From Pomacea canaliculata (taxonomy: Eukaryota; Mollusca; Gastropoda; Architaenioglossa; Ampullariidae): a stretch of DNA of 64,000 nucleotides. The notes beneath the pieces are model-generated. The model saw only the letters and a program-made list of their open reading frames with translations. It ran no database searches and had not been told where the DNA came from. Of the stretch, positions 1 through 64,000 are shown piece after piece; the first letter of the stretch is position 1; each line of letters starts with the position of its first letter. The DNA is taken from assembly GCF_003073045.1 (NCBI RefSeq), contig NC_037598.1, forward strand, positions 13,430,486-13,494,485, read 5' to 3'. The translations under genes were made by a program, and so were the position numbers.

Positions 1-1081
1 AACATCGAAATGACTCCTCCCTTACAGAAAAATACTTCCTAACTTTGTACCAGAAGAAAAATCGAACCTTAAAAGACTAAGGCTAACAATATAATATTAT
101 AGTGCATACAATATATAATTTCCCCACGTTTCCTTCTGCTTTTGTGATCCGCCTCTATACTTTTTAGAAAGCATTCTGGACGTGTTTTGGAACTCTTTGG
201 AAAAGGAAATCAAATGACACTGACTGACGTCCCCCCACCTCTACTCCTCATCAAAATAAAAAACAACACAGACTTTCACATATTAAAAAACTCCACAAAG
301 CTCTTTAGACATTTTTTTCTCTTTATTATAAATATAAGCACTTCTCCCAGTGCTATAGCCTGTGTTGTGACCCTTCGTTACACGATGCAAGCACGTATAG
401 GAATTCTGTCAATTTCGTGTTTGCCGATGTGTTTAATCTTTTTGCTGATTAAATTCTGCTTTTGTAAACGTCTGCTGCATTTTTAAAAAGAATTTAAAAA
501 TCAAATATTCTGTCGTTCGAGTCCTTGATTCGACCTTTACTAGTCGGGTTTTCGAAAAGGAAAACAAATCGACAGGGAATGACGCCCTGGCATTATTCGC
601 TATATACGGTACATCGTCACCGAAGCAACCTTTTCCATACACAAATCCACAAGCTTTGTGTGCACATTTTCCTATTTCATTATTTACAAAAAAATCATTG
701 ACAAAAATAAAAGATTTTTCTCAATGCTATAGGCTGTGAGTTGACCCTTCGGTAATCGACAGTAGCAAAATATACATATCGGTCGATTCGATCAATCGTG
801 TTTCCCTAATTTTCTTCCCTGTTCCTTCTGCTTTCATGCTACATCTGTTAATTTATAAAGGCAATTTTAAAAATCGTATTTACTGTCGTTCTATCTTGAA
901 TTCGGCGTTTTTCATCGTACTCTAAATGACTAAATATTGTAGTCATTCGTGAGACGATTGCGGCTGAGTAGGTAGGGTGTTGCCGGCATCCGTTGCCCAT
1001 TGCGCGCAATGGACATCGCTCAGCCGAGTAGCGAGAACGAAAACTTTTTGGACTGAGTCAGGGTCGCATCGGGTGGATGAC

Positions 1082-1134
<53 letters not shown>

Positions 1135-4100
1135 GACAGGGACAGAAGGACCAATTGGTCCATCACCTCCAAGCAAAAATCTATACTCATCTTCATCATC
1201 GCTGACTGAAGAGCCTACAAACGTCATCGACTAGTTTCCCGACTGACCACACCCAATTCCACACAGACCTGCAGACCTCTCTGCATCCTTAATTCTTCGC
1301 CGCTCTTTCCTCGCCGGGTTCCAGCGCTTGCTCCCACAGGTATGTGTTCACAGGTATTCCTCCTGTTGTATGTTCAACGCAAATTTGTCGCTCGCCCTCT
1401 CCGACCTGTCAAGGTGCCCCTCCTTTACCCGCCACACGCAAACAATCAAAGCCGCCGACATCCCCCTACACCACCACCACCACCACCACTGGTGTCCGGT
1501 GTCAAGAAGTTAGGAAGGAGGTTAACAGATGTGTCGACATCCTGGCCTGTGCCAGCAGTCCTCCACCCTGTCCTCAGAAACTCCACGATTTCTCGCGAGT
1601 CTCTCAGAGCAACGAAAGCACGTCAGCGAAATGTTGCAAAATGTCTTTGGGTTATTCCTGTTAATATAAAACAGACAACAACCGCTTGTAGTTTCAGAAC
1701 CCAGAAAAGTAGAGCAGAGGAGCATCACTGCAGCTTTCTGTAAGCTTCTCTGTATATGAGACTTTGTCCCCAGTGTGTCCTCCCGCTATTCCCATGTTTG
1801 CTGCACGAAAACAGTCCTTCACGATGACGTGGACTAGAGGACGAGGAGCCGGAGAAACTGCATTTCTCTGAAGTTTGCCAGGGTTGGGCTGACACTCCTG
1901 AGGGGAGGGACGACGGCAAAGATTGCCTGGAACTTGCCAGACCCACCAACATTACTGTACCTTACAACCAGCCACATATGACTATAATTTATATAATTTT
2001 ATGCATATAGAGGATGACAGAGAATGATAGAAATATTGTAGTAAGTGTCGCGTCCACTGCCATGATTATTTGTTATGTACGGTCACTCCCACTATTGAAA
2101 CACGACCTCAGGACTCTCCAGCTCAAATGGTACTCCACTGCATAAAACCCACAGCCATGAGGACAGAATATGTATGGCCTGGACAGCAATCAAGACAGGG
2201 GAAACCACCATAAAACCAATCATGAAAAAAATGCAGACAAAAGAGGAGAAAACACAGTAAAAAAGTTTGGGCAAACCCCGGCCATGGGTGTGATAGTCTT
2301 TTAGGTTTCTTAGAGCAGCTTCATGAGCTAGATTCTATTCATTTCCCAGCATCTACCCTACTCATTTTTTCAACCTATCCTATTTATTTCTCAACAGATA
2401 CAAGTTGTACGAGTTTTTCTCTCCACAAATGCAAGTCCATTTTAGTTTTGGAAGATAATATATTTTCTCTATTTGCAGCGAGCTGAAAGCCCTTTACCAA
2501 AAGAGTGCAACGAAACAAGAATTATGATGATGGGGATGCAACTGTCTTGTAGAGTGTAAGGATACGGGATGCTCAGATTGTTCATTTATAATTTTTAATT
2601 GAGAGTGATGTCCCTTACAGACTTGGAGGCTGGGGTTAGCTCCCAGCTTTTTTTATTTTTGCTTGGATTTGTTGAGCTTTTATCGCCTCTTGTACCCACC
2701 AGCATTTTTTTTTCTGACATCATTGACATTGTGTTTGACTGTTTACACACCTGTGGCCTTTTGTTTTTCCTCAGGTGACATCAACTCTATCATCGCCCTC
2801 TAACGCCATCACAGTTTCTTCATTGTTCCAAGTCGTCCCTAAGATAGAGGACATCAGGGCCACAGTCACGTGCTTCAACATTGTACTGTTGTTTCTATTT
2901 ATGATCATCTGGACATCTGTCTGACGATTTCATCGACGTGTCTGATCATCAATTTATTCTGCTTTAATCCAAAGACTTTCTGCAAATCTGTCTCATGGAC
3001 ATCTTGGTCTATGGAAGGCGACGTAGGAGAAACTCCAAAGACAGAGCCAGAGTCTTGTGTTGTTGTGTTTGTAATGTGTTTTCCAGTCCGTTGGTTGGTA
3101 AGACACACACATACACACATAAACAAACACGCACACACACAACATAATGGGAAGGTGCAAAGCTGTTGCAATGTTGGATGTCATACCAATAAAGCGAGAT
3201 GTCGAGACTGGGCATTCATGTCGATTCCGAAAGAAGTAGAATCTGTTGTGACGATGTTTTTATACCAGAACATTGTTGATATCTCAAATGGGTTTTCTAT
3301 AAACAAACAAAATACAGTTCACAGAAAATGTTACTGTTGATTTTGCAATAATCTTATTTAAAAATGTTCTGATGAAATAAAAGCTTAATCATCACTTCTA
3401 ACATTTTCTCGACGTTAGAAAGATCCGCTATTTTGAAATCGGAAGCGGAAGTGAAAGCTTTTGTTTGTGAGTTTGTTTACGATTGGTGACTGCTATGACA
3501 AGGCAAAGAGGCAACCAATGAGAGACTCGCATCCAGTAAATGAAGGTCCGTGACTTTAACGCTCATTCACACAGTTAACTCCCCTTCCCCTTGTTATCAT
3601 GTGATACAACATGGCGCCGCTGCTGCCTGAGAGCTACAGTGACCTCCCCCTGTGGCCGAGTCATGTCGAGCTCGTACAAACACGCAAACACAACGACATG
3701 TCTCCCTCCCCACCACCACACACACAACTGTCGCCGTGTCCGCAAGGAAAGGTCTAATCTTTGAGTTTTTTCCCCCAGTTTCTGCTCCGCCACCAGCGGA
3801 CAAACCCCGGGCTGTCGCCGCAGTCACCCGGAGGTCACCCGGAGGTCACCCAGTCCTACAACAGCGACGACAAACGTTTCACCAGCAGCGACCGGCAGAA
3901 GTGACACGATGCTTTGCTGGAAGTATAAGAGTGGTACCCAGAGGTGACCAGGCTGGTAGGAGGGTGGGTCCTAACTCAGGAGGTAACCGTGTGTCGGTTA
4001 AAGGTTGTCTAAGCGATGACGTCATATTCCCCTCCTTCATCCCCTTCATCTCCTTTTGGTGGTTGGTGAATACCTAGGTGGTGATGACACGCACAAAATG

Positions 4101-6030
4101 CTTATGATGGCACGAAGTTTATTGTGTCTACAGTAGACTACTTTGAACATAAAAGTTCTCATTTCTAAGAAGGAATCAATGGCGTACACAAGATGGCCAC
4201 CACACTGGGATAGGAGACAGAGATGCTGCTAGACATTGCTTACACAAACAAACACAAAAATAAACCATAAGGAGTTGGGGGGATGGTGATGGTGGCTGGA
4301 GAAGGACTGGGTAGAACCGCTGTTTGACCACAAACATGATACAAGCTCGGGGTTCGACTCCCCCGCGAAGTAAGGGGAGTAATCTGTCCTTGCATCGGAG
4401 ACAAATAGACTCCCTTAGACAATAAGAACTCCGGAACTCCAAGAGATAGGTGTGAACGATCTGAACACAAAAAAGAAAATTATATCAGGGAGTGGAATGA
4501 CACAAAATAGGAGAAAGAAATCTTTTGGATGAGACAAAAAGAAAGACAGAAACAATGACGAAAAAAACAAAGAAAGAAAATAGAACGTGACTAGAGAAAT
4601 CAATTCAGAAAATTATTCTTGCAAAGCAAAGAGAAATTTAATAAATTAACTACACACGAGTCATCTTGACGTGGAACACGTCTCTGAAGTTTTTCTCTGT
4701 TCAACAATAATATCAGGTAACGTGTGAGTGACGTCGACAGGTGGACAAGGTGACGTTCTCTTGGCCACACACACGTCATGGACGTAGACAAACTCCTGAC
4801 TTATTGCTGCCTCCACCTTTATTATTTATTTTAGTCTGTCTCTCATTCACTCCAGCAGATGTTCTGGACATGTCTGTGCCTCTCATACACAGGTGAGTGG
4901 TCAGTCAGATCAAGATAATCCCGTTTGAGAAACACTGTCGGCCTTAATCTGTTTCCGTGTGTTTAGACAATGTTTAAGCAGGGCTTACAGAGGTCTTCAT
5001 CAGTTTAGCTTGAAGAGGTTCAGTCAGACTGATCGTGCCAGAGAGGAAATAGAGGACGATCAACGACACTCATTCTTCATACTATCTACAAAAGAGATTT
5101 CCTTATTCCAAAAAAGGATAGAAAGAAGGACTCGTGAGCGTGATTAGAAAACTTACGACGCGCATGCGCTGTCTTTAACTACTCTCGTTTTTCCGGTTTT
5201 CATTAACACAGTTCGTCCTAGAGTTTTTTGGTTGTTGTTGTTTTGGTAGAGTTTTATTTCAATTTGTATTCCTCTCTATTAAAATGAATAGCTATATCAA
5301 AGCATGTTTCATGAGTCAGTGTTTTCGGTATTAAGGAATGTCATGCTTCCATAGAGAACAGAAGCTCAGCAACAGTCAAAACCTTCTCACACATCAGACG
5401 AGGAGTTTAACGACGACTGTTTTTGCCTCATCGCACGTGGCTGCACTTGGAGTTTTAATGATCTTATACTCCAACAAACACAGAGTCAATGACTGTAAAA
5501 TGAAAGCAAAAGACAGGAAAGTTTATTGCCACTAGCCGAGGTAAACAAGCACATGAGATGGTGGCTACACTTTCAACTGACCGCCGACTGATGAAGAATA
5601 TCTCTTAGCTTCAAGTCCTCGTGGTACCTCCTCAATAACAACATTTTAGTAAATAAACATATTTTCTTGACTTCAATTATCATCGTCAAAATCTCTTTCT
5701 TTCTCTACGATTTGTATCCCCTGTGCCCTCCTCCCCCACTCTCTCAGAATCGCGGCCGGCGCCATCGCTCCCCTTGACTGTTATTACCCAAACCTCCCTT
5801 GTCTCCGTCCATCAGTCCCAGCTTTTGTGTAGAATCGACACTCTTGCACACACACGTGCACGCACACACACACATCTCCAATGCTCTGGGACTGTACAAC
5901 CGCATCGTGTAAAGCAGGCTGAGTCCTCCCATCCTCCCATCCTCCCATCCTCTGTCCGCCCATCGTCTCGCACACTTGGCGCCTCACTCGTCCATTTACA
6001 TAATAGAAGGATGGAGTGGGCGTCACGAGC
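1..6030. other. No supported gene
   Basis: No open frame here combines protein-like composition with splice signals. The longer frames arise from the (ATG)n tract near 1.1 kb, from CA/TG-rich DNA near 3.1 and 5.85 kb, or from GC-rich DNA at 3.6-4.0 kb. A match to the Pol III B-box consensus GGTTCGACTCC lies near 4353-4363, but I could not pair it with a convincing A box or a tRNA fold, so I do not call a tRNA or SINE. Confidence 0.5.
1077..1133. repeat. (GAT)n trinucleotide microsatellite
   Basis: About 18 uninterrupted GAT units. Read on either strand it gives poly-Asp or poly-Ser frames, which are artefacts of the repeat and not evidence of a gene. Confidence 0.9.
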
Positions 6031-6038
6031 GACAAAGG

Positions 6039-6145
6039 TATAAAGCGACCAACTCACCAAACACAAGCATAGGCCACCCGACATCTCCAGGCCACCCCAT
6101 ACCTCTCGGGTTGTGTATGTCCTCGTACAATCGAAGGAAAGAAGT
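6039..6145 (+). promoter_or_regulatory. Candidate TATA promoter and 5' noncoding exon of the secreted-protein gene at 9.6 kb
   Basis: A clean TATAAA at 6039-6044 sits in GC-richer DNA. It is followed by about 100 bases without an ATG that end at a good donor (GTAAGT begins at 6146). The next plausible acceptor leading into coding sequence is the TTTGCAG just before 9621, where the exon begins exactly at an ATG. That arrangement needs an upstream noncoding exon, and this segment fits. The link across 3.5 kb is inference; no cDNA supports it. Confidence 0.35.
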
Positions 6146-9100
6146 GTAAGTTGCTTTTATTTCTTTATGAATGTTGGTGCTAGTAAACAATTGATTGATT
6201 ATTTGTTTCTATGCCTGCTAGTACTCAGCTTTAGTAAATAAACAGTTACAGTTGCCTTATGTCACATTCCATAAATACACAAGAAAGAAAATAAGAATAA
6301 ACTGTCTTCAGTATTTATAAATGAAAATTTTGAAACAATCAACGATGATTGCAAGCAATTTCCAATAAACAATTTTGTTAAAAGATTAGACAGGTAAGTA
6401 TAAAAAAGAATAAATAAAATATAAAGAATACATTAAGCTCTGTAAAGTAAGGAGGAAGGTAGATTATAGTTTTTGAAGAGGAACTTAGTGACAACCTTTG
6501 GCAAAGACCCTCCCATCCCCACCCAGTCCTGGATAGAGATGTCATTTGTATGCTCGTAGCTTTGGTTTGTTAAATATCTGAATCTTCACAACTTTCATTG
6601 AATTCCACATCTCGGCAAATTAATGTCCTGCTGACAAGAACTGCTAGCTAGGTCCGGGTATTGGTTGATTGCAACTCAGCAACCGACACAGGATTTTACA
6701 TCACGAAAACGACTATATAAATATATATATATATATCTGAATATGTATAGAGATTGTATTTATCTGTGGAATTGGAATAGATGATATCTTTCCTCATCCT
6801 TACAATATAATTTTAATATACTTTTCTTGACCTATAAATGCAAATGTACTTATTCACTTAGTTTGTTGCTGAAATAGAAATAGATGTTTACTTATCCATC
6901 CCTCGATGCAGAAATAATAATAAAAAAGAAATTATCGATGTCTTGAAGAGCAAGACTAATTATTCTTATTTATGTCTTAACATTTCAAAACATGATTAAG
7001 TATTCAAGTATCGACAGTGTTGCCGATCCATGTATCGACTTATCAAAACAAGATTACTTGTGTAGCTCCAGACAATTAAAGAGAAATCAAATATCAATGG
7101 TTCGATGTCAAAGCACGATTTTACTTATCCAAACAATCCATATGTAGACGATTAATTAAACAAGATCAATTATCCATGTATCGGCATAAAAACACGATTA
7201 ACTTATTCGCGTCTGAAAGTATTAAAACAGAAAAGAGCATCTTCACAGTTTGGTGGAAGGGAGGGAGAGCAGACTGCGCCCTTTGCCTCCGGGTTTTGAC
7301 ATTTGGCAGCGAAGCACGACTGTTTGCTGCGGTACTGCTCGGCGACCAATTAAGCCCGGACTACCTGTGGTTTGCACCTTTTGTCCATTTCTCTCACTTC
7401 CTCCCCGTCGACAGTTCCATGACCTTTTCTGTATCAGCTTTCAATTAGTGCCTCTGTGCTGACACCCGGGGTATTTGCGCGCTAGGTCCGAAGGGAAGAT
7501 CAGATCACCTGCGAGGAGATTAGGCCCTCCGAGTGAAGTTTAAAGAGTTACTTTGTGACAGCTTCTACATGTTCTGTATATCTGACTATACTTACATAGC
7601 AAGCAAGTATCCAGACTATTAGACATCGGACACCTGCCGGGGAGTGGGGGATACCTCCAGGAGCAGGAGTTATGAAGCGATAGGAAGTCGTTTCCGAAGG
7701 TAAATCAGACCCCGAGGATATTACTATGTTTCTTTACCCTAGGGTATCTTTGTCATCTCTTTACAACTAAGCTCCAGGGGTAAAACAGCATCTGAAGGAT
7801 CTGAACACCATTCTATAACTGCAGAAAAGAGGCTTATCCTTGAGTTTCTCATTTTGCCCCTGGGCAACAGTTTACCTTCACTTCATGAGTACAGCCCCAG
7901 TGTAAGCACAGTCTTAGCATCCAGCCTGCTGCTGTGTTCTACATCTGCTGTTTGTGTGTTGTGGCCCCGTAATGAAAACTATTCAGGGAACACCTGTCAG
8001 GTGTTTGACATCTCGTGAACACACTGCGATCACTGCCTTTTCGTCAAGCATCGTGTGTGAAGAACTTTATCATCTGCTTCATTATCTGACAGCAGTCTAT
8101 CGCTCTCAACCAGGAAGTCATCGGTCTGATTGCCAATGTCCAGCGAATGGTCACGTGATGTGATGCACGTGATTGCCAAGAACTTTGTCCTTACAAACGT
8201 GACATGGAAACTGGGGTTAGTGGGGGAAATATGTCTCGCGTACAGTTGTGTCTATTTATAACATTACCTATTTCTTTTCCCCAGCTTTATTCTTCAGATA
8301 CAACCTTTTCATCATAGTACCTTTTGTCGTAATCGTCGTCATCATCATCATGCTTCTCCTATCATCCTTCACTCAATTTTCTCTCTTTTTGTCAACAAAT
8401 TTCATCCCCATATCCTTGAGGCACATTGAAGTATAAGCAGTGGAAGGGTTAACAAATGACAGACGTGAATAGAGAGGAAGGAGGAGATGTCAACATCTGT
8501 AATGAGTGTTGAACCTTTGCTGGAGGAGATGGGCGAGGAGCTCAGGGAGTTGAGTCAAAGCCTTTTCTTTGCCCGGCGGCTTGCGAAGGTCCCTCCCACC
8601 GACCAAATGTTTCTCCTAACGAAGTTGACTCCTTGGACGACTCCCGGAACCTGACGGAGGGAGCGCCATGGTTCTCAAAGATCCTCCTTCATTATGCACT
8701 AGAGGAATAGGCCGATGAACCTCTGCCGGCGACAGAGCAGGCATGCAAATGTTGTTTCGTTAATACACTTCTCGGCTAGCGAACCCTCCCTACCGAGGCT
8801 TCTGAGAGTGAAAATAATTAACCTATTCACTGCTGGGTTTATATTCCCATTTATTCAGCACCTCATCCTCCTATAGCTTCGACTGTAGACAGTACGGGGA
8901 CCTCTAGAGTATCAACCACCCTCCAAGGTATGTGTCCATTTCCAGTTATTTGACCCTCACAACAATTCAGGATCATGGCTAAGTCTGGGGTCAGGTTACC
9001 TCTGCATCGTAGCTACGGCCTCAGGTTGATAATAAACTGAAACCGTTCCCTGATTATCACATGGAGTCACGATAGTTTCATCGTCATCATCATCAACTGG

Positions 9101-9620
9101 GAGCTTTTGTAGCGAAAACATTCACCGTCCTTTACAAATAAATACACACAGACACAAACCCTGTGGCTCTTTCGGTGTAGTAGTTTACTGGCATTTTAAC
9201 GGACAGATGTTTATTTAGACAAAATACTTTTGGTCCACGGTGTTTCAAAAGTTTGTTTGCAGTGCTAGAGAAAATTGATACCATTCACTTTCACTATCAA
9301 ACACGTAGTTCTGGTATAATGGTATAATTTTATAATTTTATAATTCGTCATATACGTATTTCTTGTGTGAAAGTCTGTGAAGGTAACATATTGAGACAAT
9401 AAACGGATTACAAATAGACAACAAAAGAGCTAGGGTTACTAGTCACCCTCAGGCATGGACTTCTGAAAACAATTAAAAGCATAAACAATATTCATACAAG
9501 TTTTTCTTACATAAAGACTAAGGTTTCTGTGGCACTGTGGCACTGTGCTGAAACGAAGAGAAACCACAGCAACATCGACATAACAAAATACCAGGAAAAA
9601 CATCTTGTTTTTGTTTGCAG
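6146..9620. other. AT-rich stretch, probable first intron or intergenic DNA
   Basis: No gene is supported. The stretch is AT-rich between 6.2 and 7.2 kb, with a short (TA)n run near 6720-6736. The open frames here are short and do not look like protein. If the 6.04 kb promoter is right, this is intron 1 of the gene starting at 9621. Confidence 0.4.
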
Positions 9621-12489
9621 ATGATTTGTTGGCAAGCATTTTCCACCTTGGCCTTGCTCCTGCTGCTGCGGCTGGGGGCTGATGCCCAGGACAAGCTGCC
9701 CCCACCCAGGTACAGACAGAGAGACGATGACATAGCGGAGCTCCGCAAGTTTGTCAACCCCAGTGAGCATTTGTACCTTAGGGCTTGTTGTGATTGTTCT
9801 TGTTGTTGTTTACTTCGTTATCTTTTGTCAGCTTGGCGCTGCTGAAGGTGTTGTAAGCAAGATGCTGGAGGTGTTGTTAGATGGTGGGAGTAGTAAGATG
9901 TGTTGTAAAGATGCTGAATGTGTTGTAGGATGCTGATGGTGTTGTAAGGGGAGGTATGCAGTGGAGGTGTTGTGGTAGGATGATGATGTGCAGTAAGGGT
10001 GCAACACAACATGTCTGTCTTCAGGTTGTATCTGGGTGGAGCTGCCAGACAACAAGAAGTATGCTCAGTTGGTGGCCTTCTTCCCCACGGGTCACGTGCA
10101 GCTGTGGGAGACGACGATGAACATGAACTGCCCACCCGAACAGGGTGGAGTAACGCGCGCTGTGGCTGTGTGGACATTGGCAAGACCTACACTGTTTCCT
10201 CCCGGCTCGAGCGGTGAGTGGGTGTGTGGGTGGGTGGGTGACTGGGGTCGGTAAAGGACAGCTCCAACTGGCATGTAAACATTTCATGTTTTTTTTAAAA
10301 AAAATATAATGTCAGAGTGTTTTAGTAAATACACAAGCGATGCCTCTCAATCGGTTAATGTTGACAGACTTAAAAAAACAACAACAACACTGCCGATATA
10401 AATGCAACCTACACGAAAAGAAAAAGTAAGAAACGATGGGAATGATGAATAAAAATGTTTATTTGGCAGCTCTTCATCCCTGCAACTACCTCGCTAACCT
10501 ACAGTACGACGCCGATTGTGGGTAACTACACCAACAATGTTGGCTTCGTCTCCGATGGACCCGGCGATGCCAGAGCCGACCTCGGAGGCTTGACCATCAA
10601 GGACAGTAACTCTGACAAAGGCTACGCGCTGCGGCTGGACGGCTCGCCCCTTGGCTTCCAGAAGTTCGCCAGCAACGACCTGCAAGGTAGAGATGCTAGC
10701 AAAGTTTGCAACGATTTTACCATTCAGCCAGAGGAGGCTTTGTGTGTGTGTGTGTGTTGCACTCAACATGTCTCGCAATCATGCAAGATAGTCGAGACTC
10801 AAAGTTGCAATTTACTCAGATTATGTCCCTTAGAGCATATATGCTGCCTCACGCTCACAAATGTGAGTGCAAAAGTAAAAGGAAAGTTGAAAACGACAGA
10901 TCACCTAGCCTGCTGATTACCTTCCATCTGAGAGAATTTTTTCTTATCATTTTTTGTCTGCAGGCAACTGGCGGGGGGTCATCAAGGTGAGACCGGACTC
11001 TCGTTCTCCCATGACCTTGTTGTCAGACGACTGCACGGAGGTGAAGAAGTCGGACACCCTGAAAGACGACGGAAGGACAAGTGGAAGCCCTCCATCACCA
11101 TGATCCTGGGCTCCAACCTGGACATCACGGCGCTCCGCTTCACCAACGAGACAAACAAGCTGTCCTGTCCCATCAAGTCTGTGAGTAGAGCAGACAGTCA
11201 TGTCTAGCAGAACGACAATAGTGTTGTCTCGCTGTAAGAACATAGAAGGACAAAATTATTTCTGCATTTGATTGGATTTTTAGAAATATTGTTTCCTGAA
11301 AATTCAGCCACCTGCACCCCTCTTCATTTTTTTTTTTGCATGTGCTCGCGTGCGTGTGTGTGTGTGTGCATGTGCGTCTGTCTGTCTGTTTGTCTGCTTG
11401 TTCTCAGACTGGACGTGGCTGGAACGAGATTAAAATGGAGAGTGTCAATCAGCAAGTCACCATCACACTCGGATGGCGAAAATTGCGCCAGCGTCAAACC
11501 AGGAAGTAAGTGGCATTATCTCACCTTCTTATCTTCTGCTTGATATTGCTTTTCTTTTTGAAGCAAGTTTTATGGAAAATGAAAGCTTCCCCTGCTTCCA
11601 AGAGAAAAAGATGACAAACCAACGTGCAAGGGATGGAATTGTTGCAGTTCATTTCTTAATCTTCAGATAGACAAAACAAGAATTGTTATGGGATTACTTC
11701 TGGACAAGAACGACTCACGTTTTGAGAACTAGTTGTGCTAGTGATGTGTGCATATAGGTTCACGGGTAATAATGTGGTATCAATATCATTTTTCTTTCAA
11801 ACGATCATGTTTAATTAAGTCATGACAAAGTCTAAAGTAATCTAGTCAAGATCTCTAGTAATAATTGTTGTACCACGTTTATAAAGCTAATTTCCCAAAA
11901 ATTATTTTCTGTAACTTACTTAAGGACTGATATCAATAAGTTTGTCCCCAAATATCTTCTAATAATGACCTGACACATGTACAGCCATACCCTGTCCTCA
12001 GACATCTAAAACTCAGATTATCCAGGTAATGTATAATCTGTCCCAAGACATTTTCTAATAATTACAAACATGTTTAATCTTGACCACAGATCCCCTTCAG
12101 AGGACGGAGTGCCGCCTGTATCTGGGAGGCAGACCCGGTGATTCGACTCAGAAATTCAGTGGCCGCCGTGGAATATGTGAGTTTCTTCTCTTTTTGATAG
12201 ATGTTGTATTCGTTCTGTCTTCTCCACAACACCTGATACAGAAAACATCGCTTACCACCGAATATTGTTTGTAGCTTTTTTAAGGAACAAGACTTTCTCT
12301 TTTTTCTAATTAAAAAAAAATACATGTATGTTTCAGTTCCGATTCCTCAAGAATCCAGAAACCTGGCGAACAGTGAATCCTTCTTTATACGTCATACCCG
12401 ACATCGACCTTTCACCCTTCGCCCTCTGCATAATTGTGATGTTGCCAAAGGATAAAGACAACACAGCTTTAGTGATTAATTGCCCTTAG
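9621..12489 (+). CDS. Secreted protein of unknown family, six coding exons
   Basis: I do not recognise the family. The first coding exon (9621-9762) opens with a clear signal peptide, MICWQAFSTLALLLLLRLG, then a charged segment. The following exons are 10025-10213, 10470-10686, 10964-11180, 11408-11505, 12090-12176 and 12337-12489, all with canonical GT-AG borders. Exon 1 joins exon 2 in phase. Exon 3 joins exon 4 in phase (Asn-Trp after the junction). The 12090 exon joins the last exon in phase, and the gene ends at TAG 12487-12489 after Asn-Cys-Pro. Three places do not agree in frame: the exon 2/3 join, the middle of exon 4 near 11080, and the join into the 12090 exon. The gene is therefore either decaying or carries assembly indels. 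A diverged tandem paralogue lies at 21.8-25.2 kb, and matching exons between the two support this model. The mature protein would be around 300 residues with few cysteines. Confidence 0.6.
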
Positions 12490-13400
12490 CTCGGAGTCGT
12501 CTCTCATTGCCGTTACGTTAGCTCCCTTTGCGATTGTATGCGGCAGAAGTTATCGCCCGCTTTGCCATGACATGTCAAGGCATGAACAAGGAGACAAGTG
12601 GAACACATCCTACAACTGAATGTGCAACATGGCGACCAACGAAATTCAAATGTCTCTACTGACGATATCAACTCTCGAATGTGAAACTGTAAAAGAATGT
12701 ATAAAAATATTTTTGTCATACTCAGCTTTTCCATCCGTCGTGTTTCTCTTTATTCTCTTCATCTTTTATCTATAGAATGCTGCTCTGCCTTTCGGTCTGC
12801 TCGGTCTATGAACTTCCCCCTGTTCTTCTTGAATCTTGAATATTTTATTATTCCGGTGGGTGTATGCTGGTCAATAAAAAATAACATTGTCGATGCTAAA
12901 ATTTACAGTTTTGTCTTTGTGTTATCTCTATGCGCGTGTGCTTTTTGTGACTAATACGGATAATAATGAGCATTCATAAAATATAACCATATAATTTAAG
13001 CTCATAAATATAATTATAATGATGTCATCTATATTTTGTGACACCGTTTTGCCTATCATATTATGTATTACATCTAAATGAAGGAAATTAACATTTTATA
13101 TACCAATAGGGAACATCTATATATTCATTACAAATAATGCTTACAAGACACAGTTATGCTAATATGTATTGAAAGATATACAAATAAAATATACAAAATA
13201 TACATACTATAAGCACTAAGATGGCTGCCAAACAAACTAGACGAACTACAGAAGTCCAGGATAATCGTAGCAAATGAAATATTTAGGTAACTGCAATTCC
13301 CGAATTATCTAAAAGAACACCAATACATTTAATCTGAACGCGCAAAAATCATAAAAAGTCATTTATTTATTTATTCGCAGCATCTCAAAATATTGCGACT
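12490..13400 (+). other. 3' untranslated region candidate, then AT-rich intergenic DNA
   Basis: Downstream of the TAG at 12487-12489 an AATAAA occurs at about 12873-12878 and is a plausible polyadenylation signal for the secreted-protein gene. Beyond it the DNA is AT-rich with no coding signal. Confidence 0.35.
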
Positions 13401-13549
13401 GTCGCCGTTTCCCTGTTCTACAACCACGTGCTAGCTTGGGCTGTTGACAGTTTGTGGGAGGGTAGTCAGGAAACTTGAGGAGAAGAAGTTTACTTTTGAA
13501 TTTGCGTACTTGTAACTTTTCTTGATTGTCTTTGTTGTTCTATGTTTTC

Positions 13550-13965
13550 TGTATGAGATCCAGAGCAGCCTCCTCGGGCACTTGCTCTCAAACGCCTGGA
13601 TTCTCCTTTCCGTGTGGCATCCGTAGAGCAGGATGAGCACTACCAGGGGTTTGTACAGCTTGTACAGGGTAGTGAACCTTGTGGCTATGCCAGATCCCAT
13701 GTACCTTAGTGATCACCGTTGTTGATGTTGAAATCCTGATGTGGATATCTGATGTGAGTTGCCTTGGAGAGGGTGGCCCCCAAGTACTTGAAGCTGCTGA
13801 CCTCTTGCACCTGTCAACCATTCCTGTATATCTGTGCCGCTGCCATGATAGGATTGGACTGGAGGGACGGGGAGTGGCGTAGGCGGACCTGGTCGAGGGG
13901 GAAATGGGCAAACGGCCTCCTCAAAAAACGGTATTGAGGAGACAAGAATATTGAACATCGTTCAC
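13550..13965 (-). mobile_element. LINE fragment: reverse transcriptase C-terminal region
   Basis: Read on the minus strand, two neighbouring frames give the segments normally found after the catalytic part of LINE reverse transcriptases. These are a VSSFKYLGATLSK-like box near 13785, then KLYKPLVVLILLYGC and ERRIQAFESKCPRRLLWIS-like boxes at about 13690-13560. The segment is short and frame-broken, and carries neither endonuclease nor the catalytic Asp-Asp box. It looks like a dead 5'-truncated copy. The boxes resemble RTE-like endonuclease-reverse transcriptase elements; clade assignment is tentative. Confidence 0.7.
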
Positions 13966-13969
13966 TGTC

Positions 13970-16900
13970 AGCATGGTTTTCTCCCCTTCCCCTTGAAGCC
14001 TAACATCTTGCTATGATACTAGACTGATGGTCATGTCAGGTAAGGCCATGTATCCAAAGTCGATTTCTCCTTTGAGAAAGTTTTGCTTGCCTTGGTTGTG
14101 TAGCTGTGTATTATGGGAGGTGGAGGTGGATGGGTGATCTACTTGGCAAAATAAGCAGAGTTTCAGTCTTTGGTGCTAGGAAACGTTGAGAAGTTCCTAT
14201 TGTATTGAACTCCATCTTTTGGTCTCACACTGAAAGAACAAACATTTGCATTGGTGGCACAAACAGTTTAAGAAGGTGTCAAAGTGCTTACATAAAATTT
14301 CATTCATACGTACTTAATACAACTTCAAATCATGTTTTTTTCTTTTCTTCTGGTACAACGCGTATATAGCTTCTCCATGGAAACACGCTTTTCTACTGTA
14401 ATATTAAATATATCAAGCTACATTTCTGTTCTCATAACCACTCCACTACAACTACCACTACCACCACCACCACCACTCGAGTGTACCCACAACTACTTGC
14501 CACTCATTATCATCATCAGCAGCGTAACGAGATAACCGATATTAAGACAAACAACTTCACAGTCTGTAACAGAAATTCTCCGTTCCTTACCCCAGGCCTT
14601 TTGCTTGGCCCCCACACCGACCTGTCGGGGAACTGAAGACGGCGGCAAGAAGATAAAGTTGAGTCAGAGATCTGCAGAGATATATAGATATAGGTATGAG
14701 CCGGAGATATCTATCAATGTATCGATACAGGTAGGGCCCTTTCGCTTTCGCTTTTTTGAGACCCCTTACACACGTTATCCCTACAGCCATTTTAGCCCAA
14801 AAGGTCAAAGGTCAACAGCTTATTATACTAGTCAGGAGAACTAAATAAAGTATAAAATAGTTTTACGTGAATGTGCAGAACGAATGTCCTTGTGTTGAGG
14901 CTAGCTCAATGTGTCTTGAGAAAAATGATGCAAACGAAACCAACAGGGTAAAACTCTGGGGTCGTATTCACGAAGAGCAATAATCAGCTTGTCCAAGGAA
15001 AAAACTCCGGAAAAATCAGAGAAGCATTCTGATCTCAGTATTTATAAAGAAGCTTCCAGACTACGCTGGAATGTTGAACCGTTTAAATTGTTTACTCTCT
15101 GAACCAGTAGTCATAAACCAGCTTGGGTAAGATTAAAAATAGCAGAGTAAAATAGTATTTAAAATATCAATGGTTTTTGGTCAGTGAGTCGTGACAAAGT
15201 AGACAAAAACATTCCTTGAACTTTCTCCTCGGCAACGACTCAGTGTCCTTGCTTCGTGAGGACTGCCCCAGGACTGACACAGTGTCAAAACACCATCGTA
15301 TGGACAGACAAAAAAGTGAGCCCCCAGTAAGAGTTGGTTGGAAAATAAAAAGTTTTGCATATTTCAGAGTGGAGTTGCTGCAGGTTGTGGACTATTGACT
15401 CCTCCCCCTCAAAAATACAGCTGGACTACTTTTTCCAACTCAGGGACCCTTCTGTAAGAAGAGTAATGGTTGCAACCTGGTTTACAATTTCCTCCTTGAG
15501 ATTTCACTTACCTGTGCAGAAAGTTTGTTTCTGCTTTACAAGTCGGTTTCCCAACCTTCTCATTTACAGTCACAATGGAACACAAATGTAAAATAAATAA
15601 AAAAATAGAAATTCTATTCCAAGTGAAGTGTTTTTATGTAAACAATGTAGTGGACAGTGTACATGTGCACTAATTCCCTCTGAGATAATTCAATGGGTCT
15701 TATCTTACATATTGTACATGTGCAGGACGAGGTGTGTCATCGACAGTCATTGGCTGTAGCTACACTCAATAAATCTATTGTTTTTCTACCCATTTATTTG
15801 TTCATGTTTTTCTTTCGATTTGTCTTTCTTTTTTCTTTTCCTTGAATCTTATTCACTCATGCATTCATTTTTCCACGTTGCGCCCGCGTCTCTCTCTGTG
15901 TGGGTGACTGATAGCTTAATCAGGCACCTAAGAACACATTCCGAAAGGTCTGCAAGCCACGTACCCTCTGCAGTCGCTCCTCAGGCTTCGGATCAGGAGT
16001 TCGTGTTTGTGCAAGGACGGACTTGATGACAGAGGCGATCGCCATCATTTACCCGGTCGCCCCTCCGCGCTGCCCAGCCCGCTGTTTCCCTTAGATCGCG
16101 TGCACATCCTCATCCGCTCCTTCCTCCCCTTTGGGGGCAGCGCGCGCTGGCCGACACTCGTCAGGTGCTCTTCCAATGAACGTTGGTGTTTGCGCTCGTC
16201 TAGCGTCTACCTTTTCCAATGAGGGAAGGAATATTACTCGAAGGGTGTAAAAACTATGTAATGATTTAAACCTGTCTGTAGAGTCTAGCCTTGTCTACCA
16301 GTCTATGCCACATCTTGCTGTTCTCTCCGCAGATCCCTACAGGTTCATCTTTCTTACCCTTAGTGTAAATGTAATGGGTTTAATATATATATAAATATTA
16401 TTTCGTCGCTACGGGTTCAGAAGTAGCTCTCTCTCTCAAGAGTATGTAATTTAATTCAGATTAAATTTCGATTTTCATTGTAGTCACTCGTGGACTTAAC
16501 CATCGCATCCACCTCACCTCTAACGAAAACAACGCGCTCTATCTCTATTATTATTTTTGAAAAATACGAAAATAAAACCTACAGCGAGGTGGAGGTAGCT
16601 ATATCCAAACGTCTGTATCTCTCTTCTACTTCTGTTCTTTCTCTGTACGACCATTTTCAAAAGTTCAAAATAGTAACTGTTGTCAGCGCCAAAGGTGAAG
16701 GGGACATAACTCATGAACAGGCGACAAAAGGTGATCACGAAGACTCCCTAAGGTCAAACCTCAGGTCAAGAGCTGGCTCGGTTCAAAGGTGCAATACACC
16801 AGGGTTGTATATGTTTTACCTCCCCATCCAGTTACCGGGACCTGGTCGGCAAAGTTGTCTACTTGCATCTCTAGTCAAAGTTGACCACTCGACCCCATCG

Positions 16901-19900
16901 ATGAAATTAAAGGAAAGGAAAACAAGTTCTGTTTACCGAGACCTGGGATTTCGGGGATAGACTGTACGACCAGGAGTATGATCTCCAAAACTTATGTTCA
17001 GCCCCGAGGAGGCAGAAGATACAAGCGGAGATGACAGACATGGTTTCCGTTGTATGACGTGTTTACTGCGACAAGGAAGAAGTCCTGGTATCTCAAACTG
17101 TCCCGAAATACTGACTGCTCTACAACAAAATCCCCAATCCTCTCCCCTCCATACAAACGTGTCATTGTTTTCCAACCATTTAAAGAATGCAGGATTTTTA
17201 GCCCGTTTAACAACGGTCATCAGTAAACACCTTTTTTAAAAAAACAACTTGGATGCGGATTTACAAAGATTGGCGCCTATTGTCGTCTTCAAATCGTGAA
17301 ACACGGTCTTGTTTTGACTTCTGTATTCATTTGCGAGACTGTAAAGGGTCACCAGAAAAAGTCTCTCTTTATCGCAGCCCACGTGAGCCAATGTCACCAG
17401 CCTGTCTGTTCCTTTGTATATTCCCCTCGCCTGTGACCTGTCGTGACCTGACTGGACACATACCTTGTTTTTCACCCTTTCATCACCACACAGCTCTGCT
17501 GTGTCCCGGCCATTCATCTTCAGGGCAATTTTTCACTTTGTCGGTGCTCGACGCTCCGACGCCCTGTAATTATTGACACCTGTATGGCACCTGCTTGACA
17601 CCTGTTTCACACCTGCTTGAGTCAGTCTCTGTACCATCTGTGCTGCATGAGTTTCTAGAAAGAAATCTGCTCCATAAAATCGTAAATTAACTGATCAGAG
17701 GGACACTTTTTTGGAAAATTATATGTAGGAATGGACACGCAGTTTGTAGGGGGTGTTGTTACCTTGCCAAGGTAAGTTACCTCAGGGTTAGCTTTGCAAA
17801 GAAAATGTCTGCAGGGTTCTGGTAGTGTAAGCGTGTCCGTGAAAGCCTAGAAGGTATTTTGATTGAGCGGAGGTCCACTCGTGCCTGCACTGTACAGAAG
17901 GCTAATTAAGGCCAACAGGTATTTTGATTGATTTTAAAACCAATCAGGTACAGAACAAGTACAAGTACTTACTGTATTCGGGTAACATGAGAGCAGCGTG
18001 CATTCTTTTTCTGGAATATTATGTTGTCCTATTATTTCTTATTGCCTAAATCTTATTGTTTTGTGTGTTAACTCATCCCACCTGTTCATTATGCGGCGTC
18101 CAGAACTAAAACATTCAAACAACATCTCAAATCGCGCATTCACATTTTATTCCTTCTTCTTTTCCCAGACTGAAATGATCTTTTTGTATGTAAAGAAGTA
18201 GGTGCGTGCATGTGTGTGCGTGTTGTCTCTGTTTCGAAGGACTAGTGATTTTCTTAGATTGCCGCTTCAGGAACTTCTTGTAGTCTTCTCATTGTCAGTG
18301 GAGGCCATTACTTTTGACAAATGCTCGAACTTGTGAAAAACTGTATTTTAATGTTCATACCTATGATAAAACCCAGCTGTGCATATACAAAATACCAGGG
18401 ATAAAGAATACCAGGGATTAAATACAGGGATAAAAAACCCCAGTTGGATATACCAAATACCCCAGGGATAAGAACCCCAGTTGGATATACAAATACCAGG
18501 GAGGTAGTGTAGTATAGCACACTGATGCTGTAAAACACTTCGAAGACTTCTCTGCCTGTTTGATCTCTCCAAACATGAAAGATTAATCGATGGGAATGGG
18601 AAAAATAGAAGTGAAGAGAATGAGATAATGAGCAAGAGGAGAGAAAGGACGTGAAAGAGAGAGAAGAGATTTAACACCCCGCATACTCTAACCAGCTTGA
18701 AACGGAAATAGAATTTTAAAATAAAGAGAAAACATGAGAGAGTAAAAGAGTTTCGAAATGTTGCCATGCATATTTGTCTTATTTCAAACAAAATGCTTCC
18801 AAGATCCTACTCTTTTTTTAAATCTCTGTGTGTGTGTGTGTGTGCTGTGTTGTCTCTCCCCTCCTGCATGCATGGTGCACTTCACCACGTGACGGGGAGG
18901 GCTCTCCGCTGCTGTGCCAAATCACCGCACAAGCCACAGCGTTGACCTCCCGAGTTACCAAACCTTTATTGAGCTATACGGAATGTGTAGTCTGACAGGA
19001 AACTCGAATATTCCAACTGTGGATGGTCCGCCGCAGCAGCTAAAGCTGCAGATTTGCCATACTGAGGTGTGAGAAGGGGGAGGGAGTGTAGATGCCGCAG
19101 TGATATATCACTCCGTGCACAGTCTTGCCCACCTTGTAGAGAACTGTACTTGGATTTTCAAAACAACTCACCATTCTGGTGGACTTATACTGCAATCACA
19201 CTTTAGCCTTGCCTCCCTGTTTCTTGGACATTCAGTCGGCCACACTGAAGAGGGAATAGACCCCCCAGTGTTCAATAATTCTCAGAATTCAGGAAATTTG
19301 TAAAAAGTAAGTGTTTAATAGATATATCTTCATCTACTTAACATATATTCATCTCTCTTTGTAGCATATACCTATACTATATAATGATATAATTACAAAA
19401 TTATTAGAGAATCTTGCCTGATTCTTCAATCTGTAGACGCTTCATGAACATGTAGCTACAAGTAGGACCACAATAAGGTATAATTTCTAACTGCATCAAC
19501 CGATAGATACCTTGCCCCCTTCTTTACACAATCATTAGTCATCATTCTTCCTTCTTCAGCTTCTTATTTTTTATCTTCTATTTTCTATTTTCTTTTTTTT
19601 TTTGCTCTATTATTTATTCTTATTTTCCTATTATCTTTTTCTTCTTCTCCCCTCATCTTTTCCAATTGAAATTTATTAGCAAGGGATCTTTACTAATCGT
19701 TTTACTTTTAGAAACTTAAAACGTTATGTGTGCACTGGCATTTTTCAAAGGAATGAAATATTTCGCGAGTCGTTATTTATGTTTAAAAAACAACAAATAC
19801 AACTGAAGTACGTGTTCTCTGACTGGGCAGGAAAATGAAAAGGTGAACGCGGAGGATTCCTTGCTCTTGAAAAAAAAAAAACCTGCTTGTACAACTGCTA

Positions 19901-21780
19901 CCGTTCAATATTGTTCATGCAACTGATTAATGCTTAGATCAAAAGGGCATTAATGACTAGGTGACAATTCCTTTATTACGAGATTGTAAGTAAGCGCAGA
20001 CAGCACTTTTCCCAATTTAGCCCTCGCGCTTTACAGGCGTTAGAATTAAACTAAGTAATTAATACTATAAACGTTTTATAAAAAAACTAGTATCTGAGCA
20101 TAACGAAATCAAAGGAGAGTGGAAGGTGAATATGTAGAAATGATGCTTGGCCGAAAACAGATATTTACAACTTAACTCGATTTCCCATACAATGTACCCG
20201 CTTTTTCTATCTGCCGTTTTCGTTTTTTCTTCGTTTATATCATCATCATCATCTCGGGCTTATGAAGTGCATAATACATTGTGATATTGGTAGAACAAAT
20301 CACTTGCCAATTTCTTACACTTCTTCTCTATCAACTTGTTTTCTAGAATGTTGCGCCATTTTAAAACTTTTTAACAAAAACGATCAAACATTTCACTTCG
20401 TTACAAGGATGTCTCCTCTTAATATAATAGTATAATAATAATAATATCACCCATTTGTACTTGTTACCTTTGGAGCATCCTAGACTAACATCCGGTCGCA
20501 ACCTTGTGCTGCTATCAGTACGAATGAAGAACAATGTGACATTGGACAGTGACCGGGTACTGTAGGACCACTGCCAACAGAAAGTGAGCAGGTCGAGAGT
20601 AGAATACGGGCTTAAGCCCTGTAATGATGGGTGTGAAGGGATGTAAGATACTATAACTACACTAGTGTCCAGAGGGACAGTCGTTATCATGCGACGGTTT
20701 AAACATGCCGGCAGTATTGCCAATCGTGCAGGGAGACAGTACTTCTGTGACTAGGCTATGTTGTTCACAGAGCGTCAGTGAGATGTACGCCATGTATGCC
20801 CGAGTGTGAATGTGGATGTGGAAGAGAGTCTCCACTGTTCGCTAACACAGAGTGATGGAGTACACGTCTGCCCACATGTGATTGTGGAGGCCCGACGGGT
20901 AGAAGTGAGGGAATGGAGGAAGTCTGATCTGACGGCCAGCCCAACGCCAGGTCTTGGGCAGTCGCGGCGAGGAGTCGTGGATCAGACAGATTTCCAGATA
21001 AACGTTAAGTTAGGGTGTGGCGGACGTGCGGGGAGGAGCCTTTCAAAGAAGTACACTGGGCATTAGAGGTTGCAGCCTTGCTTGTCTATTCTTGCATCTA
21101 GACTTACTTCAGCGCATTGACACCACGCGTGCAAACCCATTCAAGAGATTACACTTCCGTGTTCATCTCTGTTGAGTATGACACTTGGCTAACCCGGCCA
21201 TATGGGTATCATCACTCCATCGCCGCCTTGTGCTTTGACCTCTTGACAGCTTGACAAACTTCACCGCGCAGGGTCCGCATTTTATCCAAACACACCTTGA
21301 CAAGTGAAAGGACGTTACTTCTCGAACCGATCGTACAATCCAAGATAAGATCAGACATTGTATGTGTAGCCCGCAGTGTGTGAGATGCACGCAAATATTA
21401 TATATAACACACACTTTATATAGTATCCTCCCCCGCACAGTCAGACAAAATGGAGGAACACAATTTTTTCTCGTAATTATATCTCTGTCTGATACATGTC
21501 TGTGCTGTGTGTGCGTCCTGTGAGACGGAGAAAATGGGAGGAGACGAAATTCGGAGTGAGTGAGGTTTCCTGGCGACACTCCCTTATCCGTACAAGTTTG
21601 ATATAAATCGAAGATCTTTATCTGCAGCGAAAAAAGTCAGGCGAATTCCTCGACGGCTTCTCATTTCCAAAATAGAATCTTTTTGATGGTTTTTTTCCGG
21701 CTTTTCTTGGCCCCGCCGTTGGTCTAGTTGATGTTTGTTTGTGCTGACTGTACCGTCACGGCGAGTTGTTGTTTGTTGAG
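13970..21780. other. No supported gene
   Basis: Nearly 8 kb in which I find no convincing exon. Longer frames such as 16490-16960 and 20361-20723 have ordinary intergenic composition and no matching splice partners. Local features are a CAC/ACC-rich tract near 14460, a GC-rich patch near 16.0-16.2 kb, pyrimidine-rich DNA at 19.5-19.65 kb and the minisatellite annotated separately. Confidence 0.5.
18364..18500. repeat. Short minisatellite of about 40-bp units
   Basis: The phrase ATACCAGGGATAA, followed by ACCCCAGTTGGATATAC, recurs about three times with small variations between 18364 and 18500. No coding or mobile-element context is visible. Confidence 0.6.
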
Positions 21781-21783
21781 CAG

Positions 21784-24700
21784 GCTGTGGTGTGAGGTGG
21801 AGGTGCCGGACAACAAAGCGTTTACGCCCAGCCCGTGGTTGTGTACCCCTGACCGGCGATGCCTCATCTGCGAACCTACACCATTGTAATGAACTGGGCC
21901 CCACCGACAACCACAACCCATTCTCTTTGGTACGAGCAGGCAATTGGCGCTCTGCGCCATGGTGCCCGTGATGGCGACACCGTGACGTCATTCGTCACCC
22001 CCAGGGGCAACGCGTGAGTGGTGGCCTGCATTAGGTCTTCTTGGTTCACCAGAATACCCGGTCTTGCAGACACTCTCTTATTCCTTTTGCTATTTATAAC
22101 ACATGTTTCTCTCGCGCTTCATCTTTCTCTTGAAAAAGGAAAGAGTTCTTCATCTCTCTGACACTCCACCGCATCCACGCACACTCATATTGTTCTTTTG
22201 TTTCTCCTAGTTCACCCCAAGCCGCGAGGCAAACTCTGTGTCCGTAGTTTATCGGTTTCTGCTTAGCCAGGAGGTGTCTTCTACGGGTGGGGCCTAGTTG
22301 CTTAGCCCAGCGCCCACTCCTCCTTTCATCCCGGGCTTGGCGGCGGGGGCAGTGTTACCCCGGAGGGGTTCCAGGTGGAAGTATCTACGTACACACAGGA
22401 CTAAGAAGAGGACTCGGAACCGGAGTGGACTATACGTCGACTTACTACTTAGTGACGTCAATGCACGCCACTTCTTGACACTGAGTCTGTCGATCACCAG
22501 GGGGAAGAATGGAAGTTGAAGAGCGGCAAGAAGAAATGCCTAAACGTATTGTGGCTACATAGCTCTTGGGCAGACTCCTTTACCGCAGCCATGGCCGTAT
22601 TTGTCTACCTCCCTAGTTCCGACGTGCTAGTGTGCCGTCACAAGCATTCTGCAGCGTGTTATGTCTTCTCCACATGCTTAATTCTAGAAAATAAATAATT
22701 AAACAAATCGGAGAGGTAGTCTGTAATCACCATTTCTCTCTCTCTATCTTATTTGCGCTGAGTGCCGTTGGGCGGGCATCGTCTTCCAATTCGTTCAGAT
22801 GGTCTTCATAACACCGCCGTCGCGTGGCACTGTCGTGGCTCTGTTGCGTGAGCTCCATATTTCAGTACTTGTCCAGCTCTGGCACGGACTACTCGGCCAC
22901 ACGTTAGCGCCTCGACCCCTGGACGCCAAGAAGTTCACGCGACGACTACCGTTGTATCAGGCAGCGAGTTCCGACGCGACCAGCAAGGCCGATCTCGGGG
23001 ACCCTGACCGGGGTGCCGCCATGGACCCTGCTCGGTAATTCGGCTTTCTCTCTGCGCCTGACTGGGGTGCTCTGGCGCCAGGATGCCACGCAATGACCTC
23101 ACGGTTGTGGCCTCTTTCACTGTAACGTTGCCGGTCTAGTGCCGCGACACCATCTCTCCACTCCTTCGCTGTGACACAACCCGGAGCGACGTCTATAATT
23201 GTCTGGAGGGGGTGGTGGGGAGTAGACGCGCGCGTTGATTGGGGGCTTCATCTTGTCTGGGGTGTGGTGGTTAGCGGTGTCGTGTAAGGGGGCGGGGTTG
23301 TACCAGGGCACTGGTGCGATGCTGTCCGGGCATGAACTTTCCCCTTGTCCCCCTAACTGGAAAAAAGTTACCTGACTTTTATCGAGGGAGGCAGAATGCA
23401 TGGAAGAGAAAGTGGGGCTGCCGCGCCTACAGCCTTGCCCTGAGCAGTGTAATCACTTATTAGGTTTATGTAGGCCCAATTAAAGGTGCTATAAGTGGTT
23501 CCCATTGTGTGCTTACAGCACGGCAACGAAGTTGGAGACAGAATGCATCTATTGAATATTTGAAGTGTGCAGATAATATTCTTTCTAATGATAGATATAA
23601 AAAAGACGGCATGGTCTCAGTTGATGGGCACTCGCGAGATATTTTATTTCTTCACCGCTCCACCTGTTGGCAACTTTCCCACGGTAACTGGCGCATGCGA
23701 GGCTCAGCGTGAAGCCATCCACTCAAGGTTGCCATGATCGTTTGGGAAAGAGCTGCGCCACCATACGAGAAACCCGACGGCCGTTCAAGGGATCCTGAGC
23801 AATCAGCCACAAGAACAGACGGCGTCCGATGACTTGTCCGTTGACTCCAACATCTCTGTGGCCTCCTCGTTGCGCTTCATGCCGAACCCGCGACAGTTAG
23901 AAGATTCCGATCGTGTCGGAGGTGCAGCCGCAGGTGACAGTTGTGGTACAGGTTCCTTTCACGCGGTTATCTCTGCAGATTCAGCGGCTCAGCCTCGCTT
24001 CAGGTTACTTGTACGCGAGGGGCTTCAGATTCGCTGACTGGTTATCGTTAGCTGACGGGTCAAGCGCTCGCTTGCATTTCAATTGTGATGAGTCATTTTC
24101 TTAACCTATTTCGATGATCCTGGTGCCTTGTTATGTTCACACTGTGAGACATCAAGTTAGCAATTTGTTAGGCATGCGGTCTTTACGTGTTACGCTACTT
24201 TTCACGAAGTGACTATTTAGTGGATGGGGTGCTGTACCCGCTCATGTTGATGCATTGTGTGTACAGAACAGTCTCGGGTGGTACCCCCGAGCAGCTCGAC
24301 AAGAGCTCAGCGCGAAGGTTTACTGTCACACCCCCACCGGTCACGGGTGAGCCCCGGAACGTGTGTGGTCCATCTACCTCCGTCTGTGAAGACAGTATCT
24401 CTCACGTTGCGTATTCCCCTTCCCTGCCAGCACGCGCACACCCATCATCCATACCCATCACCCTCCTCCGCTTACAATACACAACAGCCACTACGAGCAC
24501 AGGAATCTGCTTTGTGAAACACGTAGGGTTCCCATACTCTTGGTTTGTTGTCTCCACCGGTCTTGTGCTACGTAGGGGGGGCTAACATAATGTTAGAACC
24601 ATTTTCCTGCCTCCTCATCTTTCACAGTCATTCGCAACACGGTCCAGAACAGCGGAGAAGATGTAAGTTGTCTGGAGAAGACTGGCGTGAATGAAGATGC

Positions 24701-25165
24701 CTATACAACCAATGTTTTTGCATATTTCTTTATTCCTTACACAGATCCCTTTTGCGGAGGAACGGTGAGTTGCAGCTTTATCTTGGTGGAGACCTGGAAG
24801 TCCAGGTCGGACGCCTTCGATGGTTCTATTGTGGAATATGTAAGCTTGCCTTTTTTTCAAAGCTCCTTCTATTTTCTCACACGCCACATGTAAATCCAGA
24901 ACGATCGTACAGAATGAGAGAGATGGGACAAAGAGATAAGAGCCGAGAGGAAACGAAATCTGGATAATGATTATCAGTTGCTCTTTCTGTCCATGTCACT
25001 TTTGGTAAATCTTCTTTGGCTTTCACAGTCCGTCTATCATCCGGCACCCGCAGGCGTTGGTGACGTGGGCTAATGCTAGCTTTCCGGCGGTCCCTACCAT
25101 TTATCGATGACGTGCTTGCCGCCCATTAGTGTTTGCTGACATCACAGTCTAAGGAAGCGACGTTT
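21784..25165 (+). pseudogene. Diverged, probably decayed paralogue of the 9.6 kb secreted-protein gene
   Basis: Segments match exons of the 9621-12489 gene in order and orientation. Near 21795 a VEVPDNKAF box matches VELPDNKKY in its exon 2, followed by an open stretch to about 22013. Near 22425-22510 a segment with SDVNARHFLTLSLSI matches exon 3. Near 23845-23990 one continuous block matches exon 4 (SNISVASSLRF against SNLDITALRF) and then exon 5 (QVTVVVQV against QVTITLGW). A piece at 24746-24840 ends in Val-Glu-Tyr before a donor, like the 12090 exon, and 25040-25160 resembles the last exon. No continuous reading frame joins them, and I see no signal peptide exon. I call it a pseudogene, but a strongly diverged or misassembled functional gene is possible. 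Confidence 0.45.
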
Positions 25166-25169
25166 TCTG

Positions 25170-27100
25170 CTGTCGTGGTTTTCTCCGTTGCTTCATGCTG
25201 CACTCAGCAGGAGAATCTATCATCCGGGTTCTCGCAGCACGTCACTTATGCATAACTTAATGAAAGCGGAAAGCATATGTCGAAGTTGCTCAGAAGTATG
25301 AGTTATCATTTCTATTAGACTGCGCAACAAATATATCAGTTAGATATGATTTATGTAGGGACCTTGTGATTCATTCTTTTATTATGGCACTTTGAGAAAA
25401 ATAAAAACTGACCTTGATGAAGGAGCCATCATTAGCATTAACTTCCTGATTGAAAAATTCAGAGGAGTCTGAGGCAAGCACATGTGAACATAATAATTAA
25501 ATAAAGGGATTGATAAACAAATTAAGTACAATTTTAAAAGAAAAAAAGAACTTTTGGTGGTACGTTGTCTTACCTTGCGTTCTCTGAACTAATCATTACC
25601 GGACTGCGCCTCTACCACACCATCACGACGCCCAGCCAGGTGTAAATACGCAATAAACGGTGGGGACAAACAGACGAAGTCATCAAAATACGTACAAGCG
25701 TTTCTCCGTTGTCGCTCGTACATTGTCACCTAGTTATCAGTATTATACCCCCGACTGTTACTTACCAACTATCACTGAACGATAAATTTTTTGACGATCA
25801 AACAGTGCAACAGGAAACTCAACCTTTATTTTTTTTTCCTAAAAATGGTCTACCGGAACATTAAGACCACATAGGACGACAAGCATCTACAAGTATATGA
25901 TCATTGTGCATTGTAGCTCATGAGTAGCCTTCCCGAAAATAGTTACACAAATATCACTTGCGTCATAAAAAATTCCGCTGACAAAGTATAAGGGTTGGGG
26001 TCCAGCTTGGCGAAGACAGATTAGTTAGCAAGGAAAACGAACGTTCTTCCATATCCCATCTTATGATTACGTCTTTCACTTAAATGAGGTAAGGACTAAC
26101 TGCAGAAGAAAATTTCAAAATTTCGCAGCAGATAGTGTCGAATATTTGCATGGAGGTTGGACGCCGGTTGGAGTCAACGGCGGAGATTAAGTGTAGACAT
26201 TGTTTTGGGGTAGTTACACGGGCATATAGATACTATTCATCATTCCTCACTAAACAATTGTCTACTCAGTGTGAAACAGAAATTGAAATGGTTCTGTCTA
26301 TTCCTATTGCCCCGAATATTCTTTAAAGGTACAACATCTGGTCGCTCGATTGAAGCCTCGGGTATCCTAGATAATAGTGTACACTTATGCCTTCAGAATG
26401 CTTTTCAAAGCCCGTGTGATCTCTACACCAAGTCTTATACTGATAGATCTTCATGCGCCTAAAGGTTGGACATCTAGCAGCTACATTATACTCTGTTTAC
26501 CTGATGCAAACTCTTGGTTGCAATTAATGAAGCAAACACCCATCAGTCTGACCCATATCCCAGGCACAAGATATTATGTCACTCCAAATTTAGGATTTCA
26601 TCTTCTGAATATGAGGGCTTTTTACGGTATGCTCGTAGCAAAGGCTAAGCTTCCTTCTTTTCACTGCAAATATCGTTCACAACTTTCAATAGCCTTCGCC
26701 CTACCAGTGATTCAAACATGACTCGNNNNNNNNNNNNNNNNNNNNNNNNNNNNNNNNNNNNNNNNNNNNNNNNNNNNNNNNNNNNNNNNNNNNNNNNNNN
26801 NNNNNNNNNNNNNNNNNNNNNNNNNTTTCTCTCCGTTGAAAAGCGAGACAAAAAAAAAAACGTGAGCAGGAAAAAATCTTCGTAAGGTAGTAGTTGAAAG
26901 CAATTACGCTAGCAACCTATTTACATTGCTGGCAGTGTGACGCGCCTTTGGCGCCGACTTGCAGGCTGTTTGAATGAACTCCAATTAGTCACGCACACAG
27001 ACACTCCTTGACAGCGCAAGGCCTGTGGAATGCATAAAAATCGCATGTCAACAAAACCAACGGTACACCGTCCACACACTGCTGGGTGTGTCACTGAAGG
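25170..27100. other. No supported gene; contains an assembly gap
   Basis: AT-rich DNA with short frames that do not look like protein. A run of 100 N marks a scaffold join inside this stretch, so anything spanning it is unreliable. Confidence 0.5.
26726..26825. other. Assembly gap (100 N)
   Basis: Exactly 100 consecutive N, the usual arbitrary size for a scaffold gap of unknown length. Frames that run through it are artefacts. Confidence 0.99.
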
Positions 27101-27111
27101 CGATGAAGTAT

Positions 27112-27300
27112 TACCAAAAAATGCAAGTTGAAGTAAGCCAAACCAATAATATAATAACTTAGGTCGGATGTCATCGAGAGCTGAAAAGGTGGCCGGACTG
27201 TCTCAGGTGGTTGTTGAGAGCGGGATCAGCGTAACAAATTGAAAAACATAGTCGGTAATACTTGAATATTTTCAAACAGTTAATAGTGTAAATAATGGAT
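27112..27300 (+). repeat. Direct repeat, left copy of 34345-34540
   Basis: About 190 bases are nearly identical to 34345-34540 in the same orientation, sharing for example TGCAAGTTGAAGTAAGCC and TAGGTCGGATGTCATCGAGA. The right copy lies just downstream of PLAT gene A and just before the hAT insertion, so this looks like an outlying piece of the duplicated PLAT-gene unit. Confidence 0.85.
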
Positions 27301-28351
27301 CATTTGTTCTTTTTAATACTACGCAGTTCTGAATGCAGGATTATAGAACAAGGATTCATTCAATCACAAAATTAAGACCAATAATTTTGCGCCTGAGTAC
27401 AAATATTGTCATATGTAACACTATGCACGTGTGGTAGGAACTAGGTATGAAAAACAGTTTCGCTATTTCAAGGCGGTGAGCTGGACGGGGGGTTTCGGGT
27501 CTGAGTGTAGCAGAGTGCGGCGCACTGCGCCAACAACAGCGACTGGACAACAACACCGGTGTCTGGTCCCTTTTTGTGATTGAGAGCTTGTAGCGCCCCT
27601 GTGTCTAGATGGTCAGACTTTATTTTCTGTAATAACAAAACAGCTAGTGAACAACCCGCTCAAATCATGCATGACTACACCGACATTTAAAATTTGAGGT
27701 CTTTTTTAATATTTGTAAACAACGACTTCGTGATGTAAACAGTTATTATAGTAGGGAGAGACAATTAAACAGATAATTTACTTTCGTCCTAGTCATGAGC
27801 CAACAAACAGGAAGACAGCAACAACAGAGAGGAATATATGAACTATTTTCTGATTTGTGATTGTATCTTTTATCTTCGTTTTATCAGTGATGGAGGCTGT
27901 CAGTCTGGTGGTTCCAGTGGTTGGCTCCTGTCACATGTGCACAGCTCGCAGGTACCACAAGTCCAGACAACACCACAGACAACAGCAACGTCGGCCACCA
28001 CGTCAACACACGACATACTCAACACACGTGACAACACGACCACCTATATCTCTCTTTGTTATCAAAGTGAAAGCAAAGAAGCGGAGACTACTTGTGATTA
28101 TGTCAACATCAACGAGTACTTAATCAATATAAAGCAATTTAAATACAAGTTACGATACTACTTTCAGGTTTTTGGTTATCATAAAAATAAATTCATATAT
28201 ATATATTTACTGAAAAAGTAAGAAGTATGTGTTGATAAACTGTTTGTACTATGAAGTTCAGGCTAGGACTGGCTCACCGATGAATATAATTGTCCCATCC
28301 GTCAAATTGTACTCAAAGCACGCTTTTTAAGGACATTCCATTTGTAGGTGC

Positions 28352-28463
28352 AAACCACGTGACCACTTGAATTATTTCGACATGTCCCACTCACTCATTC
28401 CAAATCATGATGTAATACAAAGACCAGTTAAAATACAACACGTAGATAGAAGTCACTTAAACT
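28352..28463 (+). repeat. Direct repeat of 58180-58283
   Basis: About 110 bases match 58180-58283 in the same orientation, beginning CACTTGAATTATTTC and including ATGTAATACAAAGACCAGTT. It is another shared piece linking DNA upstream of PLAT gene A with DNA downstream of PLAT gene D. Confidence 0.8.
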
Positions 28464-28479
28464 AGAGGAAGACCTGCAG

Positions 28480-28720
28480 TGAACTTTTGTTGTAGGAACA
28501 TGTCTCTTATTTCTTCATAAGTACCTTTCCTCCCCGCTAACTCTTGCCATCTGGATAACCACATATCAATCTTGGCTAGATATATTTTTTGTATGGTTTC
28601 GTCCTGTATTTTCTTGGCGTCTCTGAACTTTTTCCGGGTACTTCGTCTGCTGTCAGACGAAATCTGTTGAGCAGGGCCTTCTTTAAGATATCATATGTCG
28701 TTGGCATCATCGTCGTCTAG
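28480..28720 (-). mobile_element. Fossil gag-like fragment of an LTR retrotransposon
   Basis: On the minus strand a short stretch has the look of the capsid-like gag segment of Ty3/gypsy-type LTR retrotransposons: a YDILKKALLNRF box, then a FRDAKKIQDET box and a downstream RW-containing helix. No LTRs, protease, reverse transcriptase or integrase are visible nearby. It is a broken, isolated and old fragment. The family call rests on these boxes only. Confidence 0.45.
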
Positions 28721-28984
28721 TCGACTAGGTATACTTCGCCGGCCTTGTAACTTTTGAGGACAGTGCTTTTCCAATGTATGCGAGCGCGTGTAAACATCTA
28801 CCTGTAAACTTCGCTCGCCGCACTCTTCCACTTTTTTCAACAAAAAGGTCTGGCTAACAATTAACACATTTAATGTTCTTTTTAAAAAAAATAAATGGTA
28901 AGGAAATGAGAAAGGAAACACTAAAACCGTTCTTTTGCCTAATGTATACTGTCCGTAGAAAGTTAATAACTTCCCCGACAGTCG

Positions 28985-29065
28985 ACACTCCGTTCATCAG
29001 TGCAGATGTATATGCCGTTGCCTACACTAAGTATCAGACAAGTTTGGCCCGTCTAAACTTCTTTT
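28985..29065 (-). repeat. Orphan fragment of PLAT-gene intron 1
   Basis: Contains CAGATGTATATGCCGTTGCC and ACTAAGTATCAGACAAG, matching intron 1 of genes C and D (near 50145-50185 and 61120-61160) and, in the opposite orientation, intron 1 of gene A near 29835-29875. No exon accompanies it. It is a leftover of a further partial copy, just upstream of gene A and inverted relative to it. Confidence 0.7.
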
Positions 29066-29351
29066 TGGTAAACACTACTCGTGACACCTTTCACATCATA
29101 CTACTGCCTTTTCACACCCCTTCATGATCGTCTTCCTTTTACAATATCATGATACTCTCAGTTTCTGCTTTTGTTACATAAATAATCTTTGCTATTTTTG
29201 TATTTGGTTTTATTCTTTGTTAGTACTGTTGTTTATGGCGCATGTGTTGTTTGTATTCCTGTTCCTCGTATGTTTTCTATGTTCCCATCTTGTTCTCAAG
29301 CGTAAATAGAATGCTCATTAGAAGTGTGAGTATGCGCTTTACAACTGCCAC

Positions 29352-29601
29352 ATTATTCTTATTCTTCGCAAACTGACTGGACGATGAGAGATGACAGCAA
29401 AGAACAGTGACAAGCCTGGTCCTAGCGGTGGATGTGTTTGTGTGTCTGCGTGTGTTTCCACGCGAATGTGAGATTTGAATAGATGGTATCGCTTGTCTGC
29501 GAAAGCTTGAAACTGTCGTCATAGATGTTTGAACGTCGTCTGTGTTAGATAAATGTAAACACATTCGTTTCAGTTGGAGCTTCTTGACTCGAGCAGTTAC
29601 C
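29352..29601 (+). promoter_or_regulatory. Conserved upstream block and core promoter of PLAT gene A
   Basis: About 250 bases before the start codon are shared with the blocks upstream of B, C and D. A TATA-like GATAAATG at 29548-29555 is followed about 24 bases later by an initiator-like TTTCAGTT centred on 29572, which leaves a leader of about 30 bases before ATG 29602. The block also carries a TG-rich tract. The role is inferred from position and conservation. Confidence 0.45.
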
Positions 29602-31382
29602 ATGTGGCGAATTGCATCTGTGTTCTGGCTTCTTGTAGCTTTTGGTGTCAATGATGCTCGAACTCCAAGAGGTAAGTAAAATAATCAATAATTAAAAGAA
29701 GAGATAATAAATGCATATATCATGATGTATTTAATTTGAAGGCTTTGTAATCCTAAGATTTAAACGATAGCCACATAAAATATATTTAGCAGATTTCCTA
29801 GTTAGGCGTACTTAGCAGACGGGCTAAGCTGGTCTGACACTTAGTGTGGACAACGACATATACATCTGCTGTGAAGGATCTGTTAACACGCCTGTGGGAC
29901 CCAGACAAGTTTTGACATTCGGTCAGCCCAACAACTCTTCAAAAGTTGAAAACAGAGGAGTTTCACTAAAGTCAGGTGCTTCTTCTTCAGGCTTAATAAG
30001 GTTTTGATCCGTTATCAATTAAAAAAGAACTGTAACAATAAATATTAATGTATAAGCACAAAACCGCATATGTCATTCATTGTGTATTTTCAAATTTCTT
30101 GATGCTCGCAAAAGAGGACGACGATGATGAATATATTGAATTTTCAAGTACTCGACCTTTTTCAATTTAATACCGATTGTTAACTTTGCAATTACTTTCC
30201 TATTTCTTGACCACACCTCACTGACGCCTAGATCACAAGAGCGGGAAAGCAAGAAATGATGTTTTGTTAACTGTTCACTAACTAGTATACTGGAACCTAT
30301 TCTTTTACATTCTTCTGTTGCCGACCACCATTTCAGAAACATTTGCGACAAGAAGCTATTAATAATAGACTTTACTTCCACCTTAATAATAGACTTTACT
30401 TCCCTTACTTTCATCTTCATTACTTCTAGCCCAGGGGTGGGCAATTAATTTTCCCAAGGGGCCGCATGAGAAACTGGTGTGGTTCTGGAGGGCCGGACTA
30501 ATATAGTTAACTCAGTTTTACCCAATACTGTATATATAGTATATATACTGGCGGGCGGGCCAGCGGGCGGGCTGGTCAGAGACAGGAGACGGCCCGCGGG
30601 CCGGCATTTGCCCAGGTCTATTCTAGTCATTTGTTTTCTTAGTCTGTGAACTACTATTAATATTGTCAAAATGAATTTGGTCAAGACCAAGCTTGATATT
30701 AAGGATTCTAGGACATGCGTTTCTCACATGTCCATGCTTTCTTTGTCAGCTTCAGGAACCTCCTAAACCACATTGCTACATCCACTTTTTGCTTTATTTC
30801 AAGATCAGCCCTTTTTAGCTCACTGTCATGTGGTAACTTAAATGGGGAAGGAACTATCGCCCGAATTAGTGTCTAGGGTGGCTTGTTGACAAGCATCACA
30901 TGATGCCCACAAGAAAGTCTTAGAGAGGTAATTTAAGAAATATTTTGAAATTACACTCTGCAAAACAAAACAAAAAAACAAACAAAATAAAACCAAACCA
31001 ACAAAAAAAGCAAAAAAATCTTGAAACTATGTCTCTTCCGTTAAACCCATTACATGCATATTTGTAGTATACTGTTGTTTTCACTGAAGCTTTTACACTA
31101 CCATGATTAAGTTCTGCTTTAGCTGTCTTGCTGCAGTGTTTCATTCCAAACAGTATTTGTAACTTTGCTGCGACGAAATCTTTGCAAACTACGCCTATAG
31201 ATAAGAAAGCAAAATTCGGTAAAAGTGTGTTTGTAGAGTTGATTGATTCTGGTCTGTGTATGTGTACTCTGTTAATGTTTAGTCGAATATACAACACATT
31301 CGGAATACTTTAGAGCTGCGAAATGATCGATATAATAATAGATGATGATGATGATGATGATGATGATGAGGATGATTGATGA

Positions 31383-31442
<60 letters not shown>

Positions 31443-33445
31443 TGATGATGTTGTCTTCTAGGAAGACCTTGGAGAATATCAATGAAAACAGCGGATGTAG
31501 ACCATGCCGGTACTGACGCCAGTGTCTACATCATCTTGATGGATTCTTAATGGCAGAGACAATCACCGCATATATACTTGGACAATGTATTTCTGAATGA
31601 CCATGAGCGAAATTCCGTAGACCACTTCAATAGATACGACAGTGTTAACCTCAGGGACGTATGCGCTATCACAATCTATCATGATAACACTGGCACTCAC
31701 CCTGGCTGGTTTCTCGAAAAGGTAAATAAACATTTTTGACACTAAACCCTTTCACAGCTTTTATGTAGTCATCATTCCCATATGTACTGAATTGTTCTCA
31801 TTTAAGATTCCAGTTCATTTATAAACATCCAGAAATTAATGTACTCAAACGGCTTAAAGAATGCTGTAGATGTCATTAAAACATCTTGAAAGTGAAGATA
31901 ATGGATAAGAGATAAAACAACAGTTAAACTGTTCCCTAGTGCAAACTATCAGAATGCAGGAAGAGTTCAAGATAAACAAATCCTCCCTTGACTAGTACCA
32001 GTTCAAGAACAGTATACTGATCATTGGGAGAAAACAGCTCAATAGACACAGAAACTGTCAACTCCTCCCTATCTTCATCGATGGCAAGAAAGTGAAAGTT
32101 TGTGTTGTTCTTCCTGTGTGCAATGTCGTCTGCGAACTGCAGATTGTGTTTGGGACTCTCGAGCGATTTACAGGGAGGAGATGTTTCTTAAAGTATATTC
32201 TACGACAAAATGCTAAACAGCACGGGAAAAAGGGTTGCCATTGACGGAAACCCACCGTTGTCTATAAGTTTGTTGTACAGAGCTCGTGGGGCTTTGTATT
32301 TTATTGTATAAATTATACAACAACCAACAAACTACAGTAAGAATGATCATGTGCGCACCTACAACATCACAGACACACACCACTGACACTTCATCTGAGG
32401 TTGAGCATCTGGACCGTGTTACAGTCGCCGGCTCTCTCACGAGCAACACACACACACGACGTCCGTACGCGTTCTTTCAACACAAAACAACGATTGGCTG
32501 AGGCTGTCCACGTGATGTTAATAAGTTGCTGGAATGGCTCAGGACTTACAGATTACAAAACATTTATGCATTAAAAAAGTGGCACCAGCTTCACTTACAG
32601 TTTCTTAGCGATATGAAGCCAACGGTACATCCATCCACACACTTCGTCTAGATGTAATCCTCGATCACAATTGCTTTAACACAATAGTCCTTACGGAAAG
32701 AAAAAAAACTTGGCTAGGCAAGGAATTTTTTTTGCATCTACACTCGCATTAACACTTAAACAACATCCTTCTGCTGTCATTTCCGCCATCATCACCGTCT
32801 GTTTCTTCTACATTTTTCGCAAGAGTTATCTCCCTTGTCTCTCTGACTTTCTAGCTCATTCTCTATTACATGTTATTTACCATGCAATTTACGAACAGCG
32901 AAGGGATTATATGGGTAAAGATAGGGGTAAAGATACGGTATCAGTTTAGATGTTTTAAATTAGTGGCTGCTGTACGTAAAATGCTTTCTTCACGTGCTGA
33001 CCACAAATTGTTGTTTTTATATTGTTGTCTAACTAGGTGTGGCTGAAGTCTGATGAAAGCCAAAACGATCGCGTATTTAATATCAGCCGCTGGGTCCCAA
33101 CAGAGCAAGAAGCGATGGAATCACACTATGTAGTAGAGCGCACGCCACCGTGTAGCGAAGGTAAGTGTGTCCTGTCTACTGATTGTCAGAGAAATGCCGC
33201 ACAAATCAAAACACATACATATAGTCCACCACAGGTCTTAGGAGTGGCCATTGCAACATTTTGTGCATATACTGGAGGTCTTTTTCATAAAGGAACAAAT
33301 GCACTATGGAGTCCTTCTCTCAGTTATTTCTAAACAGACCCCATATAAGATGAGTGGTTTGGTTTGTCTTCAACAACATGTGAAGTCATATCTGACACTT
33401 AACATACATGTATCTTTTGTCTCCACTACAGGTCCCCTGCCGTGA
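29602..33445 (+). CDS. PLAT gene A: secreted single-PLAT-domain protein, with an in-frame stop
   Basis: Four coding exons: 29602-29671, 31462-31721, 33037-33160 and 33432-33445 (stop TGA). Exon 1 encodes a signal peptide, MWRIASVFWLLVAFGVNDA. Exon 2 starts the PLAT/LH2 beta-sandwich: GTDASVYIIL, then DVCAITIYHDNTG and HPGWFLEK. Exon 3 finishes it with an RWV box and ends PPCSEG; exon 4 adds Pro-Leu-Pro. PLAT domains bind lipids, membranes or partner proteins, often with calcium; the ligand here is unknown. Relative to B, C and D, exon 2 is 3 bases longer, with one extra base and then two extra bases about 11 codons later. Between them the frame is shifted and a TAA appears at 31548-31550. The gene is a recent pseudogene, a null allele or carries a sequencing error. 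Its splice sites, 14-nt last exon and terminal noncoding exon are intact. Intron 1 carries a hAT MITE that B lacks. Confidence 0.75.
30432..30620 (+). mobile_element. hAT-type MITE in intron 1 of PLAT gene A
   Basis: A 189-bp element. It begins CAGGGGTGGGCAA and ends, on the complementary strand, with TAGACCTGGGCAA, the terminal inverted repeats of a hAT-family non-autonomous element. Flanks TTCTAGCC (30424-30431) and TTCTAGTC (30621-30628) form an 8-bp target duplication with one mismatch. The interior is GC-rich (GGCGGGCGGG and GGCCCGCGGGCC). The matching place in intron 1 of gene B (near 44735-44760) is an empty site, so the insertion happened after the A/B duplication. Confidence 0.85.
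31341..31449 (+). repeat. (GAT)n microsatellite abutting the exon 2 acceptor of PLAT gene A
   Basis: About 35 GAT units with a few interruptions end about a dozen bases before exon 2 at 31462. Only TTGTCTTCTAG separates repeat and exon. The orthologous place in the other three paralogues also carries a GAT-type repeat of a different length. Confidence 0.9.
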
Positions 33446-34135
33446 TGGATCAACGTGGCAATGGTAGACAGCGGATGACAAGGTACACTTCTAATCATTA
33501 CTTTATCATCTAGGACACCTCTAGACATTCTAATTACACAAAGAGCTGTGGAGCAAGATTGTTCTAAATGTTTGAAAGTCGAATTGCATGAAAAGCTTTA
33601 GAGGTTCAAGTACTACAAATTGTAATATCTGATCGAAAGTAAAGTTGACTTTGGAGAAGAAATGAGAAATAGAATTTCATTTTGACCTGAACGCCTGTAG
33701 ATATATGTGTGTATGTGTGTGTGAGTGTGACAAAAAGAGATGGAGAATGGTATTCACGTGTGTGTGTGTGTGTGTGTTCGTTTGTTCATATCCTTACTTT
33801 GAAGTAGACATTGATGCCAATTTGCGTCTTTCGTGCGGTATTATAAAAATGTTGCGAAAAGATTTTTTTTTTAAATAGGTTTTTTGAAACTTTATGTCTG
33901 TATTGGCTGTTTGTTTCGGTTGTGATGTGATTATATATAATTATATTGTGTTCAAAGGATGGAGAGAAGTAACGTGGCTTTGGAGCAGATTTCCTGAGGT
34001 CAACTTACAGTACTGTGAAGTGAATTTTTTCACCGTCTAAACTTTGAAGGCATCCAGGACTCAAATAGTTGGTTAATATTCTTTTATTTGTAGAACTTTC
34101 TGGCATGTCATAATAAAGAACGTCTGTTCATGCAT
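33432..34135 (+). other. Last coding exon and terminal noncoding exon of PLAT gene A
   Basis: The 14-nt coding end lies in an exon that runs 33432-33482 and stops at a GTAC donor. A TTCAAAG acceptor at 33951-33957 opens a noncoding terminal exon at 33958 with AATAAA at 34112-34117. The same pair is found in B (terminal exon from 42128, signal 41964-41969), C (from 47968, signal 47804-47809) and D (from 58964, signal 58802-58807), all minus strand. Conservation in four copies supports it as the true 3' end. A spliced 3' untranslated region this far after the stop would be expected to attract nonsense-mediated decay, unless decay depends on distance differently in this organism. Confidence 0.5.
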
Positions 34136-34344
34136 GAATTTTGCCTTACGGGTTTTTCAGTGGAGTGTGAAAACAAGAATTTACTGCAATCTTAAAACGG
34201 TCAGACAATTAGAAAAGCACAAACAGCCACGGCAAAAAACAAAAACAACAAAAACAACATAAAACAACCAAAAATTAAAAACAACAACAAATGAAAACTA
34301 AAAAAAGGGTATCCATCTAATTCGTAATTATCAAAGCATTATTT

Positions 34345-34540
34345 ACATACAATGCCAAAATTGCAAGTTGAAGTAAGCCAAACCTATAATACAATTACTT
34401 AGGTCGGATGTCATCGAGACCTGGAAAGGTGGCCGGACTGTATCAGGTGGTTTCTGAGAGCGCGATCGTCGTTACAATCTGAAAAATAAAGTAGGTAATA
34501 CTTGAATATTTTTAAACAGTTAATATTTTAATAAATTACA
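34345..34540 (+). repeat. Direct repeat, right copy of 27112-27300
   Basis: Nearly identical to 27112-27300. It ends immediately before the hAT target site, so the transposon landed at the edge of this duplicated block. Confidence 0.85.
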
Positions 34541-34829
34541 CTAGGACCACATACACTAGGACCAGGGATGGGGAGTAGCTGTAGCCTAGCTACAGCTACT
34601 GTAGCCGGCTACAAATTTTGTAGCTTGTAGCTTAGCCGGCTACAAATTTTTAAAAAGTAGCTTTTAGCCGTAGCTACATTTTAGAAAGTAGCTGTAGCTT
34701 GGCTACAGGTTGGCTACTTTCACGACTGTAGCACTCTAGTAGTGTACAAAGTATAATGTCTTTGGGTTGTAGATTTGCATCTATATTCCAGAATGTTCAG
34801 CACGGCAGCAATGTAAAAGATAGAATGTC

Positions 34830-35020
34830 TTTGTGCGAGGAAGGAAATGATGTTCAACAATGTAGCAATGTTCACAGTAAAATGTCTTGTCTTTGCGCGA
34901 GGGAGGAAATGATGTTCAACAATGTAGCGATGTTCAAAGTAAAAATGTCTTGTCTTTGCGCGAGCGAGGAAATGATGTTCAACAATGTAGGCGATGTTCA
35001 AAAATGTCTTTATTGCGACG
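34830..35020 (+). repeat. Three tandem units of about 62 bp inside the hAT element
   Basis: The unit contains TTGCGCGAGGGAGG, GAAATGATGTTCAACAATGTAG and a short spacer. It recurs with starts near 34831, 34893 and 34956, then decays. It lies between the left subterminal repeats and the transposase gene, so it belongs to the 5' untranslated or promoter part of the element. Confidence 0.8.
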
Positions 35021-35353
35021 AAATAGAATGTCTGTGCTAGAATGTTCGAGGGGAGGGAGAATAATGACAGGACTGACAGTGGTGTGGGACCTCTTTGTGA
35101 ATTGGAGAGAGAGAGAAGTTAGGCCAGCTGCTGAGAAAAAGATACTGAATTAAAGAAAACTTCAGTGTGGAATTCCATCTCTGTGATATTTCTGGTACGA
35201 CAGCCACTCTACGTAGCCATTTGACGTGTTGGTTACACGACCATTCGTCGACAGCGTGTCAGCAAGACGACGACAGACGTACACTGCTCTCACTGCTCGG
35301 TGTGTTGACACACTCAGTAACCGGAAGTACCGGGAGCGATTTGAAAAACGAAG

Positions 35354-38300
35354 ATGGACGTACCCATCAATTTCCAGCCTTATTTGAAATTTTTTACATT
35401 TTGCGAAGCCACAAAATGTGGATATAGTTTCAAATGCAAGAATGGGTGCACGAAAAAGTACTCAACGAACAAGACGTCGGCGTTTAATTTGACAACGCAC
35501 TTGCAGGTAAGTTCGTTGAGATTTTCATCGATCTTCATTCTTCATGTTCTTGCTTGTCTGCTTTTGGAATAGAGGAGTGTACATGTTGTAAAGATTGTGG
35601 AAAGGTAAGGGGTTGCGTCAACGTGATTACCGCAGGGGCGACGACTGATCAAACTGCTGTCTTTACCGTTTCTGTACTATCTATTTAGTCTTTGTCATAA
35701 AGTGTGTGTGTGTGTGCTTTGGTTTGTTTGTATGAAAAGAGCATGGAGGACGTTTGAACAGTATGGTGGCTGGAAGGATTTTATATTTAATGCTAGTAAT
35801 TTAATATGACAATTAGCTTGGTAGAAACTTGCTGTGATTGTGAATGGACTGCTAAAATTTTATTTCATTTTCATGTGTTTATTTTAGAGGAAACATCCAC
35901 TGCTTGCCAGGCAGTTGGCTCAAGACTGGAAACGTCACGAAAGCGAAAAGGGAAGACGACGACCAACCCCTCTGTCTCGAAGCTCTTCAAAGTGGAACAC
36001 AAGAGTCCGTCAGCCAAAGCAGACGTCAATTCCGCCGTCCTTGATTACCTGTTGGAATGCAACCTGTCCTTCTTCATGCTGGAGAATGAGAAGTTTCAAA
36101 GTTCGTGTCCAGACTCACTGGCCAGGAAACGCAGTTAATGAGCAGGAAAACGGTGAACCAAATGTTGGAGGTAAGTTTTACTATTTTTTTCTTCCTTTTT
36201 GTTTGTTTTACTAGTTTTATTTTAAGTAGGGTGATGTATCCACAATTAATGTCTTTTGTTCTTGGTCACAGAACTCAAATTTCATCTGCTAAAATTGCAT
36301 TGTGCATTGTGTTTCAGGAAAAGATGGCTGAGCTGAAGAAGAAAATTATCGGTGAACTGGAGAATGTGGAGCATGTATGCATCACTGCAGATTGCTGGAC
36401 TGCTCATCGAAGGCAAGTTTTTTTTTATTTTTTAATTCAATGTTTAATTTCAGTTGGTATTTATTTTTCATCTATAAAGAATATTTTGATGCCAATGTAA
36501 ATTAGGGTTAAGTTTTAATGTTACTTTTCCTTTCTTGTGTTTCAGGTCATTCTTGGGAGTTACCTGCCATTTTTTGGAAGGCTATGAAACAAAATCCTTT
36601 GCATTGGCCTGCAAAAGAGTGAAAGGTTCGCACACCCATGATGTCCTAGCCACGCAGCTCAACTCCATCCTGAGAGAGTACAAGATCCAGAACAAAGTTG
36701 TTCGCATTGTGACGGACAACGCATCAAACTTCGTGAAAGCTTTCAGGTGTGTACATGTATTATGATGATTATGTACGTTACTGTACTGCTGTATATATCT
36801 AGGATGAGCAAGCAGGCTGTGTGCGAGGTACTTCCAATGTGAAGATTCTTATGTTACCACTTTATTTTTTTTTTAAAACAAAAGTAGTTTGTTCTATGTG
36901 GCCAAATGCACTTCAGATTATTTAATGATTTCCGTTGCATTTTGTTTTCCAGGGTGTTTGGTCAGGATCAGTCACCAGAAGACTCAGACAGTGAGGAGGA
37001 AGAGGAGAACATCACTTCTGTGGAGTTCCTGCCAGGGGAATCAACATCTGTTGTACTGCCCCCTCACCAGCGTTGTGCGGCCCACACGCTTAACCTGGTC
37101 GCAAGCAAGGACAGTGAGGCTGCCCTTCAGGACGGTGCATTCCGAACTGCCAGCAGATCCCTGTTTGCAAAAGCTCAAGCTGTCTGGAATAAGCAGTCCA
37201 GAGTTGTGTCTGCTGCAGGTAATTCATTTGTTTACTTACAAAATTGTTTCACTTCCCCCTCCCCCTCCCACCCACCCCAGTCTTTTTTAGAATTAATTTT
37301 GTATGTTTTGAGTGTGTGTGTTTGTAATGTGTGTTTATTTTTTTTTTTTATATGTCCAACAGAGAGCATTCAAGAGGCTACGGACGGCAGATGATCATTT
37401 CAAACCAAACCCGCTGGAATTCTACGTATGATGCCGTCCAATGCCTTCAAGACCTCACGGCTGAGCAGCTGACCAAGTTAGCAGATGCCCTTGGCCTCCC
37501 AAGGTTTACCCCCAGAGACCAGCTCTTCATGAAAGAGTTTGTTATGGTAAGTTTTTTTATGTATTATTGCAAAATTTTTCCTTGAGCTAAGCTATATACT
37601 TTTTTCAAATTATTCCCCTTGGTTCAGGGTTAGATGTCAACACACACAGGTATGTGGTTGCTTCCCTTTTTTCCCCTTTGAAAATGGGGTTCAACATTTG
37701 GTTGTTATTTGTTTGTTGCAGGTGATGGGCCTCTTGCCAGATGCCTCAACTACTTGCAGGGCGAGAAGTGCGTGGGCTTGGGACACCTCCTGCCTCAGCT
37801 CAACACCCTCAAGATCCGCATCGAGCAACAGAAGTCCAAGCTAGAAATCTGTGGTCCCCTGGCTACTGCTGTCCTGAATGGGTTGGAGACCAGATTTGCT
37901 GATGCCTATGAGGACCAAGACACCCTGCTTGCAACTGTGTCGAACCCAAGGTGAGGGAGAGTTTTCGTTATTTCAATGTATTTTTTCTTCATTTATAAGC
38001 TACTCTGTGTCACTGCTTTTTTGAGAATGAGAAGAATGTGAAGCGCTTAGAGCTCAGATTAAACGAGAATAAGCGCTATACAAATATCCGTAAATAAATT
38101 AAAAAATAAACTTTTGGTGGGGGGGGGGGGGGGGATGTTGATTAAAAAAAAAACCAACATAATATTCACTGTCACTGGTCTTTTGACACTTGCGTACAAA
38201 TCAAAATAAGTACATAAAAACCAGTACATTTTAGAAAATTAATTAAAAAACAATAAGAAAAAAATTTTAACCAAATTAAACAAAGCATTAATTATTGTGC

Positions 38301-38703
38301 ATATTATTGTTTCAGGTGCAAGTTGATGTGGACTGGGGACCAAACCCTGCGTGAGAAATGCAGATCCCTCTTGACTGCAGAGGCAGCATTGATCAACACG
38401 CCAGTCCAATCCCCAACCAAGTGCACAGACGAACAGGCAGACTTCATCATTTATGAAGAAGTTACCGGCACCCCTGAGACAACTACCTTCCTGATGTCTG
38501 GATTGTCACAGAATGTCAGTGAACTGGACAAATAGCCCACGATCAAACAAATCTCTTTGCGCACCAACACCGTCTTGCCAAGCAGTGCTGCGGTTGAGAG
38601 ATAGTTCAGTCTGGCAGGACTTATCATGACAAAGCTGCGCACTAGGGTGACAGACAGCAACTTCGAGGCCAAAGTTCTGGTCAAATTCAATTCTATGAAG
38701 GAC
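35354..38703 (+). pseudogene. hAT transposase with BED zinc finger, multi-exon, damaged
   Basis: Exons follow GT-AG rules except one. They are 35354-35506 (BED finger start: CEATKCGYSFKC, NLTTHLQ), 35888-36170, 36318-36412 (GC donor, GCAAGT), 36546-36746 (RNase H-like core with ITADCWTAH and [14 protein letters not shown]), 36953-37218 (acidic insert, then HQRCAAHTLNLVAS), 37363-37546 (NQTRWNSTYDAV), 37722-37950 and 38316-38703 (C-terminal dimerisation region, SSAAVER, FSLAGLIMTKLRTRV). Exon 2 changes frame twice, another shift precedes the TRWNS box and another follows 37722. Two TAG codons interrupt the last exon, after LDK (38533-38535) and after VER in the SSAAVER box. The protein cannot be made whole, so the element would need another copy to move it. 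The order DCWTAH, DNASN, HTLNL, TRWNS, SAAVER is diagnostic of hAT. Confidence 0.9.
38036..38100 (+). repeat. Possible SINE/LINE 3'-tail relic
   Basis: A GAAGCGCTTAGAGCTCAGA segment followed by GAATAAGCGCTATACAAATAT and an A-rich end resembles a 3' tail shared by many animal SINEs and their partner LINEs. It lies in an intron of the hAT transposase gene. Only the tail is visible. Confidence 0.35.
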
Positions 38704-40210
38704 TAAAAGAATGTAGATTTGTTTTAAGGTTACCGGTACACTCCAAAAATTAAAATCCATATTTTAAATATCTTTAAGGGTTTTTAAATATAGAGTAACA
38801 AAATAACATAAATATAGCACTTTAAAACTGTTTTTGAGTACCTAAAGTGAAAATTGTGACTTTAATCAACGTTTTTGTTTCAAAACGTACAAGCATTTTT
38901 AAAAACAAATTTACACAATACCATAAGTTATATACCAAAGGTTTTGGGTTTTTGTAAACTAGAGGCAACTGATAAGAAAACTGATGCATAAGGCGTTTTG
39001 ATATCTCAAGATTTCTAGGAGATATAAAAAATCAGACATGGTACCCCCCGACTCAGTGTGAATGTGGCAATTAAATATTTAGAAAAATGTTAATTTTATT
39101 AAAAGTAATGTTTATACCATATTCTCAAATGCATCACTTTGTAGCTTATGCATTTCTAAACAAAATTGCAAAATTTTACTGCTGTAGCACAAGCCAATCT
39201 TGAGAAATATGTTTTTATAGTTTAGGACTGGATGTCAAAGACGACAGAGAAATTCAAGCTTAAAGATTTAAAATAAATATATCTTGTATCAGATCATTTT
39301 TGAAAAATATATTTCTGTGTTTATATGCTACATTTGACATCCTACTATATAATTAAAGCCTATTCTAGTATGCCAGGACTATACTTTTCACCCTATCAGC
39401 TTTTGGAAACAATTAGTTTGTGTTCTTTTCTTTGTTTTCAGTGTCAGTGTTAGAAAAAAATGCCTTATGATCTGCTTGCCTAAAATTAGATTAAGCAGTG
39501 TTTTACTTATATTCCATGCAAACTCATTTTTTCAATGGTCTGTTGTTCATTGTCACAGTATTGATAAGAGGTTGACATTTTTTCATCACCACATAACCTA
39601 ACTTATTGAAAATTCCACCAGGTACCTGATACGTAAGCATCTGTTTAGTTTTCATTTCTAAGTAATAGGGAACAAATAGTTATAGAAAACAAATGTTTAT
39701 CGGAAAACTTATATAATTTCTTTTGTCACTAAAACAGGATGAGGAAAAAAGATCCAGAAATGTTTAATATAATCGTAAAATATGTGTACTTATTGTGTGA
39801 AAAGGCCGGGAGAGGAAGGGGGCAAGGAAATGAATGAAAGCATTTATGGATTCACTAAATAAAATTGTCGGTATATTCGAGTTCTCTCCGTTTCATTATT
39901 ATAATAAAAACTTGTAAAGCAAGTAATAGTGTTTAGTGTGTATGTTTGATGTTTGTGTATGTTGCTACAGCCAGCTGGCTACAGCTAACTTGTTATAACA
40001 TCACTCTTTTAAAAGTAGCCAAAAGAAGCTGGCTACATTTTAAAAGTAGCCCAAAGTAGCTGGCTACTTTTTGGAAAATTGTAGCTGTAGTGTAGCCGGC
40101 TACATTTTGAAGAAAAGTAGCTGTAGCCTAGCCGGCTACAAATTAAAAGTAGCTTGCCCATCCCTGACTAGGACCACGAACCTGTATTACTGGACTGCTT
40201 GAAGACGATT

Positions 40211-40290
40211 TTTTTCTAGTTAACTACTAGAACGAGACTGGTGTATACAAAGCTTCCGACTTCGTCACATTCATTGTTGAGTCTCGCTGA
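40211..40290 (+). repeat. Direct repeat of 57798-57860
   Basis: Shares CTAGAACGAGACTGGTGTAT and ACAAAGCTTCC with 57800-57850 in the same orientation. It is another scattered piece of the duplicated unit, here just right of the hAT insertion. Confidence 0.75.
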
Positions 40291-41179
40291 GCTGCTCCTA
40301 GTCGCACGAAGATCTTCTCTGTGGCGACAGTTTGTTTGCAGTTCATCCATTTTGTTTCGCACCGAGTGAACATTTGCAATCACTGCGGACGAAAAATATG
40401 GTTTACGTTACCTTAACTTGTTTCTGCACTCCTTCCTTCCTCCCTTTCTTTCCTCCACCATCCTAAAACTCCAGCGAAAAAAAAAACGCTTTTTTTGATA
40501 CATTTAATTTACGGAAAGACTTCACTTAGTTTAGTACACATTAATGAAGATTTTTTATCTTATGATGTTGGTATAGAATATAAAGGTAGTCTATTATTAG
40601 AGATACCTGGCGCAAGAGATCACACCGGGAAAAGACGGCAGCAACAACAGAAAACGAGGCCTGTAAACAACACCAGCAACAGTAAACAACACCTGAATTA
40701 CTAAGTATAATTTATCTCTCAGTCACACTCAGTGTATCTAATCATGTCGACAGATTGCTTACTCGGTCATTACAACGTGTCTAACGACGGTCGAAACACC
40801 TGTGGTGGAGGATGTAATTACACATGTAACAGGACTGACGGGACTGACAGCCTCCTCTGTGTCAATGTGAGAATACAACAGCAATGTTGGAGTGTGTGCA
40901 GGTGTTCATGTCTGTCTGTATGTGTGTAAATAATGGGTCACATGGGCACAGCTCGCAGGTACCGGGTTTTACTCCTTCTGGTTCTCTCAACTCGCATTTG
41001 GCAAAGTGAACTCACATACGGATGCATGTAGTTCAGTTCTGTACTATCGAACAGTACAATCAAACAGCTTACCTTTAGAAAAAAAGTCTCTTAACTTCGT
41101 TTGGCGTCGATGTGCCGACGCATCTCGCTTCAAAATCTCAAAACCTTTTTACTTTTTTCTCCGCCGTGGTAAGATTCAC

Positions 41180-41729
41180 CTTTGAAAGTCATTGTTTTGT
41201 CAGGAGTGCAATAAAGAATAAACCGGTTTCGTCTACATTGAAGATGTCATCAGGAATGTAACCTGCAACAAATTCTGGCAGTGTCTGTCTCCAATGACTG
41301 CAATCTTCTTCCGGCACTTGCGCACTTTTTAAAAACAATTCCGTGTCTTTTCTTGAATTTGTCCAACCAACCATTGCTGGGTTTCTTTCAGAAAAGTGGA
41401 CAGCGTATTTGTGGGAATGCCGAATTACTTCGCTATTTCCACTTTCTTCTTGTCGCCCTTTTCGACGGCTCTGATGACTAACTTTTTCAGCTGAAGCTTA
41501 CCACTTGCCATGTCCGCGGCACGTACCGCACGCTAGTTGACTCCAGTTGCCTCTGGCTGGTGAGGACTCAAAATTCGACTAACGGAGGTTGGAAGCAAAA
41601 AAAACCTTCGAGTTAAAGAGATTTAAAATACATTGGTCTTATGCACTTTAGCCGGGAACTAACAATTAATTCGATATAGGGAGGTTTCCGACTTAAGGAA
41701 GGTTGACTTATCGACGTCCGATTGTAACG
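41180..41729 (-). mobile_element. Tigger/pogo-type transposon fragment
   Basis: On the minus strand the element starts near 41729 with the GACGTCGATAAGTCAACC and CCTCCCTATATCGAAT phrases typical of Tigger-like ends. A reading frame opens at ATG 41511 with MASGKLQLKKLVIRAVEKGD, the N-terminal helix-turn-helix region. One stop interrupts that frame (before FGIPTNTLSTFLKE). After about 41370 the match jumps to a later part of the transposase containing DDIFNVDETGLFF, the first catalytic Asp segment, and ends near 41189. The remainder of the catalytic domain is missing. It is an internally deleted, dead copy in the spacer between genes A and B. Confidence 0.85.
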
Positions 41730-42580
41730 GTTCACCTCGTGTCCAGTCAGCACCAAGGTCTTACAACTTCTTTTGTTTGCTTATTTGCCTTTTTAGTTTT
41801 GTTTTCTTTTGTTGTTGTTTTTTTTTAAGTTTTAGTTTTTGTTTATAGCCATGGCTGTTTGTGCTGTTTTACTTGTCTGATCGTTTTAAGATTGCCGTAA
41901 ATTCTCGTTTTCACACTCCACTGAAAAACTCGTCAGCCAAAATTCATGCATGAACAGACGTTCTTTATTATGACATGCCAGCAGGTTTCTACAAATAAAA
42001 GCAATTTCAGCAAATATTTGAGTCCTGGATGCCTTCAAAGTTTAGACGGTGAAAACAAAATTTCAGTTTGCAGTACTGTAAGTTGACCTCAGGACATCTG
42101 CTCCAAAGCCACGTTACTTCTCTCCATCCTTTGAACACAATATAATTATATATAATCACATCACACCCGAAACAAACAGACAATAAAGAAATGTAGCTCA
42201 AAGACCGATTTTCTAAAATCTTTTAGCAACATTTTTATAACACCGAGCGAAAGACGCAAAATAGCATCAACGTCTACTTCAAGATAAGGAAACGCACGAA
42301 CACACACACACACACACACAGATATGTACAGGGTTTCAGCTCAAAGTGAAATGTCATTTCTCATTTCTTCTACAAAGTCAACTTTACTTTCGATCAGATA
42401 TTACAGTTTGTAGTACTCTAACCGCTAACAGTTTTCATGCAATTCGACTTTCAAACATTTAGAACAATCTTGCTCCACAGCTCTTTGTGTAATTAGAATG
42501 TCTACAAGTGTCCTAGATGATAAAGTAATGATTGGAAGTGTACCTTGTCATCCGCTGTCTACCATTGCCACGTTGATCCA

Positions 42581-45254
42581 TCACGGTAGGCGACCTGTAG
42601 TGGGAGACAAAAGATAAATGTATGTCAAGTTATATACATTGTCAGATATGACTTCACATGTTGTTGAAGACAAACCAAACCATTCATCTTATATGGGGAC
42701 TGTTTAGAAATAACATAGAGAGAGACTCCCTAGTGCATTTGTTCCTTTAAAAAAAAGACCTCCAGGATATCCACGAAATGTTGCAATGGCCACTCCTAAG
42801 TCCTTTAGTGGACTATATGTATGTGTTTTGATTTGTGTGGCATTTCTCTGACAATCAGTAGACAGGATACACTTACCTTCGCTACACTCTGGTGTGCGCA
42901 TTATTATACGGTCTGCTCCCCTCTCTTCTGGTTCTGTTCCGACCCAGCGGTTGACACCAAAATCGCGAGTCCTTCGCATTGTACCACCCTTCATCCTTAC
43001 CTTAAGCTAAGTAGACAACAATATAAAAACAATAATTTGTGGTCGCACGTTAAGAAAGCATACTATGTTCAACAGCCACTAGTGTAAAACATCTAAGCTG
43101 ATACAGTATGTTAATTAACAACAAATGTACCCTACAAATCGTATGTTCCATAGTCAAAATTAATACCCACTGCTGCCATGGTGTTTTTAATCCAGCAGTT
43201 AGGAAAGCTTCGCGCATTTTGTCTGTACCTGACTATGTACTTACTAACCACAGAATTTGCATCATTCATCTCAGGTAAACGCTATTCCATGCAAAAGTGA
43301 CAGACACCTGAAATCGTTTGTGCCTTCTGCCGTCCAGATGCTCAACGTCAGATGAAGTGTCAGTGGTGTTGTAGGTGCGCACATGATAATTCGTAAAATA
43401 GTTTGTTTGTTGTATATTTTATACAATAAAATACAAAGCTCGACGAGCTCTGTACAACAAACTTGTAGACAACGGTGGGTTTCCGTCAATGGCAATCCTT
43501 TTTTTTTTTCACAGAGGAAGAACAACACAAACTTTCACTTTCTTGCCATCGATGAAGATAGGGAGGAGTTGACAGTTTCTGTGTCTATTTAGCTGTTTTC
43601 TCCCAACGATCAGTATACTGTTCTTCAACTGGTACTAGTCAAGGGAGGATTTGTTTATCTTGAACTCTTCCTGCCTTCTGATAGTTTGTACTAGGGAACA
43701 GTTTAAGTGTTGTTTTATCTCTTATTCATAATCTTCACTTTCAAGATGTTTTTATGACATCTACAGCATTCTTTAAGCCATTTGCGTACATTCATTTCTG
43801 AATGTTTATAAATGAACTGGAATCTTAAATGACAACAATTCAGTACATATGAGAATGATCACTACCTGAAAGCTGTATAAGGGTTAGTATCAAAAATCTT
43901 TATTTACCGTTTCGAGATACCAGCCAGGGGATAAGCCACCGTTATCGTGAAAGATTCTGATACCGCATACTTCACTGAAGTTAATAAGGTCGTCTACGAC
44001 GAAGTGGTCTAGGGCACCTTCTTGAAAGTCGTTCAAATGAAAATTGTCTAATTCTAAAGGCCGGGACTGTAGGCCATTGTCGTTATACAAGACGATGAAC
44101 ACACGGGCGTCAGTAGCGGCGTGCTCTTTCAGCGGTGTGTATGTCCATATCTGCCAGCGTGTTCCTAAAAGAAATTGTTATTATCATCATCGTCGTCGTC
44201 ATCATCATCATTAATATTATTCTATCGATCATTTAGATGCTTTTAAGTAGGCCGAATATGTCGTATTTTCGGATAAACAGTGGCAGACACATGCTTCCAC
44301 CATTTCTTTTTTGGCAAAGTGATTTCGAAGTATGTCTTTCTTGTGGGCATCATGTGATACTTGTCAACAAGCCACCCTAGACACTAATTGGAGCGATTGT
44401 TACTTCCCCATTTAAGTTATCCTAGGACAGTGAGCTAAAAAGAAATGATCTTGAAATAAAGCGAGAAAAACATTGATTGAAACAGGATCTTGTAAATTCT
44501 ACGTCTGACACCTAGTATTTTGTCTAAACAGCTAAGCTACAGACGACAACTGTGTAGCACCAGTGTCATAATGTCAACCAGTATTCAAGTGGATGTAGCA
44601 ATGTGGTTTAGGAGATGCCTGAAGCTGACAAAGAAAGCATGGACATGTGAGAAACACTTGTGTCCTAGAATCTTTGATATTAGCTGGTCTTGACAAAATT
44701 TATTTTGACAATATTAATAGTGGTACACAGACTAGGAAAACAAATGGCTAGAATTAATGCAGATAAAACTGAGCTGAATATAATATAAGATAATTATCAT
44801 CGTCCTCCTCTTTGCAAGCATCAAACAATTTTAATATTAAAAATGTATGACATATGCGGCCGTGTGCTTAGACATTTATATTTATTCTTACATTTTTTTA
44901 ATTGATAACGGATCAAAACCTTATTAACCCTGAAGAAGAAGCACCTGACTTTAGTAAAACTCTTCTTTTTTTAATGTTTTGAAGAGTTCGTGGGCAGATG
45001 TACAGGCTGTTGCCCACACTAAGTATCAGACAAGGTTAGGTTCATTTAAACAAGAAGGATATCTCGTACATATATTTTATGTGGCTGGCGTTTAAATCTT
45101 AGGATTAAAACTCCTTCAAATTAGAATACATCATGCTATATGCATTTATTATCTCTTATTATAATTATTGCTTATTTTACTTACCGATTGACCTTCTAGC
45201 ATCATTGACACCCAAACCTACAATAAGCCAGAACAGAGATGCAATTCGCCACAT
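42581..45254 (-). CDS. PLAT gene B: secreted single-PLAT-domain protein
   Basis: Minus-strand exons 45185-45254, 43908-44164, 42877-43006 and 42581-42594 (stop TGA) give an open 156-residue protein. Exon 1 encodes a signal peptide starting MWRIASLFWLIVGLGVNDA. The PLAT domain runs over exons 2 and 3: ATDARVFIVL, then a DFQEG loop, EVCGIRIFHDNGG, SPGWYLET, LKVRM and NRWV. The end is PECSEGRLP. The mature part has exactly two cysteines, in VCGI and PECS, at the same places as in the paralogues; a disulfide is possible. Exon 3 is 6 bases longer than in the others and starts CTTAAG instead of GTG. Introns are closely alike those of gene A, which it faces, yet the PLAT residues differ greatly. A lipid- or partner-binding extracellular role is inferred from the domain only. 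Confidence 0.85.
44175..44221 (-). repeat. GAT/GAC microsatellite before the exon 2 acceptor of PLAT gene B
   Basis: Short interrupted run (GATGATGATGACGACGACG in sense) ending about 10-20 bases before exon 2, at the same position as the long repeat in gene A. Confidence 0.8.
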
Positions 45255-45505
45255 GGTAACGGATTGAATCAAGAAGCTCCAACTGAAACGAATGTGTTTA
45301 CATTTATCTAACACAGACGACGTTCAAACATCTGTGACGACAGTTTCAAGCTTTCGCAGTCAAGCGATACCATCGATTCAAATCTCACATGCGCGTGGAA
45401 ACACACGCAGACACACAAACACATCCACCGCTAGGACCAGGCTTGTCACTGTTCTTTGCTGTCATCTGTCATCGTCCAGTCAGTTTGGGAGGCATGTGTC
45501 CGTTG
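45255..45505 (-). promoter_or_regulatory. Conserved upstream block and core promoter of PLAT gene B
   Basis: Matches the upstream block of gene A in inverse orientation over about 250 bases. The TATA-like GATAAATG maps to 45301-45308 and the initiator-like TTTCAGTT to about 45281-45288. Confidence 0.45.
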
Positions 45506-45509
45506 ATAA

Positions 45510-46250
45510 TAATAATAACGTGCCTACAAGGGGGGCGCGAAGGTGGTCATTTTTTAAAAGTGTCTTATATCGGTATTAGTGAAATTAGCTTAGATTGTGT
45601 AACCGAGTGGTGAGGGCGATCAAACTCCAAATCTCTTCTCCCTATTCAAGTACACTGTCTCGGCATGCAGTGACTTCTCACTTCCAAAACGCAAAACACA
45701 ATCCCCCTCTCACCAATTAAGCATCCAGTCTCCCTCCTCTCGCCTTTTGCCCTCTCTCTCCCCCAATCTCTCATCGCTGACTACCCTCTCTCGCTCCAGT
45801 CACACCTCTCTTTCTTCTTTTTTTTTAAACAACTGAAAGACACGCATTCAGGAAACGTCCATCATTCACACCCTTTCGCCCTCGCACGTGCTCAGTCCTA
45901 GTACTCTAGGTCCCTGACAGAAGGCCATGACCACACAGTGCGGGGTGGGAGCTGAAGGCTCACCTTTATCACTCACGCGTGTACACACTCGGTCATCACA
46001 CGAGTACACATGCACACGCACAAACACACGCTCTCAAACACATTCACACTCCACATGTGGACACAAGGCTAAGAAATCTGGCCTTTGACCCCAGGTGTGG
46101 AGGGGGGGGTGGTAGGAAAGGTCGAGGCTACGGTACGTAACCAGGCCGTGGGAACAGAGGAAAGACACTTTCTGGAACGTTCCGCTGCGACTGGATAAAG
46201 ACAGCAGTTTTAATCCAAATTTTGGAGGCGAAGTACACTTGTACAAGAAG
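45510..46250. other. No supported gene
   Basis: Pyrimidine- and CA-rich DNA between PLAT gene B and a BED-type transposase fragment. It has a short (ATA)n remnant at its left edge and no exon-like signal. Confidence 0.5.
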
Positions 46251-46257
46251 ATAGCCA

Positions 46258-47412
46258 TGGATAAATTTGTGATGCGAAAAGAACTGACTGCGGTGGTTTT
46301 TTGACAAGGAAAAGTGAAGAAACGAGCGATGTGCAAGTTTTGGATGCTGGAGCCGATGAAAAACCAGAAAGGCCTGCTACGAAAGTAAGAAAGTATGACA
46401 ATGAATACTTGAAAATTGGTTTTACAAACATTATTGTTGATGGTAAAGAACGCCCACAGTGTGTTGTTTGCCTCACAATATTAGCTCCAGAGAGTATGAA
46501 GCCAAACAAACTACGGCGCCATTTGGAAAGTCATCATGCGGAGTTAGCTTGCAAACCTCACTGAGATATCTGAAGACGTGTCTGATCAGTTGATCAGTCG
46601 TATAAAAAGCCAAAATTTTGCTTTGCAGTTAGATGAAGCTGCTGACACTGCAGGTGACTCATATTTGATTGCTTACATTCGTTACGTGTGGGAAAATAAT
46701 CTTCTGGAAGACTTTTTATTTTGCAAGAAAATTGAACGCAGAGCAACAGCCCAAGATTTTTTGGGGATGTCGGTGACTTCCTTAAGGACCAAGGCACTTC
46801 CTGAGTTCCTGCGTCGGCTTGTGCACAGATGGCGCTCCTGCAATGGCTGGAAAAAACAAGGGCTGCAATCTCTTATTGAAAAGGTTGCTCCAGACGTAGT
46901 TTGGACTCACTGCATGATCCACGTGAAGTTCTAGCTTCACAAAGATTGAGTGTTGAGTTGAACACAGTGCTAACGGATGTCATCAAATGGTGACTTATAA
47001 AGAACAGTTCTGCCAGATCTCGCTGTTTTCTCTGATATGTCAAGACATGGGAGCCGACTATGATGCCTTGCTCTAGTACTGCGAATCAAGGTGGTTGTCG
47101 CGTGGAAAAGCTCTCGCGAGAGTCTTTGAATTGCGGGAAGAATTGTGGGTGTTTCTGAAGAAGAACTTTTTCAACAAGGCTGACCTGCTTAAGAACGACC
47201 GATGGCTGCTGCTAAAGGCATATTTATCGGACATATTTGAGAAGCTGAAAGTTGTGAATACTTCTCTGCAAGGGAAAGACACCACCATATTACAAACTAC
47301 TGACAAGATGAATGCTTTCGTCCGAAAAATTTCGTTGTGGACGCAAAAGATACGCCAAGAAAATATTTTTGATATGTTTCCGTGCTTGTGTAAATTATCA
47401 TATACAATGTGA
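46258..47412 (+). pseudogene. hAT-derived BED-finger transposase fragment (ZBED5-like)
   Basis: Three neighbouring frames carry the beginning and middle of a ZBED5/SCAND3-like hAT protein. They are ATG at 46258 with MDKFVMRK, a BED finger (PQCVVCLTILAPES and KLRRHLESHHAEL) at 46430-46545, a stretch with FALQLDEAADTAG near 46615-46655, and a later part with CRVF-like NKADLLKNDRWL near 47180. Frames change at least three times, and the C-terminal dimerisation region is absent. It is unrelated in sequence to the hAT at 34563. It is a dead transposon fragment, although BED proteins of this group have been domesticated repeatedly in animals. Confidence 0.8.
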
Positions 47413-48538
47413 ATATTCCGGCACGTGTGTGTGTGTGTGTTCATATAAGGATATAATTAGCAAGCCAAATGTAATTTTATTATACACTACGAAGTGACTT
47501 CGCCAACAACAATGCTCAGTGTAAGGAGCTCGAATGCATTATGTTTATTTAAAGTGCTTGAAGGTAAAGCATTCGTTCACTTTCTGTTCACTTTGACACA
47601 ATATTAGTTAGTCCTACCTGCTATGTCCATGTGGAACATTTTCCTAGTCTTCAGAGATAATTATGTCAGAAATGAATATTTTTTTTCTGCTGTAGTGCTC
47701 TCGTGCTCTGTAATTGTAACTAAATATATTTTTGAAACGTTTGACCGTCGCCAGAGCCTTATCACAAGCCTTTAAGCCAAAATTCATGCATGAACAGACG
47801 ATCTTTATTATGACATGCCAGAAAGTTTCTACAAATAAAAGCAATTTCAGCAAGTATTCCAGTCCTGGATGCCTTCAAAGTTTAGACGGTGAAAACAAAA
47901 TTTCAGTTTGCAGTACTGTAAGATGACCTCAGGAAATCTGCTCCAACGCCACGTTACTTCTCTCCATCCTTTGAACACAATATAATTATATATAATCACA
48001 TCACACCCGAAACAGACAACAAAGACAAAGAGTTCAAAAAGATATTTTTAAAAATCTTTTAGCAGTATTTTTATAACACCAAACAAAAGACGGAAAATGG
48101 CATCAACGTCTGCTTCAAACACACGAACAGACACACACACTTAAACATCATTCTCTATGTCTCTTTCTCACACTCACACGCAGATATCTACAACGCAGGC
48201 ACAAAGACACGCATCAATACACACACATATATATAAACACCATTCTCCATCTCTCACTCACACACACGCACACACGCAAATTTCTACAGGCGTTCAGTTC
48301 AAAGTCCAATGCCTGTTCTAATTTTTTCTACAAAGTCGACTTTACCTTCGATCAGATATTACCATTTGTAGTACTGTAACCGTTAATACTTTTCATGCAA
48401 TTCGACTTTCAAACATTTAGAACAATCCTGCTCCACAGCTCTTTGTGTAATTAGAATGTCTAGAAGTGTCCTAGATGATAAAGTAAGGATTGGAAGTGTA
48501 CCTTGTCATCCGCTGTCTACCATTGCCACGTTGATCCA

Positions 48539-50428
48539 TCATGGTAGGGGACCTGTAGTGGGAGACAAAAGATACATGTATGTCAAGTGATACATTGTCA
48601 GATATGACTTCACATGCTGTTGAACACAAACCAAACCACTCATCTTAAATGGGGTCTGTTTACAAATAACTGATAGAAATACTCCCTAGTGTATATTTTC
48701 TTTTAAGAAAAAGACCTCCAGGATATGCACGAAATGTTGCAATGCCCATTCCTAAGACCTGTGGTGGACTATATGTATGTGTTTTGATTTGTGTGGCATT
48801 TCTCTGACAATCAGTAGATAGGACCTACTTACCGTCTCTACACGGTGGCGTGCGCTGTATTACAAAGTTGACATTGCTCTCTTCTTCTTGTGTTGGGACC
48901 CAGTCGTTGACAATAAACTTGCGTGGTACTGTCATTTCCTCAGATTTCACCTCCACCTAGTTAGACAGCAATATAAAATCAACAATTTGTGGTCAGCACA
49001 TTTAGAAGGAATATTACTTACAGCAGCCACTAATTTAAAACATCGAAACATCTATTTATACAATAAAATACAAAACTCAACGACCTCTGTACAAAAAATT
49101 GTAGACAACGGTAGTTTACAGTCAATGGAAGTCAATTTTTCACGTTCTGTTTAGAATCTTGTTGTAGAATATACTTTCAGAAACATCTCCTCCCTCTAAA
49201 TCGCTCGAGAGTCCCAAACACAATCTGCAGCTCGCAGACGACATTGCACAGAGGAAGAACAACACTAACTTGCACTTTAGCGATTTTATCTTAAACTCTT
49301 TCTGTGTTCTGATAGTTTGCACTAGGAAACAGTTTAACTGTTGTTTTATCTCTTATCCATAATCTTCACTTTCAAGACGTTTTTACGACATCTACAGCAT
49401 TCTTTAAGCCATTTGCGTACATTCATTTCTGGATGTTTATAAATGAACTGGAATCTTAAATGAAAACAATTCAGTACATATGGGAATGATGACTACTTAA
49501 TATCTGTAAAAGGGTTTAGTGTCAAAAATGTTTATTTACCCATCGCAGATACCAGCCAGGGGAATCGCCACTGTTATCATGATAGATTCTGATAGAGCAT
49601 ACTTCCTTGAAGTCACCCCAGTGTCGGAAGCGGAAGGTGTTAGTATCACCTCGCTCAAAGTCGTCCTTCCAAAGTTCGTCTAATCGTAAAGGCTTGGAGT
49701 TTTGTCCATTAGGGTCAATCAAGATGATGAACACATCGGCGTTAGTATCAGCGTGCTCTTTATCCCCTGTTTTTGTAGTTATAGTCCAACGTATTCCTAG
49801 AAGACATTATTAATATTGTTATCATCATCATCATTATTATTATTATTATATATTATTATATCGATCATTTCGCTGCTTTAAAGTAGGCCGAATGTGTTGT
49901 ATATTCGACTAAACATTAACAGAGCACACAAAGAAGATGTGGGACATATCGCGGCCTTGCGCTAATACATTTATACTTATTCTTAAAGGTCTTTTTAATT
50001 TTACCAGACTGATAGCAGATCAAAACCTTATTAATCCGGAAGAAGAAGAACCTGCCTCCTCTTTTATAAACTTATGAAGAGATCGTAGCCTGACAGAATG
50101 TCAAAACATGTCTGGGTCCCACAGTCGTGTTAACAGTTCCTTCACAGCAGATGTATATGTCGTTGTCCACACTAAGTATCAGACCAGCTTAGCCCGTCTG
50201 CTACAGACGACTTCTTTTAAACAAGGAGGATATCTGGTACATATATTTTATGTGGCTGGCGTTTAAATCTTAGGATCACAACTCCTTCAAATTAGACTAC
50301 ACCATGTTATATGTATTTATTATCACTTATTTTAATTATTGATTATTTTACTTACCTTCTCCGTTTAAGTGAACATCATTGACACCAAAAGCTACAAGAA
50401 GCCAGAACAAAGATGCAATTTTCCACAT
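48539..50428 (-). CDS. PLAT gene C: secreted single-PLAT-domain protein
   Basis: Minus-strand exons 50356-50428, 49540-49796, 48833-48956 and 48539-48552 (stop TGA) give an open 155-residue protein. The signal peptide starts MWKIASLFWLLVAFGVND. The PLAT domain reads TKTGDKEHADTNADVFIIL, DDFERGDTNTF, EVCSIRIYHDNSG, SPGWYLRW, then VEVKS and DWVPTQ in exon 3, ending PPCRDGPLP. All borders are GT-AG and all phases agree. It pairs most closely with gene D: introns and flanks are about 95% alike by eye, but the PLAT residues differ at about 36 codons. The two conserved mature cysteines are present. Confidence 0.87.
49818..49856 (-). repeat. GAT/AAT microsatellite before the exon 2 acceptor of PLAT gene C
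   Basis: Short ATC/ATT run on the plus strand, ending about 20 bases upstream of exon 2 of gene C in sense. It is the shortest of the four alleles at this position. Confidence 0.8.
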
Positions 50429-50678
50429 GGTAACGGCTTGAATCAAGAAGCTCCAACTGAAACGAATGTGTTTGCATTTATCTAACACAGACGACGTACA
50501 AACATCTGTGACGACAGTTTCAAGCTTTCGCAGTCAAGCGATACCATCGATTCAAATCTCACATGCGCGTGGAAACACAGACAGACACACAAACACATCC
50601 ACCGCTAGGACCAGGCTTGTCACTGTTCTTTGCTGTCATCTCTCATGGTCCTGTCAGTTTGGGAGGCGTGTGTCCGAA
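50429..50678 (-). promoter_or_regulatory. Conserved upstream block and core promoter of PLAT gene C
   Basis: Same block as in A, B and D. TATA-like GATAAATG lies at 50475-50482 and the initiator-like TCAGTT near 50455-50460. One base differs from A and B just after the TATA-like word. Confidence 0.45.

Positions 50679-50679
<1 letters not shown>

Positions 50680-50744
<65 letters not shown>
50680..50744. repeat. (ATA)n microsatellite upstream of PLAT gene C
   Basis: About 21 ATA units placed between the conserved promoter block and the shared distal block. The matching place in gene D carries a longer ATA tract (61641-61754). Confidence 0.95.
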
Positions 50745-50745
<1 letters not shown>

Positions 50746-50749
50746 CGAA

Positions 50750-51330
50750 ATTTGTAGAGCGCATACTTACGCTTTAAGGAGCATGCTCTTAGAAGTGTGA
50801 ACCTGCAATAATTCAACACACTGACATCAAGCGTGCATTTCTTAAGAAGTGGCTTCACCAGCACATTGTTAAAGAAAGATAGGAAAACACCTGATCACAA
50901 GGTCACATTAACAATGTTTATGATGGCAGGAAGTAAAATATGTAAGCACTCAACAAGAAGAATTGTGGGTAATTGGGTTTAACTGGCAAGTTGTTTGCTT
51001 GTCTTTCAGCAAAATTGCCTTTATATCAGCACCAGAGACTGGTTAAAATTCAGTCAGAGAGCATCCCAGAAGAATATCACAAGAGATGATGGCAGGATGA
51101 GCGAGTGTCCGAAGTCTTGCTAGCAAACTAATCGGGACATACCGACGTTTGTGCATAATAACATCAACATGAGCAGGAACTTCATTATACTTAAGCAGAA
51201 TCAGTATTCAGTGAGTCAATATCTTCTGACTGATACAATACTGATAGTTAAGATCGAACACCGCACTCAGTGTTAAAACATTCAGCGTTTGTCACATGCT
51301 TGTTTTATAAGTTAAACACTATGACAGAAA
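50750..51330 (-). repeat. Distal upstream block of gene C, duplicated at 61755-62340
   Basis: About 580 bases (for example TTTGTAGAGCGCATACTT, GGAGCATGCTCTTAGAAG, CACAAGGTCACATT) match 61755-62340 with few changes, so the C/D duplication reached well beyond the genes. The start, TTTGTAGAGCGCATA next to an ATA tract, has the look of an interspersed repeat end. The same motif occurs in inverse form near 29310-29350, upstream of gene A. Confidence 0.85.
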
Positions 51331-51766
51331 TATTTGATTCTTATGTGATGTTCATGTAAAGAAGCTTAGACGTTGCCACACGTGGTAGTCATGTTTCTCT
51401 ACCCAAACAAGTGAGATTTAAATGTGGCGGCCATTCAATTGTCGTTTTGTGTGGTTTATGTTTACAGAAATTCAGCACCAGACTACATGTAGATGATCCA
51501 GTACAGTTAGGGTTGTCCTACATAGCAGACAGTAGTCAGGTCGAGACAGGAAGTACATTAAGGTCACTGACGTGTCCTGGTTCCAACACAGTCTAACGAC
51601 ACAATATGTGACATCACACTACCCACTGGTTAATTTAGCATCATGGCAGACAAGCTTCTTACTCTAATTTGAGCAAGTCTAAATTAACGGACAAGTTTTC
51701 ATACAAGTCATCTTTTTTCAAAAATTCTATTACTATATAGAGATTAAAAAATTCTTTGATGGGGCC

Positions 51767-52885
51767 ATGGCGGAATTAAATCGAGCTTCAAGCGGCTGGC
51801 ATCACCATCAAAGACCGCACGCCGACGTCGTTGACACATCCAACATCATCGCCACAGAACATCCCGCTACTTTCCGAGAGGAACTTATTTACGGAGTACT
51901 CGTGTCCCTGAACAAGCTCCAGTCAAAAACTTGGGGTAAGGTGATTTACATGGAGAGGGGGAGACAAGTCACCAGCACCTACCTGAGTTCACGCTCGGTC
52001 GTGATCGACGGTTCCTTTACCTCAGTGGACGGAGACAGTGCTGAACGAGCCACGGTTGCCAAGTTTGGCTTAAGACAGTTCCAGAATCGCCTGAGAGACA
52101 GAGACACTGCATATTTCCGCGACCAGATTCGCGAGGGCGTGCGTCTAACGGGTGACTCTGATGGCAACATTCTGGCGTGTCGTCTGACGGAGCTGACTGT
52201 CACGGTCAAAGGTCTGCAACAGCCGCATTCCTTCTGTCTCTCTGCTGACGTCCTCCTCCAAAAGGGCAATCTCCCCTTTGATGAGACAATCAAGATATTT
52301 GACATGAAAGAATTCCGAAGCACAATCGCACTGGAACTGAAGCGAGGAGAGTTTTCCAAGGAGAGACTGCGTCGCGCGTGCTTGGTGGGCCTCAGCTTTG
52401 GTCAAGATGACGCAGACGACCTCGAGACGCCATGTTGGATGTACATCATTAGCATCAGCGCCCTTAAGGAGCTTGAATCACCAGAAGTAAAACGCCAGGC
52501 ACAGCAGCAGGCCGCCCTGGCGCAAATGAAGTCAGAGGACAAATACAAAGAAAGTGCAGCCAAGCAACGGACGGACAGATCCAGGTGGGCGAAGTCTGAC
52601 CAGAGAGACCACCTGGCCAACAAAGAAGCGGGCATGCCTCAACTGAGAGAGCAGCCGCGGGCCAAAAAACAGTTGGTTGGAGAAAGTATCGGTTATTACA
52701 GCTGGGAAATTCAACCTAGCAAAGAGCGGACTACGATGGAAGAATTACAGAGGCCTGCTGCTCCCAAAATAGGGAGGTCAGGGGAGCGAGTGCGGCAGTG
52801 GGCCAAGCTGGAGACCGCCATCAAGATCAGTCACATCAAAGCTGCCAAAGATGCCTCTAACGACCAGGTGTCAGGACAAGACTGA
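51767..52885 (+). CDS. Smad-like MH2-domain protein without MH1, intronless
   Basis: Open frame of 372 codons starting at an ATG in strong context (GGGGCCATGG). Residues about 56-236 read as a divergent Smad MH2 domain: W56 followed by YMERG (61-65), VVIDG (78-82), FGLRQFQNR (100-108), IREGVRL (121-127), GNILACRL (133-140), KIFDMKEF (176-183), RRACLVGLSFG (202-212) and TPCWMYI (221-227). The last three match the Smad boxes KIFD..F, TIR.SFVKGWG and TPCWIEI in order and spacing. There is no DNA-binding MH1 domain before it and no Ser-X-Ser phospho-tail after it; residues 240-372 are charged, Lys/Arg/Gln-rich and probably disordered. In Smads the MH2 domain mediates receptor, Smad4 and cofactor contacts, so an MH2-only protein could bind partners without DNA, as inhibitory Smads partly do. 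That function is inference. The lack of stops implies recent origin or selection. Confidence 0.8.
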   Translation: MAELNRASSGWHHHQRPHADVVDTSNIIATEHPATFREELIYGVLVSLNKLQSKTWGKVIYMERGRQVTSTYLSSRSVVIDGSFTSVDGDSAERATVAKFGLRQFQNRLRDRDTAYFRDQIREGVRLTGDSDGNILACRLTELTVTVKGLQQPHSFCLSADVLLQKGNLPFDETIKIFDMKEFRSTIALELKRGEFSKERLRRACLVGLSFGQDDADDLETPCWMYIISISALKELESPEVKRQAQQQAALAQMKSEDKYKESAAKQRTDRSRWAKSDQRDHLANKEAGMPQLREQPRAKKQLVGESIGYYSWEIQPSKERTTMEELQRPAAPKIGRSGERVRQWAKLETAIKISHIKAAKDASNDQVSGQD

Positions 52886-53517
52886 ATAACGGCCTTCAGA
52901 CGACGACCCTCCATACTACACAGCTCGAGTGCACTTGTTGTCTTCTAGTGTTCCAGTGGCCTGTCTCTTCCAAGAGGGTTTCTCAGTGCTTCTTTTGTCC
53001 GGAAGAAGAACAGTTCTTTGAAATGGAATCTGTCTTTGTAGATGCGTTGGCAGTGAATCTGTTTTGTTTTCATGAACATGAACAACTGAACCATCAAGGT
53101 TGCTGCGAACTGTGCTTTTCGAGTAAGAATGCAGAAAAGGGGTAGAGAAAATTGGAAATGTAAATAGTTCCTGTCGACTGAGATGAACATGATAATAATA
53201 ATGTCGCATTTCTGACGAGAGATTTTGCGCGATGAAAAAACTGTCGTCTGAAGCCACGAGCTTGAAGATTGAAAATGCCTGTCAGGTGTATCATGTGTTG
53301 TCTGTTGAGAGTAATGTGTGTTTTGAAAGTTTCAGTGGTGATAACTGTGACGACTGGGTAGTTTCAAATGTCTTACATGTGAAGTGCTGTCCAAAATTGA
53401 CATTCAGTCAGCGATGATAGTAAAGGAGCAAAAACGAGCTTTAAAATTTAATACAAGAAAATGTGATTAAAATAATATTTGACGACAATATATTTGAATC
53501 ATTCTTTTGAGGGACCC

Positions 53518-53550
53518 AATAAAAGCATGAAAATTTGAAAAAAAAAAAAA
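53518..53550 (+). promoter_or_regulatory. Polyadenylation signal and retroposed A tail of the MH2 gene
   Basis: AATAAA at 53518-53523, then 14 bases, then 13 consecutive A. The spacing is normal for a cleavage site, and the A run is the copied poly(A) tail of the source mRNA. Confidence 0.85.
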
Positions 53551-53564
53551 ATTAAAAAATTCTT

Positions 53565-54045
53565 GTGTAGTCGTAAAGATTACTGCACTTCCGTTTAGTA
53601 CACATCTGTAACAGGTTTTTGTCGGAACTTACTTGAGTTCTCATCAACATCCGATGCATTTCGTAAGAGCCGGATGGTGTTGTGAGTCTCACCATTGCAA
53701 GTGTCGCCGCGTCCTGCCAGACATGTTGTCCACAGTCTCCAACAAGGAAGGTCAGACACAGTCCACCATTCGGAGCTCACAACAGGCTGCGACAACATCA
53801 ACATGTTCAAGCTGTGCTTGTATGCAAACATTATTCTTGTGTGTGTCGGCATGCAGGTGCATATGAGTGAGTAGAGTATTTTTTTCATTTTATGTGTTTC
53901 TCGCAATTTTATAGATATATATATATTTTTTTGTTCATTAGTAGTTTTGTTATCAAAGTTTTCGCATACATCACTCGTATCAATAGAACAAAATTATAAT
54001 AATTTATGGGAATGTGTTTCTGGATGCTACATCATGGCTACACTG
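53565..54045. other. No supported gene
   Basis: Short gap between the MH2 retrocopy and the 3' end of the I-group LINE. It contains an AT run near 53920 and no coding signal. Confidence 0.5.
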
Positions 54046-54049
54046 CACC

Positions 54050-56868
54050 AACTTCTTCTTCTTCTTCTTCTCGATCACTCTAAATGGACACGCCTGCCTC
54101 CTGCACAAATGATGCTGTGCGCCGCAGGTCCTCCAGGCTGCCGTGTAGCTTCCTCGACACTGGCGTCCCATCAGTCCAGATGCGGTGCCTGAGGTCTTCG
54201 TGCATGGGACATTCTTGCAGTAGATGTGCTGTTGTCTGGCACGGGCACTGGCCTGTCTGGCCGATCCGGAGCTTGGTGTATAGGTGGTGATTGAGACGGT
54301 TGTGGCCTGTCCTCAGCCTGAAAATAATAACCTTCTCAGCCCTTGTAAGCAGGTAGTATGGGTCGTTCCGGTTGAAACGTGGGTGCTGTTGCAGCCACTT
54401 GTTGTGCTGTTTGGCCTTGATGATGGTTTTGATTTCACTGAAGGTGGTGGACCTGTCTTGCTGCTCTTTTGTGGATCCTTCCTTGGCAAGAGTGTCTGCG
54501 GCTTCGTTGCCAAATACACCACAGTGGGAGGGAATCCACTGTAGGACGACTGTGTAGTCTCCGCATAAGGAGGAGAGAGCAGTGGTCAGGTCGTTCAGTT
54601 TCTTGTCTCTGGCAGTCTGTAAGGCCTGCAGAACAGACAGTGCATCTATAAAGAAGACGACGTTGTTGCAGGTGTCTGGGCTGTTCTCAACGTGGGTGGC
54701 ACCGGTCTGAATGGCAACTGCTTCAGCCTTAAAGTTGGTGGAGTAGAGGCCGGTTGCGAGGGAAAGGCGGTCTTCTCTTCCTCCTGGGTACCGGATGTAG
54801 ATTCCGGCGCCACCATTCTTCACGGCTTGTTCAGCTGACCCGTCAGTGAACACATGAGTCCACTGATCTTGAGGGAAGTTGTTGTAAATATACTCCAGAG
54901 TACAGGACTTCTTCATAGCGCCGTCTTGGGAGTCTTTCTTGCCGACACCAGGGATGCTGCAGTGAATCAGGGGGAAAGCAGTTTCATTCCATGGTGGGTT
55001 TGTCGGCACAGGGGGATCTCTCTGGGTCGTGTTCCAGGATATCTTGGTGTTTCTCGTTCAAGGATCTCGCCTGGTGGATGAAACTTCCCCTTTTAACCTT
55101 CCCTTCGTCGGCTGCTCCAGCCTGTTTCTCATGGGGTGATTTGGAAGTCTCTTTGAACTTGCGGCTTGGACGAGCATGTTTGTGTCACGTCGGGTCCGCA
55201 AGTGGTTCCACCCTGTGATTGTCCTCCAGTTCCTGTATGGCGTAGACCTCATGGCTCCAGTGATGAGTCTGCTGCTTGGTTCTGAACTTGCTGACTTCTC
55301 AAAGTTGGATTTTGCTGCATGTGCCCCATGCTGTCATGCCATACTCTAGGGCTGGTCTGACCCTTCCGGTGTACAGCTTCCTTGAGGATTCTGTCATCCG
55401 CGCCCCCAGCTCGTGCCAGCCAACTTCTTCATAATAAGTGCGAAGTCGCACCTTGGCTCTGGCTTCGACTTCTTCGTCTGAGGCTTCCAAAGTAAGTCTC
55501 TTTCGAAGGTTACTCCAAGTAGGTAATCAGGGTTGTTTCCTCCAGTGCGAGAATCTGTCCATCGAACTTCAGAGAGGCCTTCTGTTCCCATGGACAGACT
55601 AAAAATAGTGTAGGTGTCTTTTTGGGGTTGACTTTGACAAGCACCTCTTCGTCCAGTCCTGCACGAGGACATTAAGCGCACTCTTGGAGTCGGTAGTTGG
55701 CAGTTGTCAGGTGTTCTTCTGTGCACCAAGGACCAGGTCACTCTGCATAGATGGCTCCTTGGACATTTCGGGGGAGGTCCTTGATGATGTCGTTTATGAA
55801 GACAAGGAACAGGGTAGGACTGAGTCTCCCCCTTGAGGACTCCTTCTCTCCAGCGTCTTCTTTTCGGCTGTATGTTCCGCCGACGTGGACTCTGGCCTTC
55901 CTATTGTTCAGGTATTGAAGAGATCCACTGGTACATGCAGCCGGATACGCCCACACTTCTGGAGTTTCAACCTCAGTCCATCTTTCCAGACCTTGTCGAA
56001 GGCCTTATTTCCATGTCTATCCACACCGTCAGCGTGTGCTTTCTTGTCCTGGAATCCATTCTTCGATTTCTGGACAATGTATGTAACCTGGTCTTCAGTT
56101 GAGCGATGTTGTCTTGAGGCCTGCTTGTTTCTGGTGTAAAGATGTTCTTTTCCAAGTGCCATGATAATCTGGTGTTGATGAGGCGCTCCATTAACTTGCC
56201 CACGCAACTGGTGAGGCTTATGGGTCTGTAACTGTCCACCTTCGCTCGGTCTTTGCCTTTCTTGTGGACGGGCACCATGTCAGCCCTCTCGCCAGATTTG
56301 TGGGACGTGGCCGCTGTTCCAGCTGTTGTTGAGAGGTCGAGGAGTTTGGTCTTGGCTCGTGGCCCAGGTGTTGCAGCATTTCATTGGTGACCTTATCTGG
56401 ACCAGGGATTTCTTCTGACTTAGGGTCTTGACTGCTTCTTCAAACTCTCTCATGTTGAATGGTTTGTTCATGTAGTCTTCCTGGTGTTTTCGCTGGCTAA
56501 ATTCTCTTCTTTCTTCATGAACTTGCTGTTTCTTTTCTTCTGGTACTGTGATGTTGCTGACCTCTTCATAGCTGTCGATGATTGCGTTTGCTGCTTTTCT
56601 ACCTGTTAGCATATCTTGTGCTTGTTGTATGACGATCGGTGCACGTCTAGTATCTTCATCATTCATCGCCCTTGCCAGTTTCCATAATTTGTTTCCTTCT
56701 CTGTCTAGGTTCAGTTCTTCTGTCTTTTCTCCCCAGCTCTTTCTTGCAGCTTCGTTGCAGGCTTTTCTGTATTTGGCGCTTGATTCTTTCGGTGCTATGT
56801 TGTTTTCTATTGTGGGGTCATTTTCAGCCTTTTCCCTGGTCTTGGAGACTTCATCTTCTAGTTCTAGA
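54050..56868 (-). mobile_element. I-group LINE with RNase H, 5'-truncated, (GAA)n tail
   Basis: On the minus strand, pieces of reverse transcriptase run from about 56660 to 55300. They include NNSWNSGHVPQIWREG, VPVHKKGKDRAKVDSYRPIS, LTSCVGKLMERLIN, LSPTLFLVFINDIIKDLP and a YADD box near 55745 that is disrupted by one extra base. An RNase H domain and a C-terminal zinc knuckle follow. The 3' end is a GAA repeat at 54050-54072. RNase H plus a short simple-repeat tail is the pattern of the I superfamily (I/Nimb-like). The 5' part, including the endonuclease, is absent, and homology stops near 56868. The reverse transcriptase part is broken into several frames, so the copy is dead. Confidence 0.88.
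54080..55009 (-). CDS. RNase H and zinc-knuckle part of the I-group LINE
   Basis: An intact 309-codon stretch of the LINE polyprotein. RNase H catalytic residues are all present: Asp in FTDGSAEQ, Glu in KAEAVAI, Asp in FIDALSVLQAL and the last Asp in GNEAADTLAKEG, preceded by the WIPSHCGV box. RNase H degrades RNA in the RNA-DNA hybrid during reverse transcription. The C-terminus has CPCQTTAHLLQEC, the Cys-X-Cys...His-X4-Cys knuckle usual at the end of I- and Jockey-type LINE proteins. Its ATG is internal to the original polyprotein and not a real start. Confidence 0.85.
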   Translation of the reverse strand: MPTNPPWNETAFPLIHCSIPGVGKKDSQDGAMKKSCTLEYIYNNFPQDQWTHVFTDGSAEQAVKNGGAGIYIRYPGGREDRLSLATGLYSTNFKAEAVAIQTGATHVENSPDTCNNVVFFIDALSVLQALQTARDKKLNDLTTALSSLCGDYTVVLQWIPSHCGVFGNEAADTLAKEGSTKEQQDRSTTFSEIKTIIKAKQHNKWLQQHPRFNRNDPYYLLTRAEKVIIFRLRTGHNRLNHHLYTKLRIGQTGQCPCQTTAHLLQECPMHEDLRHRIWTDGTPVSRKLHGSLEDLRRTASFVQEAGVSI

Positions 56869-56879
56869 CATCAACAATA

Positions 56880-58540
56880 ACATCAGCAATGGCAGAAGTG
56901 AGCACACACACACCCACACACACACACGCCCGCATCAAAAGGACAATACATCAGTTTCCATGACTACATTAACAACGCTGCAATATTTCTAACAACAATA
57001 ATGCTTTGTTTCTAATGTTAAAAGAAATAATATTTGTAGTTATTTGTAGATTGCTGCATGATTACTAGCTACACAGATGACAGCATCACGTAGTGGCCGC
57101 AGTTTCTAGTCTAGGATGTCTCCATGTATTAACAGGCTTCACACGTGTTCTTGCATCAGTGGGCAGACATCAAGTTTGTTTCCCGCCCACAGATGTGTGT
57201 TTGTGATCTCTAGTCCACGTTGTTTGTAGTTACAGTCGTCATGCTTCACGTGCACGTCACTCACACACTCAGGGTAAGAGATGTGATGTCACCACTTCCC
57301 AGTTCCGTCCTCTGTACGACATCGATGTCAGCAATCAGCTCCACCAGGTCCTGTCAGTAACTGATAACACAGAGCCCAGACTGACATTGCTGCTCAAAAA
57401 AATAAATAAATAAATAAAAAAAAAATTCGAAGCAGGCTGTCGTATTAGAAAACAATTAATCTTCACACTTCACGGTTCACTGCCTTTAGTGCCTCCCTAT
57501 ACCCGCCTCTAAATACCCCGTTAATACTCTTTAATGGGCGGTATATGATGTATGAAGGAAAGGTTGACCAGATTCTGATCTGAGAGACCAAGTGGTGGAT
57601 GTAGCAGTGACGTGTACGCGTCCTTCACCTTGGTGTGAAAGAGGTCAAGCATCTTGCCCCCCACTTGTTGCGCATGTAACGTGTTGTTGGTATTTCGGTA
57701 GAGATTTCATCAACCTGTAGTAGTTAAATCGCCAGTTATAAGGTTGAAAGTATCTGGAAAGGTTCAAGGTGCTGTATGTTAGACTGAATCACATCACACT
57801 ACTAGAACGAGACTGGTGTATACAAAGCTTCCGGCTTAGTAACATTCATTGTTTAGGCTCTCGTCTTTTAATGGTCTTCAACATCATTTTCAGACCTTCA
57901 TGCATTGATGATATGAATAATGAATAAAAGGAGAGACAGAGCAAGCCTACCAAGTTGAATGCACTTCGAGACTTATTCCTCTACTTTAATTAAACTTACT
58001 TATTCAGTAGCTGTTATTTCTAGATTTCACCGTAAAAAATTATTGTGGTTGCTTCAGACACTTAAAAATTGAGTACCGGAACAAAGTTTTGTCTTGCTTG
58101 TGTGTGACTGACAAATGTTCTGTCGATGTCAGGATGAGACATCTATTGTCATTCTTTGGAGAACAAAGGTTTAAACCCCGTCACCACTTGAATTATTTCC
58201 ACATGTCACACTCATTTATTCCAAATCACGATGTAATACAAAGACCAGTTCAAATACAACGCGAAGATAGAAGTCACTTAAACGATAACAAAAATGACAA
58301 AACTTTTTACTATTTCTGATTCTTTAAGCCCGCATGTGGCAAAGTAAACTCGCACTGGTTTTACTGCACATTCAGATTAAAATCGCCTTTCTTTTTTGCT
58401 GTAGGAAAGGCAAGTTCACTTGTGATTAGATAAAACAACCACTAGCACTGCAAACTTTGACTGTTATCTGGAATTCGACATTCGCACATAGCCCGTAGGT
58501 AACAAGAATCATGTACAGGGACCGAAATGTTCCACATATC
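56880..58540. other. No supported gene; carries scattered duplicated pieces
   Basis: Holds a CA-rich tract near 56905-56930, an A/AAAT-rich tract near 57400-57425, the repeat of 40211-40290 at 57798-57860 and the repeat of 28352-28463 at 58180-58283. No exon-like sequence is seen. Confidence 0.55.
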
Positions 58541-59447
58541 AAAATAATGGTTTCACCCCGTGTAAAGTCAGCAACAGGGTTTTACAAACTCTTTTGTTTG
58601 CTTCTTTGTCTTTTTAAATTTGTTTTGTTTTGTTGGTTTTTTTCTGTAGGTATATATATATATTTTTTTGGTTTTGTTTTTGTTTTTTGCCGTGGCTGTT
58701 TATGCTTTGCCGTCTGATCGTTTTAAGTTTTACAGTAAAAACTTGTTTTCACACTCCACTGAAAAACTCGTAAGGCAAAATTCATGCATGAACAGACGTT
58801 CTTTATTATGACATGCCAGAACGTTCTACAAATAAAAGCAATTTCAGCAAGTATTTGAGTCCTGGATGCCTTCAAAGTTTAGACGGCGAAAAAAAATTTC
58901 AGTTTGCAGTACTGTAGGTTGACCTCAGGAAATCTGCTCCAAAGCCACGTTACTTCTCTCCATCCTTTGAACACAATATAATTATATATAATCACATCAC
59001 ACACGAAACAAACAGACAATCGATTAAAATAGCTCAGAAAGCGATTTTTAACAATCTTTTAGCAACATTTTTATAATACCGAGCGGAAGACTGAAAATGG
59101 CATCAATGTTTACTTCAAGATAAGGACAAGCGCAAACACACACATGAACACCATTCTCCATCTCTCACTCACACACACATACACGCAGATATCTACAGGC
59201 GTTCAGCTTAAAATGAAATGCTATTTTTCATTTCTTCTACAAAGTCAACTTTACTTTCGATCAGATATTACAAGTTGTAGTACTCTAACCGCTAACGCTT
59301 TTCATGCAATTCGACTTTCAAACATTTAGAACAATCTTGCTCCACAGCTCTTTGTGTAATTAGAATGTCTAGAGGTGTCCTAGATGATAAAGTAATGATT
59401 GGAAGTGTACCTTGTCATCCGCTGTCTACCATTGCCACGTTGATCCA

Positions 59448-60785
59448 TCACGGCAGAGGACCTGTAGTAGGAGACAAAAGATACATGTATGTCAAATGAT
59501 ACATTGTCAGATATGACTTCACATGCTGTAGATGACAAACCAAACCACTCATCTTATATGGGATCTGTGTAGAAATCACTGAGAGAAATACTCCCTAGTG
59601 CATTTTTTCCTAGTAAAACCATTTTTTGAAACTTCATTCAAGAGCTAAATAGATGATAAAAAGAATCCGAGCTATCTTGTAAAACAAAAAAACTTTGTTT
59701 ACAACCGATGCCTGGCCTTAATGTTTGTGTTTTGATTTGCGTGGCATTTCTCTGACAATCAGTAGACAGGATACACTTACCGGCGCTACACGGTGGAGTG
59801 CGCTGTATTACAAAGTTGACATTCCTCTCTTCTTCTTGTGTTGGGACCCAGTCGTTGACAATAAACTTGCGATAATTTTTCATCATAACACGTTTCACCT
59901 TCACCTAGTTAGACAACAATATAAAAACAACAATTTGTGGTCAGCACTTTTAGAATACATTACTTACAGCAGCCACTAATTTAAAACATCTAAACACCTA
60001 TTTATACAATAATATACAAAGCTCAACGACCTATGTATAACAAACTTGTAGACAACGGTGGGTTTCCGTCAATGGCAATCCTTTTTTTTCCCTTGGTGTT
60101 CAGCATCTTGTCGTAGAATATACTTTGAGAAACATCTCCCTGTAAATCGCTCGAGAGTCCCAAACACAATCTGCAGCTCGCAGACGACATTGCACAAAGG
60201 AAGAACAACACAAACTTGCACTTTCGCAATTTTGTTTTGAACTCTTTCTGCATTCTGATAGTTTGCTCTAGGGAACAGTTTAACTGTTGTTTTATTTCTT
60301 ATCCATAATCTTCACTTTCAAGATGTTTTATGACATCTACAGCATTCTTTAAGCCATTTGCGTACATTCATTTCTGGATGTTTATAAATGAACTGGAATC
60401 TTAAATGAGAACAACTCAGTACATATGAGTATGATGACTACTTAAAAGCTGCATAAGGGTTTAGTGTCAAAAATGTTTATTTACCCATCGCAGATACCAG
60501 CCAGGGGAATAGCCACTGTTATCGTGATAGATTCTGATTTCGCAGACGTCCTTGAATGTACCCAGTCTTAGGAGGGAGAATCTGTTAGTATCACCTCGCT
60601 CAAAGTCGTTCACCGCAATTACGTCTAATTCTACAGGCACGGAGTTTTGTCCATTAGCGTCAATCACGATGATGTACACACGGGCGTTAGTATCAGCGTG
60701 CTCTTTATCCCCTGTTTTTGTAATTACAGTCCAATCATTTCCTAGAAGACATTATTAATATTGTTATCATCATCATCATCATCAT

Positions 60786-60818
<33 letters not shown>

Positions 60819-61397
60819 TATATATTATTATATCGATCGTTTCGCTGCTCTAAAGTAGGCCGAATGTGTTGTATATTCGACTAAACATTAACAGAGCACA
60901 CAAAGAAGATGTTGGACATATCGCGGCCTTCCGCTAATACATTTATATTTATTCTTAAAGGTCTTTTTAATTTTACCACACTGATAGCAGATCAAAACCT
61001 TATTAATCCTAAAGAAGAAGCACCTGCCTCCTCTTTTATAAACTTATGAAGAGTTTGTAGGCTGACAGAATGTCAAAACATATCTGGGTCCCACAGGCGT
61101 GTTAACAGTTCCTTCACAGCAGATGTATATGTCGTTGTCCACACTAAGTGTCAGACCAGCTTAGCCAGTCTGCTACAGACGACTTCTTTTAAACAAGGAG
61201 GATACCTGGTACATATATTTTATGTGGCTGGCGTTTAAATCTTAGGATTACAACTCCTTAAAATTAGAATACACCATGTTATATGTATGTATTATCACTT
61301 ATTTTAATTATTGATTATTTTACCTACCTTCTCTCCATCTAGCATCATTGACACCCAAACCTACAAGAAGCCAGAACACAGATGCAATTTTCCACAT
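59448..61397 (-). CDS. PLAT gene D: secreted single-PLAT-domain protein
   Basis: Minus-strand exons 61328-61397, 60485-60741, 59781-59904 and 59448-59461 (stop TGA) give an open 154-residue protein. The signal peptide starts MWKIASVFWLLVGLGVNDA. The PLAT domain reads TKTGDKEHADTNARVYIIV, NDFERGDTNRF, DVCEIRIYHDNSG, SPGWYLRW, then VKVKR and DWVPTQ, ending PPCSAGPLP. Segments identical to gene C (the TGDKEHADTNA strand, DFERGDTN loop, IRIYHDNSG and PGWYLRW) alternate with strongly changed ones. The first intron donor is GTAGGT rather than GTAAGT. Two conserved mature cysteines are present. The stable core suggests a maintained fold; the variable parts may contact a changing partner (inference). 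Confidence 0.87.
60761..60828 (-). repeat. (GAT)n microsatellite before the exon 2 acceptor of PLAT gene D
   Basis: About 18-20 ATC units on the plus strand, interrupted twice, ending about 20 bases upstream of exon 2 in sense. Confidence 0.9.
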
Positions 61398-61639
61398 GGT
61401 AACGGCTTGAATCAAGAAGCTCCAACTAAAACGAATGTGTTTACATTTATCTAACACAGACGACGTTCAAACATCTGTGACGACAGTTTCAAGCTTTCGC
61501 AGTCAAGCGATGCCATCGATTCAAATCTCACATGCGCGTGGAAACACAGACAGACACACAAACACATCCACCGTTAGGACCAGGCTTGTCACTGTTCTTT
61601 GCTGTCATCTCTCATCGTCCACTCAGTTTGGGAGGCACG

Positions 61640-61640
<1 letters not shown>
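61398..61640 (-). promoter_or_regulatory. Conserved upstream block and core promoter of PLAT gene D
   Basis: Same block as in A, B and C. TATA-like GATAAATG lies at 61444-61451. The initiator-like word is TTTTAGTT here (near 61424-61431), differing by one base from the TTTCAGTT of the other three. Confidence 0.45.
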
Positions 61641-61673
<33 letters not shown>

Positions 61674-61675
61674 TA

Positions 61676-61754
<79 letters not shown>
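61641..61754. repeat. (ATA)n microsatellite upstream of PLAT gene D
   Basis: About 110 bases of ATA units with one ATATA interruption near 61672-61680. It is the expanded counterpart of the tract at 50680-50744. Confidence 0.95.
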
Positions 61755-61755
<1 letters not shown>

Positions 61756-62340
61756 TGGAATTTGTAGAGCGCATACTTGCGCTTTCAGGAGCATGCTCTT
61801 AGAAGTGTGAAACTGGGCGATAATTGTTCAACACACTCACATCAAGCGTGCATTTCTTAAGAAGTGGCTTCACCAGCACATTGTTAAAGAAAGATAGGAA
61901 AACACCTGATCACAAGGTCACATTCACAATGTTTGTGAAGGCAGGAAATAAAATATCTAAGCAGTCAACAAGAAGAATTGTGGGTAATTGGGTCTAACTG
62001 GCAAGTTGTTAGCTTGTCTTTCAGCAAAATTGCCTTTATATCAGCACCAGAGACTGGTCGAAATTCAGCCAGAGAGCATCCCAGAAGAATATCACAAGAG
62101 ATGATGGCAGGCACCGATGTCAGTCCAAGGATGATCGAATGTCCGAAGTCTTGCTAGCAAACTAATCGGGACCTACCGACGTTTGTGCATAATAACATCA
62201 ACATAAGCAGGAACTTCATTATACTTAAGCAGAATCAGTATTCAGTGAGTCAATATCTTCTGAATGATACAATACTGATAGTTAAGATGGAACTCCGCAC
62301 TCAACGTTAAAACATTCAGCGTTCGTCACATGCTGTTCCC
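61755..62340 (-). repeat. Distal upstream block of gene D, duplicate of 50750-51330
   Basis: Runs parallel to the block upstream of gene C and ends near TAAAACATTCAGCGTT. An insertion of about 15 bases near 62110 distinguishes the copies. Confidence 0.85.
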
Positions 62341-62436
62341 TCCATCCCTCACCCTCTTCCACTACACGGGTGACGTAGTGACCAGACTGTCCGGTACAAA
62401 TAGCTGGCAAAAAGCAGCCTCGCCCCGGAACATGTC

Positions 62437-62512
62437 CTGCTTGTTCTTTGCTGTCATCTCTCATCATCCAATCGGTTTGGGAGGCGTGTGTCCTTTAATA
62501 ATAATAATAATG
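62437..62512 (-). repeat. Orphan piece of the PLAT-gene upstream block
   Basis: Contains GTTCTTTGCTGTCATCTCTC, then CCAATCGGTTTGGGAGGCGT and a short ATA run, the distal end of the promoter block of genes B, C and D. No PLAT exon accompanies it within this window. It marks a fifth partial copy or a local tandem duplication. Confidence 0.75.
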
Positions 62513-62670
62513 TTAAAACATTTATGTGATGAATGAGGCCACTTCCTGTGGATTTGGAACAGTTATACTTTGTGTGCTTGCGTTATATTACTGATGTACT
62601 TAGGTACAGCGTTTTGTAATGGTTCACGAGGGAACTGTCTTTTTTGCCTTTCTCTAGCAAAACTGATGTA

Positions 62671-62880
62671 CAGTGGAACCTTGTTAACGAACATAATCCG
62701 TTCTGGACAGTTGTTCTTTATCCGAAACAGTTTTTCCTATAAGAAATAAAGGAAGTATATTTAATTGGTTCCCAGCCCCTGTTGACTCGCTGTGTACAAC
62801 TCTGACGTATGTGGGAGTGGCCTTGACCTGTGCATGCTGATTATTGTGGGTGTGTATCTTGAGAATGGAAAGCATGGGTT
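62671..62880 (+). mobile_element. Pogo/Tigger-like terminal sequence
   Basis: Begins CAGTGGAACCTTGTTAACGA right after a TA dinucleotide, then repeats the Cys-free theme TTCTGGACAGTTGTTC and TATCCGAAAC. This is the pattern of Tigger-like inverted repeat ends, which insert at TA. The opposite end is not recognised, so the right border is approximate. Confidence 0.55.
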
Positions 62881-63080
62881 ACTTTGAATTCGGCAAGTCT
62901 TATCTTGAACTTATCATTATCTCTTATCATGAGACATTATTCCATCTTTTGTTTTTTACTTTCATGTCAATCTTTTCAAAGTTAACGTACAAACAAATAA
63001 CTGAAGAACTTACAGAAGATCTTCGTAAGGATGTTTTCTACATCTTAAAACTTAAAGTCCTCTTACAAGCACCACACCAC

Positions 63081-63460
63081 AATGAAAGGAGTGATTGCAG
63101 TCATCCCTAAAGGTGCTGCATGTTTTGTTGAAATATTTGAGAAATGTGGCATTCTACAACACATTGAACAAGGAGATGTTTTGCTTGTGGACAAAGGGTT
63201 TAAAGTGTAGGATTTGCTTTTGTCGAGACCGGCTACTATAAAAATTTCACTGCATTTCTAGGTAAGCGAGCTAGCCTGTCTGCAGAAGAGGAGATGGATA
63301 CAAGGAGGGTAGCCAAGGCACGAATTCATGTAGAACGCTTTAATGAAAGACTGAACAAGTTCATGCTTCTCAGTAGAACTATCCCCCTAAGCCTCAGTTG
63401 TGTTGCCTCCCAAATGGTGTTTCTTGGAGGCCGTTTGGTAAATTTTCAGAGTAGCTTATG
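63081..63460 (+). mobile_element. ISL2EU/Harbinger-type DDE transposase fragment
   Basis: Several frames carry the last third of a DDE_Tnp_4 endonuclease: QHIEQGDVLLVDKGF near 63160-63200 (second catalytic Asp region), then GKRASLSAEEEMDTRRVAK and ARIHVERFNERLNKF near 63260-63360 (third catalytic acidic residue in HVER) and a hydrophobic end. At least two frame changes and a stop after the Lys-Val of DKGFKV break it. The THAP/N-terminal part and inverted repeats are not seen. It is a dead fragment. Confidence 0.8.
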
Positions 63461-63589
63461 TATTTAAAAGCAAGTGAAATGCTAATGTACCACATAGATT
63501 GGTCAAAGATAGAAATGTGGGAGTATTTTTACCAAAAACAGACTATAAAGAATTTTTGGTGTTAAACGGATGGTCTAGATCGTGACGTC

Positions 63590-64000
63590 ATCTGTGGAAA
63601 GCGCCATTAAAAGGTTCATGTAGACCTTCAAACTCCAAACCATATGGTATATAGCGAGAGCAAGAGATACCCTCTATATATCAATAGCACAATTCGAGCT
63701 GTAAAATACTGGTTAAAATTAAACACCATGGACAGGTCAAAATTCCCGAACCAAGCTTATAAATACCGTGGGCAAAGACAATGGAAGATACCCTGCACCA
63801 CTATGGATTTAGACACGTGTGCGAACAAGGTAGGGTAGGAGATGCCAGACCTTTCATCTTACTACTCAAACAAAACTGAACGACAACTCTGTACAAAAAT
63901 GGTCAGACAAAATCCACACGAGTGATAGATAAGTACTCAACCTACAGACAGTTTAAAAAGGAATTTGTGCCAGAAAGATATCCTTCAGTATTAACCATAA
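63590..64000 (+). mobile_element. LINE fragment: region downstream of reverse transcriptase, cut by window end
   Basis: A frame at 63644-63838 gives SKRYPLYINSTIRAVKYWLK, the conserved R-[FY]-PL-x-I...KYW segment found after the reverse transcriptase in L2/CR1-like LINEs of invertebrates. It is followed, in another frame, by VGDARPFILLLKQ and a segment with YRQFKKEF. The order fits, with at least one frame change. It runs off the right edge. Confidence 0.6.

What the first reader, a model, noticed from the sequence alone, without database searches (positions are those of the whole stretch)
48539..61397. Accelerated protein evolution in the PLAT exons: about 36 replacements against 3 synonymous changes between genes C and D
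Aligning exons 2 and 3 of genes C and D codon by codon, I count about 26 replaced codons and 2 synonymous differences in exon 2 (86 codons). Exon 3 (41 codons) adds about 10 replaced and 1 synonymous. Almost no silent change accompanies a 30% amino-acid divergence, while introns, 3' parts and promoter blocks are about 95% identical by eye. Most changes are radical (Asp to Arg, Arg to Glu, Trp to Ala, His to Arg). They cluster in a few segments, leaving TGDKEHADTNA, DFERGDTN, IRIYHDNSG and PGWYLRW untouched. This is the signature of strong diversifying selection, known from immune-recognition and fertilisation proteins; I know of no such report for a stand-alone PLAT protein. A and B show the same contrast in exon 3.
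Basis: partly seen in the sequence, partly recalled or inferred. Interest (0 to 1): 0.95.

Follow-up and report, generated by a model that had tools for sequence, protein, structure and literature searches.

The report
Fast-diversifying secreted snail PLAT gene family
A snail genome, probably that of the golden apple snail, carries a large family of small secreted-looking PLAT-domain proteins in which amino-acid-changing sites evolve about two to three times faster than the genes' own introns, as expected if selection keeps favouring new protein surfaces; what they bind is unknown.

Summary
In detail: C and D differ by exactly 36 replaced and 3 silent codons. As a rate this is dN/dS 1.96, not 12, since 18 of 39 changed codons carry two or three changes. 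Diversifying selection remains the best reading. Codon positions 1+2 differ at 2.75-3.1 times the rate of introns 1+2 in 5 of 6 C/D/E/F pairs (E-F: 1.1); fourfold-silent sites (8.8%) are near the intron level (6.7%). Site models favour a class with dN/dS 4-5 even with multi-nucleotide changes allowed (9 genes p = 1e-6; CDEF p = 0.003, 0 of 120 null simulations as high); whole-protein dN/dS is then not significantly above 1 in this cluster. No distant donor for D's exons was found. The pattern is wider: PLAT matches 84 places, 54 of them on three contigs; 24 genes on C7 have overall dN/dS 2.3-2.8. Between clades introns and 3' parts are more alike than silent exon sites, suggesting flank conversion. 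Function is inferred only: secreted recognition or target-binding proteins. Probably Pomacea canaliculata.

The parts
50356..50428 (-). Gene C exon 1: signal peptide (MWKIASLFWLLVAFGVND..) and variable start of the mature protein
   Evidence: ATG, open frame, GGTAAGT donor
49540..49796 (-). Gene C exon 2: most of the PLAT domain, hypervariable
   Evidence: PF01477 match, 7.4e-19 for exons 2+3; splice sites
48833..48956 (-). Gene C exon 3: end of the PLAT domain, variable codons around 91-97 and 113-115
48539..48552 (-). Gene C exon 4: last residues GPLP and stop
61328..61397 (-). Gene D exon 1: signal peptide
60485..60741 (-). Gene D exon 2: PLAT, hypervariable
   Evidence: PF01477 1.3e-15 for exons 2+3; genome matches
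59781..59904 (-). Gene D exon 3
59448..59461 (-). Gene D exon 4: GPLP and stop
45185..45254 (-). Gene B exon 1: signal peptide
43908..44164 (-). Gene B exon 2: PLAT
42877..43000 (-). Gene B exon 3
42581..42594 (-). Gene B exon 4: GRLP and stop
29602..29671 (+). Gene A exon 1: signal peptide
31462..31721 (+). Gene A exon 2: PLAT, with an in-frame TAA at 31548-31550, so A is pseudogene-like; left out of all codon-model fits
33037..33160 (+). Gene A exon 3
33432..33445 (+). Gene A exon 4: GPLP and stop

Best explanation
Genes A-D belong to a tandemly expanded family of small, probably secreted proteins: a conserved signal peptide, one PLAT domain of about 125 residues with two conserved cysteines, and a short conserved tail. 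Shown here: after duplication the PLAT exons kept amino-acid changes faster than silent sites and introns changed, at a limited set of positions (alternate residues such as codons 5/7 and 54/56/58/60, and the runs 42-44 and 91-97), while other positions stayed fixed. Also shown: between clades, introns and 3' blocks are more alike than silent exon sites. Inferred: gene conversion (or constraint) keeps those flanks alike while selection keeps the exons apart; the fast positions lie on the protein surface and touch a partner that itself evolves (microbial, gamete or prey surface). I think a role in recognition or defence is most likely and reproduction second; this ranking is by analogy, and expression could not be tested.
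For: 36 replaced / 3 silent codons, C vs D. Positions 1+2 vs introns 1+2: 2.75-3.11 fold in 5 of 6 CDEF pairs, Fisher p 1.4e-9 to 4.0e-8. Fourfold-silent 8.8%, intron-2 start 6.7%, positions 1+2 16.7%. M2a over M1a: CDEF 2dlnL 37.4, with multi-nucleotide changes 11.8, 0 of 120 null simulations as high; 9 genes 76.2 / 27.6, exon 2 alone 68.2 / 19.0, exon 3 alone 21.8 / 12.9. Other groups, exon 2 only: 24 genes on C7, M0 dN/dS 2.78 / 2.28, site test 181 / 121; 8 genes of C9b 57 / 12; 4 genes of C13 14 / 14. Positions 1+2 exceed flanking introns in 233 of 276 C7 pairs, 27 of 28 C9b, 6 of 6 C13 (not independent). One family: similar signal-peptide frames (MW...FGV) lie upstream of the PLAT exon in the three genes checked, on C13 (E 4e-5), at C9 12.9 Mb (0.016) and on C7 (0.15, judged by eye). 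Fast sites recur: 8 of the 12 comparable C9 sites above 0.9 are also above 0.9 in C7, permutation p 0.0007.
Against: E-F shows no excess; P2/P3/P4 exon 2 is nearly unchanged; several very close pairs in other clusters are not significant against their flanks. With multi-nucleotide changes allowed, whole-protein dN/dS exceeds 1 significantly only in C7. Tree-free codon bootstrap: ratio 1.57 (1.03-2.45) CDEF, 1.59 (1.12-2.18) C7, but intervals include 1 for the 9-gene set (0.96-1.91), C9b (0.83-1.72) and C13 (0.71-3.76). Recombination can inflate site tests and region trees partly conflict; it was not modelled. Rank correlation of site posteriors C9 vs C7 is weak (0.16, p 0.16) and shared constraint alone gives some overlap. 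One genome only: no sister species, polymorphism, expression or structure model.
Confidence: 0.7

Rival explanations
1. Segment or exon exchange: PLAT exons or segments were copied in from other paralogues, as proposed for segment switching in snake venom genes, so the difference is old divergence imported, not new change.
For: Region trees partly disagree; exon-1 tails (DVHL in P1, C, E; DAR in A, B, D) are distributed unlike the exon 2+3 tree; one C window (codons 46-60) matches E better than D, 0.89 vs 0.76.
Against: No donor for D: exon 2 best matches C/E/F at 84-85%. The 45-base window scan of the 10 cluster genes flagged one window each in B and C and none in the other 8 (threshold 0.12). 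Imported old exons would bring silent changes, but C-D has 2 of 36 fourfold and 1 of 55 other silent sites changed.
Confidence: 0.1
2. Relaxed constraint: decaying duplicates drift at the neutral rate and the excess is an artefact of multi-nucleotide mutation, recombination or small counts.
For: Gene A has a stop codon; 18 of 39 changed codons are multi-hit; mean dN/dS with multi-nucleotide changes is 1.25-1.46 and not significant in this cluster.
Against: Drift cannot push exons above the intron rate (2.75-3.11 fold in 5 of 6 pairs) while silent sites stay near introns. Site tests survive the multi-nucleotide model and simulation. C7 stays at 2.28, p 8e-7. Exons 2 and 3 are open in the nine other copies of the cluster and the 39 exon-2 stretches read elsewhere show no stop.
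Confidence: 0.12
3. The contrast is mainly homogenisation of introns and flanks by gene conversion, making exons look fast without selection.
For: Between CDEF and B/A/P1 (12 pairs), intron-2 starts differ by 7.8% and 3' parts by 10.2% while fourfold-silent exon sites differ by 23.9%.
Against: It explains the between-clade intron contrast but not positions 1+2 exceeding fourfold-silent sites inside the same exons (36.0% vs 23.9% between clades, 16.7% vs 8.8% within CDEF, 23.0% vs 8.1% in C7).
Confidence: 0.15
4. Biased gene conversion towards G/C or a local mutation hotspot raises exon change.
For: Polarised C/D changes: 23 A/T to G/C, 12 G/C to A/T, 12 other, on 223 A/T and 158 G/C sites.
Against: The skew is small (10.3% vs 7.6% per site) and a hotspot or GC bias would raise silent sites too, which stay low.
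Confidence: 0.03

Closest known systems
Conotoxin superfamilies of cone snails
   Same: Gastropod multigene families with conserved signal peptide, hypervariable mature peptide, positive selection in part of the genes; a passage in PMC10561478 says mature-toxin exons diverge about three times more than flanking non-coding DNA (passages seen). Here positions 1+2 run at 2.75-3.11 times the introns in five pairs.
   Different: Short peptides of a venom duct; here a PLAT domain with two conserved cysteines, no venom context, expression unknown.
Snake venom proteins with accelerated change / segment switching (ASSET)
   Same: Fast coding change aimed at surface residues (PMC2711939, passages seen). 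That venom exons outpace introns is recalled from older phospholipase A2 work, not read here.
   Different: ASSET replaces whole segments by unrelated ones; no segment with a donor was found for D here.
PLAT/LH2 domains of lipoxygenases, polycystin-1 and LOXHD1
   Same: Domain family PF01477; best solved-structure matches by sequence are polycystin-1, allene oxide synthase-lipoxygenase and 11R-/5-lipoxygenase.
   Different: There the domain is part of a large protein (LOXHD1 recalled); here it stands alone behind a signal peptide and is hypervariable.
Abalone lysin and other fast-evolving reproductive proteins (recalled, no call)
   Same: Secreted molluscan proteins under diversifying selection.
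   Different: Unrelated fold; no reproductive expression shown here.

Membership tests
PLAT/LH2 domain (PF01477) | Profile match above the curated cut-off | tested here: met
   C 69.0 bits, D 58.6 bits, cut-off 23
Lipoxygenase / polycystin / LOXHD1 | Catalytic or membrane domain, or many PLAT repeats, in the same protein | tested here: not met
   Seven spliced copies of 149-157 aa with one PLAT domain and a tail ending in a stop; splicing inferred from sequence only
Secreted protein | N-terminal signal peptide | tested here: inconclusive
   Hydrophobic N-terminus MW(K/R)(I/N)AS(V/L)FWL(L/I)V.. in 9 of 10 cluster copies, none found for P4; judged by eye, no signal-peptide predictor was run
Family under diversifying selection | Site class with dN/dS above 1 favoured by likelihood ratio | tested here: met
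   null simulation for CDEF only
Family under diversifying selection | Mean dN/dS above 1 over the whole gene | tested here: inconclusive
   Without multi-nucleotide changes significant in 4 of 5 sets (CDEF, 9 genes, C7, C9b; not C13); with them only in C7
ASSET-type segment switching | Variable segments matching another paralogue | tested here: not met
   (window scan within the 10 cluster genes; genome-wide for D only)
Conotoxin-like venom family | Venom-gland expression, toxin activity | not testable with these tools
   no expression data held; two invariant Cys in seven aligned copies
Fertilisation or immune protein | Expression in gonad, albumen gland or haemocytes; partner binding | not testable with these tools
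   no expression data held

The most novel reading that the evidence does not exclude
Apple snails use the PLAT fold as a germline-diversified recognition repertoire: dozens of secreted single-PLAT proteins in several chromosomal clusters, with overlapping surface positions varied repeatedly by selection and flanks kept alike by conversion, working like an invertebrate immune or gamete-recognition family on a scaffold not known for it.
Probability: 0.35. Interest if true: 0.82.

Novelty: new member of a known kind. Interest (0 to 1): 0.62.

Why it matters
Protein families with dN/dS above 1 usually mark a molecular arms race. PLAT domains are known as lipid- or partner-binding modules of larger proteins; one that stands alone, in dozens of copies, with a subset of its positions under strong diversifying selection in what is probably an invasive pest snail points to an unrecognised class of recognition or target-binding proteins. 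It gives a short, testable list: where are they expressed, and what do the variable positions bind?

Tried and rejected
Swapped-in exons: no donor found. GC-biased conversion: weak skew only. Drift: spoken against by exon change above the intron rate in five of six close pairs. Literature, all by search listing: 'PLAT domain' with Pomacea, with gastropod, and with positive selection plus mollus gave 0 papers each; 'lipoxygenase homology domain-containing' with snail gave 0; 'lipoxygenase homology domain' with mollus gave one pearl-oyster growth paper; PLAT with venom, with positive selection plus tandem duplication, and with diversifying selection gave 2, 4 and 3 papers (one on phospholipase D toxin genes, the rest on plants). 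In the Pila/Pomacea genome paper (PMC13336756), AmpuBase (PMC5839033) and the P. canaliculata genome paper (PMC6129957) the word lipoxygenase does not occur; 'PLAT' was looked for in the first two only, and the places shown (three of four in the first) are words such as platform or platae.

Limits of the counts: codons 1-2 of E and codon 1 of F in the alignment are probably partly intronic by my splice reading; C and D are not touched. C7: 28 PLAT hits (my count of the list), 25 fetched, 24 analysed (L064 left out, it resembles the C9 type). C9b: 9 fetched, 8 analysed (L051 left out, shorter by deletions). C13: 5 fetched, 4 analysed (L055 left out, its start did not align). Outside the window's cluster only exon 2 was analysed, except for the look for signal peptides. 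P4 has no exon 1 or exon 4 found. The intron 3 alignment of C-D is unstable (20/214, 46/281), so it was not used as a clock. L024 and L025 were fetched and not used.
Full report
What is there. The window lies at G000:C9:13430486-13494485 of a 440,159,624-base genome in 24 contigs. The total fits the Pomacea canaliculata assembly (PMC6129957, passages seen: 440,071,717 bases in 14 chromosomes), so I take it to be that snail; this is inference from size and recall. The paper's stated shortest scaffold of 27.2 Mb fits contig C9 (27.16 Mb) but not C13 (23.6 Mb). Genes A (+ strand), B, C and D (- strand) each have four coding exons: signal peptide, PLAT part 1, PLAT part 2, and a last 14-base exon. 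Pfam PLAT matches C at 7.4e-19 and D at 1.3e-15. The same cluster, from 13.32 to 13.52 Mb, holds six more copies outside the window (P1-P4, E, F) and a truncated one near P1.

The count. This is not yet a rate: there are 297 nonsynonymous and 84 synonymous sites, 12 codons differ at two and 6 at three positions, and path averaging gives dN 0.211, dS 0.107, ratio 1.96. Other pairs of the group: C-E 1.62, C-F 1.90, D-E 1.55, D-F 1.39, E-F 0.79. The changes are not generally radical: BLOSUM62 below 0 in 24 of 36 (C-D), 19 of 42 (C-E), 16 of 36 (D-E), against 54% for random one-base replacements.

Introns as a clock. Per-region differences for C-D: 5' block 4.1%, intron 1 4.7%, exon 2 17.1%, intron 2 9.0%, exon 3 15.4%, exon 4 plus 3' part 13.1%. 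Positions 1+2 against introns 1+2: C-D 48/254 vs 78/1135, ratio 2.75 (block bootstrap 1.45-4.90); the other four wide pairs 2.78-3.11, intervals above 1; E-F 1.12 (0.33-2.55). Silent sites are near the introns: over the six pairs fourfold sites 18/204, other silent sites 10/347, intron-2 start 94/1408, positions 1+2 254/1524. So exons do not seem to mutate more; they keep more amino-acid changes.

Codon models. I wrote GY94-type site models with optional double and triple changes. CDEF: M2a over M1a 37.4, with multi-nucleotide changes 11.8 (p 0.0027), class with dN/dS 5.3 at 39% of codons. Under the fitted null, 120 simulations gave a maximum of 9.6. Nine genes (A left out): 76.2 and 27.6 (p 1e-6); exon 2 alone 19.0 and exon 3 alone 12.9 with multi-nucleotide changes. 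Results against: mean dN/dS with multi-nucleotide changes is 1.46 (CDEF, p 0.29) and 1.25 (nine genes, p 0.28); a tree-free codon bootstrap gives 1.57 (1.03-2.45) for CDEF and 1.36 (0.96-1.91) for nine genes. Thus the evidence is for a subset of codons, not for the protein as a whole.

A wider family. PLAT matches 84 places in the genome, of which 28 lie on C7, 21 on C9 and 5 on C13 (my count of the list; a lower bound by the tool's own note); 16 on C3 and 9 on C10 lie mostly close together and may be multi-PLAT genes. Exon 2 of 39 more copies was fetched. C7 (24 analysed): M0 dN/dS 2.78, or 2.28 with multi-nucleotide changes (p 8e-7 against 1), site test 181 and 121; fourfold-silent 8.1%, positions 1+2 23.0% over 276 non-independent pairs. 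One pair, L028-L038, has 27 replaced and 0 silent codons with flanking intron 3.2% different. Positions 1+2 exceed flanking introns in 233 of 276 C7 pairs, 27 of 28 C9b pairs and 6 of 6 C13 pairs, but several very close pairs are not significant. C9b (8): site test 57 and 12; C13 (4): 14 and 14. With multi-nucleotide changes the mean dN/dS is 0.86 in C9b and 1.89 (p 0.09) in C13. Bootstrap ratios: C7 1.59 (1.12-2.18), C9b 1.21 (0.83-1.72), C13 1.49 (0.71-3.76). Signal-peptide frames of the same type (MW...FGV) sit upstream in the three genes that I looked at, on C13 (E 4e-5), at C9 12.9 Mb (0.016) and on C7 (0.15), so I take this to be one family.

Where the changes are. Fourteen codons have posterior above 0.95. 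They alternate with fixed residues (5, 7; 54, 56, 58, 60), as in beta strands with one side exposed, or stand close together (43-44; 91, 93, 97). Residues fixed in the nine genes include the two cysteines (codons 67 and 125) and D46, F47, F55, D74, W82; D46 and D74 vary in the other clusters. Eight of the 12 comparable sites above 0.9 in this cluster are also above 0.9 in C7 (2.7 expected, p 0.0007), although the overall rank correlation is weak (0.16, p 0.16), and shared structural constraint alone would give some overlap; with C9b 3 of 12 (p 0.28) and with C13 5 of 12 (p 0.005). No structure model could be made.

Flanks. In the 14 pairs listed the start of intron 2 differs by 2-9%, except P2 against A or C (29%), and the 3' part by 2-13%, whereas exons differ by 22-38% between clades. 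Fourfold-silent sites between CDEF and B/A/P1 differ by 24%, more than those introns at 7.8%. Region trees partly conflict: the exon data reject the four other region trees by AU (by SH not the intron-1 tree, 0.13); the 5' data reject the exon tree (0.002; P1's 5' block is unalignable there) and the intron-1 data narrowly (0.041); the intron-2 and 3' data do not (0.088, 0.50). I infer gene conversion, or constraint, in the flanks. Intron-exon contrasts between clades must therefore not be read as selection alone; within CDEF silent sites and introns agree and the inference is clean.

Mechanism and function. Shown: duplication, protein-level acceleration at a subset of sites, conserved frame and N-terminus. 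Inferred: secretion, exposed face, changing partner. Among roles I rank recognition/defence first and reproduction second, by analogy only. The genome and egg-protein papers that I looked into do not mention lipoxygenase-type proteins in their main text.

Comparison. The nearest analogue in mode is the conotoxin gene family, where mature exons diverge about threefold more than flanking DNA (PMC10561478, passages), and venom proteins with fast surface change (PMC2711939, passages). By fold it belongs to PLAT/LH2, best sequence matches among solved structures being polycystin-1 and lipoxygenase PLAT domains, without their other domains.

Verdict. New member of a known kind of evolving family, on a scaffold for which eight searches of the held library listed no earlier report.

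Noticed in passing
51767-52885 (+), A-run near 53541: Intronless 372-aa open frame with an MH2 (SMAD-type) domain (5.2e-21) between genes C and D, followed by AATAAA and an A-run, with the string ATTAAAAAATTCTT on both sides: looks like a retrocopy with an open frame.
   Followed up: partly
31548-31550: In-frame TAA in exon 2 of gene A, the only one of the ten cluster copies with a stop inside exons 2-3.
   Followed up: yes
62442-62516: Fourth copy of the upstream block that lies 5' of B, C and D, here 5' of the D copy itself, without its own PLAT gene next to it.
   Followed up: no
54080-55009 (-): 309-aa open frame that looks like the RNase H end of a non-LTR retrotransposon inside the C-D spacer (judged by eye).
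   Followed up: no
L009:9161-9232 and L010:735-854: Truncated PLAT copy: the end of an exon 2 and an exon 3 on the + strand, starting beside exon 1 of P1, which runs the other way.
   Followed up: no
L010 (P2), L016/L015-L016 area (P3), L017 (P4): Recent duplicates: exon 2 almost unchanged (0-1 replaced codons) while exon 3 carries 5-12 replaced and 0-2 silent codons, so the two PLAT exons can evolve at different speed.
   Followed up: partly
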